64,000 nucleotides of DNA, taken from Prorocentrum cordatum. Its lineage: Eukaryota; Sar; Dinophyceae; Prorocentrales; Prorocentraceae. Below the pieces are notes generated by a model. It was not told the DNA's origin. It saw only the letters and a program-made list of their open reading frames with translations, and ran no database searches. The position numbers were made by a program, and so were the translations under genes. The first letter of the stretch is position 1; the number at the start of each line of letters is the position of its first letter. The DNA lies in assembly GCA_963575745.1 (NCBI GenBank), contig CAUYUJ010001384.1, forward strand, positions 1-64,000, read 5' to 3'. Of this stretch, positions 1 through 64,000 are shown piece after piece.

Positions 1-440
1 GTCCGAATCATCGTAAACAGTGCTCTCATTTTCCTGCACTCAACTCGTGCTGGGGAGGGCTACAGTGCTGTGGGTCATTGAAATCGATTTGCACACATCA
101 GACGCGTTCGTTGGTCGATTCGAGAGCTCAGAACTTGGTCTGCTGCTCGAAACAGGTCCGCGAAACTATTCTATTATTCGAGTCACCCTGAGAGATGCTC
201 TCGGTTTTCTGCACCTAACTCGGGCTGCAGGGGGGCTGCAGGGCTGGTAATCACATGAGTCGATTCGCAGACATCAGACGCGTCCGCCTGTCGCATTGAG
301 AGGTCTGAACTCGGTCTGATACTCACTGGTTTGCGAAACTGTTTGTTCTTTTGTTAGAGTCATCTTGAGAGGTCTGAAATTGCTTGGGCTGAAAACTAGT
401 CGTTCTCTGGATTTTTTCCCACACTATATACTGTCAGGAA
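1..440 (+). repeat. A block, satellite-like monomers (right part)
   Basis: Two to three diverged monomers of the A satellite, recognisable by three landmarks in each monomer: a TTCGAGTCATC segment, an AACTCG...GCTG(T/C)AG segment with a small inverted repeat, and an ATCAGRCGCGTYCGCCTG hairpin followed by CTCGGTCTG. The block ends with a distinctive terminal segment (TTGGGCTGAAAAAC...ATATACTGTCAGG) that precedes most A-type H hairpins. No coding potential seen. Confidence 0.75.
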
Positions 441-495
441 GCTCTACGAGTCCCCCGGCGGTAAGAAAGGTTGACGGTTTACCGCCGGCGCCAGT
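441..495 (+). repeat. H hairpin 1 (AA/TT class)
   Basis: GCTCTACGAG outer arm, then CCGGCGGTAA pairing with TTACCGCCGG around an AGAAAGGTTGACGG-type loop, closing with GCCAGT. It separates the A block on its left from a linker on its right. Confidence 0.85.
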
Positions 496-2244
496 AAGAA
501 ATCTTAAGCTTCCATAGCAAGTAACCTCGTTCGAGCTTCCCTTAGCAGTAACTCGAAGAGCTTCCCTTAGCAAGTAATTGCTGGAAGCTAAGAGTAATTC
601 CGGCGCGCTGCAGAGCTAGTTGGCAAGAAAAATCTCGACGGAACTTTTGCTGACTTTTGGTCGGTTGAAAATTTTGTTCTCGAAATTCAACAATTCGTTT
701 GAGCTCTAGTATTTTTTCCCGTGATATTCGATCTCATTCCCGCTCGCCATCTTGATCTCAGCTCGATCGGGTAACTTTGAAGGCCAAAAAGCACTCTGGC
801 GGGAACGGCCGTTTCGAGTCATTTTGATATGCGCTGTCGGTATTTTGTACTTAACTCGAGCTGTAGGGCAGCTACAGAGCTTGTAAGCACAGCTATCGCA
901 CTCAGAATCATCAGGCGCGTTCGCCTGTCCAATCCATAGGTCTGAACTCGGTCTGCTATCCGAGCTAGGTCCGCAAACCTGTTGAACCCAGAGGCCTGAA
1001 CTCGGTCTGCTAGCCGAGCTAGGTCCGCAAACCTATTCGTATTATTCGAGTCAACTTGAACGCGTTGTCGTTATTTTCAACTTAACTCGAGCAGTAGGCA
1101 GGCAGAGGCCTGAACTCGGTCTGCTAGCCGAGCTAGTTCCGCAAACCTATTCGTATTATTCGAGTCAACTTGAACGCGTTGTCGGTATTTTCAACTTAAC
1201 TCGAGCTGTAGGGCAGCTACAGTGCTGGTGGGCTCACCCATCGCATGCAGAATCATCAGGCGCGCTCGCCTGTTGAATCCATAGGTCTGAACTCGGTCTG
1301 CAAGCCGAGCTAGGTCCGCAAACCTATTCGTATTATTCGAGTAAACTTGATATGCGTTGTCGGTATTTCCACTTAACTCGAGCTGCAGGCCAGCTATTGT
1401 GCTGGTAAGCACACCTTTCACACTCAGAATAATCAGGCGCGTTGAATTCACCTCATGAATCCATAGGTCTGAACTCGGTCTGCTAGCTGAGCTAGGTCCG
1501 CAAACCTATTCGTATTATTCGAGTCAACTTGATACGCGTTGTCGGTATTTTCGACTTAACTCGAGCTGTAGGGCAGCTAGAGTGCTGGTAAGCACGCCTA
1601 TCGCAGGCAGAATGATCAGGCGCGGTCGTCGAATTCATAGGTCTGAACTCGATCTGCTAGCCCTAGGTTCGCAAACCTATTCGTATTATTCGAGTCAACT
1701 TGATACGCGCTGTCGGTATTTTCTACTTAACTCGAGCTGTATGGCAGCTGCAGTGCTGGTAAGCGCGCCTATCGCACTCAGAATATTCAGGCGCGTTCGC
1801 CTGTTGAATTCATAGGTCTGAACTCGGTCTGCTAGCCGAGCTAGGCCCGCACACCTATTCGTATTATTCGACTCAACTTGATACGCCTTGTCGGTATTTC
1901 CTACTAACTCGAGCTGTAGGGCAGTTACAGGTAAGCACGCCTATCGCACCCAGAATAATCAGGCGCGTTCGCCTGTCGAATCCAGAGCTCTGAAGTCGGT
2001 CTGCTGCGCGATCTAGAATCACGAAACTGTTCGTATTCTTCCAGTCATCTTGAGAGCTACTGTCGGCGTTCTGCACTTAGCTCGGGCTGTAGGGGGGCTG
2101 CAGGGCGGGTAATCACAGGACTCGATTCGGAGACATCAGACGCCTCTGTCTGCTGCATTCAGAGGTCCGGACTCGGTCTGATACTCGAATTGGGCTGAAA
2201 AACTATTTGTTCTCTGCAATTTTCTCCGACATTATATGTTGTCA
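496..2244 (+). repeat. L1 linkers, A leader and A satellite array
   Basis: It starts with three imperfect copies of the L1 linker (CTCGTAGAGCTTCCCTTAGC and relatives, to about 625). Next comes the A leader, about 626-800, which carries AAATCTCGACGGA, AGCTCTAGTATTTTTTCCC, TCGATCTTATTCCCGCTCGC and AGCTCGATCGGGT. About eight monomers follow. CCTATTCGTATTATTCGAGT recurs near 1146, 1323, 1505, 1676 and 1854, giving periods of 171-182 bp, with one shortened unit near 1036-1146. Confidence 0.8.
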
Positions 2245-2320
2245 GGAAGCTCTACGAGTCCCCCGGCGGTAACAAAGGTTGACGGTTTACCGCCGGCGCC
2301 CAGTAACTCGTAGAGCTTCC
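2245..2320 (+). repeat. H hairpin 2 with both outer arms (complete foldback module)
   Basis: Best complete copy. The outer arm GGAAGCTCTACGAG (2245-2258) is the exact reverse complement of CTCGTAGAGCTTCC (2307-2320). Inside it the stem CCGGCGGTAA / TTACCGCCGG encloses an ACAAAGGTTGACGG-type loop. The module is a nested inverted repeat able to form a cruciform or foldback. The right arm is also the start of the L1 linker, so linker and hairpin were probably once one unit. Confidence 0.88.
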
Positions 2321-3364
2321 CTTAGCAAGTTATTGCTGGAAGCTTAAGAGTAATTCCGGGGAGCTGGAGAGCTAGTTGGCAAGAAAAATCTCGACGGACC
2401 TTTTGCTGACTTTTGGTCGGTTGAAAATTTCGTTCTCAAAATTTGACCATTCGTTAGAGCTCTAGTATTTTTTCCCATGATATTCGATCTTATTCCCGCT
2501 CGCCATCTTGATCTCAGCTCGATCGGGTGAACTTTGAAGGCCAAAAAGCAGGCAGGCGGGAACGGCCGTTTCGAGTCATCTTGATACGCGCTGTCGGTTT
2601 TCTCAAGATAACTCGAGCTTCAGGACATCCACAGAGCTGGTCAGCACAGCTAATGCATTCAGAATGATCAGGCGCGTTCGCCTGTTGAATCCAGAGGTCT
2701 GAACTCGGTCTGCTAGCCGACCCAAGCCGAGCTAGGGTCGCAAACCTATTCGTATTATTCGAGTCATTGTAGCAGACGCTCTCGGTTTTTCGTACTTAAC
2801 TCGATCTGTAGAGCAGCCACAGAGCTGATACTCACAGAAATCGATTGAGAATTATCAGGCGCGCTCGTCTGTTGAATCAAGAGCTCTGAACTCGGCCTGC
2901 TCCCCGAGCTAGGTTCGCGAACCTATTGGTATTGTTCGAGTCATCTTGAGAAGTGCTCTCGGTTTTCTGTACTTAAATCGTGCTGGGGGGGGGCTACAGT
3001 GCTGCTGGTCACAGGAATCGATTTCGAGACATCAGGCGCGTCCGTTCGTCGAACCGAGAGCTCGGAACTCGGTCTGCTGCTCGAACGAGATCCGCGAAAC
3101 TGTTGTATTATTCGAGTCATCCTGAGAGGTACTCTCGGTTTTCTGCACTTAACTCAGGCTGTATGGGGGGCTGCAGAGCTGGTAATCACAGGAATCGATC
3201 CGCAGACATCAGACGCGTCCGCCTGTCGCATTCAGAGGTCTGAACTCGGTTTCATACTCGAGCTCGATTGGAAAACTGTTCGTTTGTTTTGTTAGAGTCT
3301 ATAATCGCTTGGGCTGAAAAACTAGTCGTTATCTGAATTTTTTCCACATTATATATTGTCAGGA
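2305..3364 (+). repeat. A block
   Basis: L1 linker with AGCAA/TTGCT and CTTCC/GGAAG inverted repeats, the A leader (about 2355-2535), then four to five monomers. Monomers change type along the block: GTTGAATCCAGAGG near the start, GGGGGGCTGCAG near 3160. The block ends with the GGGCTGAAAAACTAGTCG...TATATTGTCAGG terminal segment. Confidence 0.75.
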
Positions 3365-3421
3365 AGCTCTACGAGTCCCCCGGCGGTAAGAAAGGTTGAC
3401 GGTTTACCGCCGGCGCCCAGT
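3365..3421 (+). repeat. H hairpin 3 (AA/TT class)
   Basis: CCCCCGGCGGTAA / TTACCGCCGG stem. It marks the left edge of the first copy of a 1.61-kb tandem duplication. Confidence 0.85.
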
Positions 3422-4978
3422 TATTGCTGGAAGCTTAAGAGTAATTCCGGGGAGCTGGAGAGCTAGTTGGCAAGAAAAATCTCGACGGACCTTTTGGTGA
3501 CTTTTGGTCGGTTGAAAATTTTGTTCTCGAAATTTGACAATTCGTTAGAGCTCTAGTATTTTTTCCCATGATATTCGATCTTATTCCCGCTCGCCATCTT
3601 GATCTCAGCTCGATCGGGTAACTTTGAAGGCCAAAAAGCAGGCAGGCGGGAACGGCCGTTTCGAGTCATCTTGATACGTGTTGTCGGTATTTTGTACTTA
3701 ACTCGAGCTGTAGGGCAGCTACAGAGCTGATAAGCACACCTATCGCACTCAGAATCATCAGGCGCGTTCGTCTGTTGAACCGAGAGGTCTGAACTCGGTC
3801 TGCTACCCGAGCTAGGTCCGCAAACCTATTCGTAATATTCGGGTCAACTTGATACCCGTTGTCGGTATTTTCTGCTTAACTCGAGTTCTAGGGCAGCTAC
3901 AGTGCTGGTCAGCACACCTATCGCACTCAGAATCATCAGGCGCGTTCGCCTGTCGAATCCATAGGTCTAAACTCGGTCTGCTAGCCGGTCTAGGTCCGCA
4001 AATCTATTCGTATTATTCGAGTTATCTTGACAAACGCTCTCGGATTTCTGTACTTAACTCGAGCTGTAGGGCAGCTACAGAGCCTATAGTCACATAAATC
4101 GATTGGAAATCATCGGGCGCGTTTCTCTGTTGTATCGAGAGCTCTGAACTCGGCCTGCTGCCCGAGCTAGGTTCGCGAAACTATTCGTAATATTTGAGTC
4201 AACTTGATACGCGTGGTCGGTATTTTCTGCTTAACTCGAGGTCTATGGGCAGCTACAGTGCTGGTAAGCACAGCTATCGCGTTCAGAATTATCATGCGCG
4301 TTCGCCTGTCGAATCGAGAGGTCTGAACTCGGTCTGCAGCCGAGCTAGGTCCGCAAACCTATTCGTATTATCCGCGTCATCTTGATAGACGCTCTCGGTT
4401 TTTCGTACTTAACTCGAGCTCTAGGGCAGCTACAGGGCTCATTGTGACAGAGATCGATGGAAAATCATCAATCGCGTTCGTCTATTGAAGCAAGAGCTCT
4501 GAACTCGGCCTGCTGCCCGAGCTAGGTTCGCGAAACTATTCGTATTGTGCGAATGATCTTACGTGCTCTGAATTTTCTGCACCCAACTCGTGCTGGGGGA
4601 GGGCTACAGTGCTGCGGGTCACATATATCGTTTTCTACACATCGGGCGCGTTTTCCGGTCGATTCCAGAGCTCGGAACTCGGTCTGCTGCTCGAACTAGG
4701 TTCGCAAAACTATTATATTATTCGAGTCGATACTGTGAATTTTCTGCACTTAACTCGGGCTGTAGGGTGGCTCCATGGCTGGGAATCAGATGAGTGGATT
4801 CGCAGACATCAGACGCGCCCGCCTGTCGCATTCAGAGGTCTGAACTCGGTTTCATACTCGAACTGGGTTGCGAAACTGTTTGTTTTTTTGATAGCGTTAT
4901 CTTGAGAGCTCCCAAATCGCTTGGGCTTAAAAAAACAGTAGTTCTTTGGAGTTTTTTCCAAAGTATATATTGTCAGGA
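3422..4978 (+). repeat. A block, first copy of 1.61-kb duplication
   Basis: Starts at TTATTGCTGGAAGCTTAAGAG (L1 remnant), then A leader and about six monomers. It is nearly identical to 5036-6591 at an offset of 1613-1614 bp. The few differences I saw are single bases, e.g. TTGGTGAC versus TTGCTGAC in the leader and CCGTTGTC versus CCGTGGTC near 3857/5471. Confidence 0.85.
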
Positions 4979-5035
4979 AGCTCTACGAGTCCCCCGGCGG
5001 TAAGAAAGGTTGACGGTTTACCGCCGGCGCCCAGT
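4979..5035 (+). repeat. H hairpin 4 (AA/TT class)
   Basis: Same sequence class as the copies at 3365 and 6592. It sits at the junction between the two tandem copies of the 1.61-kb cassette. Confidence 0.87.
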
Positions 5036-6591
5036 TATTGCTGGAAGCTTAAGAGTAATTCCGGGGAGCTGGAGAGCTAGTTGGCAAGAAAAATCTCGAC
5101 GGACCTTTTGCTGACTTTTGGTCGGTTGAAAATTTTGTTCTCGAAATTTGACAATTCGTTTGGGCTCTAGTATTTTTTCTCATGATATTCGATCTTATTC
5201 CTGCTCGCCATCTTGATCTCAGCTCGATCGGGTAACTTTGAAGGCCAAAAAGCAGGCAGGCGGGAACGGCCGTTTCGAGTCATCTTGATACGTGTTGTCG
5301 GTATTTTGTACTTAACTCGAGCTGTAGGGCAGCTACAGAGCTGATAAGCACACCTATCGCACTCAGAATCATCAGGCGCGTTCGTCTGTTGAACCGAGAG
5401 GTCTGAACTCGGTCTGCTACCCGAGCTAGGTCCGCAAACCTATTCGTAATATTCGGGTCAACTTGATACCCGTGGTCGGTATTTTCTGCTTAACTCGAGG
5501 TCTAGGGCAGCTACAGTGCTGGTCAGCACACCTATCGCACTCAGAATCATCAGGCGCGTTCGCCTGTCGAATCCATAGGTCTAAACTCGGTCTGCTAGCC
5601 GGTCTAGGTCCGCAAATCTATTCGTATTATTCGAGTTATCTGGACAAACGCTCTCGGATTTCTGTACTTAACTCGAGCTGTAGGGCAGCTACAGAGCCTA
5701 TAGTCACATAAATCGATTGGAAATCATCGGGCGCGTTTCTCTGTTGTATCGAGAGCTCTGAACTCGGCCTGCTGCCCGAGCTAGGTTTGCGAAACTATTC
5801 GTAATATTCGAGTCAACTTGATACGCGTGGTCGGTATTTTCTGCTTAACTCGAGGTCTAGGGCAGCTACAGTGCTGGTAAGCACAGCTATCGCGTTCAGA
5901 ATTATCATGCGCGTTCGCCTGTCGAATCGAGAGGTCTGAACTCGGTCCGCAGCCGAGCTAGGTCCGCAAACCTATTCGTATTATCCGCGTCATCTTGATA
6001 GACGCTCTCGGTTTTTCGTACTTAACTCGAGCTCTAGGGCAGCTACAGGGCTCATTGTGACAGAGATCGATGGAAAATCATCAATCGCGTTCGTCTATTG
6101 AAGCAAGAGCTCTGAACTCGGCCTGCTGCCCGAGCTAGGTTCGCGAAACTATTCGTATTGTGCGAATGATCTTACGTGCTCTGAATTTTCTGCACCCAAC
6201 TCGTGCTGGGGGAGGGCTACAGTGCTGCGGGTCACATATATCGTTTTCTACACATCGGGCGCGTTTTCCGGTCGATTCCAGAGCTCGGAACTCGGTCTGC
6301 TGCTCGAACTAGGTTCGCAAAACTATTATATTATTCGAGTCGATACTGTGAATTTTCTGCACTTAACTCGGGCTGTAGGGTGGCTCCATGGCTGGGAATC
6401 AGATGAGTGGATTCGCAGACATCAGACGCGCCCGCCTGTCGCATTCAGAGGTCTGAACTCGGTTTCATACTCGAACTGGGTTGCGAAACTGTTTGTTTTT
6501 TTGATAGCGTTATCTTGAGAGCTCCCAAATCGCTTGGGCTTAAAAAAACAGTAGTTCTTTGGAGTTTTTTCCAAAGTATATATTGTCAGGA
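5036..6591 (+). repeat. A block, second copy of 1.61-kb duplication
   Basis: Near-identical direct repeat of 3422-4978. The final segment before the next hairpin (CAGTAGTTCTTTGGAG...AAGTATATATTGTCAGG) matches the one before 4979 but not the one before 3365, which places the duplication endpoints at the hairpins. Confidence 0.88.
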
Positions 6592-6660
6592 AGCTCTACG
6601 AGTCCCCCGGCGGTAAGAAAGGTTGACGGTTTACCGCCGGCGCCCAGTGACTCGTAGAAC
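6592..6660 (+). repeat. H hairpin 5 with right outer arm
   Basis: CCGGCGGTAA / TTACCGCCGG stem. The right outer arm is present with changes (GACTCGTAGAACTCCCC), so the nested inverted repeat is still recognisable. Confidence 0.84.
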
Positions 6661-7229
6661 TCCCCTTAGCAAGAAATTGCTGCTAAGAGTAATTCCGGCG
6701 CGCTCCAGAGCTAGTTGGCTCGAAAAATCTCGAAAGAACTTTTGACAACTTTTGGTCTGTTGAAAATTTTGTTCTTGAAATTCAACAATTCGTTTAAGCT
6801 CTAGTATTTTTTTCCGTGATATTCGATCTTATTCCCGCGCGCCATCTTGATCACAAAATTGTTCGTATTGGCCGAGTCATCTTGAGAAGTGCTATCGCTT
6901 TCCTTCACTCAACTCGCGCTGAGGGGGGCTACAGTGCTTGTTCTCAGAGGAACCGATTTGGAGAGATCAGGCGTATCCGCCTGTCGAATCCAGAGCTCGG
7001 AACTCGGTCTGCTGCCCGAACTAGGTCCGCATAATTATTGTATTGTTCGAGTCATCCTGAGAGGTGCTGTCGGTTTTCCGCACTTAACTCGGGCTGTAGG
7101 GATGGTAATGAGGAGTCGATTCGCAGACATCAGACGCGTCCGCCTGTCGCATTCAGAGGTAAAAAAAATCACTATGAGTCGGAATGTTGGTAGGTGCTGT
7201 CGGTTGTCTCAACTGAAGTCGAGCTAGGA
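6649..7229 (+). repeat. A block (short)
   Basis: L1 remnant, A leader (about 6715-6850) and two to three monomers of the GGGGGCTACAG type. It ends in a different terminal segment, ATGAGTCGGAATGTTGGTAGG followed by CTGTCGG...AGTCGAGCTAGGAAG, shared with the blocks ending near 8574, 14970, 33446, 34892 and 35908. Confidence 0.72.
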
Positions 7230-7248
7230 AGCTCTACGAGTCCCCGGC
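7230..7248 (+). repeat. Left half of an H hairpin, broken in the stem
   Basis: GCTCTACGAGTCCCCGG is present, but the sequence switches at CCGGC to CCAACCCGGCCCGGGCGGACAATG, the start of a B-type block. The right half of the stem is missing. The breakpoint lies in the left strand of the stem. Confidence 0.7.
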
Positions 7249-7576
7249 CAACCCGGCCCGGGCGGACAATGTGGTTACCTGGGGTTGGTTTTTGGAAGAT
7301 AGCGAGAGATTTTGAAATTCGTTTAGTGAATTTGAATTTTGATTCTATGCAGTGAATTATGGCGCTTTCGATGGTGCAATCCTTAGGGCTCTAGCTAGAT
7401 TATATGAATCAAAAGACTGCGGGGAACCAGTATTGTCTACGACCGAAAACTTTGTTCTCGAAATTTGACCATTCGTTCGAGCTCTAGTATTTTTTCCTGT
7501 GATATTCGATCTTATTTCCGGCTCTTGCTTCAGAAGCTTTCTTTATCTGTTCTGAGGAGCGCTGTGCAACAAAAGG
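7249..7576 (+). repeat. Chimeric B/A/C block remnants
   Basis: Begins like a B block (ACCCGGCCCGGGCGGACAAT). About 150 bp follow that I do not see elsewhere in the window. Then a short piece of A leader (TTGTTCTCGAAATTTGACC, AGCTCTAGTATTTTTTCC) and a C-type end (TTCAGAAGCTTTC...GAGGAGCGCTGTG). Confidence 0.55.
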
Positions 7577-7631
7577 GCTCTACGAGTTGCCCGGCGGTAA
7601 CCTGGTTGACGGTTTACCGCCGGTTCCCAGT
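7577..7631 (+). repeat. H hairpin 7 (AA/TT class, CCTGG loop)
   Basis: CCGGCGGTAA / TTACCGCCGG with loop CCTGGTTGACGG. The tail is GGTTCCCAGT, typical of hairpins that close C blocks. Confidence 0.83.
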
Positions 7632-7819
7632 TGCGGAGAACGAAGCTTTGTACCACAGAAGTTGCCTCTCAAATTCTCAGCGCATTCCGTCGACAAATTC
7701 TTCTCAGCGAAGCTCGAAACCAGACTTCAGATTGCCATAAAAAAATCAAAGAATTAAAGATTCAAGCATATCTACTGCAAAGTTATCTGCTCTGATTATG
7801 GGCGCTCTTAAGAGAAAGG
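7632..7819 (+). other. Short unassigned spacer
   Basis: About 190 bp that do not match the A, B, C, P or D blocks by eye. AT-rich in its middle, with no open frame worth calling and no structural feature seen. Confidence 0.4.
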
Positions 7820-7874
7820 AGCTCTACGAGGTTCCCGGCGGTAACCAGGTTGACGGTTCACCGCCGGCGCCAGT
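7820..7874 (+). repeat. H hairpin 8 (mixed arms, A·C mismatch)
   Basis: Left strand GGCGGTAA, right strand TTCACCGCC. The left arm is the AA form and the right arm the TC form, leaving one A·C mismatch in the stem. Confidence 0.8.
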
Positions 7875-8574
7875 TGACCGACCCGGCGAGAAAGGACAAA
7901 GTGATAACTTTTGGGTGGTTTTGCAAAAATAACTCGTAGAGCTTTCCTTAGCAAGTTATTGCTGGAAGCTTTGGAGTAATTCCGAAGCGCTGGAGAGCTA
8001 GTTGGCAAGGAAAATCTCGACGGAACTTTTGGTGACTTTTGGTCGATTGAAAATTTCGTTCTCAAAATTTGACCATTCGTTAGAGCTCTAGTATTTTTTC
8101 CCGTGATATTCGATCCCGATTCAGAATCATCAGTTGCGTTTGTCTGTCGAATCCAGAGCTCTGAACTCGGTCTGCTGCCCGATCTAGAATCGCGAAACTA
8201 TTCGTATTGATCGAACCATCTTGAGAAGTGCTCTCGGTTTCCTCCATTCAGCTCGCGCTGAGGGGAGCTACAGTGCTGGTGGTCACAGGCATCGATTTGA
8301 AGACATCAGACGCGTTCGCCTGTCGAATCCAGAGCTCGGAACTCGGTCTGTTGCCCGAATTAGGTCTGCAGAACTACTGTATTGTTCGAGTCATCCTGAG
8401 AGGTGCTGTCAGTTTTCTGCACTCAACTCGGGCTGTAGGGAAGCTGCAGGGCTGGTAAGAGTCGACTCGCAGACATCAGACGCGTCCGCCTGCCGCATTC
8501 AGAAGTCGCAAAATATTCACTATGAGTCGGAATGTTGGTAGGTGCTCGGTGTTCTCAATTTCAGTCGAGCTGGA
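7875..8574 (+). repeat. Chimeric B start, L1 linker and A block
   Basis: Opens with GACCGACCCGGCGAGAAAGG (B block start, to about 7930), then an L1 linker, the A leader from about 8005, and three monomers. Ends in the ATGAGTCGGAATGTTGGTAGG-type terminal segment. Confidence 0.7.
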
Positions 8575-8631
8575 AGCTCTACGAGTCTCCCGGCGGTAAC
8601 CAAGGTTGACGGTTTACCGCCGGCGTCCAGT
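8575..8631 (+). repeat. H hairpin 9 (AA/TT class)
   Basis: CCGGCGGTAA / TTACCGCCGG with loop CCAAGGTTGACGG, closing with GTCCAGT. Confidence 0.85.
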
Positions 8632-8859
8632 TTGAAAGATATTTGACAATTCATTTTGAGATAGCAGATTTTTCGCACCTGTAGTGGGTTAAGACGCGTC
8701 TGCCAGTAAAATTTTCAGGTCTGTAGGTGCAGTATTACTATTAAAATACTTGGCGGAACCGACGTTCGATAAAAACAGAAAAACGTGATTTTTCGAGGTT
8801 TTCGTGTCTCACTCCAGAAGCAAACTCCCTGTGTTCTGAGGAGCGCGGTGTGAGAAAAG
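8632..8859 (+). repeat. C block
   Basis: Recognised by CACCTGTAGTGGGTTA, TCTGCCAGTAAAATTTTCAGG, AAAAACAGAAAAACGTGATTT and a CTCCAGAAGC...TGTTCTGAGGAGCGC end. No ORF of note. Confidence 0.7.
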
Positions 8860-8915
8860 AGCTCTTCGAGGGTTCCGGCGATAACCTGGTTGACGGTTTA
8901 CCGCCGGTTCCCAGT
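8860..8915 (+). repeat. H hairpin 10 (degraded left arm)
   Basis: Left strand GGCGATAA, right strand TTACCGCC: one C·A mismatch. Loop CCTGGTTGACGG, tail GGTTCCCAGT. Confidence 0.78.
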
Positions 8916-9198
8916 TGGCCAGCCGGCCAGAACGGACAATGTGGTAACTTTTGGGTGGTTTTGCGAATATTTGAAAGATATTTGACCATTTATTTTGAGA
9001 AAGCAGATTTTCCGCACCTGTAGACGACTACGAGGGCCTCTGCGTCTTAATATGAGCTCCCTACATGCACTTTCACTATCAAAAGACTTGGCGAAACCGA
9101 ACATTATGTCGACATCAAAAAATCATGTCTTTTCTTTTTCGAGAAATCCTTCTAGAAGCACTCTTTTTTGATGCTGAGCACTCTTACGCGTGCTAGGA
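8916..9198 (+). repeat. B block
   Basis: Typical B unit: TTGGCC..CCGGCCAGAA.GGACAATG, TTTTGGGTGGTTTTGCGAAT, GATATTTGACCATTTATTTT, CACCTGTAGACGACTA, ATGAGCTC..TA.ATGCACTTT, TATCAAAASACTTGGCG, ATGTCGACAT and a CTTACGCGTGCTAGGAGCTC end. Confidence 0.75.
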
Positions 9199-9252
9199 GC
9201 TCTACGAGGTTTCCGGCGGTGACCAGGTTGACGGTTCACCGCCGGCGCCAGT
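9199..9252 (+). repeat. H hairpin 11 (GA/TC class)
   Basis: CCGGCGGTGA pairs with TCACCGCCGG around CCAGGTTGACGGT. Relative to the AA/TT class, one base pair of the stem is exchanged on both strands. Confidence 0.86.
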
Positions 9253-9608
9253 TCCATAGTATTACCTCGTAGAGCTCTTCGTCATCGATGAGCTAGAGGA
9301 ATTCCGGCGCGGGGTGGAGCTAGTTGGCCCACCCGGCCGAGGCGGACAATGTGACAACTTTTGGGTGGTTTTTCGATTTTTTGAACGATATTTGACAATT
9401 CATTTTGAGAAACCAGATTTGTCGCACCTGTAAACGACTATAAGGGCCTCTCTGTCTTAGTATGAGCGTTGTAGGCGCACTTTTACTATCAAAACACATG
9501 GCGCAACCATCTTCATGTCGACACGAAAAAAATCAATTTTTCTTTTTTTCGAGAAATGCTTCCAGAAGCTTTCTCTTTCGACTCCGAGCACTCTGTCGCG
9601 TGAAATGA
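9253..9608 (+). repeat. L2 linker and B block
   Basis: L2 linker (CTCGTAGAGCTCTTCG..ATCGATGAGC, then AGGAATTCCGGCGCGGGGTG) followed by a full B block whose end varies (ACTCTGTCGCGTGAAATGAG). Confidence 0.75.
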
Positions 9609-9662
9609 GCTCTACGAGGTTCCCGGCGGTGACCAGGTTGACGGTTCACCGCCGGCGCCAGG
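9609..9662 (+). repeat. H hairpin 12 (GA/TC class)
   Basis: Perfect CCGGCGGTGA / TCACCGCCGG stem, closing GCGCCAGG. Confidence 0.85.
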
Positions 9663-10269
9663 TGGAGCTTCACAGGGGAGCTTTCTAGCCTCTCCAGAGC
9701 TGCGTCGCGCGCAGATTCCAGCGTCTCCACGCGCACGAAACCGCGTGCGTGTGCACTTTTCGTGAAGTGACTCGTAGAGCTTCCCTAAGCTAGTTGCTGG
9801 AAGCTTAAGAGTAATTCCGGCGCGCTGGAGAGCTAGTAACTCGTGGAGCTTCCCTGAGCAAGTTATTGCTGGAAGCTAAGAGTAATACCTCGTAGAGCTC
9901 TTCGTTATCGATGAGCTAGAGGAATACCTCGTAGAGCTCTTCGGCATCGTTGAGCTAGAGGAATTCCGGCGCGGGATGGAGCTAGTTGGCCCACCCGGCC
10001 GAGGCGGGCAATGTGGTAACTTTTGGGTGGTTTTGCGAATATTTAAAAGATATTTGACCATTTATTTTAGAATCCAGATTTTTCGCACCTGTAGACGACT
10101 ATGAGGGCCTCTGCGTCTTCATATGAGCTCTCTAGATGCACCTTTACTATCAAAACACTTGGCGGAACCATCTTCATGTCGACACCAAAAAACACATGTT
10201 TTCTATGGTTCGAGAAATGCTTCCAGAAGCCCTCTCTTTTGATGCTGAGCATTCTTACGCGTGCTAGGA
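9663..10269 (+). repeat. Unassigned spacer, four linkers and a B block
   Basis: About 110 bp not seen elsewhere (9663-9770), then two L1 linkers and two L2 linkers in tandem (about 9771-9985), then a B block to 10269. The stacked linkers suggest repeated loss of the blocks that once lay between them. Confidence 0.65.
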
Positions 10270-10303
10270 GCTCTACGAGGTTCCCGGCGGTGACTTGGGA
10301 CGG
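10270..10303 (+). repeat. H hairpin 13, left half, split by a LINE
   Basis: GCTCTACGAGGTTCCCGGCGGTGA followed by CTTGGGACGG. The loop variant CTTGGGACGG replaces the usual CCAGGTTGACGG. The other half is at 12309. Confidence 0.85.
10292..10303 (+). repeat. Target-site duplication, left copy
   Basis: GACTTGGGACGG, 12 bp, identical to 12309-12320. It lies in the hairpin loop and flanks the 2-kb retroelement. The exact limits are ambiguous by a few bases, because the element may itself start with GG and its tail contains GAC. Confidence 0.85.
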
Positions 10304-10392
10304 CTCAAGAAAATCTCGGCTCAAGGCGCGTGACATTTGATCCCCTCTGCCTGGGTAACCTCCAGTGGGATCGAGTGCGCGTCAGGGAGTCG

Positions 10393-10562
10393 CACGTTTG
10401 TCGCCTAGAGTGATATTGCACTGCCATTCTTCTGACACGTTTGATCGCCTTGAGTGGTCTTCAATTGATTTGTCTCACACGTTTGTCGCCTAGAGTGATA
10501 TTGCACTGCCATTCATTTGACACGTTTGATCGCCTTGAGTGGTCTTCAATTGATTTGTTTTG
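10393..10562 (+). repeat. 85-bp tandem duplication in the LINE 5' region
   Basis: CACGTTTGTCGCCTAGAGTG recurs at 10393 and 10478, an 85-bp period. Each unit also contains GACACGTTTGATCGCCTTGAG and TCTTCAATTGATTTGT. Tandem 5' units are known promoter monomers in some LINEs; a promoter role here is inference. Confidence 0.8.
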
Positions 10563-10598
10563 CTGGGGCTTCCGAGGCAGTCTCTGCAATCTTTCGCT

Positions 10599-11633
10599 AT
10601 GTCACACGTACGGAGTGCAAGTGCTCGCATCATGCGTCGGGCGCTGGCTGTTCAAAACGGATACTGTGTGCATTTACCTATTCGTTTGCCTCTGGATGGT
10701 TTGGTGCCACCCACGTGTCTCCCACCACCAGGGCTGGAGCGGGCGACTGCCGATTTGGTTCTAGATTATCTCTTCTTGCGCGATCCACCTGTTGTTAAAC
10801 GCAGTTTGGAGGAGGAGGCTGACATTGCGACTGTTTCGGAGAATCTTTCTTGCCGTATGCAGGCTTCTGAGTCGCTGGTTGATGTAGGTATTGGAGTGCA
10901 GGCTTCTGAATCGCTGGTTGATGTTGGAGTGCAGACGGTTGATACACGCTTGGCGGAGGAGGAGGTGGAGGCTACCGTTGCGACTATCTCGGAGACTCTT
11001 TCTTGTCGTTCCCTTGTTGACTCAGGAGTGCAGACGGATGATGCTTGCCTGAGTGTGCTACCCAAGGAGGAGGCGGCCGTTACGACACATTCTGAGATTT
11101 CTTGTGCGGATGTTGTGGACTTTCATTGTGAAGCCGGCTGTCAGACAGAGATTGTCGCTGGGATGGAGAGAGGAGCTTCAGGGGTTCTTCTTGGGAAAGT
11201 GACTGTGGAGGCTGAGGAGGAGCTGGAGGCACCCTCGAGAGCGGAGTTTTCTCCGAATGTGCAGGCTGATCCTGATAGCCACGCCTTGTCAGGAGCGTCC
11301 CAGGGGTGTCTGAATCGTCCCGTCACGCTCAATGGGATATCGAATCCGGGTTCTGATGCGTTTGTCCGTGTCCGGATGGACGTCTCCAAGACTGTGCGTC
11401 AGTCGGAGGGGGAGTTCCAAGCTGTTCCTCCGGATTCCAAGCGTTCTGATGGAAAAGGGGATGTACGAGGGCACCGCAAAGGCAGAGGCAAAGGCCAACG
11501 ATATCATAGCAGTGCCAAGCCTGCTAAGAGCTCTAAAGGCGCCAACATCGTGTCTGACGAAGTGTATAGGTTCGGTAGGACGTTGACGGACTGTGAACGA
11601 AGGTGTAAATCTCAGGTTCGGCCTCTGTGGTAG
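10599..11633 (+). CDS. ORF1-like protein of LINE element
   Basis: A 344-residue frame from the first in-frame ATG. No RT, nuclease or CCHC zinc knuckle is visible. Residues about 85-185 are acidic and built from related repeats: QASESLVDVG occurs at 88-97 as part of MQASESLVDVG and again at 101-110, and GVQT/GCQT recurs near 110, 143 and 180. Residues about 285-313 form a basic G/K/R-rich stretch that could bind nucleic acid. The position upstream of an ORF2 remnant suggests the role of a LINE ORF1 protein (RNA-binding, RNP formation). The frame can be extended upstream without ATG to 10560. The function is inferred; the open frame is certain. Confidence 0.6.
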   Translation: MSHVRSASARIMRRALAVQNGYCVHLPIRLPLDGLVPPTCLPPPGLERATADLVLDYLFLRDPPVVKRSLEEEADIATVSENLSCRMQASESLVDVGIGVQASESLVDVGVQTVDTRLAEEEVEATVATISETLSCRSLVDSGVQTDDACLSVLPKEEAAVTTHSEISCADVVDFHCEAGCQTEIVAGMERGASGVLLGKVTVEAEEELEAPSRAEFSPNVQADPDSHALSGASQGCLNRPVTLNGISNPGSDAFVRVRMDVSKTVRQSEGEFQAVPPDSKRSDGKGDVRGHRKGRGKGQRYHSSAKPAKSSKGANIVSDEVYRFGRTLTDCERRCKSQVRPLW

Positions 11634-11829
11634 TTATTCGTTTTTCTTCGTGTGCTTCCTTTCATTCCGAACTTATTGTATTGGATTGTTGTTTGTGATT
11701 GCATAGTCTCTTTTGTTTGTGCTCTAAGAATTCTGTGTGTGCATGTTCAGTTCTTGGCCAGGTCTCCTGGCTCTCACGTCGTAACATTATCCTTGCCTTA
11801 TCAAAGCCAGCTTTGATGGGGGTGTTTGT

Positions 11830-12045
11830 AGCCGCGGAAGTGCCTGTGGTGGGTGTGGATACTGATTGGTCTGCGGTACTAATATATCTTCTCGCAGACC
11901 GACATCATTTTCATGGATGTGTATCTTGAGGCTTGGTGTCTGCCACCAAGCGCCACTGTTACAGTTACGGAACTATCTGCGGCGGAGCGCGTATGCGATG
12001 TGCTCACACAGGTAGTGCAGACCTTCTTTGATCATTCGCAGGGAT
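11830..12045 (+). pseudogene. C-terminal stub of LINE ORF2 (RNase H end)
   Basis: The frame reads ...PSATVTVTELSAAERVCDVL... and stops after FFDHSQG. This matches the end of ORF2 in the other elements (CTITQAELAAAHSLL, CTITSAELSAAHRLL), i.e. the segment with the RNase H glutamate. The RT and the rest of RNase H are missing, so this is what an internal deletion left of ORF2. Confidence 0.65.
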
Positions 12046-12308
12046 AAGTCACGCATTGTTTCTTCTTTATCTGTGTTCTTGTTTTATCCATCAGCCCCGC
12101 TGTTCACTGACTCATTCGTTTTATCTTTGTGTGCTTTGCGTTTGATTGTGTCATTGCGGCTTGCGTTTCTCTTTATTCCTTCAGCTTCGCTGTGTGGTAT
12201 AAGAGCTGACTGCTTGCGTGATAAATAAGAGGCTCTGTTTCGCCTGATACTTTGTTGGACCTGGCCTTAGTGGCCAAGACGGTCCCAGCAAAGACGCAAA
12301 GACGCAAA

Positions 12309-12320
12309 GACTTGGGACGG
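12309..12320 (+). repeat. Target-site duplication, right copy
   Basis: GACTTGGGACGG, identical to 10292-10303. It directly follows the GACGCAAA tail units and continues into the right half of the hairpin stem. Confidence 0.85.
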
Positions 12321-12341
12321 TTCACCGCCGGCGGCAGTTAC
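12321..12341 (+). repeat. H hairpin 13, right half
   Basis: TTCACCGCCGGCGGCAGTTAC. With the left half at 10270 it restores a GA/TC class stem with the LINE in the loop. Confidence 0.83.
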
Positions 12342-12639
12342 GGCGCGCGGTGGAGCTAGTTGGTCGACACGGCCAGAAAGGACAAAGTGATAACTTTTGG
12401 TCGGGCAATTTGTTGAATGATTTTTGACAATTCATTTTGAGAAAGCATATTTGTACTCCGAGCATTGACATATAAACTGTGTTCCCTGATCAGCTCCGCC
12501 CTCTAGAGCCATTTTGAGTATCAGTTCACTTGGAGGAACCGACTTCATGTTGACTCTAAAACATCTCAACTTGAAGTTTTTGTAGGAAAGCTCTCAGAAG
12601 CTCTCCCTTTGATCCGGAGCTTTCTCACGGATGCAAGGA
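12342..12639 (+). repeat. B block variant
   Basis: GCGCGCGGTGGAGCTAGTTGG and ACGGCCAGAAAGGACAAAG at the start. The middle is more diverged (GTACTCCGAGCATTGACATA) and the end, CTTTCTCACGGATGCAAGGAG, is shared with the short piece before 13822. Confidence 0.65.
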
Positions 12640-12693
12640 GCTCTACGAGGTTCCCGGCGGTGACCAGGTTGACTGCTCACCGCCGCCGCCAGT
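12640..12693 (+). repeat. H hairpin 14 (GA/TC class, degraded)
   Basis: GGCGGTGA / TCACCGCC retained. The loop is CCAGGTTGACTGC and the right flank is CGCCGCCAGT, so the outermost pairs are lost. Confidence 0.78.
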
Positions 12694-13707
12694 TCCGGGG
12701 CGCTGGAGAGCTAGTTGGCAAGAAAAATCTCGACGGACCTTTTTGGCGACTTTGGGTCGGTTGAACATTTTGTTCTCGAAATTCAACAATTCGTTTGAGC
12801 TCTAGTATTTTTTCAGTGATATTCGATCTTATTCGCGCTCGCCATCTTGATCTCAGCTCGATCGGGTACCTTTTACTGTCAAAAAGCGTCCCGGCGGGAT
12901 CGAGCGTTTCGAGTTATCTTGATACGCGTTGCCAGTATTTTGTACTTAACTGGAGCTGTAGGGCAGCTACAGAGCTCGTGAGCACACCTATCGCATTCAG
13001 AATCATCAGGCGCGTTCGGCTGTTGAATCGAGAGGTCTGAACTCGGTCTGCTAGCCGAGCTAGGTCCGCAAACCTATTTGTACTGTTCGAGTCATCTTGA
13101 CAAACGCTCTCGGTTTTCGGTAGTTAACTCGAGCTGTAGGGCAACTACAGAGCTCATAGTCACAGAAATCGATTGCACGTCATCAGGCGCGTTCGTCTAT
13201 CAAATCGGAAGATCTGAACTCGGCCTGCTGCCCGAGCTAGGTTCGCGAAACTATTCGTATTCTCCGAATTATCTTAAGAAGTACTTTCATTTGTTCTGCA
13301 CTCAACTCGTGCTGGGAGAGGGCTACAGTGCTGCTGGTCACGGAACTCGATTCGGACACATCAGGCGCGTCCGTCCGTCGAACCCAAAACTCGGAACTCG
13401 GCCTGCTGCTCGAACTAGGTCCGCGACACTATTGTATTACTCGAGTCATCCTGAGAGATGCTGTCGGTTTTATGCATTTAACTCGCGCTGTAGGGGGGCT
13501 GCAGGGCTGGTAATCACATGAGTCGATTCGGAGACATCAGACGCGTCTGCCTGTCGCATTCTGAGGTCTGAAGTCGGTTTGATATTCGAACTGTGTTGCG
13601 AAACTGTTTGTTTTTTTGTTAGAGTGATCTTGAGAGGTGCGACATCGCTTGGGCTGAAAGACTAGTCGTTCTCTGGAGTTTTCCCCCACATTATATACTG
13701 TCAGGAA
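12694..13707 (+). repeat. A block
   Basis: Leader from about 12705 to 12875, then four monomers and the TTGGGCTGAAAGACTAGTCG terminal segment. A 147-codon open frame at 13078-13521 runs through several monomers and is judged a repeat reading, not a gene. Confidence 0.75.
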
Positions 13708-13761
13708 GCTCTACGAGTCCCCCGGCGAAGAAAGGTTGACGGTTTACCGCCGGCGCCCAGT
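13708..13761 (+). repeat. H hairpin 15 (3-bp deletion in left arm)
   Basis: Left strand CCGGCGAAG instead of CCGGCGGTAAG, so GGT is missing and the stem is shortened. The right strand TTACCGCCGG is intact. Confidence 0.78.
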
Positions 13762-13821
13762 TTTTGTAGAAAAGCTCCCAGAAGCTCTTGCTTTATCCTG
13801 AGCTTTCTCGCGGATGCAAGG
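13762..13821 (+). repeat. B-type block end (60 bp)
   Basis: Only the last part of a B/C unit is left between two hairpins: TCCCAGAAGCTCTTGC and CTCGCGGATGCAAG. A minimal cassette. Confidence 0.6.
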
Positions 13822-13876
13822 AGCTCTACGAGGTTCCCGGCGATGACCAGGTTGACGGTTCACCGCCGGCACCAGT
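13822..13876 (+). repeat. H hairpin 16 (GA/TC class, one mismatch)
   Basis: Left strand GGCGATGA, right strand TCACCGCCGGCACCAGT: one mismatch at the G-to-A change. Confidence 0.78.
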
Positions 13877-14970
13877 TGGCAAGAAAAATCTTGACGGAAC
13901 TTTTGGTGACTTTTGGTCGGTGGCAAATTTTGTTCTCGAAATTCAACAATTCGTTTGCGCTCTATTATTTTTTCCCGTGATATTCGATCTTATTCCCGCT
14001 CGCCATCTTGATCTCAGCTCGATCGGGTGAATATTACTATCGAAAAGCACTCTGGCGGGATCGGCCCTTTTGAGTCATCTTGATGCGCGCTGACGGTTTT
14101 CTGAACATAACTCGAGCTTTAGGACAGCTACGGAGCTGGTAAGCACAGCTGATCGATGTAGAATGATTCGGCGCGGTCGCCTGTCGAAGCCAGAGGTCTG
14201 AACTCGGTCTGTTAGCCGAGCTAGATTCGCAAACCTATTCGTATTATTCGAGGCATCTTGACAGAAACTCTCGGTTTTATGTACTTAACTCGAGCTGTAG
14301 GACAGCTACAGAGCTGATATTTACAGAACCCGATCCACAATCATCAGTTGCGTTTGTCTGTCGAATCGAGAGCTCTGAACTCAGTCTGCTGCCCGATCTG
14401 GAATCGCAACACTATTCGTATTGGTCGAGTGATCTTGAGAAGTGCTCTCGGTTTTCTTCACTCAACTCGCGCTGAGCGGGACTACAGTGCTGGCAGTCAG
14501 AGAAATCGATATCAAGAGATCAGGCGCATCCGTCTGTCGAATCTAGAGCTCTGAACTCGGTCCGCTGCCCGATCTGGAATCGCAAAACTATTCGTATTGG
14601 TCGAGTCATCTTGAGAAGTGCCCTCGGTTTTCTTCACTCAACTCGCGCTGAGGGGGGCTACAGTGCTGGTCGTCACAGGAATCGATTTCAAGACATCAGG
14701 TGCGTTCGCCTGTCGAATCCAGAGCTCGGAACTCGGCCTGCTGCCCGAATTAGGTCTGCGAAGCTACTATATTGTTCGAGTCCTGAGAGGTGCTGTCGGT
14801 TTTCTGCACTTAACTCGGGCTGTAGGGGGGCTGCAGGGCTGGTAATGACAGGAGTCGATTCGGAGACACCAGACGCGTTCGTCTGTCGCATTCAGAAGTC
14901 AAAACATATTCACTATGAACCGGAATGGTGGTAGGTGCTGTCGGTTTTCTGAACGTAAGTCGAGCTAGGA
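13877..14970 (+). repeat. A block
   Basis: Starts directly in the leader at TTGGCAAGAAAAATC. Five monomers follow. The monomer hairpin near 14871 is CAGACGCGTTCGTCTG, a fully compensated version of the common CAGGCGCGTTCGCCTG. ATGAACCGGAATGGTGGTAGG terminal segment. Confidence 0.75.
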
Positions 14971-15027
14971 AGCTCTACGAGTTTCCCGGCGGTAACCAAG
15001 GTTGACGGTTTACCGCCGGCGCCCAGT
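14971..15027 (+). repeat. H hairpin 17 (AA/TT class)
   Basis: CCCGGCGGTAA / TTACCGCCGG, loop CCAAGGTTGACGG. The right flank TATTCGTAGAGCTTCCC keeps most of the outer arm. Confidence 0.84.
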
Positions 15028-15738
15028 ATTCGTAGAGCTTCCCTTAGCTAGTTGCTGGAAGCTTAAGAGTAATACCTCGTAGAGCGCTTCGGCAAGATGA
15101 GCTAAGAGGACTTCGGGTGCAGGGTGGAGCTAGTTGGCCGACCCGACATTAAGAGACAATGTGACGACTTGGGGTCGTTTTTTCGATCTTTGTGCAAAAT
15201 TTGAAAATTCGTTTTGAGAACTGGTATTTTTCCCACGTGTTGTGGGTTATGCCGCGTTTGCCAGTAAAATTCTCAGGTCCGTAGATGGAATACTATTATC
15301 AAAACACTTGAGGGGACCGACTGTGTTCCGAGTCATCCTGACACGCGTTGACGGTTTTCGGTACTCAACTCGAGACTTAGGATAGCTACAGAGCTCGTAC
15401 TTAGAAACCTATCGGAGATCATCAGATTCGTGCGTGCGTTGCATCCAGAGGTCCGAACTCAGTCTTATACTCGAGCTAGGTCCGCAAAATTATTTCTACT
15501 CTTCGAGTCACTTGACAAGTCCTCTCGGTTTCCTGTAGTGAACTGACAATTTAGAAGAGCTACAGAGCTGGATCGCATATAAACCGATCCAGTATCACCC
15601 GGCGCGTTCTCGTCTCGCATGGAGAGGTCTGAAATCGGTCTGGTACTCGAGCTAGGTCCACGAAACGAAGATGCAAAATGAAAAAAAAAAATGAGAAAGC
15701 TTTTTTCGTGTGCTCCGAGCAGCGCCGCGCGAGAACAG
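15028..15738 (+). repeat. L linkers, C-like block and diverged A monomers
   Basis: L1 and L2 linkers to about 15120. A C-like unit (GACATTAAGAGACAATGTGAC, TTATGCCGCGTTTGCCAGT) runs to about 15320, two diverged monomers (ACTTAGGATAGCTACAG, CTCAGTCTTATACTCGAG) to about 15665, and a C-type end follows. Confidence 0.6.
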
Positions 15739-15795
15739 AGCTCTACGATGCTCCCAGCGGTTACCTGGTTGACGGTTTACCGCCGGATCCGAGTT
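15739..15795 (+). repeat. H hairpin 18 (degraded)
   Basis: Left strand CCAGCGGTTA, right strand TTACCGCCGG: two positions no longer pair. Loop CCTGGTTGACGG. Confidence 0.72.
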
Positions 15796-17148
15796 CCGGC
15801 GCGCTGGAGAGCTAGTTGGCAAGAAAAATCTCGACGGACCTTTTGCTGACTTTTGCTCGGTTGAAAATTATGTTCTCAAAATTCAACAATTCGTTAGAGC
15901 TCTAGTATTTTTTCCAACCATATTCGATCTTATTCCCGCTCGCCATCTTAATCTCAAGTCGATCGGGTAGATATTACTGCCAAAAAGCATGGCGGCGGGA
16001 TCGGCCGTTTTGAGTCATATTGTCGCGCGTTGACGGTTTTCTGTACTCAGCTCGCGGTTTAGGATAGCTACAGAGCTGGTGCTTACAGACACCGGTTCAA
16101 AATCATCAGGCGCGTTCATCTGTTGCATCCAGAGGTCTGAACTCGGTCTGCTACTCGAGCTAGGTCCGCGAAACTATTCGTATTCTTCGAGTCATCTTGA
16201 CAGGTGCTGTCGGTTTTCTGTACTTAACTCGGGTTCTAGAAGAGCTACAGAGCTGGTGCGCACAGAGACTGATTCAGAATCATCAGGCGCGTTCGTCTGT
16301 TGCATCCAGAGGTTTGAACTCGATCTGGTACTCGAGCTAAGTCCGCGAAACTATTCGTATTCTTTGAGTCATCTTGACAGGTGCTGTCGGTTTTCTGACA
16401 TAACTCGGCTGTACAAGAGCTACAGAGCTGTTACTTGCAGACATCGTTTCAGAATCATCACGCGCGCTCGTCTGTTGCATCCAGAGGTCTGAACTCGGTC
16501 TGGTACTCGAGCTAGGTCCGCGAAACTATGTTCTTCGAGCCATCCTGAGAGATGCTGTCGGTTTTCTGTACTTAACTCGGTCGCAGGAGAGCTACAGAGC
16601 TGGTGCACAGACGAATCGATTCAGAATTATCAGGCGCGATCGTCTGTTGCATGTAGAGGTCTGGACTTGGTCTGCTACTCGAGCTCTGTTCGCGAGACTA
16701 TTCGTATTTTCCGAGTTCTCTTCACAGGTGCTCTCGATGTTCTGTACTTAACTCGAGCTGTGGCACAGCTACAGAGCTTGTGCGCACAGATAATCGGTTC
16801 AAAATCATCAGGCGCGTTCGACTGAAGCATCTAGAGCTCTGAACTCAGTCTGCTACTCGAGCTGGGTGCGCACAACTATTTGCATTCGACGGATTTTTTT
16901 CGAAATGACGGTGAATTTCACTTAACTCTAGCTGCAGATGAGCTTGCGAGCTCTTTGGCACATAAATTTGGAGAAAAACATGAAGAGCGCTAGTATGAAG
17001 TATCTAGACGCTTGGCTTGGGTCTGTTCCAGCAATGGGGAGCGAATTGTCAGGGACAATAAATGTATCTAGACGCCTGAGATCAGTCTGCTCGGCTGTAA
17101 AACTATTCGTTCTCTGCTGATTTTTTGCACATAATATATGGCAAGGAA
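15796..17148 (+). repeat. A block, CTGTTGCATC monomer subtype
   Basis: Leader to about 15985, then seven monomers marked by TGTTGCATCCAGAGGT and GGTCTG.TACTCGAGCTAGG. The last monomers (from about 16900) drift to the D type (GTATCTAGACGC, GCAGATGAGCT). Periods are again near 170-180 bp. Confidence 0.75.
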
Positions 17149-17204
17149 GTTCTACGAGTCTCCCGGCGGTAAGAAAGGTTGACGGTTTACCGCCGGCGCC
17201 CAGT
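17149..17204 (+). repeat. H hairpin 19 (AA/TT class)
   Basis: The outer arm is GTTCTACGAG (one change). Stem CCGGCGGTAA / TTACCGCCGG intact. Confidence 0.83.
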
Positions 17205-18154
17205 GCCTCTTTGCTCTCCGGGCTTTCGACGCTACAAGATCTACAACCCTATAGCTCTCAGAGAGCTCTCTGGGAACTTCCAGCAACTAGCTCAGGGAAG
17301 CTCTACGAGTTATTACCCTTAAGCTTCCAGCAACTAGCTAAGGGAAGCTCTACGAGTTACGCTTTTTGAAAGGCGCTACAAGTCACTTGGTAGCGTCAAA
17401 AATCCTGATAGCAAAGAGGCATGCTCTGGACAGCTTTCTTGAAAAAGCTCTGAAGAGCTCTCCTGAAGCGCCTCTGAAGTCCTGCCAGCGACGCTTCCAC
17501 GCGTGCCTGCGCGCGTGCAGGCACGCGTGGACGCGTGCCGGAAGCGCCCCCGCACACGCGGCGAAGCCTTACAAGTCGCTGCGGGGATCGTGGGCCGGCG
17601 AAGTTGGGCAGCTAGGCACCACCGCCGTCCGGCTTCTAATACCTCGCAGAGCTCTTCGGCAAGATGAGCTAAGAGGAATTCGGGGGCAGGGTGGAGCTAG
17701 TAGGCAGACCCGACCTCAAGAGACAATGTGATGACTTGGGCTCGGTTTTTGTATCTTTGCGCAAGATTTGAAAATCAATTTTCAGAAAACAGATTTTTCC
17801 CACACACAGTAAGCTATGGCGCGTCTGCTGGTAAAGTTTTCTGGGCTCTAGAAGCAATAATACTATCGAGAGACTTGCTGGAACCGAGCCTGTGTTTGGA
17901 ACCAAAAATGCATTTTCCCGTTTTCGTAAGATTTGATAGAGATTCGACTGATCATATTGCGGAAGCAGATGTTCATTCCCTGCAGTAGCATATACGCTTA
18001 ATTCTGAAAGCAGCTGAGCTCTATAGGGGAATGTTTATTGTTTGTTCACTTGGAGGAACTGAGTTTCTTTTAACATGAAATTATGCAAACAATTGAAATT
18101 TTAGGAACATTTCCTGCGAAGTTCTCGATTCTGAGCACTCTTACGCGTGCAAGA
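17205..18154 (+). repeat. P block, linkers and C-like block
   Basis: P unit with a near-perfect 36-bp palindrome at 17496-17531 (GCGCGC centre), then an L2 linker (about 17640-17700). A C-like unit follows with GACAATGTGATGACTTGGG and CACACACAGTAAGCTATGG, ending TTACGCGTGCAAGAAG. Confidence 0.7.
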
Positions 18155-18209
18155 AGCTCTACGAGGTTCCCGGCGGTGAGCAGGTTGACGGTTCACCGCC
18201 GGCGCCAGT
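18155..18209 (+). repeat. H hairpin 20 (GA/TC class)
   Basis: CCGGCGGTGA / TCACCGCCGG with loop GCAGGTTGACGG. Confidence 0.83.
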
Positions 18210-19560
18210 AGAGCTCTTCGGCATCGATGAACTAGAGGAATTCGCGGGGTGGAGCTAGTTGGCCGACCCGACCAGAGAGCTCTCAGAGAGCCCCCAGAGA
18301 GCTTGGTAGCGTCCAAAACCCGGAGAGCAAAGAGGCACTTACACTGGAAAGCTTTCCTGGGGAGCTCTGGGGAGCTCTCCTGAAGCGCTTCTGAAGCGCT
18401 GCCAAGCACGCTTCCACGCGTGCCTGCACGCGTGCAGGCACGCGTGAACGCGTGCGGGAAGCGCCCCCGGACAGGCTGGGACCTCAAACAGGTCGGTGCG
18501 ACGATTCTGGACCGGCGAAGTTGGGCAGCTGGCAGGCACTACCATTGTCCGGCTTCTAATCTAAAACGGTATAGCTTTCAGAGAGCTCTCCTGGAAAAGA
18601 GGCACTCACATCGGAAAGCTTTCCTCATGAACTGAAGAGCTCTGGGAAGCTCTCCTGAAGCGCTTCTGAAGAGCTGCCAGGCACGCTTTCACGCGTGCCT
18701 GCGCGCGTGCAGCACACGTGGACGCGTGCCAGAAGCGCTCCCGGACACGCTGCGACCTCACACAAGTTTCTGCGGGGATTCTGGACCGGCGAAGATGGGC
18801 TGCTGGCATGCACCACCACCGTCCGGCTTCTAATCTAAAACGGTATAGCTCTCAGAGAGCTCTCCGGACCCGGAGAGCAAAGAGGCACTCGCACAGGAAA
18901 GCTTTCCTGGAGAGCTCTGGGGAGCTCTCCAGAGGCGCTTCTGAAGCGCTGCTTGGCACGCTTCCACGCGTGACTGCACGCGTGCAGGCACGCGTGGACG
19001 CGTGCCGGAAGCGCTCCCGGACACGCTGCGACCTTACACAGGTCGCTGCGACAATTCTGGACCGGCGAAGATGGGCTGCTGGCAGGCACCACCACCGTCG
19101 GGCTTCTAATCTGAAGCCCTAAAGCTCTCAGAGAGCTCTCCGGGAATTGGCAGCGTCCAAAACCCGGATAGCAAAGAGGCGCGCACACAAATGAGCAGAC
19201 GCACATAAAGCTTGTGGCGGGGCTCTGGAGCTCTGGAGACGCCGGAAAGCCTCCCTGGAAAGCATTCTCTGGAAAGCATCCTCCCGGGAAGCTCTGCATA
19301 CTCTGGAAAGCATTCCTGGAGAGCTCTGGGGAGCTCTCCAGAAGCGCTTCTGGCGTTCTGCCAGCGACGCTTCCACGCGTGCCTGCGCGCGTGCAGGCAC
19401 GCATGGACGCGAGCCCGAAGCGCTCCCAGACACGCCGCGAACTTTTACAAGTTTCTGCGGGGATCGTGAACCGGCGGAGGTGGGCGTGTCCCCCTCACCA
19501 CCCACTTTTGGCTTCTTCTCTGAAGCCCTCAGCTCTCCAAGGAGCTATCCTGGAAACTAG
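18210..19560 (+). repeat. P block tandem array (four units)
   Basis: Units of about 280-380 bp. Each has CTGAAGCGCTTCTGAAGCGCT, the 36-bp palindrome (18413-18448, 18689-18723 variant, 18963-18998, 19372-19407), TTCTGGACCGGCGAAG, GCACCACCACCGTCCGGCTTC, CTCTCAGAGAGCTCTCC and GTAGCGTCCAAAACCCGG. The palindrome is TCCACGCGTGCCTGCACG and its reverse complement. Long frames here reflect high G+C and are not called as genes. Confidence 0.78.
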
Positions 19561-20290
19561 CTCTATCCCGCGCCGGAATTCCTCTAGCTCATCGATGCCG
19601 AAGAGCTCTACAAGGTACTAGCTGCACCCGGCGCCGGAATTCCTCTAGCTCATCGGTGCCGACTAGCTCTACAAGGTATTACTCTTTCTTTAGCTTCGCC
19701 GCTAACGCTCTTAGGGAAGCTCTACAAGTCGCTAGCACCCTCCCGCGCCGGACTTCCTCTAGCTCATCGATGCCGATAAGCTCTACGAGGTATTACTTTC
19801 CTAGCTTCGTTGCTAACGCTTTTAGGGCAACTCTACGAGTCACATTGTCCGCCTGGGCTTGCTGGATCAACTAGCTGCGCCCCGCGCCGGAATTCCTTTA
19901 GCTCATCGACGCCGAAGAGCTCTACAAGGTAATAAATGGTCAGATATTGTATTAATCTTAGCAAAACCGAGCCCAGGTCGTCACGTTGTCCGTTCTGGTC
20001 GGGCGGGCCAACTAGCTGCGCCCCGCACCGGACTTCCTCTAGTTCATCGATGCCGAAGAGCTCTACAAGGTATGTTTGCCCAACCGGCCCAAAGTCCACA
20101 CATTGTCCGTCGGGGCCGGGTCGGCCGACTAGCTGCGCCCCGCGCCGGAATTCCTCTAGCTTATCGATGCCGAGAAGCCCCACAAGGTACACAACATCTG
20201 TCGAGGTTCTATTGGCAACTAGCCCCCCAGCGCTCCAGAAACTCTTCTAGCTTTGCCGCGAACGCTCGTAGGGAAGCTCTACAAGCCACT
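19561..20290 (-). repeat. Array of inverted L2 linkers
   Basis: About seven tandem L2 linkers on the minus strand (CGCGCCGGAATTCCTCTAGC, CTCATCGATGCCGAAGAGC, CTCTACAAGG). They are separated by L1 remnants or short B-block starts (GGTCGGGCGGGCCAACTAGC). Confidence 0.72.
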
Positions 20291-20555
20291 GGCGGAAAAG
20301 GGCCCAGATAACAAGTTGCACGTGCAGCGGCGGGCGACACGGTTTCGTGCCGTGGGGCGCCTGGCTCGTGCAGGCGGGAGGACCGTATTGGTGGTGTTAT
20401 CTCGGGTGGTCGCTTCAAGGGTTTAAAATGTTTGTGGCCGTTTTTTTTTGAAGTTCGTGTTGCATCGCATTCTGGATCTACTTACCTTCCCAGAAGAGAT
20501 GGGCGGCTGGCGTAGAGGCGTGGGGAGGGGGGGGTAGTAGATTATACACGCATGC
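20291..20555. other. Unassigned stretch
   Basis: About 265 bp not recognisable as A, B, C, P or D sequence. Contains a G run near 20525-20534 and a T run near 20445. No credible ORF. Confidence 0.35.
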
Positions 20556-20638
20556 CTTGTAGAGCCCTTCGGCAGCGATGAGCTAGAGGAATTCCGGCGC
20601 GGGGTGCAGCTAGTACCTCGTGAAGCTCTTCGTTTACG

Positions 20639-20694
20639 ACTGGCGCTGGCGATGAACCGTCAACCTGGTCACCGCCGGGAACCTTGTAGATCCT
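20639..20694 (-). repeat. H hairpin 21 (minus strand, GA/TC class)
   Basis: Reverse orientation: CTGGCGATGAACCGTCAACC then TGGTCACCGCCGGGAACC. One stem position is changed on one side only. It follows an L2 linker on the plus strand. Confidence 0.76.
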
Positions 20695-21127
20695 TGCGCG
20701 CGTAAGAGTGCCCAGAATCGAAGCAGAGAACATCGCATAATATTTTCGTGAAATCTTCGATTTTGCATTTTGCATATCGACATAAAGCTGCTTTCCGTCT
20801 TTTATACAGATGTAATCCAGTCTGTAACCAGCCTTGTCGAGCTCTTTAATATGAGCTTCGATATCCAACCCGCGCTCAGTCTGCTATTAGCGCTAGGGCT
20901 GACCACTGATTCGTACTCTGCTACTTTCTTGGAAATGGTATTGTTTTTCTTGGTTTTACTCGTGCTGCAGATGAACTACAGTGCTGTTTAGCACAGCCAT
21001 GGGAAGGGAATCATCAAGGGCAATAGTGAAATGTATCTAGACGCCTGAGATCAGTCTACTATCAGCGCTCGGTCTGAACAACTATTCGTTCTCTGCCAAG
21101 TCTTTGGACATGATATACGGCAAGGAA
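20695..21127 (+). repeat. B end (minus) joined to D-type monomers (plus)
   Basis: About 100 bp of B-type end in minus orientation (TGCGCGCGTAAGAGTGCCCAG), then D-type monomers in plus orientation (GCTGCAGATGAACTACAG, GTATCTAGACGCCTGAG). Confidence 0.6.
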
Positions 21128-21182
21128 GCTCTACGAGTCTCCGGCGGTAAGAAAGGTTGACGGTTTACCGCCGGCGCCCAGT
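21128..21182 (+). repeat. H hairpin 22 (AA/TT class)
   Basis: CCGGCGGTAA / TTACCGCCGG, loop GAAAGGTTGACGG. Preceded by ATGATATACGGCAAGGAAGC. Confidence 0.83.
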
Positions 21183-22426
21183 GGCAGCTAGTAACTCGTA
21201 GAGCTTTCCTGAGAGCTTGAGCGGCGAAGCTAAACAAGTAACTGGTCGACCTTCCCTGACCTAATTGCTGAAAGCTTAAGGGTAATTCCGGCGCGCTAGA
21301 GAGTAAGTACCTTGTAGAGTTCATCGTACCTTGTAGAGCTTTTCGGCATGATGAGGTAAGAGGAATTTGGGCGCAGGGTGGAGCTAGTGTCTAGAGATTT
21401 TCAAATAGCGCGTCTGATGATTCTCTTCCCATTGCAATGCCTGAGAGCTCTCAAGCTCATCTGCACCTCGAGTTCAGTTCAGAAAACGAATTCCATCACT
21501 AACAAAACAGAGTATGACTAGTTTTTCGGCGTCTGCGCTCATAACAGACACAAGCCAAGCGTCTGGATACTTCAGACTAGCGCGCCTCATGATTTTCTTA
21601 TGATTTCTGTGCGGAAGAGTTCTCAAGCTCATCTGCAGCTCGAGTTAAGTGAAGATTTACCATCATATCGAAAAACAGTCGGTCGAATACAATTAGTTTT
21701 GCGGACCTAGCTCGAGTAGCAGACTGATTCCAGAGCTCTAGATGCTTCAGCCGAACGCGCCTGATGATTTGAAATCGATTACCTGTGCGTACCAGCTCTG
21801 TAGCTATGCTACAGCTCGAGTTAAGTACAGAACACCGACAGCGCCTGTTAAGAGAACTCGAAGAATACGAATAGTTTTGCGGAACTAGCTCGAGTAGCGG
21901 ACCGATTTCAGACCTCTCGATGCAAAGACAAACGCGCCTGATGATTCTGAATCGATTCGTGTGCATACCAGCTCTGTAGCTCTCTTACAGCCTGAGTTAA
22001 GTACAGAAAGCCGACCGCATCTGTCAAGATGACTCGAACAATGCGAATAGTTTCGCGCACCTAGCTCAGCAGACCGAGTTCAGACCTGTGGACGCAACAG
22101 ACGAACGCGCATGATGATTCTGAATCGGTTTCTGTGCGCACGAGCTTTGTAGCTCTCGTAAACCTCGAGTTAAGTACCGAGGACCGTCAACGCGTGTCAA
22201 GATGACTCGAAACAGCCGATCCCGCCCAGACGCTTTTTGGCACCCAAAGGTACCCGATTGAGCTGAGATTGAGACGGCGAGCGGTAATAAGAGCAAATAT
22301 CACGAGAAAAAATACTAGAGCTCAAACGAACTGAGGAATTTCGAGAACATAATTTTCAACCGAGCAAAAATCAGCAAAAGGTCAGTCGAGATTTTTCTTG
22401 CCAACTAGCCCTGCAGCGCCTCGGAA
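21183..22426 (-). repeat. Linkers and inverted A block
   Basis: L1 and L2 linkers (plus) to about 21390, then five A monomers and the A leader in minus orientation. The leader is at about 22225-22420 (CCCGATTGAGCTGAGATTG, GAAAAAATACTAGAGCTC). Confidence 0.72.
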
Positions 22427-22483
22427 CTGGGCGCCGGCGGTAAACCGTCAACCTTGGTTACCGCCAGGGGACTCGTAGAGCTT
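22427..22483 (-). repeat. H hairpin 23 (minus strand, AA/TT class)
   Basis: CTGGGCGCCGGCGGTAAACC ... GGTTACCGCCAGGGGACTCG in reverse orientation. One outer stem position is changed. Confidence 0.83.
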
Positions 22484-22800
22484 CGTAGCCGTATATCATC
22501 TCCAAAGAATTAGCAGAGTAGGAATAGTTGTTCAGCCCGAGCGCTAACAGCAAACTGATTCCAGCCGCATCCCTGCCCTTGCTCCCTGTCTCGCCTCCCT
22601 CCCTCTCTGTTTATCTCTTTCCTCCTTCCCTGCTCCCTCCCACCCTCTGTGCTTCTTCCCTGCCGCTCTGCTCCCTTCTTCCTCCCTGCTCCCTACCTTT
22701 CTGCCTCCTCTCCCTCTCTCACTCTCTTCCTTTTCACTTCTTCCTTTCTTCCTTCCCTCCGTCCCGACTACCTCCCATCGCCTCCGCGACCCTTAGAGAG
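22484..22800 (+). repeat. D-type fragment and pyrimidine-rich tract
   Basis: A short minus-strand A/D end, then about 230 bp of CCCTCCCTCTC / CTTCCTCCC sequence (22560-22790). Similar pyrimidine tracts end the D units at 49-56 kb. Confidence 0.7.
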
Positions 22801-23120
22801 CTATTTCCTCGCACGGTACTGCGCGGCAAACATGCTAGAATCATCTTGCTGTAAAAAAACACGAAAATCACGTTTTCGGATTTTATCGAAACTCGTTTCC
22901 CGCAAGTGTTTCGATAGTAACACTGAAGCTACGGACCTGCGAATTTCACAGTCACTCGCGGCATAACCCACTACAGGTGAGAAACTAACCGGTTCTTAAA
23001 ACGAACTTTGCAAATTTTGCACAAAGATAAAAAAACGACCCGAAGTCACAACATTGTCTCTTGAGGTCGGCGGATCTGTCAACTAGCTCCACCCTGCGCC
23101 CGAATTCCTCTTAGCTCATC
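22801..23120 (-). repeat. Inverted C block
   Basis: Minus-strand C landmarks: AAAACACGAAAATCACGTTTT, CATAACCCACTACAGGTGAG, CACAACATTGTCTCTTGAGG and an L2 end (ACTAGCTCCACCCTGCGCCC). Confidence 0.68.
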
Positions 23121-24200
23121 TTCCCGGAGAGCTCTACAAGGTATTACTTTTATAGCTTCGCCGTTAACGCTCTAAGAGGAGCTCTACAAGTTACTCTTAA
23201 GCTTCCAGTAACTAGCTAAAGGAAGCTCTACAAGTTACGAAGAGCCCTACGAGGTACAAGTCGCTGCGGGGGTTTTTGACCGGCGAAGATGGGCTGCTGG
23301 CAGGCACCATCGCTGTCTGGCTTCAAACCTAAAACTTATAGCTCTCAGAGAGCTCCCCGGAAACTTGGTAGCGTCCACTCACGCCAGAAAGGTTGCCTGA
23401 CGAGCTCTGGGACGCCCTCCTAAAGCGCTTCTGAAGCGCTACCAGGCACGCTTCCACGCGCGCCTGCACGCGTGCAGGAGCGCGTGAACGCTTGCCGGAA
23501 GCGCCCCCAGACCAGCTGCCGGGACAAACAAGCCCCTGCGGGGACTCTGGAGCGGCGAAGATGGGCTGCTGGCAGGCACCACCACCGTCCGGCTTCTAAT
23601 GGGTAGCGTCCAGAACCCGGATAGCAAAAAGACACTGACACCGGAAAGCTTGCCTGACGAGCTCTGGAAAGCTCTCCTGAAGCCGTTGGAAGCGCTGCCA
23701 GGCACGCTTCCACGCGCGCCTGCACGCGTGCAGGCACGGGTGGGCGCGTGCCGGAAGCGCTCCCGGACCCGCTGCGACCCCGGGCAAGTCGCTGCGGGGA
23801 ACGTGGAGCGCCGTGGAGGAGCGGCTGGCAGGCATCACCAACGTCCGGCTTCTAAGCTAAAACCTTATAGCTCTCAGAGAGCTCTCCGGGAATCTAAAAC
23901 CCTATAGCCCTCAGAGAGCCCTCCGAGAATAAATCGTAGAGCTTCCCTTAGAGCGTTAGCGGCGAAGCTAGAAGTGTAATTCCTGGGCGCTGGAACGCTA
24001 GCTGGCTAGAAAAATATCGACGGACTTTTGCTGATTTTTTCTCGTTTGAAAATTATGTTTTTGAAATTCCTCATTTCGATTGAGCTCTAGTTGTTTTTTC
24101 CGTGATATTCGACCTTATTCCCGCTCGCCGTCCTATGCTGAGCTCGATCGGGTACCTTTTACTGCGAAAAGACATGTGGGCGGGATCGGCTTAGCCGCTA
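23121..24200 (+). repeat. Linkers, P units and an A leader fragment
   Basis: Linkers to about 23250. Two P units follow, with palindrome variants near 23450 and 23708, in which outer positions have diverged (CCACGCGCGCCTGCACGCG). A leader fragment at about 23940-24190 carries CTCGATCGGGTACCTTTTAC. Confidence 0.68.
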
Positions 24201-24866
24201 ACGCTCTAAGGGAAGCTCTACAAGTCACGAGTTACTTGGTAGCGTCCAGAACCCGGAGAGCAAAGAGGCAACTCTGAAAAGCTTAGCTCCCCTGGAGCCC
24301 TTCTGAAGCGCTGCCTGCGACGCTTCCACGCGTGCCTGCAGGCGCGCGTGCACGCGTGCCGGAAGCGCTCCCGGACCCGCTGCCGGGACAAACAAGTCCC
24401 TGCGGGGATTCTGGACCGGTTCCGGACCCGCTGCGACCTCAAACAACTTTCTGCGACGATTCTGGAGCGGAGAAGATGGGCTGCTGGCAGGCAGCACCGC
24501 CTAGTTTCTAATACTTTGTAGAGCTCTTCGGCATGGATGAGCTAGAGGAATTCGGGCGCGGGGCAGAGCTAGTTGGTCGACCCGACCAGAACAGACAATG
24601 TGATAACTTTGGGTCGGTGTTGCTAAGTTTTGAAAGATTTTTGACTATTCATTTTGAGAAACTAGATTTTTCGCACCTGTTTGGACGACTATGAGGGCCA
24701 CTGCGTTTGAATATGAGCTCTGTAGGCGCACTTTCACTATCAAAACACTTGGCGGAACCAACTTCATGTCGACATGAACATTTTCTATATATATAATTAT
24801 TATTAAAAAATGCTTCCAACAGTTTTTCCTTTTTTCCGATTCTGGGCACTCGCACGCGTGCAAGGA
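24201..24866 (+). repeat. P unit, L2 linker and B block
   Basis: P unit with a shortened palindrome near 24328 (CACGCGTGCCTGCAGGCGCG), L2 at about 24510-24570, then a B block carrying an unusual AT run (TATATATATAATTATTATT, 24786-24804). Confidence 0.68.
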
Positions 24867-24920
24867 GCTCTGCGAGGTTCCCGGCGGTGACCAGGTTGAC
24901 GGTCCCCCGCGGGCGCGAGT
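24867..24920 (+). repeat. H hairpin 24 (degraded right arm)
   Basis: Left strand CCGGCGGTGA intact. The right strand has become CCCCCGCGGG, so most pairing is lost. Loop CCAGGTTGACGG unchanged. Confidence 0.74.
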
Positions 24921-26190
24921 CTAAAACCTTATAGCTCTCAGAGAGCTATCCGGGACTCTCTGAGAATCTTGGAACAACCGACTCCAAGTCATCATATTGT
25001 CCGCCGGGCCGGGTTGACCATTGATAGCATCCAAAACCGAGTGAGCATCTTGGTAGCGTCCATTGGTAGCGTCCAAAGCCGGGACAGCAAAGAAGCAAAT
25101 ACTCTGGAAATCTTTCCTGAGGAGCTCTGGGGACCCCCCCTGAAGCGCCTCTGAAGCGCTGCCAGGCACGCTTCCACGCCTGCCTGCATGCTTGCAGGCA
25201 CGCGTGGACGCGTGCCCGAAGCGCCCCCGGACCCGCTGCGACTGCAAACAACTTTCTGCGACGATTCTGGAGTGGCGAAGATGGGCTGCTGGCCGACATC
25301 GCCACCGTCGGGCTTCTAATCCAAAGCCGCATAGCTCTCAGAGAGCTCTCCGGGAAGAACCCGGACAGCATAGAGGCAACTCTGGAAAGCTTCCCTGGCC
25401 AGCTCTCGGAGGCTCTCCCGAAGCGCTTCTGAAGCGCTGCTTGGCGCGCTTCCACGCGTGCCTGCACGCGTGCAGGCACGCGTGGACGCGTGCCGGAAGC
25501 GCTCCCGGACCCGATGCCGGGACAAACAACTCGCTGCGACGATTCTGGAGCGGCGAAGATCTAGGCTGCTGGCAGTCACCACCACGGTCCGGCTTCAAAT
25601 CTGAAAGCCTATAGCTCTCTGAAAGCTCCGCGGAAATTTCTTAGCGTCCAAAACCCGGAGAACTAAGAGGCACTTACACTCAAAAGCTCTCCTGGGGGGC
25701 TCTCAGGAGCTCTTCTGAAGTGCTTCTGAAGCGCTGCCAGGCACGCGTGCCTGCACGCGTGCAGGCGCGCGCGGGCGCGTACGGGAAGCGATCCCGGACC
25801 CGCTGCGACCTCAAACAACTGTCTGCGACGATTCTGCGCCGGCGAAGTTGGGCTGCTGGCAGGCACCACCACCGTTCGGCTTTTAGTCTAAAACCCTATA
25901 GCTCTCAGAGAGCTTTCCGGGAAAAGAGGTACTCACACTAGAAAGTTTCCTGGGCGGCTCTCGGGGGCTCTCCTGAAGTGCTTCTGAAGCGCTGTCAAGC
26001 ACGCTTCCACGCGTGCCTGCACGCGTGCAGGCACGCGTGGACGCGTACGGGAAGCGCTCCCGGACCCGCTGCGACCTCAAAGAACTTTCTTCGACGATTC
26101 TGGACGGCGAACTTGGGCTGCTGGCAGGCACCACCACCGTCCGGCTTCCAATCTGACACCCTGTAGCTCTCAGAGAGCCCCTCGCCGGAA
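24921..26190 (+). repeat. P block tandem array
   Basis: Four units. Perfect 36-bp palindromes at 25451-25486 and 26006-26041, shorter or changed versions near 25171 and 25744. Unit length is about 280-300 bp. Confidence 0.78.
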
Positions 26191-26930
26191 ATTCTTCTAG
26201 TTCATCGATGCCGAAGAGCTCTACGAGGTATACTTTGGACTCCCTTCCTGGAGAGCTCTAGAGAGCTCTGCTGAAGCGCCTCTGGGGCGCTGTCAGCGAC
26301 GCTTCCACGCGAGACTGCACGCGTGCAGGCACGTGTGGACGCGTGCCGGAAGCGCCCCCGGACGGGCTGCCGGGACCGGCGAGTTGCTGCGGGGATCGTG
26401 GAGCGGCGGAGGTGGGGTGTCCTCCTCACTACCCACCTCCGGCTTCTTACCTTGTAGAGCTCTTCGGCAAGATGGGCTAAGAGGAATTCGGGCGTAGCGT
26501 GGAGCTCGTTGGCAGACCCGACCTTAAGATACAATGTGGTGACTTGGGGTTGGTGTTGCTAAGAATTCGAGGGTATTTGACCATTCATGTTAAGAAGCAG
26601 ATTCTTCTCACGTGTAGTACCTCGTAGAGCTTTTCGACATCGATGAGCTAGAGGAATTCCGGCGCGGGGTGGAGCTAGTTGGCCGACCCGGCCAGGCCGG
26701 ACAATGTGATAACTTTGGGTGGGTTTTGCTACGATTCGAAAGATATTTGACCATTCATTTTGAGAAAACAGATTTTTCGCACCTGTAGACGACTATGAGG
26801 GCCTTTGTGTCCGAATATGAGCTCTGTCGGCGCACTTTTACTATCAAAACACTTGGGGGAATCAACTTCATGTCGACATGAAAAAAACATTTATGATCTT
26901 TTCGAGAAATGCTTCCAGAAGCCAGTCTCT
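26191..26930 (+). repeat. P remnant, L2 linkers, C-like and B blocks
   Basis: Inverted L2 piece, a P unit with palindrome near 26305 carrying TGTGG for CGTGG, L2 at about 26450, a C-like start, another L2 at about 26620-26690, and a B block to about 26930 that ends without an H hairpin. Confidence 0.65.
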
Positions 26931-28974
26931 GAAGCCCTCAGCTTTGAAAGGAGCTATCCGGGAATTGGTAGCGTCCAAAACCCGGAGAGCAAAGAGGCAC
27001 TCACACTGAAAAGCTCCCCTGAAAAGCTCTGGGGGGCTTTTCTGAAGCGCTACTGAAGCGCTGCCAGGCACGCATGCACGCGCGCCTTTACGCGTGCAGG
27101 CACGCGTGGGCGCGTGCCCGAAACGCTCCCGGACACGCTGCGACCTTTTCCCCGATAGCCCCTTGGAGAGCTGAGGGTTTCAGAGAAGAAGCTGGAAGTG
27201 GGTGGTGAGGAGCTCCACGATGGCCGCAGCAACTCGCCGGTCCCAGCCCAAGCGCCTCCGGCACGCTTTTACGCGTGCCTGCACGCGTGCAGGCACGCTT
27301 GGAAGCGTCGCTGACAGCGCTTCAGAAACGCTTCGGCAGAGCTCCCCGGAGCCCTTCAGAAAAGTCTTCCAAAGTACCTTACACAGCTCTTCGGCAGCGA
27401 TGAGCTAGAGGAATTCCGGCGCGGAGTGGAGCTAGTACCTTGAATAGCTTTTCGGCATCGATGAGCTAGAGGAATTCCGGCGCGGGGTGGAGCTAGCAAC
27501 TTGTAGAGCTTCCCTTAGCTAGTACCTTGTAGAGCTCTTCGCCGTCGATGAGCTAGAGGAATTCCGGCGCCGGGTGGAGCAAGTAACTCGTAGAGCTCCC
27601 CTTAGCTAGTTGCTGGAAGCTTAAGAGCAATTCCCGGAGAGCTCTTTCAGAGCTACAGGGTTTAAGATTAGCAGCCGGACGGTGGTAGTGCCTGCCAGCA
27701 GCCCATCTTCGCCGCCCCAGAATCCCCGCAGGGGCCTGTTCGAGGTCGCAGCTGGTCCGGGAGCGCTTCGGGCACGCGTCCACGCGTGCCTGCACGCGTG
27801 CAGGCGCGCGTGGAAGCGTGCCCGGCAGTGCGTCAAAAGCGCCGCAGGAGAGTTACCCAGGGCCCTTCAGAGAAGCTTTCCAGTTCCCGGAAAGCCTTTG
27901 TATTCTCCGGGTTTTTCCCGGAGAGCTCTCTGAGAGCTAGAGAGCTTTAGATTAAAAGCCGGACGGTGGTGGTGACCGCCAGCAGCCTATCTCCGCCGGT
28001 CCACGATCCCCGCAGCAACTCGCCCGTGCTGGCAACGGGTCCGGGAGCGCGTGCAGACACGCATGGGGGCGTGCGTGGCAGCGCTTTCGAAGCGCTTCAG
28101 GGGAACCCGCCGGAGCTCTCCAGAAAAGATTTCCCGTCCCCGAGGGTCTCTTCGCTCTCCGGGTTTTTGCCGGAGAGCCCTCTGTAAGCTAGAAGGTTTT
28201 AGATTAGAAGCTGGACGGTGGTGGTGCCCGCCAGCAGCCCATCTCCGCCGGTCCACGATCCTCGCAGCAACTCGCCCGTCCCGGCAGCGGGTCCGGGAGC
28301 GCTTCCGGCGCGCGTCCACGCGTGCCTGCACGCGTGCAGGCACGCATGGAGGCGTGCCTGGCAGCGCTTTCGAAGCGCTTCAGGCGTGCCGGCAAGCGTG
28401 CAGGCACGCATGGGGGCGTGCGTGGCAGCGCTTTCGAAGCGCTTCAGGGGGGCCCGCCAGAACTCTCCAGAAAATTCCCGGAGAGCTCGCTGAGAGCTAA
28501 AGGGTTTAAGATGAGAAGCCGGACGGTGGTGGTGCCCGCCAGGAGCTCCTCCACGGCGGTCCACAGGCCTTGCAGAAACTCCGGCGACCCGGCAGCTGGT
28601 TCGAGGGCGCAGTCCACGTGTGCCTGCACGCGTGCAGGCACGTGTGGAAGCGTTCCTGGCAGCGCTTCGACAGCGCTGCAGGGGAGCTCCCCAGCGCTCT
28701 CGAGGAAAGATTTCCCCCTCCCGACGGTCTCTTCGCTCTCTGGGTTTTGGACGCTACCAAGTATTTGCCATCTCCAAGGGTTTCTTCGCTTCCAGGTTTT
28801 GGAAGCTACCAAGTGGACGCTACCAATGGACGCTACCAATTACCTTGTGGAGCTCTTCGGCATCGATTCCCGGAGAGCTCGCTGAGAGCTAAGGGTTTAA
28901 GATTAGAAGCCAGACGGTGGTGGTGCCCGCCAGCAGCCCATCTCCGCCGGTCCACGATCCTCGCAGCGGCTTTT
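26931..28974. repeat. P units in both orientations with linkers
   Basis: A plus-strand P unit to about 27150, then minus-strand units up to 28974, with four L linkers at about 27375-27640. Palindromes lie near 27083, 27265, 27780, 28316, 28400 and 28615. The switch of orientation near 27160-27200 makes the region a large imperfect inverted repeat. Confidence 0.7.
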
Positions 28975-29246
28975 ACCTCGTAGAGCTCTTCGGCATCGAT
29001 GAGCTAGAGGAATTCCGGCGCGGGGTGGAGCTAGTTGGCCGACCCCGCCAGAAAGGACAAAATGACAACTTTTAGGTGGTTTTGCGAATATTTCAAAGAT
29101 ATTTGGCCATTTATTTTGAGAAAGCAGATTTTTCGCACCTGTAGACGAGTACGAGGGTTTTCGCGTCTTGATATGAGTTCTCTAGATGCATTTTTACTAT
29201 CAAAACACTTGGCCAAACCAACTTCATTTCGACATGGAAAATATCA
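28975..29246 (+). repeat. L2 linker and B block
   Basis: CTCGTAGAGCTCTTCGGCAT linker, then B landmarks to ACTTCATTTCGACATGGAAA. The normal block end is missing and an inverted hairpin follows. Confidence 0.7.
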
Positions 29247-29302
29247 CTGGGCGCCGGCGGTAAACCGTCAACCTTGGTTACCGCCGGGAGACTCGTAGAG
29301 TT
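29247..29302 (-). repeat. H hairpin 25 (minus strand, AA/TT class)
   Basis: GCCGGCGGTAAACCGTCAACC ... TTGGTTACCGCCGGGAGACTC in reverse orientation. Stem intact. Confidence 0.85.
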
Positions 29303-30360
29303 TCCTAGCTCGACTTAAGTTGAGAAAACCGACAGCACCTACCAACATTCCAATTTATAGTGAATATTTTTTGACCTCTGAATGCGACAGGCGGACGCGT
29401 CTGATGTCTGCGAATCGACTCATGTCATTACCAGCCCTGCAGCCCCACTACAGCCCGAGTTAAGTGCAGAAAACCGACAGCACCTCTCAGGATGACTCGA
29501 ACAATACGAATAGTTTCGCGGACCTAGTTCGGGCAGCAGACAGAGTTCGGAGCTCTGGATTCGAAAGACGGACGCGCCTGATGTCTCCGAATCGATTCCA
29601 GTGATTACCAGCCATGGAGCCCCCCTACAGCCCGAGTTAAGTGGAGAGAACCGACAGCATCTCTCAAGATGAGTCGAACAATACGAATAGTCCCGCGATT
29701 CTAGATCGGGCAGCAGACCGAGTTCAGAGCTCTGGATTCGACAGACTGATCATTCTGAATCGGTTTCTGTAAATATCAGCTCTGTACCTGTCTACAGCTC
29801 GAGTTAAGTAGAAAAACGAAAGTTGCTGTCAAAATGACTCGAATAATACGAACAGGTTTGCGGACCTAGCTCGGCTAACAGACCGAGTTCAGACCTCTGG
29901 CTTCAACAGGCGAACGCGCCTAATCATTCTACATCGATTAGCTGTGCTTACCAGCTCTGTAGCTGTCCTGAAGCTCGAGTTATGTTCAGAAAACCATCAG
30001 CGCGTATCAAGAAAACTCAACGGCCAATCCCGCCACAGTGCTTTTCGATAGTAATATTCACCCGATCGAGCTGAGATCAAGATGGCGAGCGGAAATAAGA
30101 TCGAATATCACGGAAAAAATACTAGAGCTCTAACGAATGTTCAAATTTCGAGAACAAAATTTTCAACCGACCAAAAGTCAGCAAAAGTTCCGTCGGGATT
30201 TTTCTTGCCAACTAGCTCTCCAGCGCGCCGGAATTACTCTTAAGCTTCCATCAACTAGCTTAGGGAAGCTCTACGAGTCATCTTTTCTCTTTTTCGAGAA
30301 ATGCTTCCAGAAGCCCTCTCTTTTGATTCCGAGCACTCTTACGCGTGCTGGGAGCTCTTC
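29303..30360 (-). repeat. Inverted A block, L1 linker and B end
   Basis: Minus-strand A block: terminal segment (CCTACCAACATTCC), monomers, leader (about 30030-30220), L1 linker. A plus-strand B end (about 30280-30357, ACTCTTACGCGTGCTGGGAG) runs to the LINE junction. Confidence 0.72.
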
Positions 30361-33135
30361 CGCAACCCGATCAACATGGGTCTCTTGCTGGAGGCACGGT
30401 CTAGACTCAGGGAAGGACGGGCAACAGGTGCAGACGGGGTGACGTCATCGGTGCTCAAAGCATTGCCATGGGAAGCCCTCCGACACATACTTACCTTATT
30501 CCGTTTGCTGTATGATCAGAAACACGTTTCACCGAAGTCCTGGAGAGAGATCTTGGTATGCTTGATGCCTAAGAATCCCAAGGCTCGTGATTTTGAAGAA
30601 ACGCGGGCCCTTTCACTTCTTTCTCATTTTGGTAAGTGGTATAGCAGTTGTCTATGTGTACTTCTAGAGCACCGCGTTCGGCAGGCTGCACCGCCAGGTT
30701 GCAACTTATATGGCTTTATTGCGGGGCACAAATGTTATGAGGTCACGGCCCCCCTCAAACGTCTTGCTCAACACGGCGTTGTGTGGGGGAAGGAGGAGAG
30801 TCTTTATCTTGCAAGTGCTGATATTGAAAAGGCGTTTGACAATTTCACGGTGAGATGTGCAGCAGAGGCGCTTTTATTTCATCATGTCCATCCTGCCCTT
30901 GTGTATGCTGTCTTTGAGAGTTATGCTTGTAATACGGCAGAGATCAGCTTCCAACAGTGTTCTACGACCATCTCGTGGGATACTTGCATACGTACAGGTT
31001 CCTTGGAGGCGCCTTTGCTATTTGTTGCCCAGACACTTCGTATGCTTGCACCAGTGACGGCAGGTTGGAGGCAGTCTGGATACGGCGTCAGGCTCACTGA
31101 TGAGGCATCCAATCTCTTGGTCAACCACTGGTTGTGGGCAGACAATATTTTGCTGGCAGCAGCTTCCAGGCGAGAATTGACTCATATGCTCGAGGACTTG
31201 ACGGGGGTCCTCCACCGCTTCGGTTTCAACTGGAAAGCATCTTCGATGGAGTTCTTGGCTTGTGGCGTCCAAGGTCCATTGCAGGATATCCGCCTGCCGG
31301 TGCCGGGGCTCCTGCCTGCTGAGATGGGTAGGAGGCGTTCTCGTGGGGCTTCCCAGAGCGCCGCAGGCCCTTCGGAGGAGATGATAGTGAGGCAGGTGGA
31401 GAGGATGGAGGTTCTTGGCACGCTATTAGACGTACGATTTCAGGATCATGACGACATTAAGCACCGACTGGAGAAGGCACGGCGGGTCTTCATGAGTGAG
31501 ATTTCTTTTTACTCGTCGCCCGTGGTTCCGCTTCGTTGTAAGTTTCAGCGTTATGATAGCAGGGTCAGAAGTTGCTTTCTGTACGGTTTGGAGGGTGCGA
31601 CTCTGGATTCGAGTAGTCTCCAACAGATACATGCAGCTGAAGGCAACTTCTTGTCCACCATGAGACGTCTCAAAAAGAAGATCACGGAGTCCTGGGGAGA
31701 GTACTGGGGCAGGAGGATTAAAGGTGGTCGTCGCTTATTGAGGTGGGCCCGTAAGCCTTCGATGGTCCAGCTCGCCCTTCATCGCCAGTGGCTCTTCGCC
31801 AAACATGTGGTGAGCACGATCCATGAGGAACATAGTCGGGTGGATGAGGACGCACTCAGTCAGGGCATTCTTTATCATGAGCCACGAGATCCTGATATTT
31901 TTGGTGGTTCGCAGCGTTCCTTGGAGTTATCGGTTCCCTCGCCTACCCCGAATGCCAGACAGCTCAATAGTTCGTGTAGGAGAAAGGCACAGAGCGCATC
32001 TTCCATGGAAAATAGGTCAGTTCGCAGACGTATATCGGAGAACACGGCACAGGAGCATCATGATTCACAACATGTACATGAGCCTGTTCGTAAGCGGGTA
32101 CGCCATACCTATGCACGGGCGGAGGAAGGAGGATTGCCCACTGCCAGTATGCAGAGCGCCTTGACGATGATGCACGCGTCGGGGGAGTGGACTGAGCAGC
32201 GTGACGTGCATATTAGAGCTCTCCCTGGGGGCCGAAGGTTTACTAGAGCCTGTCGTCACCGAGTCTTGACGGGACTCAGGCCTTGGTTCGAGGTCTTCGA
32301 GCACACGCACGGGGTTCATTGGGATCGCACGATGGTCTGGAATGAAACTGGCTGGCGTTCTTTCCTGGTGGGTACCCTGGCCGCTCTGGACTTGGATGAT
32401 CTTCTCGAGTTCTGCCTTCTTCGGGATCCCTTCACGGGTGAGTTCAAGCAGGAGGAGGAGGGGGAGGAAAAGTCTGAGGAGCAACAACGACGGGAAAATG
32501 AACGGGTGGCGAAACGACTGGCCGCGATAAATGATGATGAAACCACTTGGCGTGGGGAAGGGGGTGGATGCGGCTTGGAGCTCCGTGGGGATAGCCAGTG
32601 TGTTGTGCGCTGGCTTAATGGAAGATATCGCTGTCATAATGAAGTATACCGCCGCACGATCAAGGGTATGCAGAACCGCCTTCACAGAATGAGTGAGGAC
32701 CATCATCTTGTCACGGCTGAAGTGGGAAGGGATATGTGGCAATGGGTGTATAGGGAGGGCAACGATGAGGCGGACCATGAGACACATCTTGCACGTGAGG
32801 GTAAAGTAACTTCTGATGTTCGTTGGAATCATAACACTCTTTGTCATATTAGATCGGGTCATTATATTGTTCGTGCACTTAGAGGAGCTTTTGACGGTGG
32901 GCGGTGTGAACGTGGCACTTCGTGTGGCTGGGTTATGGATGCTTATCTTGTTCCCTCTCTTCCTCCTCACCAGCTTCCCCCTGGACTTGTGCAGGGCGGA
33001 TGGCACCCTGGAGTTGGCCGCAGAGGTTTCATGATCCCTAGCCACTGCACGATCACACAGGCTGAGTTGGCAGCTGCACATTCGCTTCTCAATGGCATTG
33101 CCGAGATGTGTATACACGTACAGCTTGGCCGGTGA
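30301..33135 (+). CDS. LINE ORF2: reverse transcriptase with permuted RNase H
   Basis: Intact 944-residue frame. The first ~20 residues come from the flanking B repeat; the LINE part starts near 30361, so the endonuclease domain is lost by 5' truncation. RT motifs: GADG at 43-46, ADIEKAFD at 173-180, TGSLEAPLLF at 232-241 and WADN at 279-282, where D280 is the first palm-C aspartate and N replaces the second. An acidic run near 715-730 (E/K-rich) precedes the RNase H part. Its motifs come in the order GDSQ (D764), GNDEAD (D825), FDGG (D865), QAELAAA (E922). Canonical RNase H is D-E-D-D in the order DGG, AEL, DSQ, NEXAD, so the halves are swapped. Expected role: copying element RNA at the target site. 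It lacks ORF1 and EN but its catalytic frame is undamaged. Confidence 0.9.
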   Translation: MLPEALSFDSEHSYACWELFRNPINMGLLLEARSRLREGRATGADGVTSSVLKALPWEALRHILTLFRLLYDQKHVSPKSWREILVCLMPKNPKARDFEETRALSLLSHFGKWYSSCLCVLLEHRVRQAAPPGCNLYGFIAGHKCYEVTAPLKRLAQHGVVWGKEESLYLASADIEKAFDNFTVRCAAEALLFHHVHPALVYAVFESYACNTAEISFQQCSTTISWDTCIRTGSLEAPLLFVAQTLRMLAPVTAGWRQSGYGVRLTDEASNLLVNHWLWADNILLAAASRRELTHMLEDLTGVLHRFGFNWKASSMEFLACGVQGPLQDIRLPVPGLLPAEMGRRRSRGASQSAAGPSEEMIVRQVERMEVLGTLLDVRFQDHDDIKHRLEKARRVFMSEISFYSSPVVPLRCKFQRYDSRVRSCFLYGLEGATLDSSSLQQIHAAEGNFLSTMRRLKKKITESWGEYWGRRIKGGRRLLRWARKPSMVQLALHRQWLFAKHVVSTIHEEHSRVDEDALSQGILYHEPRDPDIFGGSQRSLELSVPSPTPNARQLNSSCRRKAQSASSMENRSVRRRISENTAQEHHDSQHVHEPVRKRVRHTYARAEEGGLPTASMQSALTMMHASGEWTEQRDVHIRALPGGRRFTRACRHRVLTGLRPWFEVFEHTHGVHWDRTMVWNETGWRSFLVGTLAALDLDDLLEFCLLRDPFTGEFKQEEEGEEKSEEQQRRENERVAKRLAAINDDETTWRGEGGGCGLELRGDSQCVVRWLNGRYRCHNEVYRRTIKGMQNRLHRMSEDHHLVTAEVGRDMWQWVYREGNDEADHETHLAREGKVTSDVRWNHNTLCHIRSGHYIVRALRGAFDGGRCERGTSCGWVMDAYLVPSLPPHQLPPGLVQGGWHPGVGRRGFMIPSHCTITQAELAAAHSLLNGIAEMCIHVQLGR

Positions 33136-33370
33136 TTGTTTGTGTACTATATCTGCACAGCTCCGCTGTTGTAAGATACATGCTTAGCCCCACTGTTTCT
33201 TTGATGTGTGTATATTCCTGTGCAGCTACGCTGCTGTATCATATCTGCACAGCTACGCTGACTTGTATATCGCACAGCTCCGCTGTTAGTGCTTAGGTTG
33301 CCTGTAGGTAATCCTACCGCTGGCCCTGCCCCCCTAAGGGGGCTCGAATCGGGCCCCGCAGACCGCAGAC
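30361..33370 (+). mobile_element. 5'-truncated LINE element A
   Basis: The left junction follows GGGAGCTCT, the outer arm of an H hairpin. The right junction is at CCAGGTT, hairpin loop sequence, after which the flank jumps to A-block sequence (AAAATATTCACTATAAGTCGG). 3' region: four CAGCNNCGCTG motifs (33155, 33221, 33247, 33272), a GCCCCC/GGGGGC stem-loop (33328-33343), then CCGCAGA tail units. No clear TSD. Confidence 0.82.
33136..33370 (+). promoter_or_regulatory. LINE A 3' UTR with repeated stem-loops
   Basis: Four copies of GCACAGCTCCGCTG or near variants, each a CAGC...GCTG mini-hairpin, then a 6-bp GC stem with CTAA loop at 33328-33343 and two CCGCAGA units at the end. The arrangement resembles 3' recognition structures of stringent LINEs. 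A role in RT recognition is inference. Confidence 0.6.
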
Positions 33371-33446
33371 CAGGTTAAAAATATTCACTATAAGTCGGAA
33401 TGTTGGTAGGTGCTGTCGGTTTTCTCAACTTAAGTCGAGCTAGGAA
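33371..33446 (+). repeat. A block terminal segment
   Basis: ATAAGTCGGAATGTTGGTAGG ... AGTCGAGCTAGGAAGC. Together with the next hairpin it is an inverted copy of 29247-29378. Confidence 0.75.
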
Positions 33447-33502
33447 GCTCTACGAGTCTCCCGGCGGTAACGAAGGTTGACGGTTTACCGCCGGCGCCCA
33501 GT
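33447..33502 (+). repeat. H hairpin 26 (AA/TT class)
   Basis: CCGGCGGTAA / TTACCGCCGG, loop CGAAGGTTGACGG. Confidence 0.85.
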
Positions 33503-34036
33503 TTGAGCCGGCAACTGGTCCGGGAGAGCCTCCGGCAAGCTTCCACGCGTGCCTGCATGCGTGCAGGCACGCATGGAAGCGATTCTGCCAGCGCTTCGGC
33601 AGCGCTGCAGGGGAGCTTCCCGCAGCTCTGCAGGAAAGATTTCCTGTCCCCAAAGGGTCTCTTCGCTCTCCGGGTTTTGGCGCTACCAAGTACCTCGTAG
33701 AGCTCTTCGGCAACGATGAGCTAGAGGAATTCCGGCGCGGGGTGGAGCTAGTTGGCCGACCCGGCCAGAAAGGACAAAGTGATAACTATTGGGTGGTTTT
33801 GCGAAAAATTGAAGGATATTTGACAAATCATTTTGAGAAAGCAGGTTTTTCGCACCTGTAGTGGGTTATGGCGAGTCTGCCAGTAAAATTTTCAAGTCCG
33901 TAGCTGCAGTATTACTATCAAAACACTTGGGGGAACCGTCTTTGGATAAAAACAGAAAAACGTGATTTTTCGAGTTTTTTGTTTCTCGCTCCAGAAGCTT
34001 TCTCCATGTGTTCCGACGATCGCCGTGCAAGAAAAG
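33503..34036 (+). repeat. P unit (minus), L2 linker and C block
   Basis: Minus-strand P unit with a palindrome variant near 33543 (CATGCG centre), L2 at about 33690-33755, then a C block (CACCTGTAGTGGGTTATGG, AAAAACAGAAAAACGTGA). Confidence 0.7.
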
Positions 34037-34091
34037 AGCTCTACGAGGTTCCCGGCGGTAACCAGGTTGACGGTTTACCGCCGGTTTCAGT
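34037..34091 (+). repeat. H hairpin 27 (AA/TT class, C-block type)
   Basis: CCGGCGGTAA / TTACCGCCGG, loop CCAGGTTGACGG, tail TTTCAGT. A C-block hairpin with a CCAGG loop. Confidence 0.83.
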
Positions 34092-34892
34092 GAGCTAGAG
34101 GAATATCTCGTAGAGCTTCCCTTAGCAAGTGACTCGTAGAGCTTCCCTAAGCTAGTGGCTGGAAGCAATTGACTTCTTCCGGCGCGCTGGAGAGCTAGTT
34201 GGCAAGAAAAATCTCGACGGAACTTTTGCTGACTTTTGGTCGGTTGAAAATTTTGTTCTCACAATTTGAACATTCGTTAGAGCTCTAGTATTTTTTCTGA
34301 GAGGTCTAAGCTCGGTCTGTCAGCCGAGCTAGGTCCGCAAACCTATTCGTATTATTCGAGTCATCTTGACAGGAACTCTCAGTTTTCTGTACTTAACTCG
34401 AGCTGTAGAACAGCTACAGAGCTGATATTTACAGAAACCGGTTCAGAATTATCATTTGCGTGTGTCTGTCGACTCCAGAGCCCTGAACTCGGTCTGTTGC
34501 CCGATCTAGGATCGCGAAACTATTTGTATTGATTCAGTCATCTTGAGAAGTGCTCTCGGTTTTCTTTACTTCGCGCTGAGGGGTGCTCGTCGTCACAGGG
34601 ATCGATTTCAAGACATCAGGCGCGTCCGCCTGTCGAATCCAGACCGGAACTCGGTCTGTTCCCCGAACTAGGTCTGCAAAACTATTCGTGTTGTTCGAGT
34701 CATCCTGAGAGGTGCTGTCGGTTTTCTGCACTTAACTCGGGCTGAAGTGGGGCTGCAGGGCTGGTAATGACAGGAGTCGATTCGCAGACATCAGACGCGC
34801 CCGCCTGTCGCATTCAGAGGTCAAACGATATACACTATGAGTCGGAATGTTGGTAGGTGCTGTCGGTTTTCTCAACTTAAGTCGAGCTAGGA
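34092..34892 (+). repeat. Linkers and A block
   Basis: L1 copies to about 34195, a leader truncated near 34297 (TATTTTTTC then CTGAGAGG), and three monomers, one shortened near 34565-34580. Confidence 0.72.
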
Positions 34893-34949
34893 AGCTCTAC
34901 GAGTCTCCTGGCGGTAACCAAGGTTGACGGTTTACCGCCGGCGGCCAGT
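34893..34949 (+). repeat. H hairpin 28 (AA/TT class)
   Basis: Left strand CCTGGCGGTAA, right strand TTACCGCCGGCGGCCAGT. The outermost pairs are changed. Confidence 0.82.
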
Positions 34950-35908
34950 TATTGAAGCTAAGAGTAATTCCGGCGCGCTGGAGAGCTAGTTGACAAGAAA
35001 AATCTCGACGGAACTCTTGCTGACTTTTAGTCGGTTGAAAATTTTGTTCTCGAAATTCAACAATTCGTTAGAGCTCCAGTATTTATTCCCGTGATATTCG
35101 ATCTTATTCCGGCTCGCCATCTTGATCTCAGCTCGATCAGGTGAATATTATCGAAAAGCACTGTGGCGGGATTGGCCGTTTTGAGTCATCTTGATGCGCG
35201 CTGACGGTTTTCTGAACATAACTCGAGCTTTATGATAGCTACAGAGCTGGTAAGCACAGCTAATCGATGTAGAATGATTAGGCGCGTTCGCCTGTTGAAT
35301 CCAGAGGTCTGAACTCGGTCTGTTAGCCGAGCTGGGTCCGCAAACCTGTTCGTATTATTCGAGTCATCTTGACAGGAACTCTCGGTTTTCTGTACTTAAC
35401 TCGAGCTGTAGGACAGCTACAGAGCTGAAGTTTACAGACATCAATTCAGAATCAGTAGTTGTGTTTGTCTGTCGAATCCAGACCTCTGAACTCGGTCTGT
35501 TGCCCGATCTAGAATCGCGAAACTATTTGTATCGGTCGAGTCATCTTGAGAAGTGCTCTCGGTTTTCTTCACTCAACTCGCGCTGAGGGGGGCTACAGTG
35601 CTGGTGGTCACAGGAATCGATTTGAAAACATCAGGCGCGTCCGCCTGTCGAATCCAGAGCTCGGAACTCGGTCTGCTGCCGAAATTAAGTCTGCGAAACT
35701 ATTGTATTATTCGAGTCATCCTAAGAGGTGCTCTCGGTTTTCTGCACTTAACTCGGGCTGTAGGGGGGCTGCAGGGCTGGTAATGACAGGAGTCGATTCG
35801 CAGACATCAGACGCGTCCGCCTGTCGCATTCAGAGATCAAAAAATATTTACTATGAGTCGGAATGTTGGTAGGTGCTGTCGGTTTTCTCAACTTAAGTCG
35901 AGCTAGGA
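34950..35908 (+). repeat. A block
   Basis: L1 remnant, full leader (about 34990-35165), four monomers and the AGTCGGAATGTTGGTAGG terminal segment. Confidence 0.75.
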
Positions 35909-35965
35909 AGCTCTACGAGTCTCCCGGCGGTAACTAAGGTTGACGGTTTACCGCCGGCGCCCAGT
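35909..35965 (+). repeat. H hairpin 29 (AA/TT class)
   Basis: CCGGCGGTAA / TTACCGCCGG, loop CTAAGGTTGACGG. Confidence 0.85.
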
Positions 35966-37202
35966 TCCGGCGCGGGGTGGAGCTAGTCGATCGACCCGGC
36001 CAGGAAGGAGAATACCTCGTAGAGCTCTTCGGCATCGATGAGCTAGAGGAATATCTCATAGAGTTTTCTTTAGCAAGTTGTTGCTGGAAGCTTAAGAGTA
36101 ATGCCGGGGCGCTGGACAGCAAGAAAAATCTCGACGGACCTTTTGATGACTTTCGTTCGGTTGAAAATTTTGTTCTCGAAATTCAACCATTCGTTAGAGC
36201 TCTAGTAGTATTTTTTCCCGTGATATTCGATTTTATTCCCGCTCGTCATCTTGATTTGAGCTCGATCGGGTACCTTTTACTGCCACACGGGCGGAATCGG
36301 TTGTTTCGAGTCATCTTGATACGCGCTGTCGGTTTTATCAAGATAACTCGAGCTTCAGGACAGCTACAGAGCTGGTAAGCACAGCTAATCGATTCAGAAT
36401 GATCAGGCGCGTTCGCCTGTTGAACCCAGAGGTCTCAACTCGGTCTGCTAGCCGAGCTAGGTCCGCAAACCTTTTTCGTATTATTCGAGTCATCTTGACA
36501 GACGCTCTCGGTTTTCTGTACTTAACTCGAGCTACAGGACAGCTACATAGCTGATACGTACAGAATCTGATTCAGAATCATAGTGGCCGTTGTCTGGTGA
36601 ATCGAGAGCTCTGAACTCGGTCTGCTGTCCGATCTAAAATCGCGAAACTATTCGTATTGTTCGAGTCATCTTGAGAGATGCTGTCGGCTCTCTGCACTTA
36701 AAACTCGGGCTGTAGGGCGGCTGCATAGCTGGTAATCACTGGAATCGATTCGGAGACATGAGGCGCGTCGGGCTTTCAAATCCAGAGCTCCGAACTCTGT
36801 CTGCTGCCCGAACTAGGTCCGCGAAACTATTCGTATTGTTTGAGTCATCCTCAGAGGTGCTGTCGGTTTTCTGCACGTAACTCGGGCTCTAGGGGGGGGG
36901 GCTGCAGGGCTGGTAATCACAGGATTCGATTTAGAGACATCAGACGCGTCCGCCTGTCCCATGCAGAGGTTTGAACTCGGTCTGATACTCGAGCTAGATT
37001 TGCCAAACTATTCGTATTGTTCGAGTCATCTTGAGAGGTGCTGTCGATTTTCAACTCGGGCTGTAGAAGAGCTACAGAGCTTGTACAGAAAACAATGCAA
37101 AGGCATCTGGGGCGTTCGGCTGTTGCATCCGAGAAGTCTCAAATTGTTTGGGCCGAAAATTTTTTCTGTACAGTTTTTTTCGACATTATATGTTGTCAGG
37201 AA
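35966..37202 (+). repeat. L2/L1 linkers and A block
   Basis: Linkers to about 36125, leader to about 36300, five monomers. It ends with TGTTGCATCCGAGAAGTC and a TTATATGTTGTCAGG terminal segment. Its right part is an imperfect inverted copy of 38153-39290. Confidence 0.75.
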
Positions 37203-37257
37203 GCTCTAGGAGTCCCCAGCGGTAACAAAGGTTGACGGTTTGCCGCTGGCGCCCAGT
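37203..37257 (+). repeat. H hairpin 30 (compensated variant)
   Basis: Left strand CCAGCGGTAA, right strand TTGCCGCTGG. The internal G-C pair has become A-T on both strands (CCAGCGG / CCGCTGG), and a T·G wobble sits next to it. A clear two-sided change that keeps the stem. Confidence 0.84.
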
Positions 37258-37559
37258 TCCGGCGCGGGTGGAGCTAGTTGGCCCACCCGGCCAGAAAGGA
37301 CAAAGTGATAACTTTTGGGTGGGTTTGCGATTTTTTGAAAGATATTTGACCATTTATTTTGAGAACGCAGATTTTTCGCACCTGTAGACGACTATGAGGG
37401 CCTCAGCGTCCAATATGAGCTCTCTAGATGCCATTTTACTATCAAAGCACTTGGCGAAACCAACTTTATGTCGACATGAAAAAAATCATGTCTTCTCTTT
37501 TCCGAGAAATTCTTCCAGAAGCCCCCTCTTTTGATAGTGAGCAGTCTTATGCGTGTTAG
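37258..37559 (+). repeat. B block
   Basis: Starts CCGGCGCGGGTGGAGCTAG, then all B landmarks, ending TCTTATGCGTGTTAGG. Confidence 0.75.
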
Positions 37560-37614
37560 GAGCTCTACCAGGTTCCCGGCGGTGACCAGGTTGACGGTTC
37601 ACCGCCGGCGCCAG
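37560..37614 (+). repeat. H hairpin 31 (GA/TC class)
   Basis: CCGGCGGTGA / TCACCGCCGG intact. The outer arm is changed to GCTCTACCAGG. Confidence 0.84.
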
Positions 37615-38097
37615 TATGGTAACTTTGGGTCGGTTTTGCGAAGATTTGAAAGATATTCAACCATTCGTGTTAAGAAAGCAGATTTCTGCGCTTAGCATGC
37701 GCGTATAAGTTTTCGTCCCAGAACAGCTCAGCTATCCCGAGTACGTTTTACTATGGGTTCACTTCCGGGAACCGACCCCGTATTGACATTCCCGGGGGTC
37801 TCCTCGAGGGTTCTACATTAGAAGCCGGACGGTGGTCGAGCCCGCCAGCAGCCCATCTCCGCCGGTCCAGGATCCTCGCAGCAACTCGCTCGACCCGGCA
37901 GCGGGTCCGGGAAAGCTTCCCGCAAGCGTCTACGCGTGCCTGCACGCGCGCAGGCACGCGTGGAAGCGTTCCTGGCAGTGCTTCAGAATTCCCGGCTCTG
38001 AGAGCTACGAGGGTTTTAGATTCGAAGCCGGACGGTGGTGGTGCCTGCCGGCAGCCCATCTCCGCCGGTCCACGATCCCCGCAGGGGCTTGCAAAAC
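37615..38097. repeat. C-like fragment and P unit (minus)
   Basis: About 180 bp of C-like sequence (TTGGGTCGGTTTTGCGAAG), then minus-strand P sequence with a palindrome near 37928 (GCGCGC centre). Confidence 0.65.
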
Positions 38098-38152
38098 TGG
38101 GCGCCGGCGGTAAAGTCAACCTTTCTTACCGCCGGGGGACTCGTAGAGCTTC
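38098..38152 (-). repeat. H hairpin 32 (minus strand, AA/TT class)
   Basis: CGCCGGCGGTAAAGTCAACC ... TTTCTTACCGCCGGGGGAC. Two to three loop bases are missing (AAAGTCAACC instead of AAACCGTCAACC). Confidence 0.82.
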
Positions 38153-39290
38153 CTGACAACATATAATGTCGGAAAAAATTACACAGAAAAAATAGTTTTT
38201 CAGCCCAAGCAATTTCAGATCTCCCGGATGCAACAGCCGAGCGCCCCCAATGCTTCTGAATTGTCTTCTGTACGAGCTCTGTAGCTCTCCTACAGCTCGA
38301 GTTACGTGCGTAAATCGACAGCACCTCTCAATATGACTCGAACAGTGCGAGTAGTTTGGCAAACCTAGCTCGAGTATCAGACCGAGTTCAGACCTCTGCA
38401 TGCGACAGGCGGACGCGTCTGATGTCTCTGAATCGATTCCTGTGATTACCAGCCCTGCAGCCCCCCCCTACAGCCCGAGTTAAGTGCAGGAAACCGACAG
38501 CACCTCTCAGGATGACTCGAACAATACGAATAGTTTTGCGGACCTAGTTCGGGCAGCAGACAGAGTTCGGAGCTCTGGATTCGAAAGGCGGACGCGCCTG
38601 ATGTCTCCGAATCGATTCCAGTGATTACCAGCCATGCAGCCCCCCTACAGCCCGAGTTAAGTGCAGAGAACCGGCAGCATCTCTCAAGATGACTCGAACA
38701 ATACGAATAGTTTCGCGATTCTGAATCGGGCAGCAGACCGAGTTCAGAGCTCTGGATTCAACAGACAACGGCCACTGATGATTCTGTATCAGATTCTGTA
38801 CGTATCAGCTCTGTAGCTGTCCTGTAGCCCCAGTTAAGTACACCAAACCGAGAGCGTCTGCCAAGATGACTCGAATAATACGAATAGGTTTGCGGACCTA
38901 GCTCGGCTAGCAGACCGAGTTTAGACCTCTGGGTTCAACAGGCGAACGCGCCTGATCATTCTGAATCGATTAGCTGTGCTTACCAGCTCTGTAGCTGTCC
39001 TGAAGCTCGAGTTATCTTGAGAAAACCGTCACCGCGTGACAAGATGACCCGAAACGGGCGATCCCGCCGCAGTGCTTTTTGGCAGCGAAAGGTACCCGAT
39101 CGAGCTGAGATCAAGATGGCGAGCGGGAATAAGATCGAATATCACGGGAAAAAATTCTAGAGCTCTAACGAATGTTTAATTTCGAGAACAAAAATTTCAA
39201 CCGACCAATAGTCACCAAAAGGTCCGTCGAGATTACTCTTGCCAACTAGCTCTCCAGCGCCCCGGAATTACTCTTTAGCTTCCAGCAATA
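38153..39290 (-). repeat. Inverted A block
   Basis: Terminal segment, monomers and leader in minus orientation; the leader lies at about 39080-39250 (CCCGATCGAGCTGAGATCAAG). Mirrors 36125-37202 across a spacer of about 840 bp. Confidence 0.75.
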
Positions 39291-40490
39291 ACTTGCTAAG
39301 GAAAGCTCTACGAGTTATTACTCTTAAGCTTCAGGGAAGCTCTACGAGTTATAACTTGCTAGGGGGAGCTCTACGAGTTAGTCGCAGCGGGTGCGGGTGT
39401 GCCGGCAAGCGTCCACGCGTGCCTGCACGCGTGCAGGAACGCGCGGAAGCGTTCGTGGCAGCGCTTCACAGAAGCGCTGCAGGAGAGCCCCCCAGAGCCC
39501 CAGAAGCGCTTCTCGAGAGCACCCGAAGGCTTGCCAGGAAAGCGTTCCAGTACCTCGTGGAGCTCTTCGTCATCGATGAGCTAGAGGACTTCCGGCGCGG
39601 GCTGGAGCTAGTTGGTCGATCCGGCCAGAAAAGAAGATTCCCGGAGAGCTCGCTGAGAGCTAGAGGGTGTAAGATTAGAAGCCGGACGGTGGTTGTGCCC
39701 GCCAGGAGCTCCTCCACGGCGGTCCACGTTCCCCGCAGCGTCTCGCCCGACCCGGCAACGGGTCCGGGAGAGCTTCCGGCAAGTCTCCACGCGCGCCTGC
39801 ACGCGCGCAGGCACGCATGGGAGCGATTCTGGCAGCGCTTCAGCAGCGCTGTAGGGGAGCCCCCCAGTGCGCCAGAAAGGCTTTACGAAAGCGTGTGAGG
39901 GCTCGCCAGGGAGGCTTTCTGGTGTGTGTTCCCTTTGCTCTCCGGGTTTTGGACGCTACCAAATTCCCGGGGAGCTCGCTGAGAGCTAGAGGGTTTAAGA
40001 TTAGAAGCCAGACGGTGGTGGTGCCCGCCAGCAGCCCATCTCCGCCGCTCCACGATCCCCGCAGGGGTTCGTTCGGCCCGGCAGCATGTCCGGGAGAGCT
40101 TCCGGCAAGCTTCCACGCGCGCCTGCGCGCGTGCAGGCACGCATGGAAACGATTCTGGCAGCGCTTCAGCAGCGCTGCAGGGGAGCTTCCAGGAGCTCTC
40201 CAGGAAAGTTTCCCGGAGAGCTCTCTGAGAGCTATAGGGTTTCAGATTACAAGCGGGTCGTTGGTGGTGCCCGCCACCAGCCCATCTTCGCCGGTCCAGA
40301 ATCCTCGCAGCAATTAGTTCGAGGTCGCAGCGGGTCCAGGAGCGTCTCCGGCACGCGTCCACGCGTGCCTGCACGCGTTGAGGCGCGCATGGAGGCGTGC
40401 GTGGCAGCGATTTCGAAGCTCTTCTGGCGTGCCTGCACGCGTGCAGGCACGCATGGGGGCCTGCCTGGCAGCGCGAATTCCGGCGCGGGG
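39291..40490. repeat. L1 linkers and minus-strand P array
   Basis: L1 copies to about 39390. P units with palindrome variants near 39415, 39788, 40111, 40357 and 40430. An L2 linker interrupts at about 39548-39615. Open frames of up to 238 codons are repeat readings. Confidence 0.7.
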
Positions 40491-40778
40491 TGGAGCTAGT
40501 TGGTTGACTCAGAACGGACAATATGACACTTTTCCGGTGGTTTCGCAAAAGTTTAAAAGATATTCGATTATTTATTTCGAGGAAGCATATTCTTCGCACC
40601 TGTAATAGGTTAAGGCGCGCCTGCCAGTAAAATTTCAGGTCCGTAGTAGTATTACCATCAAAACACTTGGGGGAACCGACGGTGGATAAAAACGGAAAAA
40701 CGTGATTTTTCGAGTTTCTCAGGTCTTGCTCTAGACGCTTTCTTCATGCTTACCGGGGAGCGCGCCGTGTGAGAAAAG
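40491..40778 (+). repeat. L2 end and C block
   Basis: GGCGCGGGGTGGAGCTAGTTGG, TGTAATAGGTTAAGGCGCG, TGCCAGTAAAATTTCAGG, AAAAACGTGATTTTTCGAG. It lacks the usual CTCTACGAG just before the hairpin. Confidence 0.7.
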
Positions 40779-40832
40779 AGCTCTGAGGGCGCCGGCGTTA
40801 ACCTGGTTGATAGTTTACCGCCAGTTCCCAGT
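40779..40832 (+). repeat. H hairpin 33 (degraded)
   Basis: Left strand GCCGGCGTTAA, right strand TTTACCGCCAG; loop CCTGGTTGATAG. Several pairs lost; C-block type. Confidence 0.7.
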
Positions 40833-41910
40833 AATTCCGGGAAATCTCGACGGATCTTTTGGTGATTTTTGGTCGGTTGAATTTTTTGTCCCCAAAATTC
40901 CTCAATTCGTTTGAACTCGAGAATTTTTTCCCGTGGTAGTCGATCTTATTTCCGGTCGCCATCTCGATATCAGCTCGATCGGGTACCTATCACTGCCAAA
41001 AAGCGTCTAGGCGGGATCGGCCGTTTCGAGTCATCTTGATACGCGCTCTCGGTATATTGTATTATCTCGAGATAGAGGACATCTACAGAGCTGGTAAGTA
41101 CACCTCATCGATTCAGAATGTTCAGGCGCGTTCGTCTGTTGCATCCAGAGGTCTGAACTCAGTCTGCTAGCCGAGCTAGGTCCGGCAACCTATTCGTATT
41201 ATTCGAGTCATCTTGACAGGCGCTCTCGGTTTTCTCTACTTAACTTGAGCTATAGGACAGCCATAGAGCTGATACTCACAGAAACCGAGTCAGAATGATC
41301 AGTCGCGTTCGTCTGTTCAATCCAGAGCTCTGAACTCGGTCTGCTGCCCGATCTAGAATCGCGAAACTATTCGTATTATTCGAGTCATCTTGAGAGATGC
41401 TGTCGGCTCTGTACTTAACTCGGGCTGTAGGGGATGCTACAGTGCTGGTAGTGACAGGAATCGATTGAGAGAGATCAGGTGCGTCCGTCTGAATCAACAG
41501 CTGGGAACTCAGTCTGCTGCCCGAACTAGGTCCGCGAAACTGTTCGTAGTATTCGAGTCGTCCTGAGAGGTGCTGTCGGTTTTCTGAACTTAACTGGGGC
41601 TGTAAGGGGGCTGTAGGGCTGGGCATCACAGGAATCGAGTTGGAGACATCAGACGTGTCCTCCAGTCGCATTCAGAGGTCTGCACTCGGTCTGATACTCG
41701 AGCTAGGTTTAGCAAACTATTCGTATTGTTCGAGTCATCTTCAGAGGTGCTGTCGATTTACGCGCGTAACTCGCGCTGCAGGAGAGCTACAGAGCCCGTA
41801 TACAAGAAAATCCGCATCGGGGGCGTTTGGCTGTTGCATCGAGAGTCTGAATGTCTTGGGTTGAAAAACTTTTCGTTCTCTGCAATTTGTTTTCAACATT
41901 ATATATTGTC
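40833..41910 (+). repeat. A block
   Basis: Leader with changes (AATTTTTTCCCGTGGTAGTCG), then five monomers. The terminal segment TGTCTTGGGTTGAAAAAC..ATATATTGTCC lacks the GGAAG start of the outer arm. Confidence 0.73.
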
Positions 41911-41965
41911 CTTCTACGAGTCCCCGGCGGTAAGGAAGCTTGACGGTTTACCGCCGGCGCCCAGT
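41911..41965 (+). repeat. H hairpin 34 (AA/TT class)
   Basis: CCCGGCGGTAA / TTACCGCCGG with loop GGAAGCTTGACGG, where GGTT has become GCTT. Confidence 0.82.
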
Positions 41966-42626
41966 TCCGGGGCGCTGGAGAGCTAGTTGGCAAGAAAAAA
42001 ATCTCGACGGACCTTTTGCTGACTTTTGGTCGGTTGAAAATTTTGTTCTCGGAATTCAACAATTCGTTTGAGCTCTAGTATTTTTTCCCGTGATATTCGA
42101 TCTTATTGCCGGTCGCCATCTTGATCTCAGCTCGATCGGGTACCTTTCGCTGCCAAAAAGCAGGCAGGCGGGATCGGCCGTTTCGAGTCATCTTGATACG
42201 CGCTCTCGGTATATTGGATTTAACTCGAGATATAGGACAGCTACAGAGCTGGTAAGCACACCTTATCGATTCAGAATGATCAGGCGCGTTCGCCTGTTGC
42301 ATCCAGAGGTCTGAACTCGGTCTGCTAGCCGAGCTAGGTCCGCGAACCTATTCGTATTATTCGCCAGTGGTGACTTTGGGTCGGTTTTGCTAAGATTTGA
42401 AAGATATTTGACAATTCATTTTGCGAAACCAGATTTTTCCCACCTGTAGTGGGTTATGCTTTGTTTGCCAGCAAAATTTTCAGGTCCGTAGGTGCGGTAT
42501 TACTATCACAACACTTGGGGGAGGAGACGTTGGATAAAAAACAGAAAAACGTGTTTTTTCGAGTTATTCGTGTGTCGCTCCAGAAGCTCTCTGCATGTGT
42601 TCCGACGATCGCCGTGGGAGAAAAGA
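41966..42626 (+). repeat. A block fused to C block
   Basis: Leader and one monomer, broken at TATTCGTATTATTCG (about 42363), then a C block from CCAGTGGTGACTTTGGGTCGG. The A-to-C switch has no hairpin. Confidence 0.7.
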
Positions 42627-42680
42627 GCTCTACGAGGTTCCCTTCTGTAGCCAAGTTGACGGTTTACCGCCGGTTCCAGT
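42627..42680 (+). repeat. H hairpin 35 (left arm destroyed)
   Basis: Left arm TTCCCTTCTGTAGCC no longer matches GGCGGTAACC. The right arm GTTTACCGCCGG and loop AAGTTGACGG remain. Confidence 0.72.
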
Positions 42681-43072
42681 TTCCCTTCCCCGAAGGGTCT
42701 CCTCGCTCTCCGGGTTTACCTCGTAAAGCTCTTCGGCGTCGATGAGCTAGAGGAATTCCGGCGCGGGGTGGAGCTAGTTGTCGACCCGGCCAGAAAGGAC
42801 AAAGTGGTAACTTTTGGCTGGTTTTGCGAATATTTGATTTTTTTTTTATTTTTTTTTTTTTTTTGATTGAGACAGCAGATTTTTCGCACCTGTAGTGGGT
42901 TATGCCGCGTCTGCCAGTAAAATTTTCAGGTCTGTAGGTGGAGTATTACTATCAAAACACTTGGAGGAACCGATGTTGGATAAAATCAGAAAAACGTGTT
43001 TTTTTACGAGTTTTTCGTTTCTCGCTCCAGAAGCTTTCTCCATGTGTTTCGACGATCGCCGTGCAAGAAAAG
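42681..43072 (+). repeat. P fragment, L2 linker and C block with poly-T run
   Basis: 40 bp of P sequence, L2 at about 42718-42775, then a C block in which the GATATTTGACCATT stretch is replaced by a run of T with one A (42838-42862). Confidence 0.7.
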
Positions 43073-43128
43073 AGCTCTACGAGGTTCCCGGCGGTGACCA
43101 GGTTGACGGTTTACCGCCGGTTCCAGTT
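43073..43128 (+). repeat. H hairpin 36 (mixed arms, G·T wobble)
   Basis: Left strand GGCGGTGA (GA form), right strand TTTACCGCC (TT form): one G·T wobble in an otherwise intact stem. An intermediate between the two classes. Confidence 0.82.
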
Positions 43129-43595
43129 GGACGCTACCAAGTGTGATAACTTTTGGTCGGGCTCTACGCATCTAAAACCCGATGGCCAGGCTGCCGCCGG
43201 AAACCTCGTAGAGCTCTGGGATGGTGGGATTCTGTTTAGATCCGACGAGTAAGTTCGAGCAGAAATGAGCTCAGATCGAACATTTCTAGAAACATTCCAA
43301 AACTGCATTTCTATAGCCCATTGTTCTTTGGGCAGTAATTTCCCAGCTACGAATATCAGATTGGACAGACGGACGCGACAGAACCCACTCTATATTACAA
43401 AACTGATAGTTTTCAAATTTCCAAATCTCTCGGAGTGTTCGAAACACCGATCCCAGGTCATCGCATTGTCCGCCCGGGCCGGGTTGGTCAACTAGCTGCA
43501 CCCCGCGCCGGAATTCGAAGCTTTTCCCGTGCTCTCGGATGCCCTCGTAAAGCACTTGCTAGCGTCCGAAACCCAGAGAGCAAAGAGAACGTACA
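43129..43595. other. Mixed, mostly unassigned stretch
   Basis: Short P/C pieces at the start (GGACGCTACCAAGTG), an unassigned middle (about 43200-43430), then minus-strand B/L2 sequence (CATTGTCCGCCCGGGCCGG, CTGCACCCCGCGCCGGAATTC). No gene recognised. Confidence 0.45.
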
Positions 43596-43650
43596 CTGGC
43601 ACTGGCGGTGAACCGTCAACCTGGTCACCGCCGGGGACCTCGTAGAGCTC
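43596..43650 (-). repeat. H hairpin 37 (minus strand, GA/TC class)
   Basis: ACTGGCGGTGAACCGTCAACC ... TGGTCACCGCCGGGGACCTCG in reverse orientation. The last outer pairs are lost on one side. Confidence 0.82.
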
Positions 43651-44055
43651 CTTCCACGCGTGAGAGTGCTCAGAGTCGAGAAGATAGCTTCTGGAGTTCT
43701 CAAAAAAATAATATTCTTTTTTTTCATCTCGAAAAGTTGGTTTCGCCAAGTGTTTTAATAGTAAAAGTGCGCCTACAGAGCTCATATCAAGACGCAGAGG
43801 CCCTCACAGTCGTCTACAGGTGCGAAAAATCTGGTTTCTGAAAATGAATTCTCAAATATCTTTCAAATCTGTCAAGATGAGCTGAGAGGAATTCGGCGCA
43901 GGGTAGAGCTAGTTGGCAGACCCGCCGTTAAGAGACAATGTGACGACTCGGCCTGGGTTTTCCTATTCTTGTGCAACATTCCAAAATTCGTTTCAGAACT
44001 GGTATTTTTGCCATCTGTAGTGGGTTATGCCGCGTCTGCCAGTTAAATTATCAGG
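43651..44055. repeat. Inverted B block and C block start
   Basis: Minus-strand B unit (GTGAGAGTGCTCAGAGTCGAG ... TCTACAGGTGCGAAAAATCTGG), then a plus-strand C-like unit from about 43870 that is cut by the LINE at TTATCAGGT. Confidence 0.68.
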
Positions 44056-44828
44056 TGGCATCTTCTTTAGTGGGTTCCTGCGTTTGTGTTTCATTGCACA
44101 TCGTGAGGGAAGAAGGTACTGCATCTGTACCTTCCAGGGAATGCTCTTTGTTTCTGTCTACTTGCCGCATCGTGAGGCTGTAGATAAGACACGCAGTGAG
44201 CAGTTAGAAGCGTTTGGGATGTATCAAGACATCTTGACTAACATGACGGGTGATGTCATGAAGCCAAAACATAAACATCGTATTACGAACGTCGTTGTCT
44301 GTTTGGATGCGAATGTTGAAGTTATACCGAGTATCACGATTGATGGTGTACGTGTATCGGGGGGGGGTCTCCTTGTCGCCCATCCTCGTGCCCGGGCTGA
44401 TGTTCTGCGTGATTTGTATGCCTGCTCCCTTGCCACTTGTATGGCTACGCTCAAGCTCTCTCTGGCTAACACGTTTGGGGATCGTATCACTTCTTGCCGT
44501 GTCGGGGGAAAATCTTGGACTATCTTGCTGTACCGAAATCGTGGTCGTGCTCACCTGTGGTCTTGGTTATTCCCGCGTGCTTGTCGGAACCTGCCTGCCG
44601 GATATTGAGATGCTTTGGAGTGATCGCAAGCTGTTATCGTCGCGCATTCCGTCTCCCGTGCAGTTAGGCGGACAGCGCCCCGAATTCCCGAGTAAATGGA
44701 GGGTGGTTGCCGGGAGGGAGGTTGACCAGGCGCGTCTGTTTGATCGCACTGTGCTCCGATGGTTTCGAGAGGTCTGTACCTTCTGTTTGCCCGCGTTATC
44801 GTGTTTGCTCTTGTGGACCGCCAGTTAG
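44056..44828 (+). pseudogene. LINE endonuclease (APE/EEP-type) remnant
   Basis: The frame 44027-44608 reads LFVSVYLPH, then VVVCLDANVEV where EEP nucleases have a GDFNA-like motif, then LANTFGDRI. It shifts near 44520 to a frame reading RVLVGTCLP and LWSDRKLLSSRIP, the region of the SDH motif, with D-R in place of D-H. The family cleaves the target strand to prime reverse transcription. The N-terminal part is missing. Frameshift and motif changes indicate it is dead. Compare NTFGQRG...LDYVGVSRRL...LSDHACIV in element C. Confidence 0.7.
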
Positions 44829-45114
44829 ATGAAGGGCGATGCTGTGGCGAGCCAATCGTGCCATGTGTTCGAGGGCCCGTCGAATCTCTTCCCGAGTTGT
44901 CTGAGGATCAGGTTCGGTTTCGTTTGGGGCATGACCAGCGTCACAGAGATTTGAAGCGGGGCTCATGGAGGAGGAGGAGGAGTTCAAAAGGAGTAGTAGG
45001 AGGTGGACGGCTATCAGAAGGTCGTATCGTAGGCAGCTTATTATATTTCGTCATCGAGAAGTTCCTGGTCACGCACATGGAGGTGGGATACTGACGGAGG
45101 ATCGTTCTAAATGA

Positions 45115-46765
45115 GTGGAGGGTCTATCTCAGCATGCCAAGTCAAAGTACGATGATGAGAAGATGAGGAGCCCGAATAACAATTGTCTTGAAGAGCTTCG
45201 TGTCCGTGCTGATTGGGCTGCCTTTTTGGGTTCCAGTGGGCCTCGAGAGTGTCCGATCTCTATGGCTGTGCTTCTTCGTGCTCGTTCTAGGCTCAAGGAG
45301 GGTCGTGCTGTGGGAGCAGATGGAATGCCTTGCACTGCTCTCAAAGCCTTGGCATGGTCTTCTCTTCGTGTGATATTATCGTCGTTCCAGTTACTTTATC
45401 GTCGTGGAGTGTCATCGCCAGACTCCTGGCGCCAGTTACGTGTAAGCCTCATGTTGAAGGATCCCAAGTTTCGCCGTTTTGGTGAGTCTCGTGCATCGCA
45501 GTTCTCAGCATATTCAGTTAGTGGTACCCGCGCTGCCTCACCCTGTTATTGGACGAGCATGTTCGTCGGGCCCTGCCATGTACGGGCTGCAATCTCTATG
45601 GTTTCTGCTCTGGCCACCGTTGTCACGAGATCATGGCGGGCCTCAAGGTATTGGCTCGTCACTCGAGGCTTTGGGGTAAAGATCAGAACGTCTTCATTGC
45701 GAGTCTTGGTGTGGGCAGGCGTTTGCCCACCTAACGATTCCCCGAGGTAGTGCAAGCTTGCAATGGTTACAAGTTGATGATGAGTTGATCTTCGCTCTTA
45801 TGGAAGGTGCAGTTACTAATGCCGCTGGGTTTCAATTTCAAGAGGTTCGTTCTTATCCGATTCCATGGGATTCGTGCATCCGTACTGGGTCTCTGGAGGG
45901 CCCACCGTTGTGGAATGCGCAGTGTATCAATATGTGTGGGCCTGTATATTAGAATTGGGAGCGTCTGGGAACAGGCCTTGTCTTGTCGGCGGAGGCTGGA
46001 GGCATCTGTGTGTCTCGCTTTGTATGGGCAGACAACGTCATTCTGGTGGCGGGCCCCCTCCCCATGTTGACCTCGATGATCGTCGAACTAAGCCAGCCCC
46101 TGTATTTGCATGGTTTCCATGGGAAAACACCCAGCCTCGATTTCATGAATGTTGCCAGTGATGATACTGACCCCCTGGTTGTCCATTCTTCCTCTTCTCC
46201 GGGATCCGCGAGAAATTGCCCAAGCTCAGCCCTGGTGTTCAAGCGCGTCTCGGCGCTGAAGATCTTGGGCACCGTTATTGACAGAAGTTTTACTGATAAT
46301 GAGGATATTCGCCACCGAATGCGATGTGCCGTTGGAGCCTTCTGGGAAGACAAATCTTATTATCAATCGCGTCTTATGTCTATGCATTCGAAGATTCGCC
46401 GCTTTGACTCGAGAGTTCGTAGCAAGTTCTTGTATGGTTTGGAAGGGGCTTCTATTGATGCCAATGCGTTGCGGTACATTCACAAGGAGGAAGGGAATAT
46501 GCTGTCTCTAATGGTCTGGCGTAACAAGCGAACAGATGAGAGCTGGAGTATGTTCCTATCCCGTCTATTCTGTCGTGGTCGCCAGGCTTTGTTTCGTGAA
46601 CGGAAGGCTAGCCTTGTGCAGTTGTTTTTGTATAAGCAGTGGTTGTGGGCGAAGGATTTCGTGCCATTTTTTCTTTCTCCTGTCTCATCCCCGTCATCTG
46701 CTGCTGCTGCGTCACCTCCTATGCTTTCTCAATATGTCTTTGGAGCTTTGCCTATACCGCTGTAA
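45115..46765 (+). pseudogene. LINE reverse transcriptase, frameshifted
   Basis: Pieces in different frames: 45115-45500 (LLRARSRLKEGRAVGADGMPC, the finger region with GADG), 45549-45734 (CTGCNLYGFCSGHRCHEI), 45758-45952 (DSCIRTGSLEGPPLWNAQC) and 45983-46765 (FVWADNVILVAG, then the thumb region ending at PIPL). Near 45700 the palm segment that should read D.xKAFD has become SLGVGxxxxxAHLT, so catalytic Asp is lost. Same WADN motif as in elements A and C. Confidence 0.78.
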
Positions 46766-47698
46766 GGGAAGGAGGATCAGAGCGTCTCGGTTGTGGGTGG
46801 GTCGCCGTCGTTTGGTGATGTGACCGTGGAGGATGGTCGCAAGAGAAATCGCAGGCAGGAGATTGGTGAGATGCAGAGGCAGGCTAAACGTGTCCGTGGG
46901 ACTTTGTTTCAAAACACTGCTCGTGTGCGTGATGCCTTTGAGCCGTCCCGTGCTGTGCCACCGTCTGAGAAGAGACGGAGGCTGCGTTGGTCCTCCGAGC
47001 CAGTGGCCCCATGTGTGTCCAGCCTTGCTCAGTCTCGCCTGCTGATGTTGCGCGCTTCGGGTTCGTGGACACGGGCTCGTGACACCCTGATCCAACTTGC
47101 TGGGACCAAGGAGGCTCGGGCGTATACCCGCTTGAGGGGCCAGAGTACAAATCTGAAGGGGCCCACGCCGTGGCACCTTATCTTCGAGATGTTGGGGGGC
47201 GAACTCTGGCAGTCTAACCTGAGTTGGTGTGAGCACGGCTGGTTATCTTTTATCCGTGGTGTTTGTGGTCTCCTTGACTTGCCTGATATCCTGCAGTGGT
47301 GTGTACTTAAAGACCCCCATCCCTGGAATCCTAAGGAGAAGGACGATGAGGAGGTGAACATGACGGAGGAGCAGAAGGCTAAATCATATGATAAGTTAGC
47401 TCAGAGACTTGCTAAAGTATTCTTGGATGAATCTTCCTGGGAGAGTGTACCTGGGCATCTTGCGGTTGAGTTGAAGGGTGACTCGCAATGTGTGATCCGA
47501 TGGTTGGAGGGGCTTTATTGCACGGGGAACGTAGGCTATGCTTCCAAGGTGGCGGAAATGCAGAACCTGTTATGTGACCTTTCCGTCTCATGTCTTTTCC
47601 GTCCTCCTGAGTCTGGTCGCAATATCTTTAAGTGGGTGTATAGGGAAAGAAACGCTGAGGCTGAGGACATGACTTGGAACGCTCGTATTGGTAATTGA
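46766..47698 (+). pseudogene. LINE ORF2 connector and first RNase H half
   Basis: Frame open from about 46793. Connector sequence, then KGDSQCVIRWLEG (Asp codon at 47480) and YRERNAEAEDM. In the second motif the aligned Asp is Glu (codon 47663), unlike GNDEAD and GNERAD in the other two copies. An in-frame TGA at 47696 ends the frame. Spacing between the two acidic positions is 61 codons, as in element A. Confidence 0.72.
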
Positions 47699-48055
47699 GG
47701 TCTCTGGCATGACGACGACTTTTTGAAACTTATCAAGTTGAACGCAGTTATGATCGACTGTATCCGTGGTTCTTCCGACGGTGGTCGTTCCCAACATGGT
47801 GTCGGGTCTGGCTGGGTACTTGATGTGAGGGTTGCTTCTTTCGCTCGCAATCTTCTTCCTCCCTCTTCCTCTATCGTCTGTGGCTGGCGCCGTGTTGCCT
47901 CTGAGGCCTTCCTTCTCCCCTCCTCCTGCACTATCACGTCGGCTGAGCTGTCTGCCGCCCATCGGCTCCTCTCTGCAGGAGTGCTTGTGATTCTGCAAAA
48001 GTCGGGCTTCATAAGCATGTGTAGTTCGTGGTCTGGACGTGAGCACCGTCCTGCC
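47699..48055 (+). pseudogene. LINE ORF2 second RNase H half
   Basis: Same frame as the preceding segment after the TGA. Reads RGSSDGGRSQHGVGSGWVL (Asp codon 47777) and CTITSAELSAAHRLL (Glu codon 47945), 56 codons apart (57 in element A). These are the strand-1 and helix-A motifs that normally open an RNase H domain; here they come last. Confidence 0.72.
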
Positions 48056-48080
48056 ATGACTCTACGCAAACGCGAAAAAA

Positions 48081-48112
48081 CCAAGGTTGACGGTTTACCG
48101 CCGGCTTCCAGT
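48081..48112 (+). repeat. H hairpin 38, right half at LINE B 3' junction
   Basis: CCAAGGTTGACGGTTTACCGCCGGCTTCCAGT follows the A-rich tail directly. The left half is absent. Confidence 0.82.
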
Positions 48113-49564
48113 TCGATTTCTCGAAAGTTGAACACTTGTTAGAACTCTATTCTTTTCTTTTCATATTTGATCTTATTTCCGCTCGCCATCTGAATCTCAG
48201 GTCGATCAGGGACATATTTCTGCCAAGAAGCGTTTGGGCGGGACCGACCGTTTAGTGTCATCTTGGCAGGGGCTGTCGGTTTTCTTAACTAAACCCGAGG
48301 TGTACAAGAGCTGCAGAGCTGACAGGCGCACCTTGTCTATCTAGAACCATCAGGCGCGTTAGTCTCAAGTATCTAGATGTCCGAACTCGGTCTGCTACCA
48401 GAGCTAGGTTTGAAAAACAATCGTACCCTGCTACTTTTTGAGATGATGATGGTTTGCTTGGCTTAACTCGAGCTGCAGATGAGCTACAGAGCTCTGCGGC
48501 ACAGCAATCGAACAATAATCATTAGGAGCGCGATTCCCAAGTATCTGGATGTCTGAACTCCTCCCAGAGCTGGATTGGAAACACTATTCGTATTCTATTT
48601 TTTCAGATGGTGATGGTTTTCTTGATGTAGCTCGAGCTGCAGATGAGCTACAGAGCTGTTCGATACAGCAAACTATTCGTACTCTGCTAGTCTTGTGGAG
48701 ATGACGATGCGTTTCTTCTTGTAAGTCGAGCTGCAGATGAGCTACAGAGCTATTGGACACAGGAATCGGAAGGACATCATCAGAAACGCCAGTCTCGAGT
48801 ATCTAGATGCCCGAACTCGGTCTGCTACCAGAGCTGGCCTCGTAAACCTATTCTTACCCTGCTAATTTTTGAGAAATGATGTTGGTTTCTTGAGATAACT
48901 CGAGTTGCAGATGAGCAGCTACAGAGCTCTTTGGTACAGCAATCGAAAGTACATTATCAGAATCGCTAGTCTCAAGTATCTAGATGCCCGAACTCGGTCT
49001 GCTTCCAGAGTTGGTTGGAACCCAACAAACTGTTCGTACTCTAGTATGTTGCTTGAGATGACTATGCCTTTCTTGATGTAGCTCGAGCTGCAGATGAGAT
49101 TAGAGCTGTTCAGCACAGCTATTGACGAACATCATCAGGAGCGCTCGTTGCAAGTACCAACGCTTGGAAATCGGTGTGCCACCAGGGCTGGAACCAAACA
49201 ACTATTCGTACTTCTCTCGTCCTCCTCCTTCTCCTCCCGTGCCTTCTCCTCTTCCTTCTTCACCTGCTTCCCCTTCTCTTTCTCCTCCTGCTCTTACTCT
49301 TCCTCCTTCTCATCGCCTTCCTCCTCTTCATCATCATCGTCGTCCCTCTTCTCCCTCTCCGCCCTTCCCCCTCCTGCTCGTCGTCCTCGTCTTCCTCCTC
49401 CCCGTCCGTCTCCCCGCCAACTCCTTCTTCTCCTCCTTCTGTTCCTCTGCCTCCTCCGTCTCCTTCTCCTCCTCACTCCTTCTTCTCCTCCGGCGTCCTC
49501 CCCCATGAAACTGCGCCCTCGCGCGCGCGGAATGCGAGATTGCCGCGCCCGCATGTCGCGAGGG
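48113..49564 (+). repeat. D unit 1
   Basis: Leader-like start (AACTCTATTCTTTTCTTTTC, ATCTTATTTCCGCTCGCC), D monomers with AGTATCTAGATG.CCGAACTCGG and GAGCTGCAGATGAGCTACAG, a pyrimidine tract of about 290 bp (49205-49500), then a CGCGCGCGGAATGCGAGATTG tail leading into GCTCTACGAG. Confidence 0.75.
49205..49500 (+). repeat. Pyrimidine tract (CTCCTCCTT)n of D unit 1
   Basis: Almost pure C/T on the plus strand over about 300 bp. The open frames it creates (Ser/Leu/Pro-rich in three frames) are low-complexity readings. Confidence 0.85.
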
Positions 49565-49579
49565 GGCTCTACGAGTCCC
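49565..49579 (+). repeat. H hairpin 39, left outer arm
   Basis: GGCTCTACGAGTCCC, cut before the inner stem by a short LINE 3' fragment. The right half is at 49812. Confidence 0.78.
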
Positions 49580-49811
49580 GTGGAACACGTTTTGGGTAGC
49601 CTCTTTCTTCTCTAACCTGTTCCTACACCTTTGCAATTTCACATGTCGTGCTGCATCCTTTTCCTTGTTCCTGCATCCTATTCCGATGCCTATGCCTCAG
49701 TGGCTCGGCAGTGTGATGATAAGAGCTGCCTTCTCTAGCTACCCTGTGCTCCGTTTGGGAGTCTTGGGGCTCAGCTGTCACAGCTGTCCGCGCCCTGACT
49801 CAAACTCAAAA
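49580..49811 (+). mobile_element. Short LINE 3'-end insertion (element E)
   Basis: A 232-bp insert between the two halves of an H hairpin. It ends with a CAGCTGT/ACAGCTG stem-loop (49772-49786) and ACTCAAA tail units plus A run, the same terminal design as the long LINEs. No protein motif is readable, so assignment rests on the 3' structure and site. Confidence 0.65.
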
Positions 49812-49843
49812 AACCAAGGTTGTCGGTGCGCCGCCGGCCCCCA
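49812..49843 (+). repeat. H hairpin 39, right half
   Basis: CCAAGGTTGTCGGTGCGCCGCCGGCCCCCAG: the loop has GTTGTCGG and the stem base TTA has become GCG, more diverged than most. Confidence 0.76.
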
Positions 49844-51230
49844 GTTTTGCATAATGTTACTCGGTTTAAATTCGATGTCTCGAAGTTTGAATTCGTTGGA
49901 GCTCCAGTATTTTTCTCCTCATATTCGATCTTATTCCCGCTCGCCATCTGAATCTCAGGTCGTTCGGGTACATATTGCTGCCAGAAAGCATCCAGGCGGG
50001 ATCGGCCGTTCAGTGTCATCTTGGCAGGTGTTGTCGGTTTTCTGTATTTAAGCCGAGCTGTAGAAGAGCTGCAGAGCTGGCAGGCACACCTAATATATCT
50101 AGAACCATCAGGCGCGTTAGTCTCAAGTATCTAGATGTCCGAACTCGGTCTGCTTCCAGAGTTCGCGCCGAGAACCCATTCGTACTCTTCTAATGTTTTT
50201 CGAGATGATGCTGAGTTTCTTGATGTAACTCGAGCTGCAGATGAGCTACAGAGCTGCTTGGTACAGCAATCTTGAGGAAATCATCAGGAACGCTAGTCTG
50301 AAGTATCTAGATGCCCGAACTCGGTCTGCTATTAGAGCTGGGTCCGAACAACTAGTCGTGCTCTGCTGATCTTTTAGAGATGGCAATGCGTTTCTTCATG
50401 TAAGTCGAGCTGCAGGTGAGCTACAGAGCTATTGGACACAGGAATCGCCAGAAACGCTAGTCTCGAGTATCGCCCGAACTCGGTCTGCTACCAGAGCTGG
50501 TCTCGAACGACTATTCGTACTCTGCTAATTTTTGAGAAGTGATGATGGCTTTCTGGAGATAAATCGCGGTGCAGATGAGGTACAGAGCTCTTTGGGGCAG
50601 CAATCGAAAGTACATTATCAGAATCGCTAGTCTCAAGTATCTAGGTGCCCGAACTCGGTCTGCTATCAGAGTTGGTTGGAACAGAAAAATGTTCGTACTT
50701 TAGTAGTGTTTTATAAGATATGACGATGCCTTTCTTGATGTAGCCCGATCTGCAGTTGAGATTAGAGCTGTTCGGCACAGCAATTGGACGAAACTCACCA
50801 GGAGCGCACGATGCAAATATCTACATGTGGGAATCGGTCTGCCACCAGGGCTGGAACCAAACAACTATTCGTACTTCTCTTGTCCTCTTCTTTCTCCTCC
50901 CTCCCCTCCTCCTCTTCCTCGTTCATCTGCTCCTACCTCTCTTTCTCCTCCTTCTCCTACTCTTCCTCCTTTTCCTCATCTTCCTCCTCTACATCATCAT
51001 CATCTTCCCTCTTCTCCCTCTCCACCCTTCCCCCCCCTGCTCGTCGTCTTCCTCTTCCTCCTCCCCATCCGTTTCCTCCGCCTGCTCCTTCTTCTCCTTC
51101 TCCTTCTCTTCCTCAGCCTCCTCCATCTCCTTGTCCTCCTCGTTCCTTCTTCTCCTCCGCGCCCTCCCCCGTGAAACTGCGCCCTGGCGCGCGCGCGGAA
51201 TGCGAGATTGCCGCGCCCGCATTCCACGAG
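49844..51230 (+). repeat. D unit 2
   Basis: Begins TTTTGCATAATGTTACTCGG. Contains a diverged A leader (CCCGCTCGCCATCTGAATC), five D monomers, a pyrimidine tract (about 50870-51170), then GGAATGCGAGATTGCC and CGCATTCC, which form an 8-bp inverted repeat at 51198-51228. Confidence 0.77.
50870..51170 (+). repeat. Pyrimidine tract of D unit 2
   Basis: C/T-rich over about 300 bp, 1.67 kb downstream of the tract in D unit 1. Similar position within the unit. Confidence 0.85.
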
Positions 51231-51251
51231 GAAGCTCTGCGAGTTCCCGGC
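51231..51251 (+). repeat. H hairpin 40, left part
   Basis: GGAAGCTCTGCGAGTTCCCGG, including the first stem bases, cut by LINE C. The right part is at 54928. Confidence 0.82.
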
Positions 51252-51260
51252 AACCCGTAT

Positions 51261-52475
51261 ATGACTCAAACAAAACGTGGTGCACGTAAAACAAGACCTC
51301 ATAGGGTTGTCTCGGGCTTCGAAACTCGACGGGCGCCTAGGCTGCAATCTATGAGGAGGGCCCTACTGGACTTCTGCGGGCTCTGGGGCATAAGGATGGA
51401 GAACACATTTGGGCAGAGGGGGGTTACTTTCAAATCAAGTACGGGGGTGGAGAAGGTACTCGACTATGTTGGTGTCAGCCGTCGTTTACACAGGCAGGAG
51501 ATCACTGTAGGCTGGATGCTGCCTGCGGAAGTGTGCCACGCCTGGACGGAGCACCCATGCAGCAGATACGAGCGTGCGCTGTCTGACCACGCTTGCATAG
51601 TTGTTCGCTTGTCTTGTGTACCGTCTGCGAAGAGACGGACCCAGCCTGCTCGAAAGTTCATCTACTTGCAACCGGTGTCGCAGCTTGAGTTTGCGAAGAA
51701 CATGGACGATCGGGGCAGTCGTTGCCGTGCATTGTGCCAGGGAAATGCCGACCCAGAGGATCGACAGGAGATGTTGGATATGCTGGGACCTGACCTCATA
51801 AAGGCCGCCGAGGAGACCCCCCAGAAGGATACCAATCCCAGGAATAATGTGCCAAAGAAATCCGAGATCCACTGGGCCGCCCAGGAAAGTAAACGCGAAG
51901 CACTTCGTCGTGGGGATAGAGAGGAGGCCAAACGGTGCTCAAAGATAGTGAGGAGAGAAAGGAGGAGGCTGGAGGCGAGAGTACAGAGGTGGAGGACGGA
52001 GATGAACACGAGGAGGAGGAGGAGGGCCAAGACGGAGACGTGGATCCTTGCCAACGGGATGGAGTCCCAGAACCGCGAGGAGTGGGGGGACGAGATATTG
52101 GGGCACATGAAGTCTAAGGTGGAGGACCCCGAGGCCAGGGAGGTGACCCTTCGTGAGCTGCAGTCGCTGCGTGGTCTATGTTCGGGAAGCGGATCTTCAG
52201 AGGTGTTCTCGATGTCGCTCCTGCTGCGGGCGAGGGCGAAGCTGTCCACGGGAAAGGCCCCAGGTCCCGACAACGTGACTGTCACGATGTTGAAACAGCT
52301 CTCGTGGGCATCTGTTCGACGTGTTCTGGTGAGCTTCCAAGGTGTGTGTTCCCGCAAGTTATGTTGCCCCGACAGTCGGCGTCAACTAGCTGCCACGCTC
52401 ATGCCTAAAGAAATGGACATACAACATTTGACAGATACACGTGTACTATGTTTACAGTCGTGTCTTATGAAATGA
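51261..52475 (+). pseudogene. LINE ORF2 part 1: endonuclease end and RT fingers
   Basis: From the first ATG inside the element (51261). NTFGQRGVTF, EKVLDYVGVSRRL and LSDHACIVVRL match the last part of APE-type LINE endonucleases: the (I/L)DY-V-SRR strand and the SDH catalytic motif. A basic, coiled-coil-like R/E-rich connector follows, then LLLRARAKLSTGKAPGPDNVT (RT finger region; GPDN in place of GADG). The frame stops at LQSCLMK-TGA, where element A reads GKWYSSC, so TGG (Trp) has probably mutated to TGA. Confidence 0.82.
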
Positions 52476-52478
52476 TAC

Positions 52479-54191
52479 ATGACATGTATTGTGATGATGA
52501 TTGAGAAGAGGATTGAGGAGCACCGACACTATGTATGCCTGTACGGATTCAGATCGGGACGAAAAACATCGGAAATCACCAGCGTTGCCAAAATTCTCAG
52601 CCAGCACTCCGCTGTCTGGGGCAAAGGAGACAGTTTGTGGCTTGCCAACCTCGATATCTTACAAGCATTCGATAATGTCACTCCGTGCCTCGCCATGCGC
52701 TGTCTTCGTGCTCTTGACATACCAGCTGATCTCATTGTGGCGTTGATTGAACCCATGATTGATAACCAGTGCGTGGCCAGCTTCGAGGGCATCGAGGCAT
52801 CTTCAGCTGTCTATTGGGACAAATCTATTCGAACGGGAGGAGTGGAGGGGCCGATGATTTTTCTTGCAGTATCTATTGCACTCTGGAGAGATGTGATTGA
52901 CAGGTGGAGGCAGGATACGCAGTACGGTATCAAGTTGGAAGATGATGAGCGCATGTTCAACGGTGAGCGTATGACCCACAGTTTCTGGGCAGATAATCTT
53001 CTGTTGTATGCGAAGACCCGCTCTGACCTCGAGTTGATGGTGCGTGACATGAGTATCCCGCTGATGAATGCAGGAATGAGCTGGAAGCCGAAATCCTTGA
53101 TGTATATTTACTTTGGTGCGCCGCCTGGCATCCCGCCGTCCCCCGAGCAGGATATCCGTGTGCTGGTGCCGTCTTATGACGCTGCTCTTGGGGCCCGAGA
53201 AGTGGTCCTGCCGCGTGTTCAGTCGTTTGAGATCCTGGGAGCCACTCTGGAGGAGACCTGGAAGGACCACTCGGATTCAAAGGCCATGCTCCAGAAAGCC
53301 CAGAAGGTATTCTTTGGGGAAATCGCTTATTATCGCTGCTCTGGTATTGATTTGGCTGAGAGATTTTCTCGTTATCAAGCTAAAGTGATTGCTGCATTAT
53401 TATTCAACTGTGAGGGCAGAACGCCCGACTATTCCACCATCGCTGCTGTTCGCTCTTTTGAAGGCAGATGCCTGGCGTTAATGTCAGGTCTACACAAGCG
53501 GAGAACTGAAGGATGGTCTGAGTTTCAACGTAGGCGATACAAAGTTGGACGGCAGAGTTTTGTTGAGCTTGGATTCCGAAGTGCGGTGCAGATATGGATA
53601 TTTCGTTGTTGGGATTGGGCCAAGGATGTCTCAGTTGCTGCAAGTATTCGTATGAGGAGGTACACAACACACACAGTGGAGGAGGAGGGGGAGACGGTAC
53701 CAAATCGGCGTCAGAGGAAAACTCGGGCGATGGCGGTGGCGGCGGCCTCTCATGTATCCCAGATCTCCCAGATGTCGAGTGGCGGTCGTCGGCGGACAAC
53801 GGGTGATCAGCCTGCCATACCTGAGGAGTCGGACATGTCACGTGAATGGATGGTATCTAGGCTGGCCATGCTACATGGAAGGGGGAAGTGGACGGAACAT
53901 CGGGACACATGTATTCTAGCGTTGCCTGCAAAAGATAGGAAGCATCTCACACGCATGAGCATGGGTGCACCTGCCCGTGGACATACTGTGTGGGACTGGT
54001 GTTTGTGCGATCTCTTTGGTTGTGAGTGGTACCTCTCGTTCGACAGCTCCGCTGGTTCCCGAGAGAAATATTGCAAACATTTGCTGACTGCGATTGGCAT
54101 GCAACACTTGTTCGACTTGTTTGTTTTACCCAGGCCACCTGGTGTGAGGCACGCGAAGGCGGAGGAGGAGGGGGAGGAGAGAGATGAATGA
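52479..54191 (+). pseudogene. LINE ORF2 part 2: RT palm and thumb, connector
   Basis: Same frame as part 1 after the TGA; 570 residues from the next ATG. YGFRSGRKTSEI (22-33), NLDILQAFDNV (57-67, with D59 and D65), IRTGGVEGPMIF (117-128), FWADNLLLYA (169-178). Connector with a WTEHRDTCILALP segment, which matches WTEQRDVHIRALP in element A. Ends in an E-rich run and TGA that overlaps the next frame's ATG by 8 nt (ATGAATGA). Confidence 0.86.
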
Positions 54192-54660
54192 GAGGATTAG
54201 CAAACGTATTGCCGCTAATTATGAGAATGAAACGGAGTGGAGGTGTGAGAATATTGAGCGTCTTGGGATGGAGATCTTGGGAGATAGTAAGACGGTTGTT
54301 AACTGGATGTGTGGTGAGTGGCAGATTCGCAACAAGCAGTATGTACGACTGGTGGGAACACTACAGAATACGGTATCGATGCTGTCTGGATGGGGACTGA
54401 CCTCACCTGCATCGGGACAGAATCTGTATAAGCATTTCTTTCGTGAGGGTAATGAACGTGCGGATAGATTGTCGTGGGAGGCCAGAGGTGGCCAAACTAT
54501 TACTCGCTGGTTTGCATATGATCAGTTCCTCAGTACTCGTAAGACTGCTCTCCGTGGTGCATTCGATGGGGGTGTCAGTAATGAAGGATGTGGAGGTGGG
54601 TGGTGGCTTCAGATTGGCGTTGTAGGTAGGGGTTCCAGCGTGCAGGTTGATTTTCCCATC

Positions 54661-54693
<33 letters not shown>

Positions 54694-54852
54694 TCCTGCA
54701 TCAGCTCGCAGAGCTTCCATTGGCACGATGTGGCCGAGGAGGCGATGAGCTTGCCTCCAGGTAGCACGGTAACCTGCTGTGAACTAGCTGCCTGCGCTGC
54801 CCTGACGAGAGCTGCTGCTAAGGTGGCGTGCGCTCTGCTGCAACCTACCTAA
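54184..54852 (+). pseudogene. LINE ORF2 part 3: permuted RNase H
   Basis: 222 residues in a shifted frame; in element A the same region is fused to the RT. LGDSKTVVNWMCG (D34), FFREGNERADRLSWEA (D94), LRGAFDGGVSNEGCGGGWW (D128), STVTCCELAACAAL (E200). All four acidic residues are kept, in the order D(S) - D(ExAD) - D(GG) - E. A run of about 12 serines encoded by a TCC microsatellite (54661-54690) sits between D128 and E200. Ends at TAA 54850. Confidence 0.85.
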
Positions 54853-54927
54853 GATGGTGGGGGTTCAGTTGCACTGCTCCGCCGATTCGGATTCGGATTC
54901 TAGTGGCGGACCGCAAACCGCAAAAAA

Positions 54928-54960
54928 AACCAAGGTTGACGGTTTACCGCCGGCCCCCAG
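54928..54960 (+). repeat. H hairpin 40, right part
   Basis: ACCAAGGTTGACGGTTTACC then GCCGGCCCCCAG; right stem strand TTACCGCCGG intact. Confidence 0.84.
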
Positions 54961-56359
54961 TTTTGCATAATTTTGCTAGGTTTTAAATTCGATTTCTCGA
55001 AATTTGAGAATTCGTTAGGGCTCTAGTATTTATTCTCTTCGGATTCGATCTTATTCCCGCTCGCCATCTTAATCTCAGGTCGTTCGGGCACATATTACTG
55101 CCAGAAAGCATCCAGGCGGGGTCGGCCGTTTAGTGTCATCTTGGCAGGTGTTGTCGGTTTTCTGTATTTAAGCCGAGCTGTAGAAGAGCTACAGAGCTGG
55201 CAGGCGCACCTCATATATCTCGAACCATCAGGCGCGTTAGTCTCAAGTATCTAGACGTCCGAGCTCGGTCTGCTACCAGAGCTGGGTCCGAACAACTATT
55301 CGTGCTCTGCTATTTTCTTGAGATGATGATGAGTTTCTCGATGTAACTCGAGCTGCAGAACTGCTACAGAGCTGTCAGGCACAGCAATCGGAAGATAATC
55401 ATCATATTCGCCAGTCTCAAGTATCTAGAACATTTTGTTCGAGATGATGCTGGTTTTCTTGATGTAACACGAGCTGCAGATGAGCTGCATAGCTGTTTGT
55501 CGCAGCAATCGGAAGGACATCATCAGACGCGCTAGTCTTGCGTATCTAGATGCCCGAACTCGGTCTGCTACAGTCTCGAGCATCTAGATGCCCAAACTCG
55601 GTCTGCTACCAGAGCTGGGTCAGAAAACAATTATTCGTACCCTGCTAATTTTGAAAGAAACTATCATGACCTTCCTGAGTTATATCGAGCTGCAGATAAG
55701 CTACAGCGCTGTTTGGCAGAGCATTCGGAAGGAAATTATCAGGAGCGCTCTAGTCTCAATACCTAGATGCCCGAACTCGGTCTGCTTCCAGAGTTGGAAC
55801 CGAAAAAACTATTTCTACTGTTTTTTGGTCAGAGATGACGATGCCTTTCGTGATGTAATTCGATCTGCAGTTGAGATTAGAGCTGTTCGGCGCAGCCATT
55901 GGACGAAAATCGCCAGGAACGTTCGTTACAAGTATCTACATCTTTGAGATTGGTCTGCTACCAGAGCTGGAACCAACTTACCTATTCGTACTCCTGCTCC
56001 TAGTCCTCCTCCTCATTACCTTCCTTCTCCTCTTCCTTCTTCATCTGCTTCTTCTCCGCTTTTCCCTCCTGCTCCTTCCTCCTCCTTCTCCTCATCTTCC
56101 TCATCTTCATCATCATCAGCGTCCCTTTTCTCCCTCTCCACCCTTCCCCCTCCTGCTCGTCATCCTCCTCTTCCTCCTCTCCCTCCTCCTCCTCCGCCTG
56201 CTCCTTTTTCTCCTCCTCCTTCACTTGCTCAGCCTCCTCGATCTCCTTCTCCTCCTCACTCCTTCTTCTCCTTCGCGTCCTCCTCCCTGAAACCGCGCCC
56301 TCGCGCGCGCGGAATGCGAGATTGCCGCGCCCGCGTTGCGTTCATGCATGCGGAGGCAG
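54961..56359 (+). repeat. D unit 3
   Basis: Begins TTTTGCATAATTTTGCTAGG as in D unit 2. Leader, six D monomers (GTATCTAGATGCCC near 55540 and 55580, one shortened), pyrimidine tract 55985-56290, then CGCGGAATGCGAGATTGCCG and a hairpin. Confidence 0.77.
55985..56290 (+). repeat. Pyrimidine tract of D unit 3
   Basis: C/T-rich, about 300 bp, interrupted by a few GA steps (ATCTTCATCATCATCAGCG near 56105). Confidence 0.83.
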
Positions 56360-56413
56360 CGCTGCGAGTTCCCGGCGGTAAGCAAGGTTGACGGTTTAAC
56401 GCCGGCTTCCAGT
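56360..56413 (+). repeat. H hairpin 41 (one mismatch)
   Basis: The outer arm is changed to GCGCTGCGAG. Left strand CCGGCGGTAA, right strand TTAACGCCGG; loop GCAAGGTTGACGG. Confidence 0.8.
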
Positions 56414-56718
56414 TGAGGAGAGATCGCCAGCAGTGCCTGCCGAAGTGAGCCTCGAGACATCCACCCGCCCTGGTGCTTTTTTATCATAATATCCAACCGA
56501 TCGGCCTGATGTCAAGATGGCGAGCGGGAATGAGATTCTAATTGCTCGTCAAAACAAAGGCTCTAACGAATGTTGGAATTCCGAGAACACATTTTCCAGC
56601 CGACCCACAGTCAGCCAAAGTCGTCGAGCTTTTTCGAGCCAACTGGCCCAGTGGCGCTGTGGTATTTATCTTCAGCTTCCGCCGCTTTGCTAATGGGAAG
56701 GCTACAAAGTACTCGGCT
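56414..56718 (-). repeat. Diverged inverted A leader, last repeat block
   Basis: Minus-strand leader landmarks with many changes (GATGTCAAGATGGCGAGCGGG at about 56510, GGCTCTAACGAATGTTGG, CGTCGAGCTTTTTCGAGCC), then an L1-like end. More diverged than other leaders in the window. Confidence 0.65.
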
Positions 56719-56758
56719 CCGGAGGTGAACCGTCAACCTTGGCTACCGCCGGAAGCTT
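56719..56758 (-). repeat. H hairpin 42 (minus strand, diverged)
   Basis: CCGGAGGTGAACCGTCAACC ... TTGGCTACCGCCGGAAGCTTC in reverse orientation; two mismatches. The last hairpin in the window. Confidence 0.72.
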
Positions 56759-57945
56759 CCGTGCCATGTATGTGGATGGCAAGCAAGCGTGGCAGTCTCG
56801 CCTTCAGCGCCCGCGAGAATGTGCGGTATCATGGAAATGTGCTTGACATCTCCTAGCTTGCCCACAGCTCGAGTTGAGTTGAGGCAAGTGCCCGCGCAAG
56901 AAAGTACACGACTCAAGTTGAGCAGTTGTTTACAGAAGATCAGTCAATCATATGAAGAAGCTCTCTGGCGCCATGTGCAGACAGGTCCATTCCCGAAAGG
57001 CAGGCGTGTTTAAGGCCGATTATGTTAAGGCGCTTCATGCCAGCGCCAGGGTCCACCTTGACCCGACCTGTGGGTATTTGGCCAGTCTGGACAATGAAGA
57101 ACAGGGCACGGTGCAGCTGCTTACGGTCTGGCCACGTACCATTCCCACAGGGCCTTCGATGACGCACCCCGTGCGGTTTTGAGAGAATTGCTTTCCCTTA
57201 GTGTGGGTGTGGCTCTGGAGCTCAATGGGCATGGAGCGGGTGGCGTGGCGCATTGGGGGATACTCAGTTGTCGTGCCAGCGAGAAGGCGAAGTTCATTTG
57301 GAATTTGATGCTTACCTCTTGCGGCATTGCTCACACCACGCGCGCCACTCTGGGGGTGGTGCTCCTATCTGGAGCTCATCGTCAAGATGAAGCGCGACGG
57401 TTTTGACCGTGGAACGGTTGCCCTGGCAATTCATGGCTTGGATGGGCATCGCTTGCTTCGTCAGCTTTTAAGTGAGCGCTAGCAGCGTTCGGTGGAACAG
57501 ACCTCAGGATTCGGTGAAGTGGGGCACCCCAGTTCTTATATCCGTTAGGGCTGTGCAGGGTCACCCATTGGCTGTTGCCAACAGCGATCGGATGTATGCC
57601 CCGTGCGATTTCACAGTCATGGACCGCTGTTGCACGTGGCGTCGATAAGGGCCAGTAGAGACTTCATGCGGGGGGAGATCCAGTTCCCGCGGGCGCCGTT
57701 GGGCTTTTTCAATGCGCCAGATTATTCGGTCATGAGACTCCCCCGCGGCCTGGGAGATTGCCAGGGAGACCCTGGCCGCTGACGCGATGCCCCGCTGGCG
57801 TAGCTCGCGTGGGCCCTCGCCTCAGGGCGGCGGCCCCCCGGGCGGATTCATCGGGGCCCCTGGGTCGGTTCGACGAACCTGGGCAAGCCTTGCCATCCAA
57901 TAGGTGGTGAGCTTGGCCCGATTGTACTTGGGCATCTCTGGCATG
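56759..57945. other. Single-copy DNA with fragmentary open frames
   Basis: None of the block repeats recur here. Short plus-strand frames at 56952-57182 and 57179-57406 could be decayed or intron-split coding sequence; I recognise neither. Base composition shifts to higher G+C, with GC-rich segments near 57730-57880. Confidence 0.4.
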
Positions 57946-58785
57946 TCCACGATAACCGCCGTTCACATTGGAATCGTCGTATCAGTCAGTGCAGTGTCCT
58001 TCAGGCACGTGTTTCGCGCGGCCACCGACGGGGCGCTGGTTTCCGACCGGCGCCCCCGATGGGCGGACATTGCGATGGTCGTTATCTTTCTTCGCGTGCA
58101 CGCGGCGGACAGCACCCCTCCCGAGGTCGCCTGGATCATTGCATGCGAACAGAGATGGGCAGGTAGGGGCACCACTTCTTCGTCGACGCAATTCGCTCGA
58201 TATTTGCAGTCGGATGAAACCGTTTATCCACGGGAGGACGCTGTCGGTTTAGACGACGGTGACCCTCCGATGAAGGGGCCCAGGACGTTCGACATTTTGA
58301 AATTGCAGCTGCGGGTGCGCAGAGACAGTCGGCCCCATTTCTGGAAGGCTGCACGAGTTTCTCACGGGAGTCGGGGCCTGTCCAGTGTGCTATACCACCG
58401 TCGCGCGAATCGCCGCCCGCCGTTTTTTCATTTTCGCGGCGGGACAGGTGACTCCGATCCAGAACTGCCTGGGGTAGCGGGGATTGCGAGGTGTAGCTGG
58501 CCCGGAGATCTCGCAGTTGAAGAGAGAAGGCCATTCGGCGGGCAAGACGTCGCGTCGGCCATTGTGGCTGCGAGTCTTCGCGCGCATGAGAAGTCGAAGC
58601 GAAGATGTGTCAACGAGGACAGCCATCGCGTGAAGATGTCCCGTGGTGGACAAAGCTTTTGGAACAACGAGCCAGGGTCAGCTCTGCGCCCGCTCGACTG
58701 TCCTTCGATTGCGCCAAGAGCCGTATCTCAGGTACACGGAGCTTCTCAAGAATACTTCCCTCGAGAACATGACGTGCAGATGTGA
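57946..58785 (+). CDS. Unidentified open frame (279 codons from ATG)
   Basis: The longest plus-strand frame of the single-copy region. The first ATG is at 57946; the frame is open from 57904. The start is hydrophobic (MSTITAVHIGIVVSVSAVSF), which could be a membrane segment or leader. The rest is rich in Arg, Gly, Asp and Pro without a motif I know. In G+C-rich DNA frames of this length can occur by chance, and antisense frames overlap it. It may be part of a split gene or not a gene at all. Confidence 0.25.
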   Translation, partial: STITAVHIGIVVSVSAVSFRHVFRAATDGALVSDRRPRWADIAMVVIFLRVHAADSTPPEVAWIIACEQRWAGRGTTSSSTQFARYLQSDETVYPREDAVGLDDGDPPMKGPRTFDILKLQLRVRRDSRPHFWKAARVSHGSRGLSSVLYHRRANRRPPFFHFRGGTGDSDPELPGVAGIARCSWPGDLAVEERRPFGGQDVASAIVAASLRAHEKSKRRCVNEDSHRVKMSRGGQSFWNNEPGSALRPLDCPSIAPRAVSQVHGASQEYFPREHDVQM

Positions 58786-58853
58786 TGCCGCGCCCCTTGC
58801 CGTTTCGTAGAGGGGCCAGTGCACATTGACTGAACAGTGCTCCACCACTGGCA

Positions 58854-59416
58854 TTGTTTGACTGGATTGCCGTGCACCCCGACGGGTGGACAGCGGGGGA
58901 AGAGTATCTGATCCGGGAGGGCACCCCTCTGCCTGCGCCTGAGCACCTGGCTCGGGCTGCGCGGTTAGCCCGCGGTCTACTGGGTGCAGGCGACGAGACA
59001 TTGACTCCGACCCCTGCGACGCAATTGGATAATCGGCTTGTGGACTGGCGAGCTAAGCTCGGTCTGGGGCTTGGGAGGGGCAGGCCGCCTTTTCTTGGGG
59101 GCATATCTGAGAGGTTGAACTTCTCTTCCTCTTGCCCCATGACAAGGCCCAGTGCGATGATGAAAGGTTGAAATTCCTGCTTGCTCTCGCTCCCATCGTG
59201 ACCGCGTATGCGAGCGTGGAAGTGGGCGTGAACCTGCCTAACGGGGAAAAGGAACACATCCGTGAGCCCGAAGAACTAGAGGACCAGCCGCCCCCGACTG
59301 GAGGACTCTACAGCGGCGATGTGTGCCCTCATGTCCGCCGATCACGCCAAAGACGTGACTGCCCGGTCGGTGGTGGAATGCTTGAAAGAACCGGGCGCCA
59401 GCGACGAGAGTCGTGA
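58854..59416 (+). CDS. Unidentified coding-like segment with frame change
   Basis: Two overlapping frames. 58854-59171 contains FDWIAVHPDGWTAGEEYLIR and alanine-rich helical sequence. 59132-59416 contains FLLALAPIVTAYASVEVGVNL and PNGEKEHIREPEELEDQ. The overlap at 59132-59171 suggests a frameshift or an intron joining them. No family recognised. Confidence 0.25.
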
Positions 59417-59419
59417 ACC

Positions 59420-59872
59420 ATGCAGTCTCTCGTGCAATTCTTTAATGGTGCCTGGGCAACGACTTTGATTCAGTTTCCTCTGGGTCTTCGCTTCCATAGA
59501 TTGCTTACGATCACCATGGAGGTCGTTGCGAATCTGAGGAGAAGCGTCAATGTCCAGGTGCGGTACCTCGCTCCCGCGATCGATGCGGGCATTGCCAAAC
59601 TCGGACTTTAGTTCATGGTCGCGGAAACGACGGGTGATAACGCCGCAGCGCGGGAAAAGTTGACTACCATATTCGAAGAGAAACTAGTTAATATTACATT
59701 TGGTGTCGCCCGTGCGCACAAGGAGTTGGGATTGTTCATTCTCGGCTCAGCCTTTGATGCGAACAAAATGGGGCTCGACGGCGACGGGGGGTCGACTGCG
59801 GGTGGGACTGATATGGCAAGCGTGGCGGCGCAGATGCCGCTACCGGTCACGCTTGTGGTGCTGCCTCGGTGA
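59420..59872 (+). CDS. Unidentified coding-like segment interrupted by TAG
   Basis: The frame 59420-59611 (RFHRLLTITMEVVANLRRS, QVRYLAPAIDAGIAKLGL) ends in TAG at 59609. The same frame reopens with MVAETTGDNAAAREKLTTIFEE...ELGLFILGSAFDANKMGLDG to 59872. The helical, amphipathic look suggests former coding sequence. Function unknown. Confidence 0.25.
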
Positions 59873-60486
59873 ACAGGCCAAGACCGACTAGCGCGCCAAG
59901 GCTTAGACCCGATGCTGACTCAGCGAGTGGTGGTGTCTCGGCGCCAGGTAGCGCAGAGCAGGTTGATGTCCCTCTGAGTGCAGCTGCCGGTTTAACTGGT
60001 GGTCGCCAGTCGCGGGCTGACGTGTCAGCGTCATCAGCTCTGCCTGCAACCGCAGCGTGGTCTCCAAGTTTGCCGCCGCCACCGCCGCCAACTGCTTCCT
60101 GGGAGTCCGCGGCCAAGAGGCCCGCTCCCGATGGAAGGGGGGCGCGCCGCCGCTGCCCAAGGCGAGGCAGGGCAAACGGCAGATGTGCGTTTCGGTGGAG
60201 ATGCGAGTCCAGTGGTAGGTCCATCTGTCGCCGTCGCCTCCGTTGCGTCGTCGGTCATGAGGCGCGCGGTGGCGATGATGCTGGGGCCTGGGACACAACC
60301 GCGCAGTACTATACTGGAACTGGATGGTGGGCGAAGAATCCGCAGCGCAGGAAATCGCAACGTTGTGGCTTCAATGACTACCGCTGGAAGTGCACCTTTC
60401 CTTCGAAAGGACAAGGGAAAAGGGTGCGAGTAATCTGGAGACAACAAGTAGTATCATGTGCAAGTCGGGGCTCGGTTGCTGATTGA
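59873..60486 (+). CDS. Unidentified low-complexity open frame
   Basis: 205-codon frame from 59869 rich in Pro, Ala, Arg and Gly, overlapped by an alternative 144-codon frame at 59999-60433 (VVGPSVAVASVASSVMRRAV). Neither shows a known domain. Evidence for expression is lacking. Confidence 0.18.
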
Positions 60487-62520
60487 TAACATCTCGTTGA
60501 GTGGCGGTCAATAATGAGGATCGCGTGAATCAGTCCTTCGCCCCCCCAGGGAACATATCCACGACCACGACCAAGTACGGCTTAGCCGTGCACTGCTCGC
60601 AGGCAGCATCATGGAGAGAATCAGGAACAATCTACTGACCCTGAACATCATGCTGAGCTTGCGCACGTGGGATGCGTCAGTGTGTTTCGGCCCGCTTCAA
60701 TGATGTGCCGGGAGCAGTCGCGATCCCGCCCCGTGCGCTGTAAAGCTGTTTTTGGGTGCTCACGCGGGGGGGGGCCAATGTGCCTGGGAATTGCAAGGAG
60801 CTTGGCAATTCCGACGGGAGCTGTTGTTGTGCCTTCGCAGCTTGCCGTGGGGTGGGCGATGCGGCTCCATCCCTGCCCTCTCTCGCCGCCTCCGCCGCCT
60901 TGCGGCCGTTGGAACTTTGGCAGTTGCTGGTGGATCTGCGGATCTCCGCACCTGTATAAACTTCAGGTCGAAGGGGGCGCCCGCGCGCGCGTGCGTCCGC
61001 CCTCCGGCAGGCCGCGCATATGCATATACTTGTGCGTTCCCGCTTAACGGAGTCTCTTCAGAAGCCATGTCAGGGACGAACGATCCATCCACTGGGGGTG
61101 TATATTAGGGCACACTTGCAAGATAAGGAAACAGTCCATTGATGATGTCACAATCTGTTGGATGTCAGGCAAATTTTTGTCTGGCATCCGTATTGAATCC
61201 TCAGTCCCCCCAGGCAACGTTGACGTACCTGTCATTGAAATTACTACCGTGAGGAGCATCGTCATCTGCTCCATGTGCATCGTCATCTGCTCCATCGCGT
61301 CGCAGAAGGTCGAACCACACATGCTGTGGTTATAACTTGTGCGTCGTGATTAAATGCCGTAGTCGGTACTGCCATCGTTATTCATATCATTTTCATCAGT
61401 ATCGGCCGTAGCACTTGCATCCGCGCCATCAGCGATGTAGTCTGCTCCGCTACGACGCACAATAACGACACATTATGTAGTGAGACTTCGTGTGTCGTGA
61501 CGCAAGGTCATCCTTTTTCTTATAGTCATTCCGGTCATGGCCATTGCCCAGTCGTAGCATATTAACATATCACCAGCATTATCGTCATGTGCAATATGCA
61601 TTATCACGATTATGCTGTTCAAACGAAGAACCGGTGATGTGCGCCACCTTTCTAGTGTAAGATCCTGAGGGAACAGCGGGATCAAGGCCACGCATTGATG
61701 TGGCAGTGCGCTTCCTCCAGATTTCAAGCGAGGTCAAGCAAATGTGAAAGAAGTCGGGTGTGGGGGAGTCATCCACTGCGGCGTTTTTGTTTTGTTTTTG
61801 TTTTGTTCCCTCCTCAAAGGTAGCCATGGGCCAAATCCCCGAGGTCTTGGCCTGAAGTCGGGCTAGGTGTAGGCCTTAACACGTAGTCCCAGGCCTATGG
61901 TTTGGCCGAGGAATCCTGCTCCAAAGGCAGAGCGCTAATACCCAAGTCAACATAAAACGGTTTCAGGATGATCTAGCACGGTTCAGCAAGAACCCCGGAC
62001 AACTGAAAGGCCCCAGGTGGCCCGAAGATGTTCCGAACTTGTTTTCTCATTTGACTTGCGGCCGTTTCGCGGCATCGTCTGGGGGACGCTCCCCAAAACG
62101 TGCTTTAGGCCATCCTGCATGCTTGCAGGAAAGATTTCGCAGCAAATTCTCGGATTCGCGGGAACACCGATCAGGCTATTTTGTTGAGTTCTGTGGGCAC
62201 GGACAGGCCGTATTGAGGCCGCCAGTCGGCGCTCGGGGACTGTTCCTGGCGTGCTGAGGCCATGTTGGGGTCATTTGGGCAGTCTTCTGCCACTGTTCGC
62301 AGGATCAGGGCCGTCGTGGGCTGAGCCTCTTCTTTGCACTCCGTGCCCCGCGGTCCTCGGCTTCCCAAAGACACGAGCCTCCTAGTTTGTTTGTTACCCA
62401 TCTCTCAATTCCTGTCGCTCGGCCCATCAGAGAACCGTATGGGTGGGATTCGCTGGGTAATGCGGAGTGGCTTGTACTGGGTGGGGCCTTTTTTTTGTTG
62501 TTGAGCTTGCATTCATCGAG
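60487..62520. other. Single-copy DNA, no gene recognised
   Basis: Contains a 21-bp direct repeat (GCATCGTCATCTGCTCCAT at 61257 and 61278), a GTTTT-type simple repeat near 61783-61806, and scattered frames under 130 codons with no recognisable motif. Several overlapping antisense frames near 60760-61090 reflect G+C content. Confidence 0.4.
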
Positions 62521-62524
62521 GTCG

Positions 62525-62640
62525 CCTGCACTGGAGGCTGGCTCGGCTGGTTAGCTAGGTTGGCTGGGTTGGCCAGGCCGGCTTGGCTGGCTGAGCTGGC
62601 AGGGCTGGCTTGGCTGGCTGGGGGCTGAACCGGCTCGACT
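62525..62640 (+). repeat. GGCTGGCT-type degenerate tandem repeat
   Basis: Repeated GGCTGGCT, GGTTGGCTGGG and GGCTTGGCTGG units over about 110 bp with strand asymmetry (G/T-rich plus strand). Minisatellite-like. Confidence 0.75.
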
Positions 62641-62837
62641 TATGTTCGCTGTCGCACAGTCGCGTTCAAATATCTGTCGTGTGAGTTAGTTTACCCATTG
62701 ACAGGTATGATCTCGCGAACATTGCGAGGCTGTTCCATCTTGGGTGCAGGGCGTCTCTCTCGCGTCCACAGCCACTTCACTTCACATGCATATTATTTTC
62801 TTGTCGTGATGCATGTCGTAATTTCAGTATAGCACTC

Positions 62838-63227
62838 ATGGGCATTCCAATTGTGTCATTTTTCCCAATTCTTGTGTGCGGAATCGGGTTGAAGAGGGTG
62901 TTGCCTGACCATCTCGAAGGCGATCCAAGGCAAGGCCGTGATGAAACTTCAGAATTCTCCATCGCTGCTGATGCATCTGAGGATGCCAGTTTGGTTTTGA
63001 CAATGCTGAGCGAGTTCGAGAAGGATGCCGATGTCCGATGGGCTGCGCCCTCGGCTGCCGCCCCCCCCCCGTCCAGGCTGTGCCATCTGTATGCCATCCT
63101 CGGGGAGGAGGAGGAGACGGAGGAGAAGGAGCACCCTGAGCTCGTCTTCGATCCCTCCTGGGCCCTCGCGGACATGCGGTGGCGTCCAGTGGGAACCCTG
63201 TGGCAGCTTGGCCCCTTTTTTGGTTGA
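62838..63227 (+). CDS. Unidentified open frame, possible upstream exon
   Basis: 129 codons from ATG. A hydrophobic start (MGIPIVSFFPILVCGIGL) is compatible with a signal anchor. An acidic, helical middle follows (LTMLSEFEKDADVRW, GEEEETEEKEHPELVFD). It stops just before the sequence leading to the gene at the right edge, so it could be an upstream exon of that gene. No family recognised. Confidence 0.3.
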   Translation: MGIPIVSFFPILVCGIGLKRVLPDHLEGDPRQGRDETSEFSIAADASEDASLVLTMLSEFEKDADVRWAAPSAAAPPPSRLCHLYAILGEEEETEEKEHPELVFDPSWALADMRWRPVGTLWQLGPFFG

Positions 63228-63334
63228 AGCTCCCAGGTCGCCTCGTAGACAGTAAGGTGGAGGGTGGGCCTGGAGAGACAAGAGATGCCAGAAGAAACGA
63301 ACACTTTGTTACCATCGCAACGGAGCCTAACGGC

Positions 63335-63455
63335 AAGGTGAAGAAAGACGACGAGGACGACGAGGAGGGGGAGGATGACGAGGACGACGACAGGACGACG
63401 ACGAGGACGATGACGACGACGAGGAAGACGACGAGGACGATGACAGTGGTTCAGC
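63335..63455 (+). repeat. GAC/GAG codon-like microsatellite
   Basis: Imperfect (GACGAGGAC)n over about 120 bp. It would encode Asp/Glu runs in one frame, Thr/Arg in another, and Ser/Val runs on the other strand. Confidence 0.85.
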
Positions 63456-63479
63456 TCGGGTGCCGCCCCAGAGGGGGCC

Positions 63480-64000
63480 GGCGGGTTTATGGTTCCTTGA
63501 AAGGCACGAGGGCCGCGCAGAAAGTTGCGGTGGTTGCTGTTGGACATGTTCGTACATTCATATTGCCAGGTGGGCGAGGCAAAAAAGGTATCTGCAGCGA
63601 CATTGGCGCGTAAACTGCCCAGGTAAGGTCGCGCGTGAGCGCCCCCGTCTCCAAGGTGGCGTGCCGCGCTGGCGGCCCGCGTGAGCCGTTGCGTAAGGTC
63701 GCTATGTCATCTTGCGTAACATTCGTTTTTTGTCGTCGCTCAGGTGTCTATTCCAGTATCAGCACGAATTTGATGGGCACTTTCCCAGGGACGGCTGACT
63801 TCTTCTTTGTAGCACATCTGGGTAAGTACGTTGATAGTTGGGCTCATGGAGCTGCAGACGTTGACGTATCATCCTACTTGCATGCTTTCAACGATTCAGA
63901 AGAGAAGGCAGTGACGTCCGTATTGGACGGTATGAAAGAATATCCAACGCATGTTGAGATACATTCGGGCTGTTCGTGTCACGATTTGGTGGACGCTCGG
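63480..64000 (+). CDS. Partial host gene with one intron; RTF-motif protein
   Basis: Exon 1 reads GTRAAQKVAVVAVGHVRTFILPG and can splice at 63570 (CAG/GTGGGC) to 63744 (TCAG/GTGTC). The phases match, giving ...RTFILPGVYSSISTNLMGTF and PGTADFFFVAHLGKYVDSW, open to the window end. The hydrophobic strand + G-x-x-R-T-F + ...S-I-x-x-N-L...A-D-(F/V)-F pattern recalls eukaryotic and bacterial proteins of a glycosyltransferase-like kind (G-Q-L-R-T-F ... A-D-V-F); this is recall, not a search. A donor at 63588 (AAG/GTATCT) also keeps the frame. The 5' start is unknown; the 3' end lies outside. Confidence 0.5.
63570..63743 (+). other. Predicted intron (174 nt) flanked by CAGGTG
   Basis: GT...AG intron whose two exon-intron junctions read CAGGTG (63567-63572 and 63741-63746), a 6-bp direct repeat spanning both splice sites. 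Ends with a T-rich stretch (TTCGTTTTTTGTCGTCG) before CTCAG. The alternative donor at 63588 gives a 156-nt intron. Confidence 0.5.

Follow-up and report, generated by a model that had tools for sequence, protein, structure and literature searches.

A probable circularly permuted archaeal-like RNase H at the C-terminus of LINE retrotransposons in a dinoflagellate genome

The open reading frame at 30301-33135 of the window (the whole stretch of 64,000 nucleotides of Prorocentrum cordatum DNA analysed here; all features below lie on its forward strand) raises the question of whether a LINE can carry an RNase H whose two halves have changed places in the chain. In our reading, to which we give a probability of about 0.86, the C-terminal domain of this frame is a circularly permuted archaeal-like type 1 RNase H in which the fold and the catalytic residues are kept, and which most likely cleaves hybrid RNA. 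We also consider it quite probable that this natural, catalytically active permutation of RNase HI marks a LINE lineage that is old, very successful and overlooked by standard domain annotation, in a genome whose sister LINEs retain an archaeal-like RNase H of canonical order.

A first-pass annotation of the window had described 30301-33135 as the frame of a LINE. The LINE part of that description stands and its extent does not, given that the frame (P0001, 944 residues) consists of flanking DNA in its first ~16 codons and of a 5'-truncated copy, element A, in the remainder. The upstream ATG of P0001 is joined to the truncated insertion by chance. Based on blastn comparison of L006 and L007 with other copies and with the window, element A extends from 30348 to 33376 and is 98.1% identical to the full-length copy L007 over 3030 bp. 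Its 3' end lies ~244 nt past the coding part and is common to all eight family A copies examined. The RVT_1 core of the reverse transcriptase (RT) is found at 30592-31239 (Pfam residues 98-313, E 9.4e-08) and is the only domain reported by Pfam in P0001, with no second RNase H. Similarly, Pfam finds no canonical RNase H in the full-length frames of the three families described below. The window as a whole gave no Rfam match at gathering scores.

The domain under study (P0006, residues 739-944) is encoded at 32515-33132, as delimited by its motifs and by an AlphaFold2 model with a pLDDT of 90.1 and a pTM of 0.89. Translation of 30301-33135 places the motifs GDSQ, GNDEAD, FDGG and QAELAAA at residues 763, 820, 864 and 920, respectively, in the positions and the order first read, and the model follows the order β4-αB/D-β5-αE-linker-β1-β2-β3-αA. 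The model contains the five-stranded mixed sheet and the helices of the RNase H fold, in an order that is not the canonical one. The canonical second half (β4, αB/αD, β5, αE) now comes first, at 32569-32796 (model elements E19-25 to H80-94, and hhalign), and carries D764 (32590-32592), R818 (32752-32754) and D825 (32773-32775). The canonical first half (β1, β2, β3, αA) now comes last, at 32863-33120 (half-model and RNase H matches), and carries D865 (32893-32895) and E922 (33064-33066). Each carboxylate of RNase HI is expected on a particular secondary-structure element, and in the model each sits in the expected one. The rotated element order bears out the proposed cut between helix A and strand 4, and the model together with the structure matches of the halves bears out the prediction of a permuted, RNase H-like fold. 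Not every detail of the first description survives. The statement that each half keeps the spacing of the family is correct for D764-D825, which are 61 residues apart as counted originally, and fails for D865-E922, whose 57 residues exceed the 38 between D10 and E48 of E. coli RNase HI because of an insert between β2 and β3. The new linker from the old C-terminus to the old N-terminus, put at ~30 residues (about 830-860) by the first-pass annotation, comprises ~22 residues in the model (833-854, encoded at 32797-32862) with a short helix at 844-851 (H106-113 of P0006), and a rotation scan reaches its maximum when the profile is cut here.

A fold search with the whole model returned no full-length match, and its top rows are unrelated proteins (PelC, TolC and actin-capping protein), as expected if aligners follow chain order. 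The whole-model VIA rows for the RNases H 3u3g, 4e19 and 2ehg involve model residues 8-106 and extend to the C-terminus of each of these proteins. Folded on its own, the C-terminal half (window 32827-33132) reaches a pLDDT of 90.8 and has E. coli RNase HI as its first-ranked Foldseek match; RNase H domains make up 23 of its 50 VIA rows, and the aligned spans are 1-70 of 3u3g, 1-70 of 3aly, 3-69 of 4h8k and 1-62 of 1wsj. In BFVD no match reached ≤0.001; the best row, with E 3.3e-3 and rmsd 14, is a Pithovirus protein annotated as RNase H.

Profile comparisons were made with a canonical set that combined archaeal-like RNases HI from plasmid records (10 of 34 found; L044-L053) and RVT_3 domains from the same genome (11 of 30 loci). 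The half before the cut matches canonical RNases HI with an hhalign E of 1.4e-10, whereas the other half (DGG...AEL) taken alone did not rise above 100 shuffles against bacterial and archaeal RNases HI. In its native order, the permuted profile aligns with the combined canonical profile over 59 columns (canonical 64-125, E 4.9e-10); after de-permutation the alignment grows to 115 columns (4-125, E 4.0e-11), and leaving out the β2-β3 insert gives an E of 4.2e-12. When the profile, with the insert dropped, is turned in six-column steps, the score forms a plateau of 72.6-73.1 with the cut between αE and β1, versus 61.8 in native order, and the score of 73.1 for the cut in the linker covers canonical columns 4-125 of 128. 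With the first half shuffled 200 times, the maximum is 68.5, and none of the 200 attains 73.1. The clear rotation peak appeared only after the canonical LINE set was added; with the plasmid RNases HI alone the gain is just 1.2 in score, with coverage that still crosses the junction. Among solved structures, the profile aligns with 73-131 of 3aly and with 70-134 of 3u3g, and de-permutation improves the search from 0.0043 to 0.00063 (5 and 6 rows), all rows in both orders being RNases H by name or title. For Pfam, de-permuting the domains of five proteins brought little or no gain, and RVT_3 is weak (0.0074-0.087) or absent in either order.

Two other arrangements were considered and rejected. 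By eye, residues ~600-760, upstream of DSQ, lack a DGG/AEL pair that could represent a canonical first half there, and the three frames read downstream of elements A and B contain no second half after the stop.

The window holds two more copies with the permuted order. Element B, also 5'-truncated (51248-54961 by blastn; tblastn pieces at 51249-54161 and 54178-54849), is 95.4% identical over 3726 bp to the full-length copy L038, which has a frame of 1393 residues; in element B the frame is broken upstream of the RNase H domain. That domain (P0005, 54184-54852) shows GDSK, GNERAD, FDGG and CELAA in the same order as element A, with D34 at 54283-54285, D94 at 54463-54465, D128 at 54565-54567 and E200 at 54781-54783, and Pfam gives RVT_3 at 0.11, under the cut-off. 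Element C (44042-48104) is a third permuted copy, absent from the first-pass annotation and found by a tblastn search of the window with P0001. It is older and decayed, with frame changes and stops in its translation, and its end was placed at the repeat motif that trails the coding part. Of the three families it is nearest to family D (42% over RT and RNase H). GDSQ, NAEAED, SDGG and SAEL keep the permuted order in its RNase H remnant at 47405-47989, which is interrupted by one in-frame stop.

The abundance of such elements was assessed across 4,128,499,153 bases in 21,875 contigs, in searches whose first-look candidates are not counted copies, only the best-scoring ones having been scored. 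For P0001 there were 18,126 first-look candidates; the best 48 were scored and all matched, at 97-100% identity, all of them spanning the domain and 42 without stops. In many family A copies the open frame is 1422 residues long. The element B domain gave 32,488 first-look candidates, and each of the best 150, which were scored, spans the domain and has no stop. P0016, a metagenome relative, gave 5603 candidates and, from the best 124, 126 matches to an older family E (65-82% identity, short pieces included) and to family D (40-45%), in which many matches have a frame of 1412 residues.

The full-length frames of families A (L007), B (L038) and D (L043) share an endonuclease-like region, RT, middle region, permuted RNase H and stop, the AEL glutamate being 20-22 residues from the end, and frames carrying the permuted domain are about 1390-1422 residues long. 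RVT_1 is above the Pfam cut-off in A and B and reaches 23.9 bits in D (cut-off 29.6). WNVR...SDH motifs, seen by eye upstream in all three, may mark an APE-type endonuclease; Exo_endo_phos is not reported by Pfam in A, B or D and scores 0.002, under the cut-off, in the sister element L072. The RT domain, the 5' truncation of copies A and B in the window and the shared 3' end are traits of LINEs. Given that pairwise identity among the three families is similar in the RNase H domain (31-41%) and in the RT (33-38%), the domain is of roughly the same age as the RT and under roughly the same constraint.

The first-pass annotation had pointed to similar sequences in dinoflagellate genomes. The permuted order recurs both in the full-length frames of three families and in proteins from other sources. 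A protein search with the RNase H region of P0001 found three long proteins (858-1399 residues, 60-62% identity), and a search with the RT region for sister LINEs returned the same three only. The four-sequence profile A2 added 24 proteins at E up to 0.01, many of them fragments, from ENA, JGI, EukProt (labelled Pyramimonas sp.) and MMETSP. Pattern matches in prokaryote genomes (25) and in viral contigs (16) included none that tblastn confirmed as the permuted domain. In a structure alignment of 24 rows (A3; 22 of the 24 A2 proteins, without P0025 and P0030, plus P0006 and P0005, with many fragments), D764 is present in all 15 rows having a residue there, R818 in 23 of 23, D825 in 23 of 24 (E in P0028), D865 in 18 of 21 (the exceptions P0013, P0021 and P0027 are each at a fragment end) and E922 in 17 of 18 (the exception, P0018, is at its end; the E of P0012 sits in a doubtful tail). 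The D-E-D-D carboxylates of type 1 RNases H, here D865, E922, D764 and D825, are therefore nearly invariant. According to the portion of PMC4640811 available to us, arginine in place of histidine in D-E-D-H-D marks the archaeal-like RNases H, and R818 provides this arginine.

The pooled dN/dS of family A is 0.167 in the domain and 0.135 upstream (8 best-scoring copies), so selection on the domain is comparable to that on the upstream part. Family B has 0.162 in the domain (12 best-scoring copies), and the old family E has 0.320 in the domain and 0.324 in 130 upstream codons (12 best-scoring copies, four with stops in the domain). Given that the copies were picked best-first by protein score, which depresses dN, the comparison of domain and upstream part within the same copies of family A is the safer reading.

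In the permuted domain the chain would read β4...αE-linker-β1...αA-stop, with helix A and strand 4 separated by the cut and the linker bridging the old termini. Because the fold and the catalytic residue set are kept, we infer that the domain most likely still cuts the RNA of RNA:DNA hybrids. The assumed role of RNase H in other LINEs is hydrolysis of the template RNA after first-strand synthesis. Here, the domain may similarly act after target-primed synthesis of the first strand at the nick, removing the template RNA from the hybrid, which would free the cDNA for second-strand synthesis. Our guess regarding the origin is that RNase H was duplicated in tandem and that the outer halves were then lost, which would be the simplest route.

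Other explanations have to be weighed against this one. An unlikely one is that the fold is kept while catalysis is dead, the permuted domain serving in binding or scaffolding. The NxxAD motif of element C, altered to NAEAED, would fit such a loss, but element C is a decayed copy, and the four carboxylates and the arginine stay nearly invariant elsewhere though identity drops to about 30%. It could also be supposed that the halves pair across molecules, as a domain-swapped dimer rather than a permuted monomer. The order of the halves is compatible with swapping too, and a linker of ~22 residues does not by itself preclude it; however, AlphaFold2 folds the single chain with high confidence, and we regard a swapped dimer as rather improbable.

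We find it very improbable that the RNase H remnant comprises no more than the DSQ...AD part, a truncated second half, and that DGG...AEL is an unrelated β-hairpin and helix module with chance motifs. In favour of this proposal, the first half on its own gives no significant sequence match to bacterial and archaeal RNases HI, and the halves are bridged by a new linker. Against it, the best structural rows of the half-model are rich in N-terminal parts of RNases H, returning the first half to its canonical place lifts the score from 61.8 to 73.1 where none of 200 shuffles does so, D865 and E922 are kept across families, and the domain is modelled as one unit (pTM 0.89). An assembly artefact, or a rearrangement that arose recently and is confined to a few dead copies, might be suggested by copies A, B and C of the window all being truncated or broken. 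It is hardly credible in view of the best-scored genome matches, which span the domain in all 48 cases for A and all 150 for B and are stop-free in 42 and 150 of them, and of the same order in other sources and in three families at 31-41% identity; assembly error is refuted by the genome copies and the other-source proteins. A permuted, single-chain and probably active RNase H remains our preferred reading.

Relatives of canonical order live in the same genome. A search with RVT_3 gave 610 candidates and 80 matches from the best 150 scored, the best covering nearly the full profile, and PF00075 gave 150 matches among the best 150 of 2607 candidates. In the sister LINEs L055 and L072, RVT_3 (E 3.5e-21 and 3.5e-13) occurs in frames with RVT_1, at 501-622 and 501-626 of the ORF part, respectively, followed by RVT_1 at 746-970 and 744-971. 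Canonical RVT_3 is readily called here, so a general inability to detect such domains in this genome does not account for the missing Pfam call in families A, B and D. These sisters have in common with the permuted LINEs the genome, the RT and the archaeal-like type (H-V-R-R at the arginine position, by eye). They differ in their canonical order, in being called by Pfam, and in having the RNase H before RVT_1 rather than at the C-terminus. In L055, L072 and others of L054-L083, the canonical archaeal-like RNase H lies between "(S/E)DGVV.EML" and the start of RVT_1. By eye, the RNase H seems to be inserted into the N-terminal part of the RT, which would be an unusual position.

By both sequence and structure, the best RNase H matches are archaeal-like RNases HI (Sulfolobus tokodaii 2ehg/3aly; LC11 RNase H1; RVT_3), which share with the LINE domain the four carboxylates and the arginine for histidine. 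Unlike them, the LINE domain has swapped halves and a β2-β3 insert and falls under the Pfam cut-off. Plant L1 LINEs (Smyshlyaev et al. 2013, per PMC4640811) and oomycete Utopia elements also are non-LTR retrotransposons with an archaeal-like RNase H and an arginine at the histidine position. In the excerpts of PMC4640811 at hand their residues are listed as D-E-D-H/R-D and permutation is unmentioned, whereas the domain here is permuted and C-terminal. The DNMT-carrying LINEs of Symbiodinium are another example of dinoflagellate retrotransposons that contain an unusual domain; RNase_H is named as a Pfam domain in a figure legend, and the sections of PMC5890265 accessible to us do not mention permutation. 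Within the open-licence literature searched we found no earlier description of a natural permuted RNase H in a retroelement. The accessible parts of open-licence papers that pair "circular permut" with "RNase HI" concern other permutations, "circularly permuted" refers to a scaffold in those of PMC5408684, and neither "permut" nor "circular" occurs in the main text of a survey of the RNase H-like superfamily (PMC3985635).

Few folds have received as much attention in enzymology and protein folding as that of RNase H, and a natural permutant spread over families that are about one-third identical offers a ready experiment on the robustness of the fold and on how retroelements build domains. Since Pfam calls the RT and no RNase H in the permuted frames, calls of RNase H absence in retroelements that are made with order-dependent profiles can mislead. 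Because relatives of canonical order inhabit the same genome, the permuted LINEs are also a test case for the origin of natural circular permutations.

Several minor observations concern the relatives and the frames. P0021, P0022, P0024, P0027 and P0030 (EukProt) are labelled as Pyramimonas sp., a green alga, which may reflect either dinoflagellate contamination or transfer. MMETSP is a collection of transcriptomes, and the last ~120 residues of P0025, which comes from it, are by eye nearly equal to element B, so the family is probably transcribed. P0004 (1399 residues) is 99.7% identical to P0003 over residues 411-1399 and unaligned with other ORFs over 1-410, and possibly represents a 5'-truncated copy joined to other sequence. 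The long frames L007:16-4281, L038:459-4637 and L043:487-4722 each open after a stop and have no ATG ahead of the first endonuclease-like strand, the first M being at codons 22, 49 and 15, respectively; judging from these sequences, translation may start at a non-ATG codon, via a frameshift, or from an ATG supplied by trans-splicing. RT motif C, whose expected form is F/YxDD, reads WADN in all three open-frame families (P0001 residues 279-282; position 757 in the full ORF of A, 770 in B and 775 in D) and, by eye, WSDN in the sister LINEs. Finally, GGTTGACGGTTNACCGCCGG occurs at 35 places in the window at ≤2 mismatches (e.g., 33475, 48085 and 54934) and not at all in 100 shuffles. It lies directly 3' of elements B and C, and a close match trails six of eight family A copies, so that it is either a preferred target or a common 3' tail.
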